47,645 bases of DNA. It comes from Bacillota bacterium. Its GTDB lineage: Bacteria > Bacillota > Sulfobacillia > JAJZYS01 > JAJYTV01. Where the stretch lies: assembly GCA_021793645.1 (NCBI GenBank), contig JAJYSJ010000017.1:1-47645 (forward strand), in the 5' to 3' direction. Position 1 is the stretch's first letter. Each line of letters opens with the position of its first letter. Shown here in pieces: positions 1 through 47,645 of this stretch. A program made the translations under genes and the position numbers. Under the pieces are notes generated by a model. That model made no database searches and had not been told where the DNA came from. It worked only from the letters and a program-made list of their open reading frames with translations.

Positions 1-39
1 TCGCCGTCCGGTTCCCCTCAAGGGAACCTCAAGGCGTAG
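1..39 (+). pseudogene. Possible 3' end of a TnpB gene (window-truncated)
   Basis: Frame 1 is open from the first base and ends at TAG 37-39 with residues SPSGSPQGNLKA. Nothing in 12 residues proves identity. The call rests on position: the next ~140 bases carry a typical IS200/IS605 right end, and TnpB genes of this family stop just before or inside that end. The gene itself, including any RuvC-like catalytic residues, lies outside the window. Confidence 0.35.
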
Positions 40-177
40 TTGCGGCTGAACCCCGCCAAAGTTGCCGCTGGGATAACCGGGACCAGTCAGGAGAACTACT
101 CCCAGGGTCTTTGCACCCGTGACACATTCCCCGGGTTTCCCTTCGGAATCTCCGCCCTTCAGGGCGGGGAGGTTCAA
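1..177 (+). mobile_element. Right end of an IS200/IS605-family (TnpB-type) element
   Basis: The segment ends in a subterminal hairpin with perfect 7-bp arms CCGCCCT (152-158) and AGGGCGG (161-167) and a 2-base loop, followed by GGAGG and TTCAA at 173-177. A GC-rich hairpin a few bases before a TTCAA/TTCAC-like tetra- or pentanucleotide is the usual right-end (cleavage-site) arrangement of IS200/IS605 insertion sequences, which move as single strands and leave no target duplication. Coding sequence resembling an SppA-like protease resumes directly afterwards, which marks the junction. The left end and any tnpA are outside the window. Confidence 0.7.
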
Positions 178-193
178 GGACTACTACTCTCGA
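40..193 (+). ncRNA. Candidate omega-RNA (TnpB guide RNA) over the right end
   Basis: In TnpB elements the guide RNA is made from the tnpB 3' end and right end, and the first ~16-20 bases beyond the right end serve as guide. Here the structured part would be about 40-177: a GC-rich tract with short inverted pairs, ending in the 152-167 hairpin. The guide would begin at base 178, inside the protease fragment. The sequence shows only the right-end architecture; the RNA itself is inferred and TnpB is not in view. Confidence 0.4.
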
Positions 194-727
194 CTTGGGC
201 CCATCGATCCCCAGGTCCAAACGGACGGAAAGTTTGTACCGGCGCTTGGTTATTTGAAACAGTGGGAACGTCTTCTTGACAAGGCAAATAAGGGGACAAT
301 CACTGTAGCTGAGATACAAGTGATGCTTCAACACTTTAACCAAGCAGAGCTGTATATGTTCGAGCAGGCTAGAGAACTGTCGGTAGAGCTTCTGAAGGAA
401 TGGCTTGCAAAGTATAAGTTCAAGACGTGGACCTATACTGAGACACGTGGTGAGCCCGTGACAGATGAAATGAGATCTAGCCGAGCGGAGGAGATAGCGA
501 GGAAACTAAACGAAACTGAACGATGGCACTCACATGGCTATGGGATCTCGTTGGAGCTCCTGCAGGAAGAACTCCAACTAAAGATAGAGGACTATGGTCG
601 GCAGGAAGAGCTGAAGGAAGTGATAACCTCCTATCACTCACTCTTCGAGGACTTTACGCATAAGAATCGGTTGAATGGAGCAGTCCACGTAGCAGGAAAG
701 TTCGTCCCGGTGTCGCAAGAGGAGTAG
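178..727 (+). pseudogene. SppA-like serine dehydrogenase proteinase, 5'-truncated by IS insertion
   Basis: The reading frame after the IS junction encodes DYYSRLGPIDPQV, the conserved LGPIDPQ block of the SDH_sah/SppA-like (ClpP-fold) serine dehydrogenase proteinase family. About 170 charged helical residues follow (FEQARELSVELLKEWLAKYK, then ETERWHSHGYGISLELLQEE), matching that family's C-terminal half. The N-terminal half with the nucleophilic serine is missing. The nominal ATG at 119 lies within the IS end, so any product would be a hybrid without a catalytic site. Family assignment is from remembered motif resemblance. The 5' half may survive upstream of the element, outside the window. 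Confidence 0.65.
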
Positions 728-740
728 GGGGAAGGAGGGA

Positions 741-950
741 TTGTCGGTGGCCAGGAAGGCGTCGCTGGAGGAGATACTTGACGCTAACCCTAAACTCGAT
801 GGAGAACTTCTTCAGCGTTCATTGCGCTTAGCGGAGGAACTCGCTCAGCACGGTGTTCAGAGACGTGGTTACACGTTACGACGCCCGGATAGCGCGCGCA
901 AGGTTCACGTTGACAGTCTCCTGTCGGCGCGCAGCCCAGCACATAGGTAG
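741..950 (+). CDS. Small hypothetical protein downstream of the protease fragment
   Basis: A 69-codon ORF begins with TTG at 741, directly after a strong Shine-Dalgarno GGAAGGAGGG, and lies 13 bases behind the protease stop, so the two were probably cotranscribed. The product is basic and helical at its N-terminus (SLEEILDANPKLDGELLQRSLRLAEEL) and has no membrane segment, cysteine or recognised motif. Close spacing and the good ribosome site argue for a real gene. If the upstream gene is dead, this one may have lost its promoter. No function is proposed. Confidence 0.5.
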   Translation: MSVARKASLEEILDANPKLDGELLQRSLRLAEELAQHGVQRRGYTLRRPDSARKVHVDSLLSARSPAHR

Positions 951-1147
951 AGTAACCAAAGCTTGATGGAGGCGAGGTCATAGCACCTCGCCTCAGTTCG
1001 TAGTTGCAGCCCGCGCCTCGTCGGCGAAGGTGGATCAGTCTAGATCAGCGAGAACTCCTACGGCAAATACTTTGCATGTGACCCGCAGAAAGGATCCCTG
1101 GGTAAAAGGGTGTTATGTGGCAACCTTTCCGTGACTGACGCGACAGC

Positions 1148-2002
1148 CTACTGATCGTAGGGTCCGGTCCCGATCGCGCAAAGTACGACGAGCAGATGGT
1201 CGAGGATGCTCTCCCGCAGGGGAGGAGGGGCCGTCGTCCAGAGCACTTGAAAGTACACGCTGCGCAGGAACGACTTGACGTTCAGATACGTGCGGGCGCC
1301 TTCCTCTCTGCCTGACGCTGCCCTCCATGTCTCTGTCTCCCTGGGGCGTCCAAACCGTTCGCACCACTTGCCGATTTCCCCGTCGGTCAATTCGGTGCGC
1401 TGCAGAGCCCGAAGACAGGTGTTCGCAAGTCGCTGGTCTTCATCAAAGAGGAAGACCGAAGACGCGTACAAGAGCACCCGATCGGCCACCGCGTGCAGGA
1501 TGGCGCGCAAACCATCTGCATCTGTGCGGGGATGCGTAGCGAAGGCCGCAAGGCAGTCGGCCGTATGTGCTGGAGCATGCGCCCAGCCACGCCCCGGCAC
1601 GAACCCGCGTGCATCGCGCTCTGCCTGGAGGTAGTTCTCAGCCGCCTCTCTCCACGCGCGCAGAAGGGGTTCCGGCAGGGCGGGATGTTTGGCGTCTACG
1701 GCGACGACCTCACCAAGGACGAGGATGGAGAAGGTCCGCAGGAATACGCTATCCGTTCCGACCTCGCCGAGGCCGCGCTCCAGATTCTGTACCATGCGCT
1801 GGCCGATCTCGTGCAGCGCCTTCGAAGAATAGAGGTCTTGGCTAAACCAGTGGGCTAGCGTGAAGTACGCGATCTCGTCCCGCAGGGCAGGATCTGGCGA
1901 GCCAAGCCACCCGAGCAGTTCCTCTGTGAGATCCATCAGATCATGCCCTTCCGGCAGGGCAAATCCGCTCTCTCGGACGACAAGCCAAAAGGACTGATCC
2001 AT
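1148..2002 (-). CDS. DUF2785 family protein
   Basis: A 284-residue soluble protein. The start is taken at ATG 2002 (MDQSFWLVVRESGFALPEG) because GAGGTGG sits 5 bases upstream; a longer frame to 2038 lacks such a site. The central motif GRGWAHAPAHTADCLAAFA (W-x-H-x-x-A-H-x-x-D) and the helical surroundings fit DUF2785, a Bacillota family of unknown function with an alpha-solenoid-like composition. No signal peptide or transmembrane segment is visible. It stands alone on the reverse strand, divergent from the XPB operon. Family membership is judged from motif resemblance; no activity is inferred. Confidence 0.75.
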   Translation of the reverse strand: MDQSFWLVVRESGFALPEGHDLMDLTEELLGWLGSPDPALRDEIAYFTLAHWFSQDLYSSKALHEIGQRMVQNLERGLGEVGTDSVFLRTFSILVLGEVVAVDAKHPALPEPLLRAWREAAENYLQAERDARGFVPGRGWAHAPAHTADCLAAFATHPRTDADGLRAILHAVADRVLLYASSVFLFDEDQRLANTCLRALQRTELTDGEIGKWCERFGRPRETETWRAASGREEGARTYLNVKSFLRSVYFQVLWTTAPPPLRESILDHLLVVLCAIGTGPYDQ

Positions 2003-2342
2003 CGATCCACCTCGCACAGCGTTCTTGTAGTGTACCAAAGCCTGTATCCCGCCAGGTACCTGGGCGGACAGACACGCCAGCAGCGCTCAGCGGTCGGAGG
2101 CACCCCGCTGCAACCGCCAGATTTCCGGCAACGGCACGCGGCACCCTCCTCCCGAAATGTCATAATTGCGTACGATGAAAAACTTGCAATATCTACTTGA
2201 GGCGCAGCGGTTTGTGCAGCAGCGGTACGGCGATCGCGCCTCGCCTTGAGTTCCCAACCAGGCGCGCGCTGTGAGGGCGCAGGCTTCCGACGGGACCTGT
2301 CGAACCGTACTGTGAAACGATGAACTGGCGGAGGTATTGGGG
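2003..2342. other. Divergent intergenic region between DUF2785 gene and XPB operon
   Basis: On the reverse strand an extended -10-like TGG-TACACT lies about 35 bases before the DUF2785 start. On the forward strand a 24-codon ORF starts at ATG 2175 (MKNLQYLLEAQRFVQQRYGD) and stops before the helicase; it could be a leader peptide or a decayed gene start. No convincing sigma-A promoter for the helicase operon was found. Confidence 0.3.
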
Positions 2343-4082
2343 TTGTACGATCCGACGCGGCCGCTCGTCGTGCAGAGCGACCACTCTCTCCTGCTCGAGG
2401 CGGACCATCCGGAGTTCGAGGCGGCGCGAGACTTCCTCAGCCGCTTCGCAGAGCTGCTCGCAAGCCCGGAGCATGTGCACACCTACCGCATTACGCGCCT
2501 CTCGCTGTGGAACGCGGCGGAGAGCGGCGCAAAGGCGCAGGACATCTTGGCGGGCCTCACTCAGTTCAGCAAGTTCCCTGTACCGGAGAACGTCCTCTAC
2601 GAAATCCAGGACACGATGCAGCGCTACGGCCGTCTCGTACTTACCCGAGACGGCCAAGGCCGGCTGGTGCTCTCGGCGGACGAAGCGGAACTCTTGCGGG
2701 AGGTCCGCGGCCATGATCGCGTGGCGGCCCTGCTCGGCGATCCGATCGACGCTCGGACCTGCAGCGTTCCCGAAGGCAGCCGCGGCGCCCTCAAGCAGCA
2801 GCTGCTGCGCATCGGCTGGCCGGTGCGCGACCTCGCGGGGCATGCGCACGGCGCCCCGCTGCCTTTGGCGCTGCGCGATGCGACCGTCTCGGGCAAGCCG
2901 CTCGCACTGCGCCCATACCAGGAGCGAGCGGTCGACGCGTACTGGGCGGCGGGCCGCGCCGAGGGCGGCAGCGGCGTCGTCGTGCTGCCGTGCGGTGCGG
3001 GCAAGACGCTTGTGGGGATCGCGGCGATGGCGAAGGCGCAGGCCAGCACCCTGATCCTCTGCACGAGCACGCTCGCGGTGCGCCAGTGGATCGCCGAGAT
3101 CCTGGACAAGACCACCCTATCGCCCGAGGACGTCGGGGAGTACACCGGCAGCCGCAAGCAGCTGCGACCGGTCACGGTGGCCACCTACCACATCGCGTCG
3201 CACCAGAAAGGCCACCTCTCGCTCTTCTCCGCGCAGGACTGGGGCCTGATCGTCTACGACGAGGTGCACCTCCTGCCGGCCCCCGTCTTCCGCCTGACGG
3301 CCGACATCCAGGCGCGTCGCCGCCTGGGCCTCACCGCCACTCTCCTGCGCGAGGACAACCACGAAGGCGACGTCTTCAGCCTGATCGGGCCGAAGAAGTT
3401 CGACGCGCCGTGGAAAGAACTCGAGGGACAGGGCTGGATCGCCACCGCGCACTGCACCGAGGTGCGCGTTGCGATGTCCGAGACGACCCGCGAGCGCTAC
3501 GCCGCAGCGGAGGAGCGCGAGCAGTTCCGCATCGCGGCGGAGAACCCGGCGAAGCTGGCGGCCGTCCAGGAGCTCGTCGCGCAGCACCTCGCGCAGGGCG
3601 ACCGCATCCTCGTGATCGGGCGCTTTCTCTCCCAACTGCACGACCTTTCGCAGGCGCTCTCGGCGCCGCTGTTGACGGGAGAGACGCCGCAGGGCGAGCG
3701 CGAGCGTCTCTTTTCGGACTTTCGCAGCGGCGCGCTGAGCCTGCTGGTGGTGTCGAACGTCGCCAACTTCTCCCTCGACCTTCCGGAGGCGAGCGTTGCG
3801 ATCGAGGTCTCCGGGACATTTGGATCGCGGCAGGAGGAGGCGCAGCGCCTCGGACGCCTCTTGCGCCCGAAGGCCGACGGGCGTGCGGCGCACTTCTATG
3901 CGCTGGTGACGGGCGGCAGCCAGGAGCAGCAGTTCGCTGCGCTGCGCCAGCGCTTTTTGACAGAGCAGGGCTACCGCTACCGCATCGCGGCCTTCAGCCA
4001 GGCGCACTCGGACGCGGTCGTGGACCTTGGGGCGGAGCGCAGGCGCCGTGCAGGTGCAGAGGGAGGGAGTGGCAATGCCTGA
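2343..4082 (+). CDS. XPB/Rad25-type superfamily 2 DNA helicase
   Basis: ATP-dependent 3'-5' DNA helicase/translocase of the bacterial XPB family, linked by family knowledge to repair-type DNA unwinding. The ~200 N-terminal residues (LVVQSDHSLLLE, then SPEHVHTYRITRLSLWNAA) form the helicase-associated domain. The core follows: Walker A PCGAGKT near residue 217, DEVH box near 306, LTATLLRED near 335, which contains the RED motif typical of XPB, and motif VI QRLGRLLRPK near the C-terminus. TTG 2337 is also possible, but TTG 2343 has better spacing to GGAGG (2330-2334). The stop overlaps the next gene by 8 bases, so the two are translationally coupled. Confidence 0.9.
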   Translation: MYDPTRPLVVQSDHSLLLEADHPEFEAARDFLSRFAELLASPEHVHTYRITRLSLWNAAESGAKAQDILAGLTQFSKFPVPENVLYEIQDTMQRYGRLVLTRDGQGRLVLSADEAELLREVRGHDRVAALLGDPIDARTCSVPEGSRGALKQQLLRIGWPVRDLAGHAHGAPLPLALRDATVSGKPLALRPYQERAVDAYWAAGRAEGGSGVVVLPCGAGKTLVGIAAMAKAQASTLILCTSTLAVRQWIAEILDKTTLSPEDVGEYTGSRKQLRPVTVATYHIASHQKGHLSLFSAQDWGLIVYDEVHLLPAPVFRLTADIQARRRLGLTATLLREDNHEGDVFSLIGPKKFDAPWKELEGQGWIATAHCTEVRVAMSETTRERYAAAEEREQFRIAAENPAKLAAVQELVAQHLAQGDRILVIGRFLSQLHDLSQALSAPLLTGETPQGERERLFSDFRSGALSLLVVSNVANFSLDLPEASVAIEVSGTFGSRQEEAQRLGRLLRPKADGRAAHFYALVTGGSQEQQFAALRQRFLTEQGYRYRIAAFSQAHSDAVVDLGAERRRRAGAEGGSGNA

Positions 4083-5814
4083 GTCCGAGCCGCACCCGTA
4101 CTCGCTGCAGGGCCAGCTGCGGGGGATGCCGGCTTTGGTCCTCGCACAGTTCGCGGGGCAGATCGGCCTCAAGATCACAGGCCGCGAGAACCCAAAGGAG
4201 CTGCGCATTGCGATCAAGCAGTTCATGCAAAACCCAGAGACGATCGTCGAGCGGGTGCAGCAGATGCCGGAGCCGCACCGCCTGGTGCTCTGCGCGATCG
4301 CGACGGCCGGCGACGGACGCACGGGGAGCTTTCCCTTGCAGACCGGAGCCAAGGCCGACAAGGGGGAGCCACTGCTGCGGATCTGCCGCGAACTGGCGGA
4401 GCGGGGTTGGCTCTTCCCGGATCCCGGCTACAGCTACGGCAGAGAGCGCGGCTACATCGTGCCGCGCGACCTGGTCGGCCTCTACGGCGAGGGGGCCGCG
4501 CGTTCACTCTCGGCCAAGGAGCACCCGTACTTCTTCCGCACCGATGCGCCAGGGAAGTCGGCGGGGCCGGAGTTGCTCTCCGCCCTGCTGCGCGTCGTCG
4601 GGGCGGTGGCGCGTGAGCCCGCCAAGCTCACCCAGCAGGGCAGCGTCTACCGCCGGGACATCGAAAGGCTGCGCAAGGTGCGCGGCGCGGTCCAGTTCTC
4701 CGCCGCTTCACCCGCCTGGGGCCGCATCGAGAAGGCGCTCGGCAGCTTGGCGGAGCGCTGGAGCGAGGCGCCATGGCTCGATGAGGGCCGCGACGTCGGC
4801 ATGCTGCTCTGGCTTGCGCTCGTCCTCGGACTCATCGAGGAGGACGCCGGCCACCTGCGTGCGGTTGCGGACGTCAGCCAAGCGCTGCGCCAAGATGGTC
4901 GCGACGGGCTGTGGGAAAAGGCCGTCCTATCCTTGGGAGAATTCATCATCAACGCCCACCCCGCCGCGCTCGGAACCTTCCGGCTGCTGGACAAGGAGAT
5001 CTGGGTGGCGCCCATGCGCTGGCTGCAGGATGTCTTCAGCGTGCCCTTGCAGATCCCGACGCAGGACGCGAAGTACGCTTCCGCGGCGTGCCTGCTCGCG
5101 CTGGGGGAGCTCGGGGCGATCGAGGCGGTGATGGTCAAGGATGAACCCCTGGTGCGTCTGAGTCCCGTCGGGACGGCGATCCGCCATCTGCTGCCGCTGC
5201 CCGAGATGCCCCTGGAGCAGGAGTTTCGCGTCCTGGCCAGCGGCGATGTGCTCGTGACGCCCTACCTCGCACCGCATGTGCAGATGGAACTCGAGCGCTA
5301 TGCGCGTCCGGCCAAGATCGACGTCGTCAGCACCTACCGGATCGAGCAGGGGCTCGTCGTCAAGGAGGTCAGCGAGGGCCTTGCGCCGCAGCGGGTCCTC
5401 GACTTTTTCTCGGGCCATACGGCGGACGAGATGCCCCAGCCGGTGCGCTACCGCCTCGAGGAGTGGCTGCAGGACATGGGCCGCGTGGAGTTCTGGGAGG
5501 TCGCGCTGATTGCCTGCGATACGCCGCAGATGCGCGAGCGCGTCCTCTCCACGCCCGGCGTGCACAAGGACGTGCTCGACCTCTTGGGCGACCGCTGGAT
5601 CGTGATCCCCGCGAGCGCCGAGCCAAGACTGCGCGCCGCGCTGCAGGAGGCTGGCATCGTCCCGCTTTCGGCTGTACGGCGGCCGAGCGGACTTGCGTCG
5701 GAACGCGCCCTTCGCCGCAGCCGCCACGCGGCCACCGCCTATCTCGGCAGGCTGTCGGTCGGGACCCAAACCTACGCGCGGCCGGTGGGGACCGCAGCGG
5801 CCGCCGAGGACTGA
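4075..5814 (+). CDS. Helicase-associated (Helicase_C_3-like) domain protein, XPB partner
   Basis: A 579-residue soluble protein starting at ATG 4075 behind GAGGGAGGGAG and overlapping the XPB stop. It has no Walker motifs, so it is not itself a helicase. The C-terminal third (LASGDVLVTPYLAPHVQMEL, DVVSTYRIEQG, then VLDFFSGHT) resembles the beta-rich domain at the N-terminus of bacterial XPB and in stand-alone helicase-associated proteins; the N-terminal ~350 residues look like winged-helix repeats. In several Gram-positive groups such a protein is encoded beside XPB, suggesting a heteromeric DNA-repair or remodelling complex. Function is inferred from adjacency and domain type. Confidence 0.75.
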   Translation: MPESEPHPYSLQGQLRGMPALVLAQFAGQIGLKITGRENPKELRIAIKQFMQNPETIVERVQQMPEPHRLVLCAIATAGDGRTGSFPLQTGAKADKGEPLLRICRELAERGWLFPDPGYSYGRERGYIVPRDLVGLYGEGAARSLSAKEHPYFFRTDAPGKSAGPELLSALLRVVGAVAREPAKLTQQGSVYRRDIERLRKVRGAVQFSAASPAWGRIEKALGSLAERWSEAPWLDEGRDVGMLLWLALVLGLIEEDAGHLRAVADVSQALRQDGRDGLWEKAVLSLGEFIINAHPAALGTFRLLDKEIWVAPMRWLQDVFSVPLQIPTQDAKYASAACLLALGELGAIEAVMVKDEPLVRLSPVGTAIRHLLPLPEMPLEQEFRVLASGDVLVTPYLAPHVQMELERYARPAKIDVVSTYRIEQGLVVKEVSEGLAPQRVLDFFSGHTADEMPQPVRYRLEEWLQDMGRVEFWEVALIACDTPQMRERVLSTPGVHKDVLDLLGDRWIVIPASAEPRLRAALQEAGIVPLSAVRRPSGLASERALRRSRHAATAYLGRLSVGTQTYARPVGTAAAAED

Positions 5815-6045
5815 CGGCAGGGCTGCAGCCGCCGACCTTGCCTGTACCACGGGTGCGAGGGCTGCGATGCGGGTGAAGGGGTCACGGACGCCGCCGCCTG
5901 GAGAAGGACGGCCGCACGGTGGTGTCCGACCCTCCCGCCATTAAAGTCGGTGGAGGCGGCAACGGAGCGCAGAGCAGAGGGTCACGAACCGTGTGGTACC
6001 ATCCATCTGGCCGGCCCTTTTCGCTTGTGGCTCTGCGCTCGCGCC

Positions 6046-6060
6046 TTACGCTGAGCGTAA
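6046..6060. promoter_or_regulatory. Isolated 15-bp palindrome, operator-like
   Basis: TTACGCT-G-AGCGTAA is a perfect inverted repeat of 7-bp arms around one base, lying between convergent genes. Its form resembles MerR-type operators such as the one at 9386-9406, but no promoter elements at 19-bp spacing or adjacent gene start were found, so it may be an orphan site or chance. Confidence 0.3.
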
Positions 6061-6101
6061 CCCACGTATCGCGAACTGTGGACCGGCCTCGTTCATCATG
6101 A

Positions 6102-7220
6102 CTAGTGTGGCACTCCGAAACTCCCCAGGATGCGCTGCGCCAAGGCGGATTGCGCTTTCGGGAGTGACACCTCGACCAGTAAAGAGCCGCCTCTTCCCGG
6201 CACGGGCGCGATGGACATCGAGAGGACAGGATAGGGCGATCCAGGCTGCGAGGATTCCGTCTCGATGGCGAAGTCCGATAACCAGCGCGACTTCGGCGGC
6301 TTGGTGGGGCCTGGCGACAGGAGCGCACCTGGGACCCACCCGATGCTGGCGCAGCCGTTGCAGGCCGACTCGGTCTTTTGCACATAGCTGTGCGCGTCGA
6401 CGGGATCGGTGAGCTGCCAGCGGACCCAGTCGCCGCCGGTATCGGTCTCACTGAGCTTCCAGCCTGGCGGGCCGTAGATCACGCCCCCGAAGGAGATCGC
6501 GTACGCGGCGACACCAGGAAGGGCATGGCCTGGCGCCGCATGGCTGCCGGGGAGCAGTCCGTAGCCAAGGTCGTAGCCGAGGGTTTGCGTGTCAGGCAAA
6601 GGGAGTGTCGTATAGGCCCCCGTGGCGAGGTCGTAGAGCACCGCCTTCGTCGTCGTGACAAGGGCTACCCTGCCGCCCGCCACGACGACGTCGGCGCCCC
6701 TTGCGTCCTGTGGCGCGAGCATCGAGACACGGCCGCTCGGTAGATCGATGATGCCCACCGCCAATGTTTCATGGCTGCTGGTTGGGGTGAGGGAGAAGGC
6801 GAGATACGGGCCGGTTGCTCCTGCGAAGTAGAGGTCGACGCTTTGGCCCCCATCGGTCTGGGGGATCTGTGCGATGACGTGTCCGGAGCGTTCGAGTGCC
6901 CCGTGGCCGCCGCCGGGGGACAGGTGGACGCGATAAGGGTGGGGCATGACGTAGACTCCCCCGCGCAGCACTGCGCTTCGGTAGGACGACCAAACCAGGC
7001 CATAGGGAGTCAGTGCCGCATCGACAGCCATCGTGTTCCCGAGGGGTCCAGAGGGCACGTGGGCCGTGTAGCCTGCGATTTGTACAGCCTGCCCGGAGAG
7101 TGGCGGGAGAGGTCGGGGATTTCGGTGAACGGCAGCCTTCGGTGTACCGCAGCCGGCGAGCAGAAGCCCGGCGAGCAAAGCGGAGCCGACGACGCGGCAG
7201 CGGCCGGAGTTCATTCTCAT
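6102..7220 (-). CDS. Predicted secreted lipoprotein of unknown function
   Basis: The N-terminus has two arginines, a hydrophobic stretch VVGSALLAGLLLAG and the lipobox LLAGC with Cys at residue 25, so the mature protein should be lipid-anchored outside the membrane. The remaining ~345 residues are rich in Gly/Pro and short beta-like segments (GYTAHVPSG, GGVYVMPHP, YLAFSLTP, GGRVALVTT), in the manner of a beta-propeller-like extracellular sensor or solute-binding domain, but no family was recognised. Two cysteines occur in SACNGCAS. ATG 7220 has GAGG 4 bases upstream; a second ATG 6 bases further in (7214) is equally possible. It is monocistronic and convergent with the XPB operon. Confidence 0.8.
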   Translation of the reverse strand: MRMNSGRCRVVGSALLAGLLLAGCGTPKAAVHRNPRPLPPLSGQAVQIAGYTAHVPSGPLGNTMAVDAALTPYGLVWSSYRSAVLRGGVYVMPHPYRVHLSPGGGHGALERSGHVIAQIPQTDGGQSVDLYFAGATGPYLAFSLTPTSSHETLAVGIIDLPSGRVSMLAPQDARGADVVVAGGRVALVTTTKAVLYDLATGAYTTLPLPDTQTLGYDLGYGLLPGSHAAPGHALPGVAAYAISFGGVIYGPPGWKLSETDTGGDWVRWQLTDPVDAHSYVQKTESACNGCASIGWVPGALLSPGPTKPPKSRWLSDFAIETESSQPGSPYPVLSMSIAPVPGRGGSLLVEVSLPKAQSALAQRILGSFGVPH

Positions 7221-7498
7221 CGCACCTCTTCGTACGGATCACGAGCAGACGAAGACCGCGTTCGCCGAGGATGGGGAGACATGTTCCCTGGCTTCCGAAG
7301 ACGCCAGTTCCGATGCACTCTCCTGGATCTTGGAACCGTTTGGCCATCTTTCCCGTGATGCGGCTGGGAACTGACGGATGGAGATGGTGGTCCATTCGCG
7401 GCGCGACTCCCTGACCCTGCGAACTCATGGTGGTGCATCAGGGGCGGCGAGCGGCCTACCCCAATCGCTGGGCGAGTCCGTCTCGGTGTAGAAGAAGG
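7221..7498. other. Non-coding stretch upstream of the lipoprotein gene
   Basis: Only short frames without plausible starts or composition were seen on either strand. It should contain the lipoprotein promoter (reverse strand), but no clear -35/-10 pair was recognised. A ribosome site (AAGAGGTG) precedes the start. Confidence 0.3.
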
Positions 7499-7526
7499 AG
7501 GGGGGCCCTGGACCCAGGGCGCCCCT
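7499..7526 (-). terminator. Intrinsic terminator of the split MerR gene
   Basis: Arms AGGGGGGCCCTG (7499-7510) and CAGGGCGCCCCT (7515-7526) form a 12-bp stem with one mismatch and a 4-base loop. Read on the reverse strand it is followed by a pyrimidine tract CCTTCTTC and lies just beyond the stop codon at 7537-7539, so it probably ended the original MerR transcript. Confidence 0.55.
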
Positions 7527-7536
7527 CCCGTGGGAC

Positions 7537-7713
7537 TTAGACCTCGAGACTGTCGCAGTAGGCGAGGACCGCCTTCTGCATGAAGGCTGAGAGGCCGGCT
7601 CGCAGCTTCTCATAGGTCTCCTTAAAGCGCTCGTCGGTTACGGCGAGATCGCCAATGCCCCGGTAGATCTAGGGTGGACATGTGTAGAAGTGGCCGTTGA
7701 TCAACGTGTTCAG
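7537..7713 (-). pseudogene. C-terminal TipAS piece of a disrupted MerR regulator
   Basis: Reverse-strand translation ends in IYRGIGDLAVTDERFKETYE and a further ~25 residues to TAA (7537-7539). This is the C-terminal signature of the TipAS ligand-binding domain (typically EMYxGLGxLYVxDERFxxxYD). Upstream in frame is INGHFYTCPP, the usual aromatic/Cys segment, but a TAG at 7669-7671 interrupts where the family normally has Glu, and homology before it (RLTEHVD) lies in another frame. The segment is the missing end of the MerR fragment at 8697-9323 on the same strand, separated by ~1 kb. A relic of a second, related gene is the alternative. Confidence 0.65.
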
Positions 7714-7889
7714 TTAACCGGCCAATACGGGCTTTGACGCTTCCTTCCAAGGTGGATAGCATGGCGTTGGGAGAGCTTTCCGGGAGGCTCCCAGACAAGG
7801 TACGGCTCGATGTGCACATCCACCTTGCGCCGCGCATGCGCTCATATCTGGTGTGATACGTGAGGCCGAGCCGCAGGGACTTCAGCGAT

Positions 7890-7918
7890 TTGACGGCACG
7901 GAAACGAAGAGGGATAAT
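7890..7918 (+). promoter_or_regulatory. Sigma-A-type promoter of the secreted-protein gene
   Basis: TTGACG (7890-7895) and GATAAT (7913-7918) are separated by exactly 17 bases. Transcription from about 7925 would give a ~130-base leader before the ATG at 8054. The leader contains a 7-bp inverted pair, CCGGTTC/GAACCGG, around 7970-7995, close to the start. Confidence 0.65.
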
Positions 7919-8053
7919 CTTACAGAAAGGGACCTTACCTGCGTCCTCAAGTGGGAGATCTTAAGGCCCGGTTCTATCGAAGCATGAACCGGAGGATGTT
8001 GAAGGCCAGTGTGGGCAATACCAGACTCCGGCGGAATGTAAGGGGTGAACAGC

Positions 8054-8569
8054 ATGTGGATTAAGTCTCTTATGGGACGAATAGTGGTCGTTAGTAGCGC
8101 CCTCGTTGTTGGCTTAGCACTGGGTCTTCTCGGCCTGAACTCTGCACATGCTTCTACCCAATCTACAGAGCACTCACGACACTCGCCGATAACCTCCATT
8201 GTTGTACCTGGAGGACCTGCTCCCCTCATGACCTCCGTTCTTGCGGCTCTTGTACCTGGAGGACCTGCCCCCGCCTTTCCACGGAACGCTAGTGGTCAAA
8301 CCTATGGTTCTGATCTATATGCCACCTCTCTAGCCACTGAGCCGGATCTCGTTTTGGCGCAATGTGTTGGCGGATCTACGGGATACGTGCGCGCTGTGGA
8401 CCTAAACGGGAAGATGCCTAAAACGCCGCAGGAAGCTGTAGCAATGGACTCTCTCGGTCCTAGAAGCATTCCGTGTTACGCCTCTAATGGCAAGACCATC
8501 ATTGGCACGTTCATCATTGGAGGAGCCAGTCAAGGGTATTCCGCAAATATTCCTCAACCGACCAAGTAG
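8054..8569 (+). CDS. Secreted protein with duplicated VPGGPAP motif, unknown function
   Basis: A 171-residue protein with a clear Sec signal peptide: MWIKSLMGR, a hydrophobic core to residue 28, and a probable cleavage after AHA (residue 33). The mature N-terminus carries VPGGPAP twice (residues 51-57 and 67-73), encoded by a nearly identical ~20-bp direct repeat, followed by a polar region and two cysteines (LAQCVGG and IPCYAS) that could pair. ATG 8054 is preferred over GTG 8045 because AAGGGGTGA precedes it at good spacing. The gene lies in the segment that splits the MerR gene, has its own promoter and runs opposite to it. No family was recognised. The repeats could be processed peptides, which is speculation. 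Confidence 0.75.
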   Translation: MWIKSLMGRIVVVSSALVVGLALGLLGLNSAHASTQSTEHSRHSPITSIVVPGGPAPLMTSVLAALVPGGPAPAFPRNASGQTYGSDLYATSLATEPDLVLAQCVGGSTGYVRAVDLNGKMPKTPQEAVAMDSLGPRSIPCYASNGKTIIGTFIIGGASQGYSANIPQPTK

Positions 8570-8696
8570 CCTGCTGCAGCCAGGGCTTCGCATTGCCATG
8601 CGAACTCCTTTTCCTAGTATTGCCACGCATCCGAATGGCGTTCTCGATACCCAGCAGGCGGTCACTCATGGACAAGACTCACAGTAGAATGTGCAA

Positions 8697-9323
8697 TCAT
8701 GAGTTGATCGGCGCACGCGGTAGCAAGACCGCAGATTGGCCGGATAAGTGCATCCGCCGGATCTCAGCCAGGACCTCGGGGTCGTCGGGAGGTTTGTCTG
8801 CGAGGGCGGCGATGGCCTTCAGGATCTCGGTCTGCTCTCTTTGTATGGCTTCAAAGTCGGCCTGGGTGTAATCCTTCATCCTTTCCTGGGACTCCTTGTA
8901 TGCGGCGGTGTGTCCCCACCTCCGGCGCACTTCCTCCTCGTACTGGGCCGAGTCAAATCCGTCGAACATCACCTTTTCCTCCACGGCGGTTCCCTCCTCC
9001 ATACTTTGTAGCGTTCGATCGACTGCCCGGATGAGCCGCTCAATCCTCTCCTTGCGTCGGCGAAGAAGTTCTTTGTGGCCCAAAAGCGCCTGCCTGCGGT
9101 CAAAGTCCGGCTGATCGAGGACCTCTTTGATCTCTCCGAGGCCCAGCCCCAGTTCCTTGAAGAAGAGGACCTGCTGGAGCCTTTCGAGATCCCCCCTGTG
9201 ATAGACCCGGTAGCCTGCGCCTGTCCGTTCGTCCGGCCGGACAAGACCGATGGCGTCGTAATGGTGAAGCGTCCGGACGCTTACACCGGCCAGATCCGCA
9301 AGCATCTTCACCGTGTAGCCCAT
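8697..9323 (-). pseudogene. MerR-family (TipA-like) regulator, truncated N-terminal piece
   Basis: Starts at ATG 9323 (MGYTVKMLADLAGVSVRTLHHYD) after GGGAGGGAGG. The winged-helix HTH spans residues ~3-70, followed by the dimerising coiled coil and the first part of a TipAS domain (ALADKPPDDPEVLAEIRRMH, ending near 8749). Family members then continue with INRWFY-like sequence and an EIYRGIG-type end. Here the frame runs into unrelated residues (LSGQSAVLLPRAPINS) and stops at 8697. The continuation is at 7537-7713. DNA binding and dimerisation may survive, but TipAS drug binding should not. The frame is otherwise clean, so the break looks recent. Confidence 0.8.
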
Positions 9324-9378
9324 CTCGAGACCTCCCTCCCGGACACGCGCTTCTCCGATATCCATCACCTCGCCTCGG

Positions 9379-9409
9379 AAGCTACACCCTCACGCTACGT
9401 GAGGGTCAA
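9379..9409 (-). promoter_or_regulatory. MerR-type promoter/operator of the regulator gene
   Basis: On the reverse strand TTGACC (-35, 9404-9409) and TAGCTT (-10-like, 9379-9384) are 19 bases apart, the over-long spacing activated by MerR proteins. A perfect palindrome ACCCTCACG-CTA-CGTGAGGGT (9386-9406, arms 9 bp) fills the spacer. This is the expected autoregulatory site of the MerR gene. Confidence 0.7.
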
Positions 9410-9929
9410 TGGGTGAGGTCCAAGCGTTGCATCCCGACCTTTCGCTCTTGTGGCGGCTGCGCACCAAGCCAATGGGCCACTTGTACGCCGGCGCAACGTG
9501 GTGTGCCAATCGCTCGTACGTCCCGAAGCCGGTGATCAGGATGCAGCATGCCTGCCGATCAATAGTGGAACAGCCAGATGCCGGAAGCGGTGACGGCACC
9601 CTTCGGCAGACAGGAGGGCGCTCTCAACGAAGAGAGCGGCCAGTGGGCTGCAAGAATTGCATCCGACGGGTGTCGAGGCCTGACGAAGGATATAGGTCGC
9701 TTCGGCCTGCTCGCCAACTTCGATCAGGTGCAAATGGGCCCTCACCATGTGGGAAGATGGCGTCTGGCTCCGACCGCATTCCGCGCGCCGCAGCGCCAGA
9801 CGTCGGTGTTATGTCAGGCCGAACGGCAAGTTGCGGCGCCCCCAGCGGGACACGCTAATAAGAGTAGCGATGCGCGCCGAAGTCACTGCGAAACGACACG
9901 GGCGCGCAGATAGACAATGGGGTGAAGCG
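9410..9929. other. Intergenic region before the sulfur operon
   Basis: No frame here has both a ribosome site and natural composition; forward and reverse frames of 70-150 codons look like noise or decayed coding sequence. A reverse-strand stretch (ILITGFGTYERLAHHVAPAY) is protein-like but has no recognisable relatives. A weak TTGCGG...TAATAA pair near 9832-9862 (spacing about 19) could be the operon promoter. Confidence 0.25.
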
Positions 9930-10166
9930 ATGGCAGACGCGAACGTACAGGTCATCGATGCGCGCGGCAGCTTCTGTCCGGGCCCGATGATGGAGTTGAT
10001 CCGAGCGGTCAAGGCCGCTGAGGTGGGCCAGGTCATTACGGTGCTGTCCAACGACTCGGGATCCAAGAAAGACATCCCGCTATGGGCGCAGAAGGCCGGC
10101 CAGGAGTTCATCGGCGTGGAGTCCCGCGAAGGATACGACGAGATCACCGTGCGCAAGGTTCGCTGA
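9930..10166 (+). CDS. TusA-family sulfurtransferase
   Basis: A 78-residue cytosolic sulfur carrier. The fold signature [20 protein letters not shown] has the conserved Cys16-Pro17 at the start of helix 1; that cysteine carries a persulfide or thiosulfonate in TusA proteins. ATG 9930 follows GGGGTGA; a longer upstream frame is spurious. The stop lies 1 base before the flavoprotein gene. With a DsrE-like partner in the same operon, a role in passing sulfane sulfur between oxidising enzymes is more likely than tRNA thiolation; this is inferred from context. Confidence 0.9.
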
Positions 10167-10167
10167 C

Positions 10168-11313
10168 ATGACCAAGAAACTGCTCATCGTGGGTGCGGGC
10201 ACGGGCGGCCTGATGGTCGCGAACTTCGTCGCGCGGGATCTCGGCCGGGAAATCGCGCGCGGCGAGATCGCGGTCACGCTGCTCGGTGATCGGGAGGAGT
10301 ACATCTACCAGCCCGGGTTCCTTTATGTGGTCTTCGATTTGATGCGGCCTGCGCAGCTCAGGCGTCCGATCCGCGAACTGCTCGCGCCGGGCGTAGAGTT
10401 CGTCCACGACCGCGCCGTGCGGATCGACCCACAGCGCAAGGTGGTCGAGCGGGCGGGCGGCGAGGAGCTTGCGTACGACTATCTGGTGCTCGCGACGGGA
10501 TCGGACCTGAACCTCGCGGAGGTGCCCGGCCTGCAGGAGGGCGGCCACTGGTTCTACACCCTTGAGGGTGCGCTGCGGCTTCGCGACACGCTGCGCGACT
10601 TCAAGGGCGGTCGACTGGTCCTGACCGTCGGGGTGCCGCACAAGTGCCCCGTGGCACCGCTCGAGTTCACGATGATGTTCGAGGAGTGGGCACGCGTGCG
10701 CGGCATTCGGGAGCAGACAGAGATCGTCTACACCTATCCCTTGGGCAGGGCGCACTCGATCGCGTCTGTGGCGGAGTGGGTGCAGCCGGAGCTCGAGTCC
10801 CGGGGCGTACGCGTCGAGACGTTCTTCAACATGGAATCCGTCGATCCGGCGAAGCGGATCGTGCACTCGATGGAGGGCACGGATTTCGACTACGACGTCC
10901 TGGTAGCCATCCCGCCGCATCGCGGCGACGAGCTTGGAGCGACGTCGGGTCTTGCGGAGGCCGGGAACTGGTACCCGACGGACCGCGGCCGCCTGAACCT
11001 CGCCGGCAGGGATGACATCTTCGCCCTCGGAGATACGACGAATCTTCCCGTCTCGAAGGCTGGATCCGTGGCGCATTTCCAGGCGGAGGTACTCGCGGAC
11101 AACCTCGTCGGGCTGCTTTCGGAGGGGTCGCCGCCGGCCTACCAGTACAACGGCCGTGCCTTCTGCTTCATCGAGACCGGCCTGGAGCGCGCGACCTTCA
11201 TCACCTTCGACTACCTCCACCCCCCGCAGGTGCCCCAGCCGACGAGCGCCGTCCACTGGTTCAAGCAGACCTACAACCGTATCCACTGGGCGAACCTCAA
11301 GGCCGTGATGTAG
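10168..11313 (+). CDS. Sulfide:quinone oxidoreductase-like FAD flavoprotein
   Basis: A 381-residue FAD/NAD-fold oxidoreductase. The N-terminal dinucleotide site VGAGTGGLMVAN, the YIYQPGFLYVVFD block (residues 46-58) and ATGSDLN mark the SQR/NDH-2-like group; the second FAD contact is DIFALGDTTNLP. Cys160 in VGVPHKCPVAP and Cys333 in AFCFIETG correspond to the redox cysteines of sulfide:quinone reductases; the third, variable cysteine of some SQRs is not evident. It is likely a peripheral membrane enzyme, with no transmembrane helix. Substrate (sulfide or another sulfur compound) and acceptor (quinone) are inferred from family and operon. Confidence 0.85.
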   Translation: MTKKLLIVGAGTGGLMVANFVARDLGREIARGEIAVTLLGDREEYIYQPGFLYVVFDLMRPAQLRRPIRELLAPGVEFVHDRAVRIDPQRKVVERAGGEELAYDYLVLATGSDLNLAEVPGLQEGGHWFYTLEGALRLRDTLRDFKGGRLVLTVGVPHKCPVAPLEFTMMFEEWARVRGIREQTEIVYTYPLGRAHSIASVAEWVQPELESRGVRVETFFNMESVDPAKRIVHSMEGTDFDYDVLVAIPPHRGDELGATSGLAEAGNWYPTDRGRLNLAGRDDIFALGDTTNLPVSKAGSVAHFQAEVLADNLVGLLSEGSPPAYQYNGRAFCFIETGLERATFITFDYLHPPQVPQPTSAVHWFKQTYNRIHWANLKAVM

Positions 11314-11327
11314 GGAGGGAACGCGAG

Positions 11328-11762
11328 ATGGCGATGGAGGAGCACAGCCTGGTGGACACCTTCCGCGAGGAGGGCAGCAGCCTTGCGTCTGCGGCGCTGG
11401 CGTCCGTAACGCCGCGCATGATCAACCGACTCGGCGGCGTTGCCGAGTCGACGATTGCGGCCCTTGATCTCCTGACGAGTCCGGAAATCGTCAACCTGCT
11501 GTCGACGCTGCAGAAGGCGTCGCCGACGTTGACGCCGCTGCTCGAGGAGATCGCGGCGCTGGGCCCGGGCGCCGGCATGCAGGGTCTAGCACAGCGCGTC
11601 ACAGGCGCGGTGACGGCAGGCGCGGAGGAAGTCCGTTCGCACCCTGGGCCGATCACTCTCGGGGCACTGACCCGCATGCTGCGCAGGGATCCGGCGATGG
11701 CGATCGCACTGCGCTTCATGCTCGGCTTCGTGCGCGCCATGTGGATCGAGAGCGACAAGTAG
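11328..11762 (+). CDS. DUF1641 family protein
   Basis: A 144-residue, Ala/Leu-rich helical protein starting at ATG 11328 behind GGGAGGG. The segment STIAALDLLTSPEIVNLLST and the C-terminal GALTRMLRRDPAMAIALRFM match the DUF1641 pattern seen in small proteins next to SQR-like flavoproteins and formate-dehydrogenase accessory genes. No cysteines or metal ligands are visible. It lies in the middle of the sulfur operon, 14 bases after the flavoprotein and 17 before the DsrE-like gene, so it is probably an accessory or scaffold protein of that enzyme; this role is inference. Confidence 0.75.
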   Translation: MAMEEHSLVDTFREEGSSLASAALASVTPRMINRLGGVAESTIAALDLLTSPEIVNLLSTLQKASPTLTPLLEEIAALGPGAGMQGLAQRVTGAVTAGAEEVRSHPGPITLGALTRMLRRDPAMAIALRFMLGFVRAMWIESDK

Positions 11763-11779
11763 GGATGGAGGGAACCCCA

Positions 11780-12196
11780 GTGGCCAAGGAACGGCTCTCG
11801 ATGATCGTGTTCTCCGGCGAGATGGATAAGCTGCTTCCGGTCGGCATCCTGGCTTCCGGCGCGATTGCGATGGGCCAGGAAGTGCGCATCTTCCTGACCT
11901 TCTGGGGATTGATGGCGCTGCGCAAGGGCGCCTTCTTTCAGATGCCCGTGAACCCTTCCTTTGCCGGAATGGTCGGCGACCTCGGCAAGATGCTGCAGGA
12001 GAAGAAGATCCCGGGCCTCGTCGAACAGCTGCGTACGGCGAAGGAGCTCGGCGATGTCGAGATCGTCGCTTGCGGCATGACCATGGACCTCTTCGGGCTG
12101 AAGCTTGAGGACCTGGAGGACGTCGTCGACGGCGTCGCCGGAGTCGGGGAGTTCATTGAGACGGCGAAGGAAGGACATACCACGCTGTTCATCTGA
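11780..12196 (+). CDS. DsrE/DsrF-like sulfur-relay protein
   Basis: A 138-residue protein of the DsrE_2 type: beta-strand MIVFSGEMDKLLPVGILASGA, a helix with GQEVRIFLTFWGLMALRKG, and the conserved cysteine Cys98 in EIVACGMTMDLFGL, the persulfide-bearing position of this family. GTG 11780 is chosen because GGAGGGA lies 6 bases upstream; an ATG at 11765 would put this site inside the gene. It is the last gene of the operon, followed by a hairpin at 12219-12245. Together with the TusA-like protein it probably moves sulfane sulfur to or from the flavoprotein. Confidence 0.85.
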   Translation: MAKERLSMIVFSGEMDKLLPVGILASGAIAMGQEVRIFLTFWGLMALRKGAFFQMPVNPSFAGMVGDLGKMLQEKKIPGLVEQLRTAKELGDVEIVACGMTMDLFGLKLEDLEDVVDGVAGVGEFIETAKEGHTTLFI

Positions 12197-12218
12197 GCGG
12201 GGAAGGCAAGTCCGTTGA

Positions 12219-12245
12219 CGAGGAGGCGGCATGTCCGCCTCCTCG
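12219..12245 (+). terminator. Strong hairpin ending the sulfur operon
   Basis: CGAGGAGGCGG (12219-12229) and CCGCCTCCTCG (12235-12245) form a perfect 11-bp stem with loop CATGT, 22 bases after the last stop. There is no U-tract (CTCTATG follows), so it may act as an RNA 3' stabiliser or an atypical terminator. Confidence 0.55.
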
Positions 12246-12410
12246 CTCTATGCCGGGGGGTGGCTGGCGGTTTAGGAGGCGCTGCAACCCTTGTGCGAGC
12301 TGCAGCGCGCCGCGGGGGTGATCGCCGGGCGGATCGCTGTCTGCGGAACTGTCGAAGCTGCTTGAAAAGGAACGGACGCTCGAAGCTGACCGCCTTGTGA
12401 CGTAGCAGGC

Positions 12411-12416
12411 TATACT
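12411..12416 (+). promoter_or_regulatory. Putative -10 box of the nucleotidyltransferase pair
   Basis: TATACT at 12411-12416 lies 22 bases before the ATG at 12439. The best -35 candidate, CTGACC, is 19 bases upstream, so the promoter is weakly supported. Confidence 0.35.
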
Positions 12417-12438
12417 GGAACGGAAAAGAGGGACGCGC

Positions 12439-12711
12439 ATGGACAACGGGCGGCGACCGGAAGGTGCGCATTCCTTCCCGTTCGCTTTGGAGGGTCCAGG
12501 AAAGATTGTTGGACGGCGGGTCAGCCGACAGAGTCTCGGTTTCTGGCAGATGGAAGGATTTGCGGAATTGCTGAACGACCTGCGAGGTGTTGATATCATG
12601 CGCCCGCGCGGAGTCTTCCGGTTCCGCTCCTTCGAGGAGGCGGATGCGTGGTGGGAGGAGAGTTTGACGGTCAGACTCCAGAAAGCAGAACCCCAACCCT
12701 CCGAGACCTGA
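12439..12711 (+). CDS. Small protein paired with a nucleotidyltransferase
   Basis: A 90-residue protein starting at ATG 12439 after AGAGGGA. It has a Trp/Phe-rich C-terminal half (SLGFWQMEGFAELLNDLRG, then FRFRSFEEADAWWEES) and no membrane or metal motif. It overlaps the nucleotidyltransferase start by 64 bases, a spacing common in toxin-antitoxin and other tightly coupled pairs. Small proteins with a similar FxxFEEADxWW ending often precede MNT-type nucleotidyltransferase genes, as far as I recall. An antitoxin or partner role is inference only. Confidence 0.6.
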   Translation: MDNGRRPEGAHSFPFALEGPGKIVGRRVSRQSLGFWQMEGFAELLNDLRGVDIMRPRGVFRFRSFEEADAWWEESLTVRLQKAEPQPSET

Positions 12712-13217
12712 CGCGCCTCTGCGACGCCTTGAACCGAGTCGGCTGCCGGTATGTGCTGATCGGTGGGTTTGCGGTCAACTACTATGGGCTGGATCGGGCG
12801 ACCCACGACATCGACTTCTTGGTGGATTCATCCCAGGAGAATGTGGGGCTGCTCAAGGAGGCCCTGAGTGTTCTCGAGGACAACGCCGCTGCAGACCTCG
12901 CCCTGGGCGACATCGAAAAGTATGTCGTCGTCCGGGTGCAGGATGAGATCACGGTCGATCTCCTCGGCGCCGTCGGTGACATTCGGTTCGAGAACGCAAA
13001 GGCGATCGAGGTATCGCTCGGCGACGTCACAGTTCCCGTGGCGGACTTGCCGACGCTGATCGCGACGAAGCAAGGCTCGCGCGGAAAGGACATTTCCGAC
13101 CTCGCGTTCCTTCTGCGGGTACAGGCCCAGATAAAGCGCCCGAGCCCCAAGGTGGACTCGCCAGGGAAGCCGCCACCGCCCGCAAAGACTAGCGGATCCG
13201 ACGGGCCGGATCTCTAG
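12648..13217 (+). CDS. MNT/AbiEii-like nucleotidyltransferase-fold protein
   Basis: A 189-residue protein, GTG start at 12648 with GAGGAGG 7 bases upstream, inside the end of the preceding gene. The core motif is YVLIGGFAVNYYGLDRATHD followed by IDFLVD: Gly39-Gly40 plus the catalytic-type acidic pair Asp54-x-Asp56 of the polymerase-beta nucleotidyltransferase superfamily. A conserved later block, IATKQGSRGKDISDLAFLL, matches the Lys...Asp pattern of AbiEii/DUF1814-like enzymes. The C-terminal ~35 residues are Pro/Ser/Lys-rich and probably disordered. It could be a toxin that modifies RNA or a nucleotide, or a standalone modifying enzyme; the sequence does not decide. Confidence 0.75.
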   Translation: MVGGEFDGQTPESRTPTLRDLTRLCDALNRVGCRYVLIGGFAVNYYGLDRATHDIDFLVDSSQENVGLLKEALSVLEDNAAADLALGDIEKYVVVRVQDEITVDLLGAVGDIRFENAKAIEVSLGDVTVPVADLPTLIATKQGSRGKDISDLAFLLRVQAQIKRPSPKVDSPGKPPPPAKTSGSDGPDL

Positions 13218-13280
13218 CAGGGTATGCCGAGGAGTGGAGCGCTCGCTGCGCTCCGCTTTGTACGTGCAGGAGGTGTCTTC

Positions 13281-13754
13281 GTGCAGCAGCTGCGCCGGTT
13301 GAAGGATGAAGACTACCCGCAGATCATTCAGGTCGTGGACGACTGGTGGGGCGGCCGGCAGATGGCGGACATGCTGCCGCGGCTCTTCTTCCAGCATTTC
13401 AGCGACACGAGCTTCATTGTTGAGGAAGACGGACGGCCTGCGGCCTTTTTGGTCGGATTCCTGTCCCAATCCCGCCCGGGCGAGGCGTACATCCACTTCG
13501 TCGGCGTCGACCCGACGCGCCGGCAGGAGGGGCTCGGGCGCCAACTGTATGAACGCTTCTTCGAGACCGTGGCCGGGCGGGGCGCAACCACCGTCCATTG
13601 CGTGACGTCGCCGATCAACCAGAGATCTGTTGCCTTTCATCGCGCGATGGGCTTTCGCATCGAGGCTGGGAGCGGTACGGCCGACGGCGTTCCGGTTCAC
13701 GCCAACTACGATGGCCGCGGCCACGACCGCGTGGTGTTCACCTTGGATCTATAG
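13281..13754 (+). CDS. GNAT-family N-acetyltransferase
   Basis: A 157-residue acetyl-CoA-dependent transferase. The start is GTG 13281, with AGGAGGTG 6 bases upstream; upstream frame residues are not protein-like. The acetyl-CoA-binding motif A is FVGVDPTRRQEGLGRQLYER (the R/Q-x-x-G-x-G/A loop), and motif B is QRSVAFHRAMGFRIE. The first strand and helix (LRRLKDEDYPQIIQVVDDWW) match proteins such as small-molecule acetyltransferases rather than ribosomal-protein modifiers. The substrate is unknown. It follows the nucleotidyltransferase by 63 bases and may share its transcript; a hairpin ends the unit. Confidence 0.85.
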   Translation: MQQLRRLKDEDYPQIIQVVDDWWGGRQMADMLPRLFFQHFSDTSFIVEEDGRPAAFLVGFLSQSRPGEAYIHFVGVDPTRRQEGLGRQLYERFFETVAGRGATTVHCVTSPINQRSVAFHRAMGFRIEAGSGTADGVPVHANYDGRGHDRVVFTLDL

Positions 13755-13769
13755 GGAAGCAAAGTAGAG

Positions 13770-13803
13770 GGCGCATCGCTCACTTGGTAGAGCGCGATGC
13801 GCC
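13770..13803 (+). terminator. Hairpin with tRNA D-arm-like loop after the GNAT gene
   Basis: GGCGCATCGC (13770-13779) pairs perfectly with GCGATGCGCC (13794-13803). The loop contains CTCACTTGGTAGAGC, very close to the tRNA D-arm consensus, but no anticodon or T arm follows. There is no U-tract. It serves as a plausible 3' end between convergent genes (GNAT forward, small ORF reverse). Confidence 0.45.
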
Positions 13804-13829
13804 ACATCTCCGCAGCCGATTGGCGCTTC

Positions 13830-14036
13830 CTACCCGTGATGCTGCGTGTGCGTCAGAAGGTGCAAAAGGCCATTCATCTTCTCTGCCTCGATTGGCCGCG
13901 TCTCCTTGAGCCCAGACCAGGCACGCGCGGCGAGGGTGCAGGCCTCCTCGTTCGCGCCCTTGGAGGCGAGTGCCTTGAGTGCGTTCGCAAACAAGGAAGC
14001 GAGCAGCTTCACCGGGTCCTCTGCTGTCTCCGGCAT
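13830..14036 (-). CDS. Small helical hypothetical protein
   Basis: A 68-residue protein with natural composition and good helix periodicity (DPVKLLASLFANALKALASK, EACTLAARAWSGL), starting at ATG 14036 with GGGGAGA about 8 bases upstream on the reverse strand. The His-rich C-terminus (LLHLLTHTQHHG) might bind metal. It runs divergently from the polyamine operon and faces the GNAT gene. No family is recognised. The opposite strand frame over the same region looks like noise, so this orientation is preferred. Confidence 0.55.
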   Translation of the reverse strand: MPETAEDPVKLLASLFANALKALASKGANEEACTLAARAWSGLKETRPIEAEKMNGLLHLLTHTQHHG

Positions 14037-14151
14037 CGGATCATCTCCCCAGACCCATGCTGGCGCGTCGGCGTGGGCCGCTCCGTGACGCAGATCACGT
14101 CAAATTGTGCGCGATCGGAGTGGAACCGCGTCGCGGTGCGCCGATTGGACG

Positions 14152-14160
14152 TGCTATAAT
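14152..14160 (+). promoter_or_regulatory. Extended -10 promoter of the polyamine/argS operon
   Basis: TGC-TATAAT is a perfect extended -10 element; no good -35 is present, as expected for this class. Transcription would begin near 14167. That rules out the TTG at 14166 as start codon and supports TTG 14196 for the first gene. Confidence 0.65.
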
Positions 14161-14195
14161 TCGCGTTGACTTTTTCGGAAAGGGGCCACCCGTCC

Positions 14196-14657
14196 TTGCT
14201 CGAGACCCCGCGTAAATATACCCTCGTGGCCGCAGCGGCGGAGGGTCCCACCCGGCTCAACGCGTTCGACAACGCGCTCCTTGGAGCCGGCATCGGCAAC
14301 GTCAACCTGCTGCGCGTCTCTTCCATCCTGCCGCCGAACGCGCAGCAGGTGGACGAGATGAAGATTCCGCCCGGCAGCCTCGTCCCGACCGCCTACGGCG
14401 CGATCGAGAGCGAGATTACCGGCGAGATGATCGCTGCGGCGATCGGCGTCGGCATCGGCGAGGACGGCGAGTACGGCGTCATCATGGAATTCTCCGGCCG
14501 CTGCACGAAGGAAGACGCCGAGGCCGAGATCCGGCAGATGGTCGAAGCGGCCTTCGCGCAGCGCGGCCGCGCGCTGCGCGAGGTCCAGGTGAGGTCCGTT
14601 GATCACCGCGTCGAGCGGATGGGCTGCGCGTTTGCAGCCGCCGCTCTGTGGTACTAG
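14196..14657 (+). CDS. Pyruvoyl-dependent arginine decarboxylase
   Basis: Converts arginine to agmatine and CO2. The proenzyme cleaves itself at a Ser-Ser bond to make the pyruvoyl cofactor: RVSSILPP, with Ser42-Ser43 in this 153-residue chain. Other family blocks are GAGIGNVNLLRVSS, PPGSLVPTAYG and GVIMEFSGRCTKEDAE. Such PvlArgDC enzymes are common in archaea and occur in scattered bacteria. TTG 14196 is used because the promoter lies just upstream and AAAGGGG precedes it. The stop is 1 base before speE, so arginine decarboxylation is coupled to the next polyamine steps. Confidence 0.92.
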   Translation: MLETPRKYTLVAAAAEGPTRLNAFDNALLGAGIGNVNLLRVSSILPPNAQQVDEMKIPPGSLVPTAYGAIESEITGEMIAAAIGVGIGEDGEYGVIMEFSGRCTKEDAEAEIRQMVEAAFAQRGRALREVQVRSVDHRVERMGCAFAAAALWY

Positions 14658-14658
14658 C

Positions 14659-15501
14659 ATGTCGCGGCCGCCGATGGAGCTCTGGATCGAGGAGATCCAG
14701 GGCCAGGACGTGCGCCTCGGCCTTCGGAGCAAGACAGTGCTGCACCGCGAGGTGTCCGAATTCCAGGAGATCCTGGTCGTCGACACCCTGAGCTACGGGC
14801 GGGCTCTCATGCTCGACGGCACCTTCCAGGTGACGGAGAAGGACGAATTCGTCTACCACGAGATGCTTGCGCACCTGCCGCTGATGTCGCACCCCGCACC
14901 CCGCAGGGTCCTCGTGATCGGCGGGGGCGACGGCGGCACGATCCGCGAGGTCGTGCGCCACCCGGAAGTAGAGGAAGCAATCCTCTGCGAGATCGACCCG
15001 CGCGTCACCGCAGTGTGCCGCGAGTACCTGCCATCGGTCGCGTCGGGCCTTTCCGATCCCCGCGTCAAGGTCCTGCATGAGGACGGCATCGCCTACATCG
15101 AGCAGCACGAGGGCGCCTTCGACGTCATCCTGATCGACTCCACCGACCCCGTCGGGCCGGCAGTCGGCCTCTACAGCGAGTCGTTCTACGCTGCCTGCAA
15201 GCGGGCGCTGCGCCCTGGCGGCATCGTCTGCGCGCAGTCCGAATCGCCCTTTGTCAATGGCGACGTCGTGCGGCGGGTCTCTTTGAGCGTCAAAAGCGCC
15301 TTCTCCCAAAGGCTCCTCTACCTCGCGCCGCTGCCGACCTACCCGAGCGGCCTTTGGAGCTTCACCGCCGGCTCCGACCATGAGCTCCCGCGGGTAGTCG
15401 ACAAGGAGCGCGCCGCGCGCCTCTTTACGCGCTACTACACCGCCGCAGTGCACGAGGCTGCCTTCGCGCTGCCGCCCTTCGCGGCGGCGCTCGTAGAGTA
15501 G
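14659..15501 (+). CDS. speE: Polyamine aminopropyltransferase (spermidine synthase family)
   Basis: Transfers an aminopropyl group from decarboxylated S-adenosylmethionine to an amine acceptor. This 280-residue protein has the N-terminal beta domain (LHREVSEFQEILVVDTLSYG), the nucleotide-binding motif VLVIGGGDGGTIREVVRHP, the acidic CEIDPRVTAVCREYLP and the catalytic region DVILIDSTDPVGPA. The C-terminal LAPLPTYPSGLWSFTAGS is the usual acceptor-side loop. No S-adenosylmethionine decarboxylase is in the window. Acceptor choice (putrescine, or agmatine as in Thermus-type routes) cannot be read from sequence alone. ATG 14674 is an alternative start; neither has a clear Shine-Dalgarno, suggesting coupled translation. 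Confidence 0.93.
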   Translation: MSRPPMELWIEEIQGQDVRLGLRSKTVLHREVSEFQEILVVDTLSYGRALMLDGTFQVTEKDEFVYHEMLAHLPLMSHPAPRRVLVIGGGDGGTIREVVRHPEVEEAILCEIDPRVTAVCREYLPSVASGLSDPRVKVLHEDGIAYIEQHEGAFDVILIDSTDPVGPAVGLYSESFYAACKRALRPGGIVCAQSESPFVNGDVVRRVSLSVKSAFSQRLLYLAPLPTYPSGLWSFTAGSDHELPRVVDKERAARLFTRYYTAAVHEAAFALPPFAAALVE

Positions 15502-16359
15502 ATGAACGTACTGCACCCCGGCCGGCCCCTCTGGGCGCAGGAGGAGCCGCGGGATCCAAGGGTCGAGCTCTTCGGCGTACCGTTCGACGGCACCGCCTCC
15601 TTCAACGCGGGATCGCGCGAGGGGCCGCTCGCCATCCGCTCTGCGACGCACGGCCTGGAGGACTTCTCGCCGGCGCTCTCGGCCTCGGTGCCGGAGGGCT
15701 TTTTGCACGATCTCGGCGACCTCGACCTGCCCTTCGGCAACCCCGCGGAAGTCCTGCGCCGCACAGAGGCTGCGACAGAGGAGATCCTCTCCCGTGGACG
15801 CCTGCCCTTCCTCCTGGGCGGGGAGCACCTCGTCACGCTCGGCGCGCTGCGGGCGCATAGGCGACACGGGGACTTTGTCCTCGTGCAGCTCGACGCCCAC
15901 GCGGACCTGCGCCACGACTACCTCGGGGAGTCCCTCAGCCACGCCGCCGTCCTCTACCACGCCCAGGAGCTCCTCGGCCGGGAGAACGTGCTGCAGCTGG
16001 GCATTCGCTCCGCGAGCGCGGAGGAGTGGGGACGGCGCGGCTTCTTGCGCACTGACCTCTCCGAGAAGAGCGTGAGCGAGGCGATCCGGGAGATCGGGGG
16101 GCGCCCTATCTACCTCACGCTCGACATCGACGTCGCGGACCCGGCCTTTGCGCCGGGGACCGGCACGCCGGAGCCGGGCGGCGCGACGTCCCAGGAGCTC
16201 CTCGCGGCGGTCCGCGGGCTCTCTGCCCTGCCGCTCGTCGGGGCCGATATCGTCGAGGTGCTGCCGAGCCGCGATCCGGCAGGCATCACTGCGCTGCTTG
16301 CCGCGAAGTGTCTAAGGGAGATGCTCATAGCACAGGGGGTGCGCCAGGGTGGGCTTTAG
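15502..16359 (+). CDS. speB: Agmatinase / ureohydrolase
   Basis: Mn-dependent ureohydrolase that releases urea from agmatine (or N1-aminopropylagmatine). Of 285 residues, the metal-binding blocks are GGEH (106-109), DAHAD (131-135) and DIDVADPAFAPG (208-219). SHAAV and GTPEPGG complete the family pattern. The start ATG abuts the speE stop with no gap, and the stop is overlapped by argS. In this operon it would turn arginine-derived agmatine into putrescine, or aminopropylagmatine into spermidine. Confidence 0.93.
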   Translation: MNVLHPGRPLWAQEEPRDPRVELFGVPFDGTASFNAGSREGPLAIRSATHGLEDFSPALSASVPEGFLHDLGDLDLPFGNPAEVLRRTEAATEEILSRGRLPFLLGGEHLVTLGALRAHRRHGDFVLVQLDAHADLRHDYLGESLSHAAVLYHAQELLGRENVLQLGIRSASAEEWGRRGFLRTDLSEKSVSEAIREIGGRPIYLTLDIDVADPAFAPGTGTPEPGGATSQELLAAVRGLSALPLVGADIVEVLPSRDPAGITALLAAKCLREMLIAQGVRQGGL

Positions 16360-18079
16360 CAGGCAGCTGCGAGGGATCGTAGAGGACGCCTATCTGCGGG
16401 CCGCCCAGGCCGAGGGCTGGCCGGGGGATGTACCTGATTTCGCCGTCGAGCGGCCGAAGGACACGAAGATGGGCGACTACGCGACGAACATCGCGCTGCA
16501 GCTGGCGCGCCCCCTGCGCCGTGCGCCGCGGGAGATCGCAGAGCGCATCGCCCGCGAGGTGCACGCGGGGGAGGACTTTGCCGCCGCCGAGGTGGCAGGC
16601 GCAGGTTTTCTCAACTTCCGTCTCACACAGGCCTTCCACCCGCGCGTCCTGCGCGCCTTGCAAGATGATTCGCAGGGCTATCTTTCGAGCGACATCGGGC
16701 GCGGCGAGCGCATCCTCCTCGAATTCGTCTCGGCAAACCCCACGGGTCCTCTGAACGTCGTCTCTGCCCGGGCGGCGGCGATCGGGGACACGCTCGGGAG
16801 ACTCCTACGCCTGACGGGCCACGACGTCTTCACGGAGTACTACGTGAACGACGCGGGGTCGCAGGTCGAGAACCTCGCGCTCTCGATCCTCGTGCGCATG
16901 CAGCTGCCGGACGGGCCGAGGGAGATCCCCGAGGACGGCTACCATGGCGAGTACGTCACGGACCTCGCCAAACGCTTCCTCTCGCAGGCGCCGGCGAGCT
17001 TTTCCGGGATGCCGCGAGAGCAGCAGCTCTCGCTCCTCAAGGCCTGGGCGATGGCTGAGATGGGCCGCATGCGCCTTGCGACCCTCGAAGCCTACGGCGT
17101 GCACTTCGACAACTTCTTTTCCGAGGCCGCGTTTCGGGCCGGCAGCGGCGTCGATGAACTGCTGGCCACCTTCGCGCGGCGCGGGATCCTCGAGGGGAAG
17201 GAGCCCGGCCGCAGGGTCGTCGAGCGGGCGCAGCACGAGGAAGCGACACCGCTCCTCGAGGACCGCGACGGTGCGCGCTGGCTGAGGACCGACCTTCTGG
17301 GAGACGACAAGGACAGGGTGCTCGTGCGCTCGGACGGAAACTACACCTACTTCCTGCCGGACATCGGCTACCACCACGGCAAGTACCAGCGCGGCTACAC
17401 GCGCGTGATCGACCTCCTGGGCCCCGACCACCACGGCTACGTCGCGCGCATGCGCGCCGCGATGGAGGCCCTGGGGCACGCCCCCGAGAGCTTTCAGGTG
17501 CTGATCGTGCAGTGGGTGCGCTTTCTGCGCGGCGGCGTGCCCCAGAACATGAGCAAGCGCGCCGGCGAGACCGTGACGATCGACGAGCTGCTCTCGGATG
17601 TCGGCAGGGACGCCGCGCGCTACTTCTTCCTGATGCGCTCCCACGACACGCCGCTCGACTTCGACCTGCAGCTCGCGCAGGAGGAGTCGAGCGAGAACCC
17701 CGTCTACTACGTGCAGTACGCCCACGCGCGCATCGCCTCGATCCGCCGTCAGGCGGGCGGAGAAGCCTCGACTGGAGGCTTATCCAGCGCGGGTGCGGAC
17801 TTCTCGCTCCTCACGGCGCCCGAGGAAGTGGAGATCCTGCGCCGCCTGGGCCAGCTGCCGGAGGAGATCGAGGAGGCGGCGAAGGCGCTAGAGCCCCACC
17901 GCATCCCGCGGATGGCGACGGAACTCGCGCAGGCCTTCCACTCCTTCTACAACAAGAACCGCGTGCTCGGCGTGGACCCGCCGCTCTCTGCGGCGCGCCT
18001 CGCCCTCGCAGTGGCGGTGGGCAGCGCGCTGCGCGAACTGCTGACGCTCCTCGGGGTTGACGCGCCGGATCGCATGTAG
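16349..18079 (+). CDS. argS: Arginyl-tRNA synthetase
   Basis: Class I synthetase charging tRNA-Arg; 576 residues, normal for bacterial ArgRS. The N-terminal Add-1 domain (residues 1-95) ends in GAGFLNFRL; the Rossmann core has SANPTGPLNVVSARAAAIGD (128-147) and EYYVNDAGSQVENLALS; the KMSKS equivalent is MSKRAG (401-406). The C-terminal anticodon-binding helices include YYVQYAHARIASIRR and the ending HSFYNKNRVL. The HIGH position reads NVVS instead of HVGH, see findings. GTG 16349 overlaps speB by 11 bases, so polyamine and arginine-charging genes are coupled. Confidence 0.95.
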   Translation: MGFSRQLRGIVEDAYLRAAQAEGWPGDVPDFAVERPKDTKMGDYATNIALQLARPLRRAPREIAERIAREVHAGEDFAAAEVAGAGFLNFRLTQAFHPRVLRALQDDSQGYLSSDIGRGERILLEFVSANPTGPLNVVSARAAAIGDTLGRLLRLTGHDVFTEYYVNDAGSQVENLALSILVRMQLPDGPREIPEDGYHGEYVTDLAKRFLSQAPASFSGMPREQQLSLLKAWAMAEMGRMRLATLEAYGVHFDNFFSEAAFRAGSGVDELLATFARRGILEGKEPGRRVVERAQHEEATPLLEDRDGARWLRTDLLGDDKDRVLVRSDGNYTYFLPDIGYHHGKYQRGYTRVIDLLGPDHHGYVARMRAAMEALGHAPESFQVLIVQWVRFLRGGVPQNMSKRAGETVTIDELLSDVGRDAARYFFLMRSHDTPLDFDLQLAQEESSENPVYYVQYAHARIASIRRQAGGEASTGGLSSAGADFSLLTAPEEVEILRRLGQLPEEIEEAAKALEPHRIPRMATELAQAFHSFYNKNRVLGVDPPLSAARLALAVAVGSALRELLTLLGVDAPDRM

Positions 18080-18084
18080 ACTGC

Positions 18085-18113
18085 TTGCCAGGAAAAGGTC
18101 CTGGCGATAGAGT
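18085..18113 (+). promoter_or_regulatory. Candidate rpoE promoter with internal inverted repeat
   Basis: TTGCCA (18085-18090), 17-bp spacer and TAGAGT (18108-18113) precede rpoE by 60 bases. The spacer overlaps an inverted repeat GCCAGGA (18087-18093)/TCCTGGC (18099-18105). The hairpin could be an operator or the 3' end of the argS transcript. Confidence 0.4.
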
Positions 18114-18172
18114 AGATTAGAAATGCCTATCGTGGGCTCCAGCCTGCGGCAGTAGTTTTTGGGGGGATCGCG

Positions 18173-18502
18173 ATGGACCAGACCTACGGCGTGCGCGAGC
18201 CGCTCGACGTCGCCTCTGAGCTCCTGCGCCAGAGTGCTACACCGATGATGGCCAGGGCGCTCCTCGAGGAGACGCTGAAGCTGCTCGGCAAGGACCCAAA
18301 GGACACGGCGCTGCTCGCGGAGCTGCAGACGGAGATCAGTCTCGACAACCGGTTCATTCCGGCCTCCCACGGTACGTGGGGGCTGAGGGAATGGGCGCCG
18401 AAGCCGAAACCGACTCGCGCGGGCAAGGTTGCGTTGGAGAAGAAGGCGAAGGCGGCTTCGGATGACGACGACGCCGGCGAAGCCTCGGAAGAATGGGATT
18501 GA
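18173..18502 (+). CDS. rpoE: RNA polymerase delta subunit
   Basis: Delta subunit of Bacillota RNA polymerase, which increases transcription specificity and recycling. Of 109 residues, ~1-78 form the HARE-HTH domain (ASELLRQSATPMMARALLEE, then the strand-turn FIPASHGTWGLREW). The C-terminal tail is Lys-rich and then acidic (DDDDAGEASEEWD), far shorter than the long acidic tail of B. subtilis delta. The start has GGGGGGA upstream. Its position between argS and pyrG is conserved in Bacilli and supports the call. The last codons overlap the -35 box of the pyrG promoter. Confidence 0.88.
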   Translation: MDQTYGVREPLDVASELLRQSATPMMARALLEETLKLLGKDPKDTALLAELQTEISLDNRFIPASHGTWGLREWAPKPKPTRAGKVALEKKAKAASDDDDAGEASEEWD

Positions 18503-18560
18503 CGATGGCCGCCTCGGCTCCGTAGAATCTCTACGGGCTTGGCGGCCCGCCCTTTTTATT
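18499..18560 (+). promoter_or_regulatory. pyrG promoter and GGGC-initiated attenuator leader
   Basis: TTGACG (18499-18504), an 18-bp spacer and TAGAAT (18523-18528) place the transcription start at G18535, giving a transcript beginning GGGCTTGG. It is followed at once by a small hairpin (GGCG 18541-18544 with CGCC 18548-18551, or GGGC with GCCC) and TTTTTATT (18553-18560). A transcript starting GGGC before a leader terminator is the arrangement used by B. subtilis pyrG, where low CTP causes G-slippage that blocks termination. Here the hairpin lies at the very 5' end, so the detailed mechanism may differ. Confidence 0.6.
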
Positions 18561-18595
18561 GCCCCTGGCCTTGCGAAGAAACGGGAGGGAATCGC

Positions 18596-20212
18596 GTGGC
18601 CAAGTTCATCTTCATCACGGGAGGCGTGGTCTCCGGCCTCGGCAAGGGGATTACCGCCGCATCGCTCGGACGGCTTCTCAAGGCGCGCGGCTACAGCGTC
18701 TCGGCCCAGAAGCTGGACCCGTACCTGAACGTCGACCCCGGCACGATGAGCCCGCTGCAGCACGGCGAGGTGTTCGTCACCGACGACGGCGCCGAGACGG
18801 ACCTCGACCTCGGGCACTACGAGCGGTTCATGGACGTATCGCTGAACGCCGTCTCGAACCAGACGACCGGCAAGATCTACGGCGCCGTGATCCAGAAGGA
18901 GCGGCGCGGGGATTATCTCGGCGGGACGGTGCAGGTCATCCCGCACGTCACGAACGAGATCAAGGAGACGATCCATCGGGCGCAAGAGGCCGCGAACACG
19001 GACATCCTGATCTGCGAGATCGGGGGGACCGTGGGCGACATCGAGTCGCTGCCGTTCCTCGAGGCAATCCGTCAATTCAAGTACGACGTCGGCCGCCAGG
19101 ACGCACTCTATATCCATGTGACGCTCGTGCCGTATCTCGAGGCCTCTGGCGAGGCGAAGACGAAGCCGACGCAGCACTCCGTGAAGGAGCTGCGCTCGAT
19201 CGGGATCACGCCGGACGTGATCGTGGCGCGCAGCCGCCACCCGCTCTCCAAGGACCTGCTCGACAAGATCGCGCTCTTTTGCGACGTGGAGCGCAGCGCA
19301 GTCATACCGAACCCGGACGCAGAATCCACGATCTATGCCGCTCCACTAATTCTTGAAAAGGCCGGCCTCGGCCGCATCGTCGAGGAGAAGATGGGGCTCT
19401 TCCCGAAGGAGCCGGACCTGCGGGACTGGGAAGCGCTCGTCCGCCACAAGGAGAGCGCCCACCGCACCGCGCGCATCGCACTTGTCGGCAAGTACGTCGC
19501 GCTGCACGACGCGTACCTCTCGGTCGCGGAGGCTCTCTATCACGCCGGGATCCACCACGAGGCCCAGATCGACATCGACTGGATCGACTCCGAGCGCCTG
19601 GAGGACCAGGACGCGATAGACGTCCTGCGCGACGCGGACGGCATCCTCGTGCCGGGCGGCTTCGGCTCGCGCGGCATCGAGGGGAAGATCCAGGCGATAC
19701 GCTACGCCCGCGAGCACGAGGTGCCGTTCTTGGGCCTGTGCCTCGGGATGCAGTCGGCGGTGATCGAGGTGGCGCGCGACGTGCTCGGAAGGGAGCACGC
19801 GAACACGACGGAGATCGACGTCGACACGCCGGACCCCGTGATCGACCTGATGGCGGAGCAGACCGACATCGAGGACAAGGGCGGCACGATGCGCCTGGGG
19901 GCGTACCCCTGCGCGATCTCCCCAGGGACGCTTGCGGCCCGCGCCTACGGGGAGGAGCTCGTCTACGAGCGCCACCGCCACCGCTTCGAAGTCAACAACG
20001 CCTACCGCGAGGCACTGGAAGAGTGCGGGCTCATCGCGTCGGGCAAGAGCCCGGACGGCAAGCTCGTCGAGATGATGGAGCTGCGTGATCACCCCTGGTT
20101 CCTCGGCACCCAGTTCCACCCGGAGCTGCGCTCGCGGCCGAACCGGCCGCACCCGCTCTTCCGCGACTTCATCGGCGCCGCCCTGCGCAGGCGCGAGGGC
20201 ATGCCTTCATAG
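18596..20212 (+). CDS. pyrG: CTP synthase
   Basis: Makes CTP from UTP, ATP and glutamine. The 538-residue protein has the N-terminal synthase domain (P-loop [10 protein letters not shown] at residues 9-18, then [15 protein letters not shown] and [15 protein letters not shown]) and the C-terminal class I amidotransferase domain ([13 protein letters not shown], nucleophile Cys382 in LGLCLGMQ, and [10 protein letters not shown] with the His/Glu pair near residue 508). GTG 18596 follows GGGAGGGA; the frame open to 18539 lies in the leader. It has its own promoter and a strong terminator downstream, so it is a single-gene unit with feedback on CTP likely. Confidence 0.96.
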
Positions 20213-20237
20213 AGCAGTAAGAGGAAGAAAGTCGTTG

Positions 20238-20276
20238 AGCCCCCGGGGAACCGCCCTGGGGGCTTTGTCGTTTTTT
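20238..20276 (+). terminator. Intrinsic terminator of pyrG
   Basis: AGCCCCC (20238-20244) and GGGGGCT (20258-20264) form a stem with additional GC pairs inside, followed by TTGTCGTTTTTT to 20276. Confidence 0.85.
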
Positions 20277-20914
20277 CTATGGGCCGTTTGTCATTCCGAA
20301 CGCGCCTCCGCCATATCCTGCGTAGCATGTACGAACTGGTGTGTTTGTCCTCTGCCTAGGGCCGGATGGCAAGGCAGCGACCAAAGTCCAGCGGTTACAG
20401 GAAGATGAAGGTTTGCGAAAAACCACGCAAACGCGAAAGAAGCTGGACTGCTTGTCGTCTAGAGGAATGCGGAGCAAAGCGCCCTCGGGTGCCACGACCG
20501 CCCGCGGCAAGGATCCGGCGATCTGGTGGTGCGCCTTTCGGCACATCTCACGGAACGCTTAGGCCCCTGACCGCCGTGCAAGGCGGATCGTAGCAGGAAG
20601 TCTTGGGGACAGCGGCGAATCGCCTCCTGTTGCCAAGGAAGACCTGCGCGTCCAGACCAACCCGTATGGAAGCAATCCAGGGGGGTCTGGAATTCGCCGC
20701 CCCTGTCTTCCGACGACTGGTGTTTCGCGGTTCCTTTGCCTTCGCAGGTACCCGTCGGGATTTAGGCCACATACAGGATCTTCATCTCGAACCATTATGG
20801 TAAGCGGGGAGACGCGGAGGACCAAATCGTCGTGGGAAAGGGGGGATGCGCGGGGCAGAGGGCAGCCTCGGGCTTCTTCGTTTCCTTGTATCCAAGACAG
20901 AAGGAGGAGAATGC
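20277..20914. other. 638-bp region upstream of the first S-layer gene
   Basis: No credible gene: frames of 60-90 codons on both strands have poor composition and no ribosome sites. Only the strong Shine-Dalgarno AAGGAGGAGA (20901-20910) of the S-layer gene was identified. A long untranslated leader for a highly expressed S-layer mRNA is possible, but no convincing -35/-10 pair was recognised. Confidence 0.3.
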
Positions 20915-23900
20915 ATGCACAAGTTCCGTACGGTCCTGTCGGTCGTTGCTACGACCGCCATGGTCCTCGGGACGATGGGTGTCGCGGCTGCGGCCGGCAC
21001 GACGTCAAGCAATGAGACGCGCGCCGACTTCATCATGCAGCTGGACCAGCAGCTGAGCATCAGCTCAGTCAACCCGTCGACGCCAACCTTCACTGACGTG
21101 CCCGCTTCGAGCCCGTACTACGGGTACATCGAGGCCGCATACCAGAAGGGCTACATCAGCGGTTTCACGGCTACCACATTCGGTCCGAACCAGCCGATCA
21201 CCCGCGCCCAGGCCGCCAAGGTCCTGGTCGAGGCGTACGAGGGCGGGAACTACTCCCCGACCGCGACGTCGACCAAGTTCACGGACAACTCCATGATCCC
21301 GACGGCCCTCGTCGGCTTCGTGGCTGAGGCCCAGACGCTTGGGCTGATGAACGGCTTCGTGAACGGCAGCTTCGGCCCGAACGCCGACCTCAGCACCGCG
21401 CAGGAGACGCACCTGATCTCCCAGCTCAAGGCTGTCCAGGCCGCGGCCGGGTTCAAGATCACGGCTTCTGCAAGTGATGTGGGCCCCGGCGAGGTCGTTA
21501 CCCTGAACTCAAGCCTGCCGAACGCGACCTACGCGGTTACGACAGCGCCGAGCGGCGCAGCGTACGTCCAGTCCGGCAACCTGTTCAGCGCAACGACTCC
21601 TGGCAACTACGTGATCACCGGCACGCTCAACGGCGCCACTGCGACGGCTGCAGTGACCGTCTACGGTGCTCCGGCTTCCGTTGTCCTCACGGGCGGTAAG
21701 ACCATCGTCGCTGACGGCAGCTCGACGGCGGGTGCCGGCGCAGAGGACACCATCACGGCTACCGTTCAGGACGCGAATGGCAACACCGTCGCCGACTTCA
21801 ACGGCAGCGTGACGCTCTACGACACGGGCAACATGTCGCAGATCCTCGAGAGCAACAACAGCCTCAACACCGCCTACAGCGTCAACGCCAACAACGGCGT
21901 CGCGACGTTCAGTGTTGAGTCCACCGGCCTCACGGCGGGCCTCAGCGACACGCTCACCGCGACCGCCACGACCGTCGGCGGCTCCGCCGTCGGGCAGGGC
22001 ACCTTCACGGTGACCAGTGTTGCGCCGACGGCTTCGGCCCTGTCGCTCAGCGCGACTCCCGCGTCGATCGACGTGAACGCTCTCAACAGCTCCACCAGCC
22101 TCTCGGTCGCCGTGACCGACGCTGCTGGCAACGAGTTCCTCGGTACGCCGGAGCAGGTCACCCTGTCCCTGAGCGGCCCGGGCTCGTTCACTGCCCTTTC
22201 CGGCAGCAGCACCACGCCTACCACCACCTACACCCTCTACGTTGACGGCAGCCAGTCGGTAACCGTTTACGGCGTTGAGGGTCAGACGGGGACGATCAGC
22301 GTCACCGCGTCCGCAAGCGGCATCACATCGGGAAGCGTCAAGATCCCGGCCGTCGTCAGTGGCATCCCGGCCAAGCTGGGCGTCACCTCCAACACCGGGA
22401 CGACAACGACTGGCGTGCCCTACACGGCTTACACCGTGCAGCTTGAGGACGCCGCAGGCAACCCGATCACGTCCGGCTCGGGCGCGAACGACGCTATCAG
22501 CATCAGCGACAACGAGGGTACCCTCGGTGGCGGCCTGACGTACTGGAGTGTCGCCAACGGCGCGCCCAATACGTCGCTAGGCTCCACACCCATCAACGGC
22601 ACGCTGTCCAACGGCTCGTACTCCTTCGCGGTCGAGACGAACGGCACCACATCTGCGGCGCCGACCATCACGATCGACGACACGACCGAGTCGTTTAGCA
22701 CCACTGTCACCTACAACTACCAGGTCGGCGCTGGCACGCAAGCCCTCTTCGAGGAGGGTGGGAACACCGACCTGTCGCTGTTCAACACAAGTACCCCGTC
22801 CCTCTACGCCGAGGCGGGCACCGCCGTGACCCTCTCTGCGGAGCTCACCGACGCAGCCGGCAACGTCATCTCCAAGGCCGGTCAGACGATCGACTTCGCG
22901 TTCATCAGTAACACCGGCAGTGCGTCGATGCCGAACGGTTCGAGCATCGGCGTCGACTACGCTGTTCCCACGAACGCCCAAGGCGTGGCTTCTGTAACCG
23001 TCAACACTGGCAACGCCGGCACCTTCCAGCTTGAAGCTGGATTGCCTGGCGGCACGTTCACTGGTGGCCCGACCGTTACGGTCGCGCCTGCGGCGAATGC
23101 TGCTACCGGCGCTCAGGTCGGGTGGACCACTCCGACCGGCACGGTACCCTCTAGCATCCAGAGCGGGGCTTCGGGCACCTTCTCTGGCCAGTTGCAGAAT
23201 CCGGTTAGTGTGGCCACACCCCAGGCTGACCAGCTCCTCGTCACAAGCAGCAACGGGAGCATCCTCGGGTTCCCGACCACCAGTGGTTGGGTCTCGTACG
23301 GCAGCGCGTGGATCGTGACGGCAACTGCCAGCGGCGCCTTCTCGATCCCTGTGAAGGGCGGCCTCGCCGGCACGGCCAGCGTGACCATTACCGACCTCAG
23401 CAACCTGAACGTCTCGCCGGTCACGGAGACCCTCTCCGTCACAGCCGGTACCACCGCGAGTGGCGCGACGTTCTACTACAACGGCCTGCCGATCAACCCC
23501 GCGAATCCGCTTCCAGTGACGGCCAATGTGCCGGTGCTGGTGCAGGTGGAGTCGACGGACGCGGGCGGCAACGCCATCACGCTCAACGCCAACACGACCT
23601 ACAACATCGCTGACAGCAACGGCGGCTACTTCCTGATCGACAACAACGGCACCGCGGGTGCGCCGACAGGAACTGTGACGATTGACGCAGGGCAGTTCGA
23701 AGCCAATGTGTTCTACGTCAACTCGAACCCGCCCAGCAGCGGCGTGACTAGCGGGTTTACCGCAGGTGTCCAGCCGCTGGCCAACGCTGCGGTTACCACG
23801 GTCGCCACGACCGCGACCGGTAGCGTGAACGGCTCCACGCCGATCACGTTCACCGTAAAGGACAGTAGTGGAGCGGTGGTATCTGGCGCGACGGTTGTGC

Positions 23901-24418
23901 TGAACGCCATCTACCAGTCGGGGACGGGGTCATTCGTGATCGCGACCTCGCCGACGGGGACTGGAACCCCCAGCGTGACCGCGACGAGCAACAGTAGTGG
24001 TCAGGTCACTGTCTACCTCGCTAACTCGACAGTGGGCGCCACAGGTGTCGTAGAGGCTCTGGTATCTGGTACGGCCAACGGCACGATCAGTGGCGTCACT
24101 ACGCTAACGGTTGTGGGCCTTGGCACAGTGACCGTTGGAACGTTCACGCAGGGTGGGTCGTCAGGCGCGTACACGTACACGTCGACAGTTACCCTGGCGG
24201 ACGCCAACGGGAACCCCATCACCGGCGCCACTGCAGCGGACTTCGCTGCGAGCGACGCGGGTGCCGCGAACCTTACTGTCGGGACGGTCACTGCCACGGC
24301 TACGCCGGGCCAGTACACCCTGGTGCTTGACAGCACGAGCACCACGGCGCTGACGGACGCGGCAACCATCACGGTGACGATCAACTCGGTCGCCAAGACC
24401 GGGAGCAACACGCTGTAA
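20915..24418 (+). CDS. S-layer protein with SLH domains and Ig-like repeats
   Basis: An exported cell-surface protein of 1,167 residues. The signal peptide (MHKFRTVLSVVATTAMVLGT) is probably cut near residue 27. SLH domains at about 59-108 (YYGYIEAAYQKGYISGF, then FGPNQPITRAQAAKVLVEAY) and 122-172 (ALVGFVAEAQTLGLMNGF) should bind the secondary cell-wall polymer; residues 33-50 (NETRADFIMQLDQQLSI) are only the second half of an SLH unit. The remaining ~985 residues are Ser/Thr/Gly/Ala-rich with repeated bacterial Ig-like beta-sandwich strands (VQDANGNTV, VTDAAGNE, LEDAAGNPI, LTDAAGNVI, LADANGNPI). The high Thr/Ser content offers many O-glycosylation sites. ATG 20915 has a strong Shine-Dalgarno. 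Confidence 0.92.
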   Translation: MHKFRTVLSVVATTAMVLGTMGVAAAAGTTSSNETRADFIMQLDQQLSISSVNPSTPTFTDVPASSPYYGYIEAAYQKGYISGFTATTFGPNQPITRAQAAKVLVEAYEGGNYSPTATSTKFTDNSMIPTALVGFVAEAQTLGLMNGFVNGSFGPNADLSTAQETHLISQLKAVQAAAGFKITASASDVGPGEVVTLNSSLPNATYAVTTAPSGAAYVQSGNLFSATTPGNYVITGTLNGATATAAVTVYGAPASVVLTGGKTIVADGSSTAGAGAEDTITATVQDANGNTVADFNGSVTLYDTGNMSQILESNNSLNTAYSVNANNGVATFSVESTGLTAGLSDTLTATATTVGGSAVGQGTFTVTSVAPTASALSLSATPASIDVNALNSSTSLSVAVTDAAGNEFLGTPEQVTLSLSGPGSFTALSGSSTTPTTTYTLYVDGSQSVTVYGVEGQTGTISVTASASGITSGSVKIPAVVSGIPAKLGVTSNTGTTTTGVPYTAYTVQLEDAAGNPITSGSGANDAISISDNEGTLGGGLTYWSVANGAPNTSLGSTPINGTLSNGSYSFAVETNGTTSAAPTITIDDTTESFSTTVTYNYQVGAGTQALFEEGGNTDLSLFNTSTPSLYAEAGTAVTLSAELTDAAGNVISKAGQTIDFAFISNTGSASMPNGSSIGVDYAVPTNAQGVASVTVNTGNAGTFQLEAGLPGGTFTGGPTVTVAPAANAATGAQVGWTTPTGTVPSSIQSGASGTFSGQLQNPVSVATPQADQLLVTSSNGSILGFPTTSGWVSYGSAWIVTATASGAFSIPVKGGLAGTASVTITDLSNLNVSPVTETLSVTAGTTASGATFYYNGLPINPANPLPVTANVPVLVQVESTDAGGNAITLNANTTYNIADSNGGYFLIDNNGTAGAPTGTVTIDAGQFEANVFYVNSNPPSSGVTSGFTAGVQPLANAAVTTVATTATGSVNGSTPITFTVKDSSGAVVSGATVVLNAIYQSGTGSFVIATSPTGTGTPSVTATSNSSGQVTVYLANSTVGATGVVEALVSGTANGTISGVTTLTVVGLGTVTVGTFTQGGSSGAYTYTSTVTLADANGNPITGATAADFAASDAGAANLTVGTVTATATPGQYTLVLDSTSTTALTDAATITVTINSVAKTGSNTL

Positions 24419-24435
24419 GTCACTTGCAGCAGGAG

Positions 24436-24465
24436 AGGGACCGTCCTTGGGACGGTCCCTTTTCC
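24436..24465 (+). terminator. Intrinsic terminator of the first S-layer gene
   Basis: AGGGACCGTCC (24436-24446) and GGACGGTCCCT (24450-24460) make a perfect 11-bp stem with a TTG loop, followed by TTTCC. It lies 17 bases after the stop codon. Confidence 0.9.
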
Positions 24466-25453
24466 TGTGTAGGCGGCCCAAAGAGCGTCCTGCGGGCATG
24501 GCGAATGCAGTAAGAGAAGGAGTGCGCCGGTGTGGGATTGGTGGAGGGTTACTGCAATGGAGACCGCTGACGATATCTGACGCCTGATCCTCGCTAACCC
24601 TTGCTGGGGGCGCTGCCGAAGAGTAGGGAGACCTACCCCGCCTTCACGGCCTCCAGAGGTGATGCGGCAGGTTGCAGACAGGATGCTGCCGCCCAAGGGA
24701 GGCGGACGTCGCTGACAGCGGCGAAAAGGACTACACGGGGTTTCTCAAGAACGGTGAGGGCATGCAACATCCTCGGCTGCGTGAACCGGGACTTCTTCAA
24801 GGCTTTGACGCGAATGATTGAGGCTCTAAGTGTAAGGGAAAGCGAAGCACGGAGGCCTCCCTCTGTCCCATCGGTAATCGGTAGCTTGGTCTTTGCGTCT
24901 GCGCGCAAGATTCGCTTCTGGAGGATGTTAGCCCCGATGCCGGCACGCCCGTCCCCGTCCATGAATCCGAGGGCGTCGTCGAACGGCCCCTTCGCGGCAT
25001 GACCATCCAAGGCCCGGGCGTTCTCTTGAAGCGTAGCGATATGGTGGGGGCGGGTGTCTATCTCGACGTGACGTTCACGGTTCGGCAAGACAAGGTGGGA
25101 GCGACCAGCTGGAGAAGCTGCACGAGCACGGCAAATCCTCTAGCCTTGGGCAGTTCCGCAACGCTGCCAACGGCCGCTGCTCCCGGCAGCGCCTGCGGTG
25201 GCGTGGTGTTGAGATTGCATCCCCCTCGCACACCACCAAAGTGCGGTGCAGTGAAGCGACGCAGTGTTAGGGTAAAGCGGGACGGGGCTTGGCAGCGGCA
25301 AGGTGAGGCCAGGCAATGCGCTGCAGCAGCGCGATTTCGGGTATGTGCAGTTGCTCAAGTCGTGCCAATTGGTCGGCTTGGAACATTTTAATGTTTCTCG
25401 ACTAGAATTCTGCTTGGACGGAATTCGTCTGATCGGAACGGGGAGGAAGGCAC
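24466..25453. other. 1-kb region between the two S-layer genes
   Basis: No supportable gene. The longest frames (151 codons reverse at 24633-25088, 130 codons forward at 24999-25391) have basic, low-complexity or scrambled composition and no ribosome site, and may be decayed coding sequence. A possible promoter for the second S-layer gene lies near its end (separate entry). Confidence 0.3.
25378..25408 (+). promoter_or_regulatory. Weak candidate promoter of the second S-layer gene
   Basis: TTGGAA (25378-25383) and TAGAAT (25403-25408) are 19 bases apart in a locally A/T-rich stretch, 46 bases before the GTG start. The spacing is long, so support is modest. Confidence 0.3.
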
Positions 25454-27376
25454 GTGCACAAGTTCCAGGCCATCCTGTCGGGCATGGCGACGGGCTGCAT
25501 CATCTTAGGGACGATGGGTGTAGCGGGTGCAGCCGGGTCCCAGATCGCCAACGAGACACGCGCTGGGTTCGTTGTGCAGGTCGATCAAGCGCTTGGTATC
25601 CAGCCAGTCTATCCGACGACGCCGACCTTCCTGGACGTGCCTGCAACGAATATGGGTTATGGCTATATCGAGGCAGCGTACCAGAAGGGGTACATCGACG
25701 GGGTTACCAAGGCGCTCTTCGCGCCAAGCGCACAGATCACGCGCGCCGAGGCAGCCAAGGTCCTCGTTGAGGCATACAAGCGCGGAAAATACACACCTAC
25801 GCAGACGGCGAGCAACTTCACGGACAACGCTTCAATCCCCTCTGCGCTTGTGGGGTACGTCGCAGAGGCCCACATGCTCGGTCTCATGAAGGGCTTTGGG
25901 AACGGCAGTTTCGGCCCGGAGCGCCACCTGACGGCAGCCCAGGAGACGCACCTCATTGCGCAGCTCAAGGCCGTACTGGCGGGCGCTCCGTCAACAGCGA
26001 GCGGCCTCACGACCAACGATGCGATACCGACCGGGTACGTGGCTGGTTCCACGACAACGCCTGTGACCTTCACGCTCATCGGCAAGAACGGCGTGCCTGT
26101 GAGCGGCGTGGCCGTGACGATGACTGCTGCCAGGACGTCGGGCAGCGGTACATGGGGCATCTCCGGCGCTGCGGGCGGTGCGCCCGGGACCTCAATCATC
26201 GGCTGGACGAATGCGGCCGGAGTCGTCAACGTCTACCTGACGGACACACGCGCAGGAGACACCGGTACCGTCACCGCATCAGCGCCAGACAACGGTATGG
26301 CTTCCGTCAGCACCGGGGTGCTCACGATCACGCCAGCGGGCCCGAGTCAATTGACCTTCACAACGCCGCCTTTGCTAGAGGCACCGGGCGGCGTCACCGG
26401 GTCCGTCCCGGTGACGATGCAGCTTGAGGACGCCTACGGAAACGCTACACCAGCCTCGAGTGGCGACATCGCTGTGAGGTTGACGACGACTTCGAGCCAA
26501 GGCGCGTTCGCTACCGAGCCTGCAAGTACCGGATCCGTTTCCACCGTGATTATCCCGGCGGGATCGGGTATCGTCAGCTTCTTCTATGGCGACCAGACGG
26601 TCGGCACGCCGACCATCACTGCCGCGGCGACCGGGCTCACGACAGCCTTTCAACAGGAGACGATTTCTAGCGCCGCTACGCGCGACATCAGCTTTTCGCG
26701 TAGCACCGTGTCCACGCCGAGCGTGACGGTGACAGCTGGCCTCGACAACGTGATGCTCAACGTGAAGGTAGTGGATCATTCAGGTAATGCGATCCCAGGG
26801 CTCACATATAGCGACTTCGAGGTGACCTCCAGCGACACATCGGCGGGTAACGCCGGTGTCTTGGGGCCGGCGACGCCAGCTGACGTGGCATTCGCGAACG
26901 GCGTCTACACGGTAACGCTGACGGATGCGAACGGTGACAACGGCGCGACGCAAACACTCACCGTGGCAGTCGATGGCACGAAGCTGATACAGACGGCAGC
27001 GCTCACCGTAACACCTGGTGCGCTTACCATGTACGAAGTAAGCCCGAGTCCTATCGCGCCGCTAGCAAGCCTCACTGCGGACAGCTCGCCTATCGATATC
27101 AAGATCACTGCCGTCGATGCAGGAGGCAACCCGATCCCGAACGCCACGGTCTACCTGTCCTTCACCGTCGCCCTCGGCTCCTCAGCGGGCGCAACGGTGA
27201 ACGGCAATGCGGTAATGTCTACGCCGAACGCCTTTACCACCAACTCCAACGGCGTGGTGACGGTCCAGTACACATCTGGAGCGCCCAGCTCGATCAAGGG
27301 ACCGATGGACACCCTCACGATTGCAAATGCGCCTACTTCCCCGACCATTCAAACGGTCGACAACTACATGTACTGA
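25454..27376 (+). CDS. Second S-layer-type SLH protein (paralogue)
   Basis: A 640-residue exported protein whose first ~170 residues closely parallel the upstream S-layer protein: signal peptide MHKFQAILSGMATGCIILGT, half-SLH NETRAGFVVQVDQALGI, SLH 1 (GYGYIEAAYQKGYIDGV, then ITRAEAAKVLVEAY) and SLH 2 (ALVGYVAEAHMLGLMKGF, FGPERHLTAAQETHL). The remainder is Thr/Gly/Ala-rich Ig-like repeats (LEDAYGNATPASSG, VVDHSGNAIPG, AVDAGGNPIPN) but only half as long. GTG 25454 follows GGGAGGAAGG. It may be an alternative or minor S-layer component. No terminator was seen after it. Confidence 0.9.
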   Translation: MHKFQAILSGMATGCIILGTMGVAGAAGSQIANETRAGFVVQVDQALGIQPVYPTTPTFLDVPATNMGYGYIEAAYQKGYIDGVTKALFAPSAQITRAEAAKVLVEAYKRGKYTPTQTASNFTDNASIPSALVGYVAEAHMLGLMKGFGNGSFGPERHLTAAQETHLIAQLKAVLAGAPSTASGLTTNDAIPTGYVAGSTTTPVTFTLIGKNGVPVSGVAVTMTAARTSGSGTWGISGAAGGAPGTSIIGWTNAAGVVNVYLTDTRAGDTGTVTASAPDNGMASVSTGVLTITPAGPSQLTFTTPPLLEAPGGVTGSVPVTMQLEDAYGNATPASSGDIAVRLTTTSSQGAFATEPASTGSVSTVIIPAGSGIVSFFYGDQTVGTPTITAAATGLTTAFQQETISSAATRDISFSRSTVSTPSVTVTAGLDNVMLNVKVVDHSGNAIPGLTYSDFEVTSSDTSAGNAGVLGPATPADVAFANGVYTVTLTDANGDNGATQTLTVAVDGTKLIQTAALTVTPGALTMYEVSPSPIAPLASLTADSSPIDIKITAVDAGGNPIPNATVYLSFTVALGSSAGATVNGNAVMSTPNAFTTNSNGVVTVQYTSGAPSSIKGPMDTLTIANAPTSPTIQTVDNYMY

Positions 27377-27429
27377 GCCACGTCCGGCGGTTAACCTGCA
27401 TCGCCAAGCGCCTCTAGGAGAAACGGTCC

Positions 27430-27712
27430 AGAGCGGGCAGCCGTCGAGGTAGATGGCTGCGTAGCGCTGCAGTAAGTCCTCCTCGGCATTTGTGTCGCCG
27501 ACGGTCGCTCTGCACGGACCGCACACGATCTTGCCCTTGAACCGACAAGACCTCATGCTGACCACAGGACACGCAGCGTGGCCGGTACCTCTGAATGATG
27601 ATGTCCTCGCCGTCGCCTACCATCTTCGCGCTGTCCTTTGGTTCCATTCCGAGTTCGCGACACAGACCGGTCGGGAGCACGACACACCCAAGGTCGTCGA
27701 TCCTGCGCGCAG
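27430..27712 (-). pseudogene. Frameshifted AbrB-family regulator with Cys-pair domain
   Basis: On the reverse strand RRIDDLGCVVLPTGLCRELG continues into MEPKDSAKMVGDGEDIIIQR, the swapped-hairpin AbrB/SpoVT DNA-binding domain, then YRPRCVSCGQHEVL. The frame then shifts by one base (near 27535-27550) to RFKGKIVCGPCRATVGDTNA and EEDLLQRYAAI. Together CxxC...CxxC resembles the zinc-ribbon-like tail of some AbrB-family proteins. No start codon with the usual MKxTGIV N-terminus precedes the domain, so both the 5' end and the frame are damaged. It sits between the S-layer and glycan clusters. A sequencing error could explain the shift but not the missing start. Confidence 0.6.
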
Positions 27713-27827
27713 GCGGCCGAGATGGTCGCGATCCTCTTGACGGTCAGCACCAATAGGACAGCGAAGACGGCGGGTCGGCAATGCCGCCCCGCTTTCCTCT
27801 CGGTAGAAGTTGCTTTGGTTCGACGCA

Positions 27828-27856
27828 TTGCCGCATTCGGCAGGCGCTGGTATCAT
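27828..27856 (+). promoter_or_regulatory. Promoter of the S-layer glycan cluster
   Basis: TTGCCG (27828-27833), a 17-bp spacer and TATCAT (27851-27856) give a good sigma-A promoter; the start site would be near 27863, 40 bases before the first gene of the cluster. A 13-kb operon could be read from here. Confidence 0.7.
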
Positions 27857-27902
27857 TTCCTTGCCTATGGAATCGTAATGTCGCCCCCTGTTGGGAGGAC
27901 CC

Positions 27903-30449
27903 ATGGCCAAAAAGCAGAAGACGGCGAACGTACCTCGGCGCAAACCGGCCACACCAGCTCCGAAACGAAAGGCGCCCCGCGTGGCGGTTTCGCTCCCCGC
28001 CCTGCCAAATTGGTCGCAGTACATCGGGCCGCTTGCCCTTGCGCTCATCCTCTTGGTCGCGGCGTCCCTGCGCGGCCTCTATTTCCGTGTCGACCAGCTC
28101 TATATCGGGATCGCCGTGCTCGGAATCGGTGCGATTGCACTGCTCTTTCGGCGGGTACGGGCGTCTAGCAGCTGGGAGATTTCCTACGCGGACCTCGCCG
28201 TCTTCGGCTTCGTCCTCTTCAGTTGGCTCTCTGTGCTCTGGGCGGTCGAGCCTCGCCTCGCGCTGCAGCAGGCCATCGTCTACTCGATTGCCGGGGTTCT
28301 CTACCTTTACGCGCGCAGCCATGGCGAGGGGCAGATCGCAAATGCCCTACTCCTCGGTCTTGGCGGCATCGCCATCGCCAGCTGGCTGATGGCGGGAGCG
28401 GTCTGGCAGTACCCCGCGGCCGTCACCGTCGTGGATCGCCTCTCCGGACCCTTCCAGTACCCGGACACGGCGGGCGCCGTCTACCTCGCCACATGGCTCG
28501 GTGCGACGGTCGCACAGCTCTTCGCGGAGCGCCGCACCGCCCGACTCCTCTTCGGAGGGCTCGGGGGCCTCGCGGCCTACCTCTTCGCCCTGACGCTCTC
28601 CCGCGGCGTCTGGGTCGTGACGCCCTTCGCGGTCATCGCGCTGCTTGGCGTCGTGCGAAGGGGGCGGCGCATCGGCGTGCTCGCCGACGTGCTCGTGCTT
28701 GGCCTCTTGGCCTTTGCCCTCGCGGCGAAGACATTCCCGCACTTCAACAACGTCGGGAGCCACTACGCGCTCCTCTACGGGGCACTGGCGATCATCCTCG
28801 GTGCAGCGATCGCACAAGCGATCGAGTGGCTCCACGCACGCGGCATCGACCGCTGGCAGGTCGCGCTCACGGCGCTGCTCGCGATCTTGGTGCTCGGGGG
28901 CGGCGCCCTTGCCTATAGAGCCCGGAGCGGCGTCGCGCTCGCAGGTCAGACGACGGTGGGGCTTCGCCTGCCGGTGGGTGAGGACAAGCTCTCCCTGCAG
29001 GTCTCCGGCAGCGGCTCCGCCGCAGCGCAGCTCGCATCGCTCGACCGCTTCGGGACGCAGACCACCATCGCAAAGCAGCAGCTTCAGCCCGGCACCGACA
29101 GATGGACCGTGCAGGTGCCGAAGAGCAGCACGAGCGTCCGGCTGCTTTCGCAGGGGCAGGGCAGCCTGCGCCTCGATTCCCTCGCGGTCAACGGAGCATC
29201 CCAGTCGCTCCTTTTGGCGCGCGCGATCCCGCAGTCGATCTACCACCGGCTCCTCGGCATCTCCGGAACGGACCTCTCCGTCTGGGAGCGCATCGACTTC
29301 TGGCGCGACGGCATGAAGATGTTCGCGCAAAGCCCGATCCTCGGCTGGGGCGGCAACGCCTGGCAGTCGATCTACCAGAAGTACCAGTCCTTCAACTACA
29401 GCTCGAACCAAGCGCACAGCTCCTTGGTGGACGCGGCCGTCTCGTACGGCATCTTCGGCATCGCCTTCATCCTCTTGATTGCCGCGGCGCTCCTTTTCGG
29501 GCTGCGCCGCGCCTGGGGCAAGGGGGACCTGGCGGGTGCTTCGCTCGTCGCGGGCGCTGCCCTCTTCCTGCACTCCCTGATCGACTTCGACCTCTCCATC
29601 GCGTCTTCTCTGCTGCTCCTCTGGCTGGCGCTCGGCGCCATGCCGCAGGTACGGCTCATGACGCTGCGCCGCGTGAGCGCAGCGACCACGCAGATCGTGG
29701 GCGGTCTCCTGGGCGCGCTCGGCATCTGGGTGATCGTACTCTCGGTGGCGGCGGGGACGGAAGATGCGCTGAAGCCTCCGACGCTCCTCCAGCTGCGCCA
29801 GGCGTCTGCCCTGGACCCCCTGTCCGCGCAGCTGCACCTGGAGCTCGCGCAGCAGGAGCTGCAGCAGGCGACGTCTGCTCCCGCATCGAGCGGACTGCGC
29901 GCTTCGGCCGCCCAGGACGCAGCCGCGGCCTATCGCCTCAACCGCAATAACCAGTACACGGCAACGCTGGAGGCGCAGATGCAGATCGACGCGGGCAACG
30001 CGGCCGCCGCCCTGCCCACTCTCCGCGTAGCGCAGCAGGACCAGCCGATGAACCCGACGATGTACCAGAACTACCTCGATCTCGCGACGAACCTCGCGAC
30101 GCAGGCGCTCGGTCAGCACCACTTCACCGCTGCCCGCAGGGACCTCCATCAGGCGTGGGGCATGTACGGAACGTTCCTCTCCGAAGCGGGTGCGGCGGCG
30201 AAGGTGGCGCCGCAAAACCTCCAGATGCCTCCCGCGACGGCGCAGCTGCAGCTCTACGCGGGAGAGGCGGGGGCGCTCCTCGGGCACACGCAGACGGCCG
30301 TGCCTCTCCTCAAGGCCGCGTCTTCGGGCGGGCAACAGGCGGCGAACATCTGGCTTGCGGCGCTCGGCGCAGGGTCAGGGAAGACGACGGCTGCGCAGTA
30401 TGCAGTGCAGACGCAGTGGCTAAAGGAAACTGGAGCGCTACCCAAATAG
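27903..30449 (+). CDS. O-antigen ligase-like membrane protein with TPR-like C-terminus
   Basis: An 848-residue polytopic protein. After a basic cytoplasmic head (KKQKTANVPRRKPATPAPKR) come about ten hydrophobic helices up to residue ~330, a large extracytoplasmic loop (~340-490), and then the Wzy_C/WaaL-type region WERIDFWRDGMKMFAQSPIL with GWGGNAWQ. Two or three more helices follow (to ~600) and a ~240-residue Ala/Gln-rich helical tail with TPR character (LHLELAQQELQQAT, PTLRVAQQDQPMNP). By analogy with the WsaB ligase of Geobacillus S-layer glycosylation it probably transfers the finished lipid-linked glycan to the S-layer protein; a Wzy polymerase is the alternative. ATG 27903 follows TTGGGAGG. 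It is the first gene of the cluster. Confidence 0.82.
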   Translation: MAKKQKTANVPRRKPATPAPKRKAPRVAVSLPALPNWSQYIGPLALALILLVAASLRGLYFRVDQLYIGIAVLGIGAIALLFRRVRASSSWEISYADLAVFGFVLFSWLSVLWAVEPRLALQQAIVYSIAGVLYLYARSHGEGQIANALLLGLGGIAIASWLMAGAVWQYPAAVTVVDRLSGPFQYPDTAGAVYLATWLGATVAQLFAERRTARLLFGGLGGLAAYLFALTLSRGVWVVTPFAVIALLGVVRRGRRIGVLADVLVLGLLAFALAAKTFPHFNNVGSHYALLYGALAIILGAAIAQAIEWLHARGIDRWQVALTALLAILVLGGGALAYRARSGVALAGQTTVGLRLPVGEDKLSLQVSGSGSAAAQLASLDRFGTQTTIAKQQLQPGTDRWTVQVPKSSTSVRLLSQGQGSLRLDSLAVNGASQSLLLARAIPQSIYHRLLGISGTDLSVWERIDFWRDGMKMFAQSPILGWGGNAWQSIYQKYQSFNYSSNQAHSSLVDAAVSYGIFGIAFILLIAAALLFGLRRAWGKGDLAGASLVAGAALFLHSLIDFDLSIASSLLLLWLALGAMPQVRLMTLRRVSAATTQIVGGLLGALGIWVIVLSVAAGTEDALKPPTLLQLRQASALDPLSAQLHLELAQQELQQATSAPASSGLRASAAQDAAAAYRLNRNNQYTATLEAQMQIDAGNAAAALPTLRVAQQDQPMNPTMYQNYLDLATNLATQALGQHHFTAARRDLHQAWGMYGTFLSEAGAAAKVAPQNLQMPPATAQLQLYAGEAGALLGHTQTAVPLLKAASSGGQQAANIWLAALGAGSGKTTAAQYAVQTQWLKETGALPK

Positions 30450-30477
30450 CGCAGCCGCAAAAGAGCAGGTGAGTCCG

Positions 30478-31548
30478 GTGACAACGGTGCTGCATGTCCT
30501 GCAGTCGGGAGACCGCGGTGGTGTGCAGCGCCATGTCCGTGACCTCGCCTTGGGTCTTCGGGAGGAGACCGCCGGGGTTGTGGCGGGTACCGGGGGCTGG
30601 CTTGCGCAGAGCGTGCGCGATGCAGGCATCCCCATCCGGCAGGCTCAGCAGCTAAGGCGCTCGATGGACCCGCGCAGGATCGCGTCAGCCCGGCGGGAAG
30701 TCGAGAGGGCGTACCGGGATCTCTTGCCCCAGGTCGTCCACGCGCACGGCATCTTCGCCCTGCTGGCTGCGATGCCCCTCCATGAGTCTGTGCCGCTCGT
30801 CTACACGGCGCACGGCTTCCAGTGGCACGACGCTACGCATCCGGCCTGGATCCGGAGCCTCTCCTGGGTGATGCACCGGCAGGCCGTGACGAAGGTCTCG
30901 GCCTTCGTCGCGATTGCGGGCGAGGCGGATGAAGCGAGGGCGCTCGGCTTTTCGCGTGTCGAAGAGATCCCCAACGGGGTCACACTGCCGCTGGAGGGGA
31001 CTCCCATAGGGGGCCCGAATACCTTCGGAGTAGCCACGCGGCTTGTCGCAGGCAAAGGCCTCGAGGATCTCGCCAAGGTGCTGCAGGTGCTGGGGGCAGC
31101 AACGCTCGTGGTCGCGGGCGAAGGACCGCAAGGCGCCGCGCTTATGCAAGCGGCCGCGCGCCTTGGCGTAGGCAGCCGGGTGCGCCTCTTGGGCTGGCAG
31201 GATGACCTCGTCCCCTTCTACCGAAGCATCTCTGCCTACGTGAGTCTCTCCCGCAAGGAGGGCCTGCCGTACGCGGCACTCGATGCGCTTGCGGCGGGGC
31301 TGCCAGTCGTCTTGAGCGACATCCCCGGGCACCGTGAACTGGTGCCCGAGGGTCGCAACGGGTTTCTTACGCGGCTCGGGGATGCGAGCGCCGCGGCAAC
31401 GGCCCTAGGCCGCCTGTTCGCGGACGAGGACCTTCGGCAAAGCGCAGGCGCCGCAAGCCGGGAAGTCGCCAAAGAGCACTTCGCGCTATCGGACATGCTT
31501 AGGCGCCACCAGGCGCTCTACACGGAACTGGGGGGAGGGAGCCGATGA
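30478..31548 (+). CDS. GT4-family glycosyltransferase
   Basis: A retaining GT-B glycosyltransferase of 356 residues, cytoplasmic side. The N-domain begins TTVLHVLQSGDRGGVQRHVR with the glycine-rich acceptor loop; HAHGIFALLAA and YTAHGFQW follow; the C-domain has VATRLVAGKGLEDLAKVLQ and the donor-site motif SRKEGLPYAALDALAAGLPV (E-x7-E type, second position Asp here). GTG 30478 is chosen because AGGTGA lies 5 bases upstream. The stop overlaps the WbaP-like gene (ATGA), so it may act early, for example adding the adaptor sugar after initiation. The sugar donor is unknown. Confidence 0.85.
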   Translation: MTTVLHVLQSGDRGGVQRHVRDLALGLREETAGVVAGTGGWLAQSVRDAGIPIRQAQQLRRSMDPRRIASARREVERAYRDLLPQVVHAHGIFALLAAMPLHESVPLVYTAHGFQWHDATHPAWIRSLSWVMHRQAVTKVSAFVAIAGEADEARALGFSRVEEIPNGVTLPLEGTPIGGPNTFGVATRLVAGKGLEDLAKVLQVLGAATLVVAGEGPQGAALMQAAARLGVGSRVRLLGWQDDLVPFYRSISAYVSLSRKEGLPYAALDALAAGLPVVLSDIPGHRELVPEGRNGFLTRLGDASAAATALGRLFADEDLRQSAGAASREVAKEHFALSDMLRRHQALYTELGGGSR

Positions 31549-32738
31549 GCAGCCGTGCTCGGTGGGGCGCAAGGCAGTATCTGCTCGTGTTCCTCGACGT
31601 GCTCATCGGGCCCCTCAGCTACCTTTTGGCCTTCTACATCCGTTTCCGCGGCCTGCCGCCGGCGAACTTCCACGCGTTCGAGGCCGTCGCGGTGTTTGTG
31701 GCGGTGCTCGGGGTGGGCGTCAATTCCCTCTACGGGCTCTACGAGGAGATCGGGTCGCGCGAGGAAGCCCTGGCGCTCTCCGTCACGTCGGCCTTCCTCG
31801 TGCTCGTGCTGACGATGTCGCTCTCCTTCTTCCTGCGCGCCTTCGCCCTGCCGCGAAGCGCCATCCTGCTCGCGTGGCCGCTGCAGGCCGTGCTATACGC
31901 GGTGGTGCGCATGGCGTTCGGCAAAGGCGTCGATGAGTCGACGGTGGTGCGCAGGCGAGCGGACCAGCTGGTGCCGCAGGACGTCTTAAATGAGACCGCC
32001 GCGGGCAGGGATATCGTCCTCGAGCCGGACCTCGTGACGCTTCTCCTGTCGACGGCACGCATCGTACGGCTGCCGGACGGGGTGGCGCTGGCGCTCTCCG
32101 CGCAAGAGATGCACCCGCACCAGCGCATATTGCGCCGCACGATCGATCTCGTGCTGGGGCTTTTGGGCCTCCTGGCTTTAGGGATCCTGATCATCCCCAT
32201 TGGACTGCTCGTCATCCTGGACTCCGGACGTCCCATCTTCTACGCGCAGGAGCGCGTGGGACTGGGGGAGCGGGTCTTTCGCATCCACAAGATCCGCACG
32301 ATGCGCAAGGATGCGGAACAGGGCACGGGTGCCGTGCTGGCGCAGGCGGGCGACGAGCGGGTCACGGGCGTTGGTAAATTCCTCCGCGCGACCAGGCTGG
32401 ACGAATTGCCGCAGGTATGGAACGTACTGCGCGGCGAAATGAGCATTGTGGGGCCGAGGCCGGAGCGGCCGGAGCTGTACGAGGAGTACAAGCAGTCCAT
32501 CCCGGGGTACGCAGCGAGAACGCTGGTGCGGCCAGGGATGACGGGCCTTGCGCAGGTCTACGGCACCTACGCGACGCAGCCGGGCGTGAAGCTGCAGTAT
32601 GACCTTGTGTACATCTTCCGGTACTCGCTTGGGCTGGACCTTTTCATCATTCTGCGGACAATTTCCGTGCTGCTCCAGCCGTCGAAGGCGCGCGGTGCCG
32701 CGCAAGAGGTGCAAACGTGGACCCACAGCGCACACTGA
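31545..32738 (+). CDS. Undecaprenyl-phosphate sugar-phosphotransferase (WbaP/WsaP-like initiating enzyme)
   Basis: Starts glycan synthesis by moving a sugar-1-phosphate from a nucleotide sugar to undecaprenyl phosphate. Of 397 residues, ~10-130 hold four transmembrane helices and a shortened linker domain; a re-entrant hydrophobic helix (TIDLVLGLLGLLALGILIIP) opens the catalytic PF02397 domain. Motifs: FRIHKIRTMRKDAE, LDELPQVWNVLRGEMSIVGP (with RPERPE), and RPGMTGLAQVYG. The enzyme family initiates S-layer glycans in Geobacillus (WsaP). ATG 31545 overlaps the previous stop; the gene ends inside the DUF2079 gene. Confidence 0.92.
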   Translation: MSSRARWGARQYLLVFLDVLIGPLSYLLAFYIRFRGLPPANFHAFEAVAVFVAVLGVGVNSLYGLYEEIGSREEALALSVTSAFLVLVLTMSLSFFLRAFALPRSAILLAWPLQAVLYAVVRMAFGKGVDESTVVRRRADQLVPQDVLNETAAGRDIVLEPDLVTLLLSTARIVRLPDGVALALSAQEMHPHQRILRRTIDLVLGLLGLLALGILIIPIGLLVILDSGRPIFYAQERVGLGERVFRIHKIRTMRKDAEQGTGAVLAQAGDERVTGVGKFLRATRLDELPQVWNVLRGEMSIVGPRPERPELYEEYKQSIPGYAARTLVRPGMTGLAQVYGTYATQPGVKLQYDLVYIFRYSLGLDLFIILRTISVLLQPSKARGAAQEVQTWTHSAH

Positions 32739-34177
32739 CCGACATCGACCGATTCAGCCAACCCGATGCGGAGCCCCTTGGGTCTCTACTCCGGCCTGAT
32801 CGGCTGTCCGCGTGGGCGTGGACACTGGGATATACGGCGGTATTGTCGACGCTCTCCGTCTTGCGCTACCATCTCTGGCTGGCGGCGGGCGACGACCTTG
32901 GCCTCTTCCGCCAGGGCCTGTGGCTGATCATGCACCGGGGGCTCCTTGCCGCCTCCACCTATACGGGACATCCCATCCTTGCCGCTGCGGCGTCCTACAT
33001 CCTGGTCCTCTTGGCTCCCCTCTACCAAGTGGGCGGCGTAGGCCTTCTGCTCGTGCTGCAGGCGTTCGCCTTCGGACTTGGATACTTCTTCATCCGTCGG
33101 ATCGCGGAACAGATCGGCGTCCAGGACCGGTGGGCGCACCTCGTTGGCGTCATCTATCTCCTCTACCCGACCGTGCTGGGAGCGAACCTCTTCGACTTCC
33201 ATCCCGACGCCTTCGGCATCCCTATCCTGCTTGCGCTGATCTGGGCGGCACTTTCGGAAAACTGGCTTGCCTACGGGATCCTTTTGGTGGCATCCCTGCT
33301 CGTGAAGGACACCGTGCCGATTCTGCTGCTGGGGACCGGCGTCGTGCTGCTGGTGCAGCGGCGGATCGGTTGGGGCGTTGCAACCCTGGTTGCGGCGGCC
33401 CTCGGGTACGCCGTCGACGCCTACTGGCTGCTTCCCGCCCTCACCCACGGCGCCCTGAACCCAGGGGTCGCCTTGTACGGCCAGTATGGGACGATTCTCG
33501 CCCATCCGCAGCACCTGCTCGCCTGGGTGCGCAGCCTGCACAATTGGGAGTACCTCGTCTGGATCCTCGGGCCGGTGGCAGCCCTGGCCGTCGTCGCAGG
33601 GAAGAAGTCGATCAACCCGTGGTGGATTCCGGTGCTCCTCTTCCTCGAGGTGAACCTGCTGTCGTCGACACCCGCGACGACATCGCCCTTCAACGAGATG
33701 AGCGTGCTCGTCATCCCGTTCCTCTTTGTCGCTGCCCTCGTCGGGTTGAAAGGAAGCCGGACACAAGGACGACGGCTGACTTCCGGCCTGTCGGTGATCG
33801 TCATGGCGTTCTTCCTTGTGTTTGCCTGGCATGACTACCATGTCAATTGGACCGTTCGCCCGCCCAACGCTACGCAGCTCAGCCAGGCGGTCGCCTTGAT
33901 CCCCAAGGATGCTCCGGTGGTTGCACCGAACTTTGTTGCAGCGCACCTCGCGGACCGCGCCAAGGAGTGGCTGCCTGCCGGAGCGCAGGCCTTGCCTGCT
34001 GGAACGTACGTTATCCTGGATCCCGTAGTGACGACCGGGGTGACGCCGCCATCGGTGTATACGGAGTACAGTCGCGTCCTTGGCAACAAGGGAACCGCAG
34101 CCTCGGTGTACTCGCAGTCGCAGGTGAGCGTCTATCGGCTGCTGCGACCCGTCACACTTCCCGCGGCGCAACCCTAA
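32717..34177 (+). CDS. DUF2079 polytopic membrane protein
   Basis: A 486-residue integral membrane protein with ten or more hydrophobic helices. Early residues DDLGLFRQGLWLI and the loop NLFDFHPDAFGIP are hallmark blocks of DUF2079, a family that looks like GT-C glycosyltransferases: multi-span, with acidic residues in the first outer loops. A soluble C-terminal part (residues ~370-486, PKDAPVVAPNFVAAHLADRA) faces outside. GTG 32717 has GAGGTG 5 bases upstream and overlaps the previous gene by 22 bases. It may transfer a sugar or phospho-substituent to the glycan or secondary polymer outside the membrane; this role is inference. Confidence 0.8.
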   Translation: MDPQRTLTDIDRFSQPDAEPLGSLLRPDRLSAWAWTLGYTAVLSTLSVLRYHLWLAAGDDLGLFRQGLWLIMHRGLLAASTYTGHPILAAAASYILVLLAPLYQVGGVGLLLVLQAFAFGLGYFFIRRIAEQIGVQDRWAHLVGVIYLLYPTVLGANLFDFHPDAFGIPILLALIWAALSENWLAYGILLVASLLVKDTVPILLLGTGVVLLVQRRIGWGVATLVAAALGYAVDAYWLLPALTHGALNPGVALYGQYGTILAHPQHLLAWVRSLHNWEYLVWILGPVAALAVVAGKKSINPWWIPVLLFLEVNLLSSTPATTSPFNEMSVLVIPFLFVAALVGLKGSRTQGRRLTSGLSVIVMAFFLVFAWHDYHVNWTVRPPNATQLSQAVALIPKDAPVVAPNFVAAHLADRAKEWLPAGAQALPAGTYVILDPVVTTGVTPPSVYTEYSRVLGNKGTAASVYSQSQVSVYRLLRPVTLPAAQP

Positions 34178-34193
34178 ACGAGGAGGTTGGAGC

Positions 34194-35036
34194 ATGGCAG
34201 CGCTGGAGCACCAACTGAATCCGACCCCTCGCACGGAGTCCCGTGGGCAGCGCGCGGTACGCCGCGTGCAGAGCATCCTCCTTTGGATGCAGCTGACGCG
34301 GAACCTCGCGGTGAGAGATGTGGAGACGAGGTACAAGCATTCCCTGCTTGGGCTCTACTGGGCGATCATCAACCCATTGGTGACAGCCGCGATCTTCAGC
34401 TTCCTGTTCGGTGTCGTATTCCACGCGGTGACAGGGAGCATTCCGTACGTCGTCTTCCTCGTCACTGGACTCACCTTCTGGAACTTTTTCGCCAATGGAG
34501 TCATGTCGGCGACGGGCTGCATCGCCGGCAGTGCTGGCCTGCTCGCAAAGATCTACTTCCCCCGGGTCGTCCTGCCGACGGCATCCGTCTTCGCGCGGAT
34601 GATCGACCTCTTGTTCTCGCTGATCGTGCTCGTCGCGGTGATCCTCATATACCGTGTGCCAATCCACTGGTCGGCCCTGTGGGTGATCCCTCTTCTCGGG
34701 GTGCAGGTCATCTTCACCTTGGGAATCGCCTACCTGTTTGCCTCACTCAACGTGCTCTACCGTGACATGACACAGCTCGTGGGACTGCTGCTCATGGTCT
34801 GGATGTACATGTCGCCGGTCATGTACGCTACGACGACGCTGAACGGTACGCTGCAAGGAATTCTGTTAATGAATCCGATGGGCGGGATGTTGCAGGCGAT
34901 GCGGGATCTGATCTTCGTCGGACATGTTACGGACATGCCGTTCTTGTGGTCTGCCTTTGCCTGGTCCGCCTTCGCTTTCCTCGCTGGGCTTTCTGTGTTC
35001 AAGCGCATCGAGCCGCTGTTCGCGGAGGTCATGTGA
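34194..35036 (+). CDS. wzm: ABC-2 type polysaccharide exporter, permease
   Basis: A 280-residue permease of the Wzm/TagG class. An amphipathic N-terminal region with RDVETRYKHSLLGLYWAIINP is the usual elbow/gate helix, followed by about six transmembrane segments (AIFSFLFGVVFHAV, FLVTGLTFWNFFAN, RMIDLLFSLIVLVAVILIY, and others). With its ATPase partner it flips or exports undecaprenyl-linked glycan. ATG 34194 follows AGGAGGTTGG. The last codon overlaps the ATPase start (TGATG), so the two are made in equal amounts. Confidence 0.92.
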   Translation: MAALEHQLNPTPRTESRGQRAVRRVQSILLWMQLTRNLAVRDVETRYKHSLLGLYWAIINPLVTAAIFSFLFGVVFHAVTGSIPYVVFLVTGLTFWNFFANGVMSATGCIAGSAGLLAKIYFPRVVLPTASVFARMIDLLFSLIVLVAVILIYRVPIHWSALWVIPLLGVQVIFTLGIAYLFASLNVLYRDMTQLVGLLLMVWMYMSPVMYATTTLNGTLQGILLMNPMGGMLQAMRDLIFVGHVTDMPFLWSAFAWSAFAFLAGLSVFKRIEPLFAEVM

Positions 35037-36235
35037 TGGCAGCCTCGGTCAGGGCTGACGGCGTTTGGAAGCAGTTTCAGCTTCGGAAGGACCGGGCCGA
35101 CAGCGTTGGACAGCTGTTGGTGCAGATGATTCCTGGGCGCAAGCGGCCGAAGGCGGAACATTTCTGGGCGCTGCAGGACGTTTCGTTCGAGGTGAAGCAG
35201 GGACGAAGTCTTGGGGTGATCGGCAACAATGGCTCTGGCAAGAGCACGCTTCTGAAGCTGCTCACGAGGACAATGCAGCCAACGCAGGGCAGTGTGGACC
35301 TGCGCGGGCGCATGTCTGCGCTGATTGAACTCGGTGCGGGGTTTCACCCTGACTTCACGGGCCGTGAGAACATCATTTTGAATGCATCGATCCTCGGTAT
35401 CGGTCGCAAGGAAATTGAAAAGAGCATGAACGATATCATTGACTTCGCAGCGATACGTCCGTTCATCGATGTGCCGGTAAAGTACTATTCTTCAGGAATG
35501 CAGGCACGGCTGGGGTTCGCTGTGGCCATCAATGTCGATCCCGAGATTTTGATCGTCGATGAAGTTCTGGCAGTCGGCGATGAAGCCTTTCAACAAAAGT
35601 GCATGGATCGAATTTTTGAGATGAAGCGTAGTGGGATCAGTATCTTGCTCGTATCGCACGATCTTGGTTCCATTGAGCGGCTGATGGATAGCGCGATCTG
35701 GATTGACCAAGGTGTCGTGCGCGCCCAGGGGAACCCGCGCGACGTAGTGCACGGCTATCGGACCTTTCTGGGGGCGGCGAGTAGTCCGCCCGCGGCTGAG
35801 CATGAGGTAGCTACGCTACCCAAAGAAGCCGTCTATGTAGCCGCGGCTGAGATACGGGTTCCGGGTGCAAGTGGTTCAAATGACCCAGCTCCTGGGGATC
35901 CGCTGGAGATCTCGTTGCAAGTCGCCAATGAAACAGGTAGTCCGATCGACGGGTACCTGAGCGTCTCGATTCGTCGCCCTGATGGGCTCGAGATCGCTGA
36001 GATCTCGGGGATGCGCGACGGGAGATCGGTTGGGCTCCGACCAGGACTGTCGACAATTGTGCTCTCAGCGCATGAGCTTCGCCTTGCGAGCGGCAGCTAC
36101 GAGGTCGATGTCGCAGTGTTCGATATTCAGGGTAAGCGGCTCGCGGAAGCCAAAGCGATCTCTGGGTTCCGCGTGCAAGGCACGGAGCGGACTACCGGCG
36201 TCATCCTTGTTCCCCATGACTGGCGGGCCGGCTAG
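35036..36235 (+). CDS. wzt: ABC-2 type polysaccharide exporter, ATPase with glycan-binding extension
   Basis: A 399-residue ATPase. Walker A GNNGSGKST (63-71), ABC signature YSSGMQARLGFAVAI near 148, and Walker B ILIVDEVLAVGDEA near 168 are complete; the switch His is in LLVSHDLGS. Residues ~260-399 form an extra beta-sandwich domain (PGDPLEISLQVANETGSP, GYLSVSIRRPDGLEI) of the Wzt_C type, which in E. coli O8/O9a binds the modified non-reducing end of the polymer before export. Its presence suggests that a terminal modification gates export here; the FkbM methyltransferase downstream is a candidate for making it. Confidence 0.92.
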   Translation: MAASVRADGVWKQFQLRKDRADSVGQLLVQMIPGRKRPKAEHFWALQDVSFEVKQGRSLGVIGNNGSGKSTLLKLLTRTMQPTQGSVDLRGRMSALIELGAGFHPDFTGRENIILNASILGIGRKEIEKSMNDIIDFAAIRPFIDVPVKYYSSGMQARLGFAVAINVDPEILIVDEVLAVGDEAFQQKCMDRIFEMKRSGISILLVSHDLGSIERLMDSAIWIDQGVVRAQGNPRDVVHGYRTFLGAASSPPAAEHEVATLPKEAVYVAAAEIRVPGASGSNDPAPGDPLEISLQVANETGSPIDGYLSVSIRRPDGLEIAEISGMRDGRSVGLRPGLSTIVLSAHELRLASGSYEVDVAVFDIQGKRLAEAKAISGFRVQGTERTTGVILVPHDWRAG

Positions 36236-36249
36236 GAGGCAGGGATTCG

Positions 36250-37374
36250 ATGCGCATCGGCATAGACGGACGGTACGCCTTTCGTGCACAGCGCCGCGGC
36301 ATTGGGGAATATGTCGCGCAGCTCCTCGGGCACTTCGGTAAGCTGGGCGACGAAGAATTCGTTGTCTACGTTGACCGCCAAGCGGACATGGAAGCTCTTT
36401 CCCTTCCTCGGGACCGTTTCCATATTCGAAGGCTCGACGCCACAAACCCTCTTCTGTTTGAAGAGGTCTATTTGCCTCGCGCTGCGGCGCATGACCGCTT
36501 GGACGTCTTGCACCTGACTGCAAACTACGGTCCCACGTTTGCGCCCTGTCCGACGGTCTACACGATCCAAGACCTCATCGAGTTTCTTCGGAAAGAACTC
36601 GGCCCATGGCACATCGATCTGCGGCACCAGCTTGGTAGAGCCGTTCGGCAGCGCACCCTACCGATCCAAGCCAGGCGTGCGAGAATGGTCATTACGCCTT
36701 CGCAAGCGACGAGAGGCGATGTCATCAGGATCCTTGGGGTACCGGAGAGTCACATCCGCGTGATCCCTTACGGTGCGCCGGCGATTCGACCGGCCGAGGA
36801 TGTAGGGGCCCTGCGAGCCGACCTGAGAAATCGCGGCTATCCGATTCCAAAGCACTACTTTTTAGCCTTTGCAGCGCTCGATCCCCGCAAAAACGGGGAT
36901 ATCGTGGTCGCTGCTTTCCGTACGCTGGCGGGTGAGTTCCCCGATGCCGAACTTTGGCTCGTCGGTATCGAGGATTTTGCGCTCTATCCGAGTTATGAGG
37001 CCCCCTGGCTCCGGAGGTTCGGGTTCCTAACTAGGGATGACGCCCTCGACCTGCTGCGAGCGGCAACAGCCTTCATTTTCCCATCGAAGTACGAAGGCTT
37101 TGGCTTTCCCGCCCTGGAGGCGATGGCGGCGGGCGTGCCTCTCATCGCTTCAAAAAGCTCATCGATTCCGGAGGTCGTCGGTGACACAGGGATCCTGTTC
37201 TCTCCGCACGATGTACCCGCCCTGGCAGAAGGCATGCGGTCGGTTCTTGAGGCGTCAAGCGACGTTGAAGAGCGGCGCCGTCATGCACTGGAGCGCGCGG
37301 CTCTCTTCGACTGGGCTCGCACTGCACAGGAGCACATCGAGGTCTATCGCTTGGTTGGAGGGGGAGCGGCGTGA
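36250..37374 (+). CDS. GT4-family glycosyltransferase
   Basis: A 374-residue GT-B enzyme, ATG 36250 after GGAGGCAGGG. The N-terminal loop MRIGIDGRYAFRAQRRGIGE is the pattern of mannosyl- and rhamnosyltransferases (IDGR...GIGxY). Further blocks are YTIQDLIEFL, ITPSQATRGDVIRIL, and the donor site KYEGFGFPALEAMAAGVPLI with the E-x7-E pair. It is the same type as domain 1 of the large transferase at 42054. A GDP-mannose or GDP-rhamnose donor would fit the neighbouring Gmd/Rmd genes. Its stop overlaps the next gene by 4 bases. Confidence 0.87.
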   Translation: MRIGIDGRYAFRAQRRGIGEYVAQLLGHFGKLGDEEFVVYVDRQADMEALSLPRDRFHIRRLDATNPLLFEEVYLPRAAAHDRLDVLHLTANYGPTFAPCPTVYTIQDLIEFLRKELGPWHIDLRHQLGRAVRQRTLPIQARRARMVITPSQATRGDVIRILGVPESHIRVIPYGAPAIRPAEDVGALRADLRNRGYPIPKHYFLAFAALDPRKNGDIVVAAFRTLAGEFPDAELWLVGIEDFALYPSYEAPWLRRFGFLTRDDALDLLRAATAFIFPSKYEGFGFPALEAMAAGVPLIASKSSSIPEVVGDTGILFSPHDVPALAEGMRSVLEASSDVEERRRHALERAALFDWARTAQEHIEVYRLVGGGAA

Positions 37375-38525
37375 GGATCCTTGTGATCAGCGCGCTCGTT
37401 CCCGCTCCGCCCGACCGGGGAGACCGCATCCGGGGGTACGAGATGCTGCAGGCTCTTTCGGAGTTCGGCGAAGTGCATCTTGCCTTGATCGGCAATGATG
37501 CGCCGAGTCCAGCGGCCGCGCGCTCTCTACAGGCCATCGGCGTGCGACTGCAGCGCTTCCCGGTCTCGACGCTCGAGAAGTCGTTGGGTGTTTTGGGCGC
37601 CATGTTGTCGGGTAGGCCTTGGGGGACGTGGCGGATTCCACGCGTAGCCAAGCTGCTCGGGACATCGATCGGAACGTGGGATGTCGTGGTAGGGTTTCAG
37701 CTGAAGTCTGCCTATTATGCAGACAAAGTCCAGGCTGGGCTGCGAATACTGGAGCTCACCGATTCGCTGGGACTCTATCGAAAGGCCCTTCCCGCCCTGC
37801 GCAATCCCTTGCGCTGGCTTTCACTCAGCGGTGCGGCGAGGGAAGAGGCCAGATGGGCTTGCAGATTCGCGGTGTCGTTCCTCTGCTCTGAGCAGGACGC
37901 TGACGAGATCGTTCGCCATAGATCCGACGCCAGGATTCGGATCGTTGCGAATGGTGCGGATTGCTGGGGGGAACCCGTTTCAGCAGGGCACCAGAAGGAC
38001 TCCCTTGTCTTCATCGGCAGTCTCTTCTATCCGCCGAACCGAGACGGCTTGCGCTGGTTTTTGCAAGAAATCTGGCCCCGAGTTGCAGCAGATCATCCGG
38101 AGATCGTCTTCAGAGTGGTTGGCGAGGGACCGAAGAGTACTGGGCGGTGGGTAGTGGGTCCGCGGGTCTCGTGGACGGGCTATCTATCCGACCTGACGCC
38201 CGAATATGAGCGGGCACTTGCGCTGGTGAACCCAATTCGCTACGGCACCGGGACTCGCCGCAAGATCCTCTACGCGTGGGGAGCAGGGGTACCCGTCATC
38301 AGTACGAGCGAGGGGGCACATGGCCTCGCCGGCCTCAACGGTGAGCATCTCCTGATCGCTGATCTGCCCAGTGAATTCCAACGGGCCGTCAGCGAACTGG
38401 CTGCAAGTCGAGAGACCTGGCTTGGCCTAAGCAGATCCGGCTGGGAACTGGCGCGGGAGCGCTACGCACCCAAAGCCATTTGGCACGCAGCACTCAGTGA
38501 AGTGTTTTCAGAGGGAGGATATTGA
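37371..38525 (+). CDS. GT4-family glycosyltransferase
   Basis: A 384-residue GT-B glycosyltransferase, GTG 37371 overlapping the preceding stop. The N-terminal RILVISALVPAPPDRGDRIR carries the P-P-D-R-G-D-R loop seen in a subgroup of GT4 enzymes (including exosortase-linked transferases). The C-domain has SLVFIGSLFYPPNRDGLRWF and the donor region PIRYGTGTRRKILYAWGAGV, where the first Glu of the E-x7-E pattern is replaced by other polar residues. It ends the first translational block of the cluster; a 123-bp gap and possible promoter follow. Donor and acceptor are unknown. Confidence 0.82.
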   Translation: MRILVISALVPAPPDRGDRIRGYEMLQALSEFGEVHLALIGNDAPSPAAARSLQAIGVRLQRFPVSTLEKSLGVLGAMLSGRPWGTWRIPRVAKLLGTSIGTWDVVVGFQLKSAYYADKVQAGLRILELTDSLGLYRKALPALRNPLRWLSLSGAAREEARWACRFAVSFLCSEQDADEIVRHRSDARIRIVANGADCWGEPVSAGHQKDSLVFIGSLFYPPNRDGLRWFLQEIWPRVAADHPEIVFRVVGEGPKSTGRWVVGPRVSWTGYLSDLTPEYERALALVNPIRYGTGTRRKILYAWGAGVPVISTSEGAHGLAGLNGEHLLIADLPSEFQRAVSELAASRETWLGLSRSGWELARERYAPKAIWHAALSEVFSEGGY

Positions 38526-40539
<2,014 letters not shown>

Positions 40540-40543
<4 letters not shown>

Positions 40544-42057
40544 GGAGCTTTGCAGCCAAGGGGGGACATGATTTGACTTTCACCTCGTACGCACAGAATT
40601 TTGAAGACGTGATGCTGTGGCGTGCCCTGAAACATATCCAAAATGGATTTTACATCGATATCGGTGCACAGGATCCGGTGGTCGATTCGGTGAGTATGGC
40701 TTTTTATGAGCAAGGGTGGAGAGGTCTCCATGTTGAGCCTGTGCTGAACTATGCGGAGCGACTCCGGTCTGCACGACCTGACGAAACAGTCATCCAGTCT
40801 GCAGTTGGTGAGGCTGGTATCCTCAAGTTGTTTGAGATCGTCGATACGGGTCTCAGCACGGGTGATCCTGAGATTGCGAAGAAGCATCGCGAGTCTGGCT
40901 TTGAGATACGGGAAGCCGATGTCCCCTGCGTGACCCTGGCAAGCATCCTCGATCGCAATGCGGACCGTGACATCCATTGGCTCAAGATCGATGTGGAAGG
41001 TATGGAGGAGCAGGTTCTCCGCAGCTGGTCTCGTTCGCCCGTTCGGCCGTGGGTTGTCGTCATAGAGAGCACTATACCAAATTCGCAAGTAGATACGCAC
41101 GATCATTGGGAAAAAGTTTTGGTAGAATTGGGCTACGACCCTGCGTATTTCGATGGGCTTAATCGCTTTTATGTCGCTCGAGCGCATGCAGAGTTGAAGG
41201 GAGCCTTTTATTGCGGACCAAATTTCTTTGATGGGTTTTCCCTGACTAGCACGTCGCCGTTTTGTAGTGCATTGGCCAATAAACTAGATGCAGACGAGCA
41301 ACAGGTGCAGCAAATGGCTCGAGCGTTGGAGGATGCACAGACTCAGCTGCGGCAGAGCCTCGTAGAAGCCGAGCGATTTGCCGCTGATCTGGCACAGCGC
41401 GAACGCGAGGCCAAAGAGACCTCGTTGCAGTTTCAGCGCAGCCGGGAGGAAGTTGCCCGACTTGCAGATACGGTTGCGCTGCGTGAGCAAGAGATTGGAG
41501 AGGGTCGGTCGCAGTTGCAACTCAGCCGAGAAGAGGCTCAGTCGCTTGCACACGCGCTTAGCCAACGCGAGCAGGAACTGAGTAGTGCGATGATACGAGC
41601 TCTACAAAGTGAAAGCGATGTGGCAAAATTATTGGAGGAAGTATCTTCTATATACGCAAGCCATTCCTGGAAGATAACTAGCCCTTTGCGGTTTGTGGGC
41701 TCAATCGCCAAGAGAGTGCCGCGATATGGTATCAAGATATTGGGAAGGAGTCGGCCTGCGGCTAGACATGTCGGTCGTAGGGCGATTGCACTGCCGTTTG
41801 TGTATCTGCGGACGCATCCCAGGCTGAAGGCACTCGTTGTACGGTCTGTTGATCGTTGGCCGCGGGTCGCGAAACGCCTTCGAGAGTTTGCTCGTGTATC
41901 TTCAGAGCAGACCCGGCACGGTTGGGTGGAGCCGACCCCGATGGTAGCCGGAGACATCAATTGGGCCACCTATCCATCCTCCGTGCGGCGCAATTACATG
42001 CAACTGCTGCGCGCTAGCGCAACGGCGATGGGTCGCGAAAGAGGTGGTGAAGAATGA
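40540..42057 (+). CDS. FkbM-family methyltransferase fused to a repetitive coiled coil
   Basis: A 505-residue protein. Residues ~12-245 are an FkbM-type SAM-dependent methyltransferase: TSYAQNFEDVMLWRALKHI, the SAM loop GFYIDIGAQDPVVDS, VEPVLNYAERLR, and WLKIDVEGMEEQVLRSW. Residues ~247-368 are an uninterrupted charged coiled coil containing three 28-residue repeats. Then SIYASHSWKITSPLRFVGS, a sequence often found in glycan-cluster proteins, leads into a basic, amphipathic C-terminal part (KRVPRYGIKILGRSRPAARH) that could lie on the membrane. It likely O-methylates a sugar, possibly the chain end. ATG 40540 has AGGAAGG upstream; TTG 40573 (MTFTSYAQN) is a plausible alternative. It overlaps both neighbours by 4 bases. 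Confidence 0.85.
41347..41598 (+). repeat. Three tandem 84-bp (28-codon) repeats in the coiled coil
   Basis: Units at 41347-41430, 41431-41514 and 41515-41598 align without gaps: each has Ser at position 4, Glu at 7, an A/L-A core at 11-12 or 11-16, and R-E-x-E at 18-21 (QREREA, LREQEI, QREQEL). Four heptads per unit keep the coil in register, so whole units could be gained or lost without breaking it. Confidence 0.8.
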
Positions 42058-45000
42058 GGATCGTGCTCGACCTGCAGGGAGCGCAAACTGAGAGCCGCAT
42101 CCGCGGCATCGGTCGGAGCGCATTGGCTTTGGCTACGGCTATCGCGCGCAGTGCGGACGAACATGACGTGCGGATCGTTCTCAATGGCCTGTTTCCGGAG
42201 ACCGTCGAACCCATACGGGCCGTTTTCGACGGGTTGATACCTCAAGACCACATCCACGTCTGGGAGGCCCCAGGGCCGGTGCGAGACCTGGAGCCTAATA
42301 ACGCGTGGCGTCGCCAGGCGGCCGAGCGCCTACGCGAAGCTTTTCTGGCCAGCCTTAAACCAGATGTGTTGCACGTGAGCAGCCTGTTCGAAGGGTTTAG
42401 AGATGATGCGGTCACCAGCATTGGCACATTTACGTCCATACCGCCGACCAGCGTTACCCTCTACGACTTGGTTCCTCTCATCTACCGGGAGACCCATCTC
42501 ATCGAATCAACCCGCGAAGCTTGGTATGAGCGCAAGCTCGACCACCTACGGAGGGCGCGCCTGTGGCTCGCGGTTTCTGACTCATCACGTCGCGAGGGCA
42601 TCGACCACCTCGGGCTTCCGAAGGAGTGGGTGGTCAACATCTCGTCCGCCTCCGATCCCCGCTTCCGTCCGGTCGCCCTCGCGGAGGAGCAGGCCGCTGC
42701 GATCTGCACGCGTTACGGCCTTACGCGTCCTTTCGTGTTGTACACCGGCAGCATTGAACATGGGAAGAATGTCGAAGGTTTGATCCGCGCCTACGCATTG
42801 TTACCAAAATCCGTACGGCGCGCCTATCAGTTGGGGATCGTCTCCAGTGTGCACCCCGAGGAGAGAGCGGCCTTGGAGCGTCTGGCGACTTCGAGAGGTT
42901 TGTCTAGAGGCGACTTGGTCCTGACCGGATTCGTGCCGGACGAAGATTTGGTTGCGCTTTACAACCTATGCACCGCCTTTGCGTTCCCGTCCTGGCACGA
43001 GGGGTTTGGTCTCCCGGCCCTGGAGGCCATGGCGTGCGGTGCGGCAGTGATCGGCGCGAACACCTCGAGTCTGCCGGAGGTGATCGGGCGCGAAGATGCC
43101 CTATTCGATCCTCGCAACGACTCGTCAATCGCCGCGAAGCTAAACGAAGTACTTACGGACGAAGCCTTCCGTGCTGCCCTCAAGCAGCATGGGCCCAATC
43201 AGACTAAGAACTTTTCCTGGGACAGGAGCGCGCAACTTGCCATCGAGGCCTTCGAGCGACTGCACGTCCACGAGCAAGAAACGCAACGGTTCCGTATTGC
43301 AGTCGTACCGCCTTCGCGACCACAGTTGGCATATGTGTCTCCTTTGCCTCCAGAGCGCACCGGTATCGCGAATTACAGCGCGGAGCTGTTGCCGGAACTG
43401 GCCCGGCATTACGAGATTGATGTTGTTGTCGATCAGGCGCAAGTCACAGATCCCTGGGTTCAGGCCAATTGCCGTGTTCGCAACGCGGAGTGGTTCGACG
43501 CCCATGCTGATCTCTACGATCGTGTGGTCTATCACTTCGGGAATTCCACGTACCACGAGCACATGTTCGGCTTGCTGGAACGACATCCGGGTGTAGTAGT
43601 GCTGCACGACTTCTTCTTGAGCGGATTCCTCGCGCATATGGAACTAAGTGGTCTTTGGCCTAATGCTTGGACAAGGGCTCTCTATCAGTCTCATGGCTAC
43701 GCAGCCGCTAAGGCGCGCTTTGATGCCGACGACATACATGAGATTGTTCGTCAGTATCCCTGTAACCTTAACATCCTACAGCAGGCAACCGGGGTAGTGG
43801 TGCATTCTGAATTCTCTAGGAAATTGGCTGTCAATTGGTATAATGTCGATTTCGCCACTAACATCGTGGTTATCCCTCAGTTAATTAAGATACCGACTAA
43901 CTCCATTGTACGAAATGCCGCCCGTATGATCCTGGGCTTTGAAGAGAGTGATTTTCTCGTATGCTGCTTTGGGATGATCGGTCCAACTAAACTCAATCAT
44001 CGTTTACTGGAGTCCTGGCTATCGTCCCCGCTTGCAGAAAACGGGACATGTCACCTCGTCTTTGCGGGCGACCACGACGGTCCCTATGGTGCCGAGCTTA
44101 TTGATATGGTTCATAGAAGCCGCCACGGACGCCGTGTACGCGTAACCGGGCATGTGCCAGAAGAGTTGTATCAGAAGTACCTGGCGGCTGCCGATGTAGC
44201 TGTTCAACTGCGGACCGATTCCCGTGGTGAGACGTCGAGGACTGTGCTGGAGTGCATGGGCTACGAACTGGCAACAATTATAAATTCACATGGTTCGATG
44301 GTAGAAATACCGACGGACTGCATTTGGCAATTACCTGATAACTTTCAGAACGAGGAACTTGCTGCTGCTTTAGAACACTTATGGAAGCACCCTGAAGCCA
44401 GAAAGAAGTTGGGCGCACACGCGAGAATATATGCATATACCCACCATACCCCACGTCGCATAGCCGATCAGTACATGGAAGCGATCGAAGGTTTCTACGA
44501 AGGTACGTCGTGTCTTCGCGAGAAGTTGACACACTCCCTTGCAGCATTAGAGGGCACGCCTGCTAAGTGGCTCCGCGTGGCAGAAGCCATGACGACCAAC
44601 CTTCCTGCGCTGCAACCAGTGCGGCAGTTGTTTGTGGATGTTAGCAGCATGGCACTGGAGGATTTGAGGACGGGGATCCAGCGCGTGACGCGGAGCATAC
44701 TCCACGAGTTGCTCAACCACCCGCCGAAGGGATATCGGGTTGAGCCGGTCTACGCTACCCCGGAATCCTCTTACCGTTATGCGAGGCAATTCACTATGCA
44801 GTTGCTTAACTGTCCAGTCGATGGCTTAGAGGATGAGCCTCTGGAATTCCATCAGGGAGATTGCTTCCTAGGACTCGATTGGACACCAGACAGTATCCCC
44901 CTGCATCAGGAGCTATTTGCTAGATTACGTAACTTAGGCGGAAGAGCTTATTTTGTGGTGTATGACCTATTGCCAGTGAATCATTCGGAATGGTTTCCGA

Positions 45001-45803
45001 GGGGAACAGATGAGGCGTTTGAACGCTGGCTTATGGCAGTATCGCAGGCAGACGGTGCCCTGTGCGACTCTAGAACTGTAGCTAGTGATCTAATGCACTG
45101 GCTGGACGAAGCTCAAGTCAAGCGACACCGCCCATTTACGATTGGCTGGTTTCACAATGGCGGTAACCTCAATGCCAGCATACCCACCCTAGGGCTCCCA
45201 CAAGGGCTTGAGACATTGCTTAAGCGCTTAGGTAGTTTACCCAACGTGCTTATGGTTGGCACGGTGGAGCCGCGCAAGGGCCATGCACAAGCTGTGGCGG
45301 CTTTCGAACAACTCTGGGCGCAAGGCGTAGGGGCCAATCTGGTCATTGTCGGCAAGCAGGGCTGGATGGTAGACGATCTCTGCGGTCGCCTGCGACATCA
45401 TCCGCAGTTAGGGAGGCGGCTCTTCTGGCTGGAGGGAATCAGTGATGAGGCTTTGAGTCGGTTATACGGAGTAGCCGCGGGTGTACTGATGGCGTCTCAA
45501 GGCGAGGGGTACGGCCTTCCGCTCGTGGAGGCAGCGCAGCATCGCCTGCCCGTCCTTGCCCGCGACATTCCTGTGTTCCGTGAGATTGCAGGTAACAATG
45601 CTAGCTACTTCTCAGGGGATACTCCGGAGGCACTGGCAAAGGCTGTCAACGAGTGGCTAATGGCCATAATGGCGGGCACGGTACCGGGATCCGGTGACCT
45701 GCCTTGGCAGACGTGGGCTGAGAGTACGCAGCAGATCGTAGATCTGCTTGCGGATCCAAGCCATCCCCATTGGCTCTATCGCTGGATGCCGGAGGTAAAG
45801 TAA
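42054..45803 (+). CDS. Three-domain GT-B glycosyltransferase (polymerase-like)
   Basis: A 1,249-residue cytoplasmic protein with three tandem GT4-type modules. Module 1 (~1-405): MRIVLDLQGAQTESRIRGIG start and EGFGLPALEAMACG near residue 315. Module 2 (~420-800): YVSPLPPERTGIANYSAELL, then the donor region DSRGETSRTVLECMGY near 724. Module 3 (~850-1245): LFVDVSSMALEDLRTGIQRV, MVGTVEPRKGHAQAVAAF and EGYGLPLVEAAQHRLPV near 1150. All three keep an E-x6/7-E pair. Fusions of this kind (WbdA in E. coli O9a, WsaE in Geobacillus) build the repeating unit of mannan or rhamnan chains. ATG 42054 overlaps the FkbM stop. Module 2 and later are A/T-richer than the cluster average. Confidence 0.88.
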   Translation: MRIVLDLQGAQTESRIRGIGRSALALATAIARSADEHDVRIVLNGLFPETVEPIRAVFDGLIPQDHIHVWEAPGPVRDLEPNNAWRRQAAERLREAFLASLKPDVLHVSSLFEGFRDDAVTSIGTFTSIPPTSVTLYDLVPLIYRETHLIESTREAWYERKLDHLRRARLWLAVSDSSRREGIDHLGLPKEWVVNISSASDPRFRPVALAEEQAAAICTRYGLTRPFVLYTGSIEHGKNVEGLIRAYALLPKSVRRAYQLGIVSSVHPEERAALERLATSRGLSRGDLVLTGFVPDEDLVALYNLCTAFAFPSWHEGFGLPALEAMACGAAVIGANTSSLPEVIGREDALFDPRNDSSIAAKLNEVLTDEAFRAALKQHGPNQTKNFSWDRSAQLAIEAFERLHVHEQETQRFRIAVVPPSRPQLAYVSPLPPERTGIANYSAELLPELARHYEIDVVVDQAQVTDPWVQANCRVRNAEWFDAHADLYDRVVYHFGNSTYHEHMFGLLERHPGVVVLHDFFLSGFLAHMELSGLWPNAWTRALYQSHGYAAAKARFDADDIHEIVRQYPCNLNILQQATGVVVHSEFSRKLAVNWYNVDFATNIVVIPQLIKIPTNSIVRNAARMILGFEESDFLVCCFGMIGPTKLNHRLLESWLSSPLAENGTCHLVFAGDHDGPYGAELIDMVHRSRHGRRVRVTGHVPEELYQKYLAAADVAVQLRTDSRGETSRTVLECMGYELATIINSHGSMVEIPTDCIWQLPDNFQNEELAAALEHLWKHPEARKKLGAHARIYAYTHHTPRRIADQYMEAIEGFYEGTSCLREKLTHSLAALEGTPAKWLRVAEAMTTNLPALQPVRQLFVDVSSMALEDLRTGIQRVTRSILHELLNHPPKGYRVEPVYATPESSYRYARQFTMQLLNCPVDGLEDEPLEFHQGDCFLGLDWTPDSIPLHQELFARLRNLGGRAYFVVYDLLPVNHSEWFPRGTDEAFERWLMAVSQADGALCDSRTVASDLMHWLDEAQVKRHRPFTIGWFHNGGNLNASIPTLGLPQGLETLLKRLGSLPNVLMVGTVEPRKGHAQAVAAFEQLWAQGVGANLVIVGKQGWMVDDLCGRLRHHPQLGRRLFWLEGISDEALSRLYGVAAGVLMASQGEGYGLPLVEAAQHRLPVLARDIPVFREIAGNNASYFSGDTPEALAKAVNEWLMAIMAGTVPGSGDLPWQTWAESTQQIVDLLADPSHPHWLYRWMPEVK

Positions 45804-45834
45804 AAGCCCCATTGTTCATCTGACGTAGGTTGCG

Positions 45835-46515
45835 CTACTTGGTCGTTAGTTCCTTTGCATCGCGTAAAAGCGCAGCCTCTATTCTTCTGACTTGCTCCTG
45901 CGGAAGGCGTTGCTCAGCACTACGTGTCCGAAGGGAAGATATGTGACGGCGATGAAAGTACGTATTGTTATCATACCAACTAAAGCCAATGTCTTGGACT
46001 CCTGGTGACGAGCGTTCAAGACGATCTGTGGTTACTTTTACGTTTGCTTTGGAGTAACGACGAGCGATGTCTAATATTTCTCCTACTCCTACGCGCCCAA
46101 CCAAGTATTTACCCATCTGCCGTACGGCCCCGATTGGCCGACGATCAATTTCACTATAATTTACAGTGAGAGCCACACCCTTTATCTCCTGGTATAGGTG
46201 CAACCATTGCCTAATACGTTCCACGGCTTCTTCTTCAGACCATTCAAAGACCTCTATCAAAGATGCGACGGCGTCCGTTGGATGCCTAGTCGTACATATT
46301 ACTCTTGCTCCGCCTACTTGACATAACCTGATAGACGTGGCATCAAGCTCATGAGCCCTGAGCAGTATGTGGTCAGTATTTGAATTAGAAAGTGCTTCAT
46401 ATATGTCGGGACCAGTGCTTTGATGCAGCGAGCCTCGGCGCAAGAGTAGTTCTCTAGCGACATTGAATGAAAAAGTAGATCCGCTACGGTACATACCAGC
46501 GATTACTACTATCAT
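45835..46515 (-). CDS. Sulfotransferase family protein
   Basis: A 226-residue protein with the PAPS-binding P-loop-like start IVVIAGMYRSGSTFSFNVAR (5'-phosphosulfate loop), the 3'-phosphate motif VICTTRHPTDAVASL, and a C-terminal region rich in Arg/Glu. Short sulfotransferase-like proteins of this kind modify sugars or other small acceptors in polysaccharide clusters. It runs opposite to the glycan cluster, converging with the triple glycosyltransferase, and has clearly lower GC than the housekeeping genes, a sign of transfer. No PAPS-forming genes are in the window. Sulfation of the S-layer glycan is possible but inferred. Confidence 0.8.
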   Translation of the reverse strand: MIVVIAGMYRSGSTFSFNVARELLLRRGSLHQSTGPDIYEALSNSNTDHILLRAHELDATSIRLCQVGGARVICTTRHPTDAVASLIEVFEWSEEEAVERIRQWLHLYQEIKGVALTVNYSEIDRRPIGAVRQMGKYLVGRVGVGEILDIARRYSKANVKVTTDRLERSSPGVQDIGFSWYDNNTYFHRRHISSLRTRSAEQRLPQEQVRRIEAALLRDAKELTTK

Positions 46516-46823
46516 AGGGGTTTTCCTTTCTTCGTCTTCCTGGTTACGTCACTCGCCTATCGACACAAATTGCCCATAGACGCCGAAGAAGGACAGTGGC
46601 TTATGACTCTTGTGTGGGACGTCTCCCTTATTAAGAGCGCCCTCGAAAAAGGCGGGTTTCTCGTCGACATGCAGCCGATGTGGCATCTCGCGTGGACCGT
46701 TGCTGCGGAAGCATCTATCGTTATGAAGTTCCGCAAGTATTCCATTGCACCTTTTCGTCGGGCGACCAGTGACTCCTTCCGTACGCTACGTTGATTGAGT
46801 AGCGTCCGGTAGTGTGATGTAAA
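46516..46823 (+). other. Island edge with a coding remnant
   Basis: A forward frame is open from about 46512 to the stop at 46794 and reads naturally (FLVTSLAYRHKLPIDAEEGQ, then WLMTLVWDVSLIKSALEKGG and LVDMQPMWHLAWTVAAEAS), but it has no credible start or ribosome site (the first ATG-like start at 46570 is mid-domain). It may be the 3' end of a lost gene. The stretch 46797-46823, GTAGCGTCCGGTAGTGTGAT and following, adjoins the transposase relic and could be an insertion-sequence end. Confidence 0.3.
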
Positions 46824-47551
46824 AGTGCGCGAACTGGAAGGACGTCGCCGGCCTCGAGATCCGCGTCAAGCCGATGGCGGCGGATGGCGAGACCTACGTC
46901 GTCTGCTACAACCCCAAGGAGGCGGAGCATGACCGCAGGCGCCGCCAGGAGATCGTCTCCCGGCTTCGGCGGCGCATGGCGGAGAACCCCTCAGGCTCTT
47001 CGCTGCTGCGCAACACGTCGTTCCGCGGCTACGTCCGGCTGAAGGGCGCCGCCATGGAGATCGACGAGGCCAAGATCCAGGCGGCCGAGTGGTACGACGG
47101 GAAGTATGTGCTGCGCTCCAACGCGAACCTCAGCCACGAGGACATGGCGCGGGCCTACCGCCAGCTCTACCAGATCGAGCGGGCCTTTCGGGACCTCAAA
47201 GGCCCTTTGGAGTTGCGGCCGATCCGCCACTTCACGGACCGGCGAATCCGCGGGCACGTGATGGTCTGCTTCCTCGCCTACGCTCTCGAGATGGCCCTGC
47301 GCCAGGCTCTCGCCGGCGAGAAGGGCGCCATCTTGCCCGAAGCCGACTACCACGAGATCATGCAGGACCTTAGCAAGACGACGGTGGCGACCATCGCCGG
47401 TGAATGCCGTGTCTACCAGGTGCGCTCGCCCCTCGCCGGCAGGGCGCATGACGCCTACGCGGCGCTCGGAATGCGGCCGCCGAACAAGGTTCTCAAGGCG
47501 CCGGATGACGACCCGAAGGTGTCAGCGAGCGCCGAGAACCATACCATGTGA
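46824..47551 (+). pseudogene. 5'-truncated IS1634/IS4-type transposase
   Basis: The frame opens right after TAA 46821-46823 and encodes NWKDVAGLEIRVKPMAADGE onward. The C-terminal DDE-type signature is clear: YDGKYVLRSNANLSHEDMAR, then YRQLYQIERAFRDLKGPLEL (the Y-x2-L-YQIERAFRDLK block that carries the catalytic Glu) and RPIRHFTDRRIRGHVMVCFL. The first half, including the first catalytic Asp residues, is missing, so the protein is inactive. GTG/ATG 46874 is only an internal methionine. Two near-identical 14-bp copies of CGARAACCATACCA follow at 47533-47546 and 47556-47569, which may belong to another element's end. Confidence 0.8.
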
Positions 47552-47645
47552 TCACCGAAAACCATACCAGCCGGGGTTGACCATAACGGGATAAGGCGAG
47601 GGGCACATCGGGTCCTCGATCAACTCCTGGTAGTCTGAGGTTGCA

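Follow-up and report, generated by a model that had tools for sequence, protein, structure and literature searches.

The region between rpoE and pyrG in the window, i.e., the whole stretch of 47,645 nucleotides of Bacillota DNA analysed here, is probably an intrinsic terminator of rpoE in which the promoter of pyrG is embedded, with a GGG slip-site start of the Bacillota type, both the termination and the start being predicted. A transcript reading through from rpoE would form the whole of a long hairpin that reaches the U-tract, where transcription would stop. A polymerase starting at 18535 would enter this hairpin halfway and produce a transcript without the 5' arm, which, to judge from folding, would form only a weak and badly spaced hairpin and would mostly escape into pyrG. 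The GGGC start may give rise to slippage when CTP is low, but folding lends no support to a disruption of the terminator by this slippage. The host genome assembly comprises 3.4 Mb in 94 contigs, and the features of the locus are given in Table 1.

Table 1. Features of the argS-rpoE-pyrG locus, with positions counted along the window.
Feature	Position	Strand	Basis or remark
argS	16349-18079	+	precedes rpoE
rpoE, RNA polymerase delta subunit	18173-18502	+	TIGR04567, PF05066; directly upstream of pyrG
pyrG, CTP synthase (GTG start)	18596-20212	+	TIGR00337, PF06418
-35 hexamer, TTGACG	18499-18504	+	conserved in G000, G002, G005, G006 and G009
-10 hexamer, TAGAAT	18523-18528	+	18-nt spacer to the -35
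GGGC, predicted start (+1 = 18535), possible G-slippage site	18535-18538	+	distance from the -10; conservation
Short hairpin of the +1 transcript, GGGCU:GGCCC, 5 bp, -8.3 kcal/mol	18535-18548	+	folding, shuffles
Long read-through hairpin, likely rpoE terminator stem	18495-18552	+	-33.1 kcal/mol, z -4.0
T-run of five T (U-tract), +19 to +23	18553-18557	+	sequence; followed by ATTGCCCC
Shine-Dalgarno GGGAGGG, partly complementary to CCCGCCC at 18546-18552	18583-18589	+	sequence

The genes argS, rpoE and pyrG all lie on the + strand, and a gap of 93 bases separates rpoE from pyrG, the real start of which is the GTG at 18596 rather than the start of a longer open reading frame at 18539; the product matches CTP synthase. 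Directly upstream of pyrG, a promoter of the sigma-A type, TTGACG-N18-TAGAAT (18499-18528), presents 10 of 12 matches, and its -35 hexamer encloses the TGA (18500-18502) with which rpoE ends. Six nucleotides lie between TAGAAT and GGGC, the first G of which is the predicted start, 61 bases 5' of pyrG; this agrees with the initial annotation, in which the promoter elements place the first transcribed base at this GGGC. Further along the window, a 1190-aa open reading frame (20846-24418) resembles a surface protein by eye, with an S-layer-like N-terminus and repeated Ig-like stretches, and no NCBIfam match was found for it.

According to two citing papers, the pyrG leader of B. subtilis is controlled by CTP-sensitive reiterative transcription attenuation (PMC4403831; PMC4448216). 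The likeness of the window's GGGC start to that of this leader, proposed in the initial annotation, is borne out by the comparison of genomes, given that the leaders of Bacillales also start with GGGC and have a distinct terminator further on, the 5' strand of which is GCUCCCUU-like. In the order of the window, the pattern TTGAC-N17-20-TAGAAT-N4-9-GGGC was found in 7 of 15 genomes, with a single match in each, always 5' of pyrG, and the reversed control of this pattern found no match in the same 15 genomes. When GGGC is not required, the promoter pattern occurs some 80 times in these genomes, so that none of the sites away from pyrG has a GGGC 3' of it. The GGGC at the predicted start is kept in three families of the order, that of the window among them. 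For the class as a whole, pyrG upstream regions were collected and only those with a recognisable promoter were counted (52), of which 27, from 13 of the 25 families, start with GGG(G)C, against an expectation of 5.0 ± 2.0 from shuffled leaders; with one genome per family, 13 such starts were observed, compared with 2.7 in the shuffled leaders. On the grounds of this conservation, the GGGC start at pyrG is a real signal, in excess of chance, and G-slippage at low CTP has likely been retained at the pyrG of the window.

Other arrangements were also observed among the pyrG leaders of the relatives. In one leader of G016 (L028) and in those of G084, G086 and G087 (family f44), the pyrG promoter is followed by a terminator-like hairpin and there is no GGGC at the start, which suggests another kind of pyrG control in these lineages. 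In two further contigs (G090:C50 and G037:C61), the distance from the GGGC of the pyrG promoter to the start codon is only some 10-20 nt, and the mRNA subject to any slippage would thus have almost no leader. Within the family of the window, pyrG was not seen in G001, G003, G004 and G007, two of several such genomes being 97-99% complete, and the contigs G006:C146 and G009:C83 stop at about residue 318 of pyrG; the missing or broken genes could either be genuine or stem from an assembly fault common to these genomes. A paralogue resembling the C-terminal part of CTP synthase (L117, at G000:C28:65921-66622) has a TAG and an in-frame TGA (PLTGT*GGFQH), the latter standing where the glutaminase cysteine would be, and the NCBIfam family of its kind, NF004836, is named as a "(seleno)protein". 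Paralogues in G020, G102, G103 and G127 also have one TGA each.

The embedding of the promoter in a terminator rests on the long hairpin, which was matched in stability by none of 200 shuffles. Its stem pairs GGG (18495-18497) with CCC (18550-18552), CG with CG, GGCCGCC (18507-18513) with GGCGGCC (18541-18547) and CCGTAGA (18520-18526) with TCTACGG (18530-18536), which leaves the pyrG -10 at the tip and the promoter, from -35 to +1, inside the hairpin. Alignment of the leaders of the relatives supports the conservation of GGGC that the initial annotation had named as a check, but the structure conserved with it is this larger read-through hairpin, which that annotation had missed. In five leaders of the family, the hairpin has energies of -33.1 (window), -35.9, -42.7, -43.2 and -31.2 kcal/mol, with z of -4.0 (window), -3.7, -6.0, -4.8 and -2.7, respectively. 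The intrinsic-terminator feature is thus present after rpoE, as a stable hairpin running directly into five T, and the search of the rpoE-pyrG gap yielded no second site resembling a terminator.

The position of the stem relative to the U-tract varies within the family. In G000, G006, G009 and G006b, the long stem can reach right up to the U-tract (spacer of 0-1, and 0 in the window). For G002 and G005, the spacer scan gave a most stable stem that stops 5 nt before the U-tract, such that termination could be weak in these two genomes. In the G006b leader, which represents a single contig end, both promoter hexamers have decayed and the hairpin and T-run are kept. The ATTGCCCC that follows the T-run (18558-18565) is conserved in five of the six aligned leaders and lost in G006b, the alignment being made up of closely related, near-identical sequences with almost no informative pairs; its conservation together with the promoter, and its loss where the promoter has decayed, suggest some function in the transcript of pyrG itself.

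The palindrome formed by the innermost arms, CCGTAGA-N-TCTACGG, might be read instead as an operator for a DNA-binding regulator, given that its perfect 7-bp arms overlap the -10 in the window. This is scarcely probable, as the arms are 2, 3 or 4 nt apart among the relatives, a variation more in keeping with an RNA hairpin than with a rigid operator, and the repeat runs on into flanking arms that are typical of a terminator.

The transcript that begins at +1 contains only the 3' part of the long hairpin, the full form of which can arise only in transcripts arriving from the upstream rpoE. The initial annotation had located a hairpin and U-tract at about +7 to +26; the hairpin in fact occupies +1 to +14 and is followed by GCCC and then by five U at +19 to +23. 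Its stability is that of shuffled sequence, with 94 of 200 shuffles folding as well (z 0.06), and the corresponding hairpins of G002 and G005 are not above their shuffles either (z -0.25 and -1.0). The T-run is present, and the 4-nt GCCC spacer separates it from the base of the hairpin. In a survey of about 614 kb of the host genome, covered in stretches, strong hairpins before T-runs favoured spacers of 0-2 over those of 3-7 (29 versus 18 sites at -15 kcal/mol).

The effect of slippage on these structures was addressed through folding with n extra Gs at the 5' end. In five leaders of the family, the extra Gs pair with the CCC at +16 to +18, and a stem that touches the U-tract becomes more probable, from 0-0.17 at n = 0 to 1.0 at n of at least 4. 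Rather than disrupting the terminator, as had been proposed, the extra Gs should, by this prediction, lengthen the stem until it meets the U-tract. In nearly all of the Bacillales leaders, used as a control, equilibrium folding also leaves the terminator intact, whatever n, from which it follows that the known mechanism has to operate ahead of the synthesis of the 3' strand. As most of these leaders show no antitermination by equilibrium folding, this approach cannot exclude a kinetic effect, and it was dropped as an antitermination test, given its failure on most leaders of the known type. It was replaced by the folding of transcripts truncated 5' of the terminator's 3' strand. In such 3'-cut transcripts, poly-G captures the 5' strand of the terminator in 29 Bacillales leaders, with pairing that climbs from about 0.3 to 0.8 with increasing n. 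The block next to the G-run of the window is only CUU, with an MFE of 0 kcal/mol and no stable pairing with poly-G. In the relatives, capture at n = 8 reaches 0.98 with the CCCCU of G002, 0.97 with the CCCU of G005, G006 and G009, and 0.97 with the CUCCUCU of G012; in G025, CCGCCCU adjoins the G-run.

Given these data, the ultra-short CTP attenuator of the initial annotation stands in part only. Under compact CTP-sensing attenuation, the +1 transcript would end at the U-tract when CTP is high, and the extra Gs added when CTP is low would fold back on the neighbouring pyrimidines before the polymerase has reached the 3' arm, which would allow read-through. The conserved GGGC start and the early capture of the G-run by the pyrimidines that follow GGG in G002, G005, G006, G009 and G012 are consistent with this reading, as are the hairpins of G012, G011 and G025, which begin at the G-run or within a few bases of it and exceed their shuffles (z -3.1, -3.0 and -2.5). 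In the window, however, there is only CUU to capture, the unslipped hairpin is weak and lies 4 nt off the U-tract, and the extra Gs end up in a stem that touches it, so that the reading is unlikely, albeit one to be kept in view. A compact attenuator is more credible in the relatives, where the three hairpins at the start are above shuffles, than in the window, and relatives from other families are the better candidates for it. For the order, it may be ventured, with considerable doubt, that the CTP sensor of pyrG has been compressed, with the slip site, the pyrimidine block and the terminator stem all within one hairpin from +1, and that in the family of the window rpoE transcripts end at this U-tract through the same 3' arm, which would unite terminator, promoter and CTP sensor in one sequence.

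Slippage might also act on translation, if the CCCGCCC pairs with the Shine-Dalgarno GGGAGGG in the unslipped mRNA and is taken up by the poly-G at low CTP, which would free the ribosome-binding site. With extra Gs, the mean unpaired probability of the Shine-Dalgarno does rise from 0.20 to 0.80 in G000 and from 0.35 to 0.84 in G002, but in G005, G006 and G009 it changes far less (from 0.22-0.34 to 0.34-0.37); the release is thus confined to genus g1 (G000 and G002) rather than common to the family, and this form of control is very unlikely. The stem rebuilt against the U-tract in all five leaders, on the other hand, would fit a reverse logic, in which the extra Gs replace the missing 5' GGG, restore the terminator and cause the slipped transcripts to be discarded. 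CTP synthase would then drop precisely when CTP is scarce, contrary to the physiology of the known system, and this reading is highly improbable. The rpoE terminator with its embedded pyrG promoter remains the preferred account of the element.

The pyrG leader of B. subtilis, for which Meng, Turnbough and Switzer reportedly described CTP-sensitive reiterative transcription attenuation in 2004, resembles that of the window in the promoter directly 5' of pyrG, the predicted GGGC start, the U-tract in the leader and the upstream rpoE. The window differs in that it has no separate downstream terminator with a pyrimidine-rich 5' strand: such a strand is absent 3' of its slip site and present in the 29 Bacillales leaders. 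Moreover, the hairpin of the window uses the start Gs themselves, and on folding, extra Gs lengthen its stem and do not compete with it. The PyrG_leader family of Rfam (RF02371) concerns the same gene and the same position, but the window does not match its covariance model at the gathering score, nor at E ≤ 5, and a Bacillus leader (L088) used as a positive control does. The window may slip like the pyrG of B. subtilis, but it is not filed as a member of the B. subtilis-type attenuator family. If its GGGC start is functional, CTP-sensing slippage at pyrG would extend to deep lineages of the Bacillota with leaders unlike those of Bacillus, which escape the Rfam model.

Finally, the element may be compared with terminators that overlap the promoter of the next gene, given that here too a hairpin and T-run follow rpoE and share the 93-bp gap with the pyrG promoter. 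In the layout of this family, the terminator and the promoter would occupy the same bases, such that the upstream transcript is stopped, while that of the embedded promoter, having only half of the hairpin, escapes. Unlike an ordinary overlap of terminator and promoter, the promoter of the window lies within the hairpin from -35 to +1, and the two signals thus share their bases.
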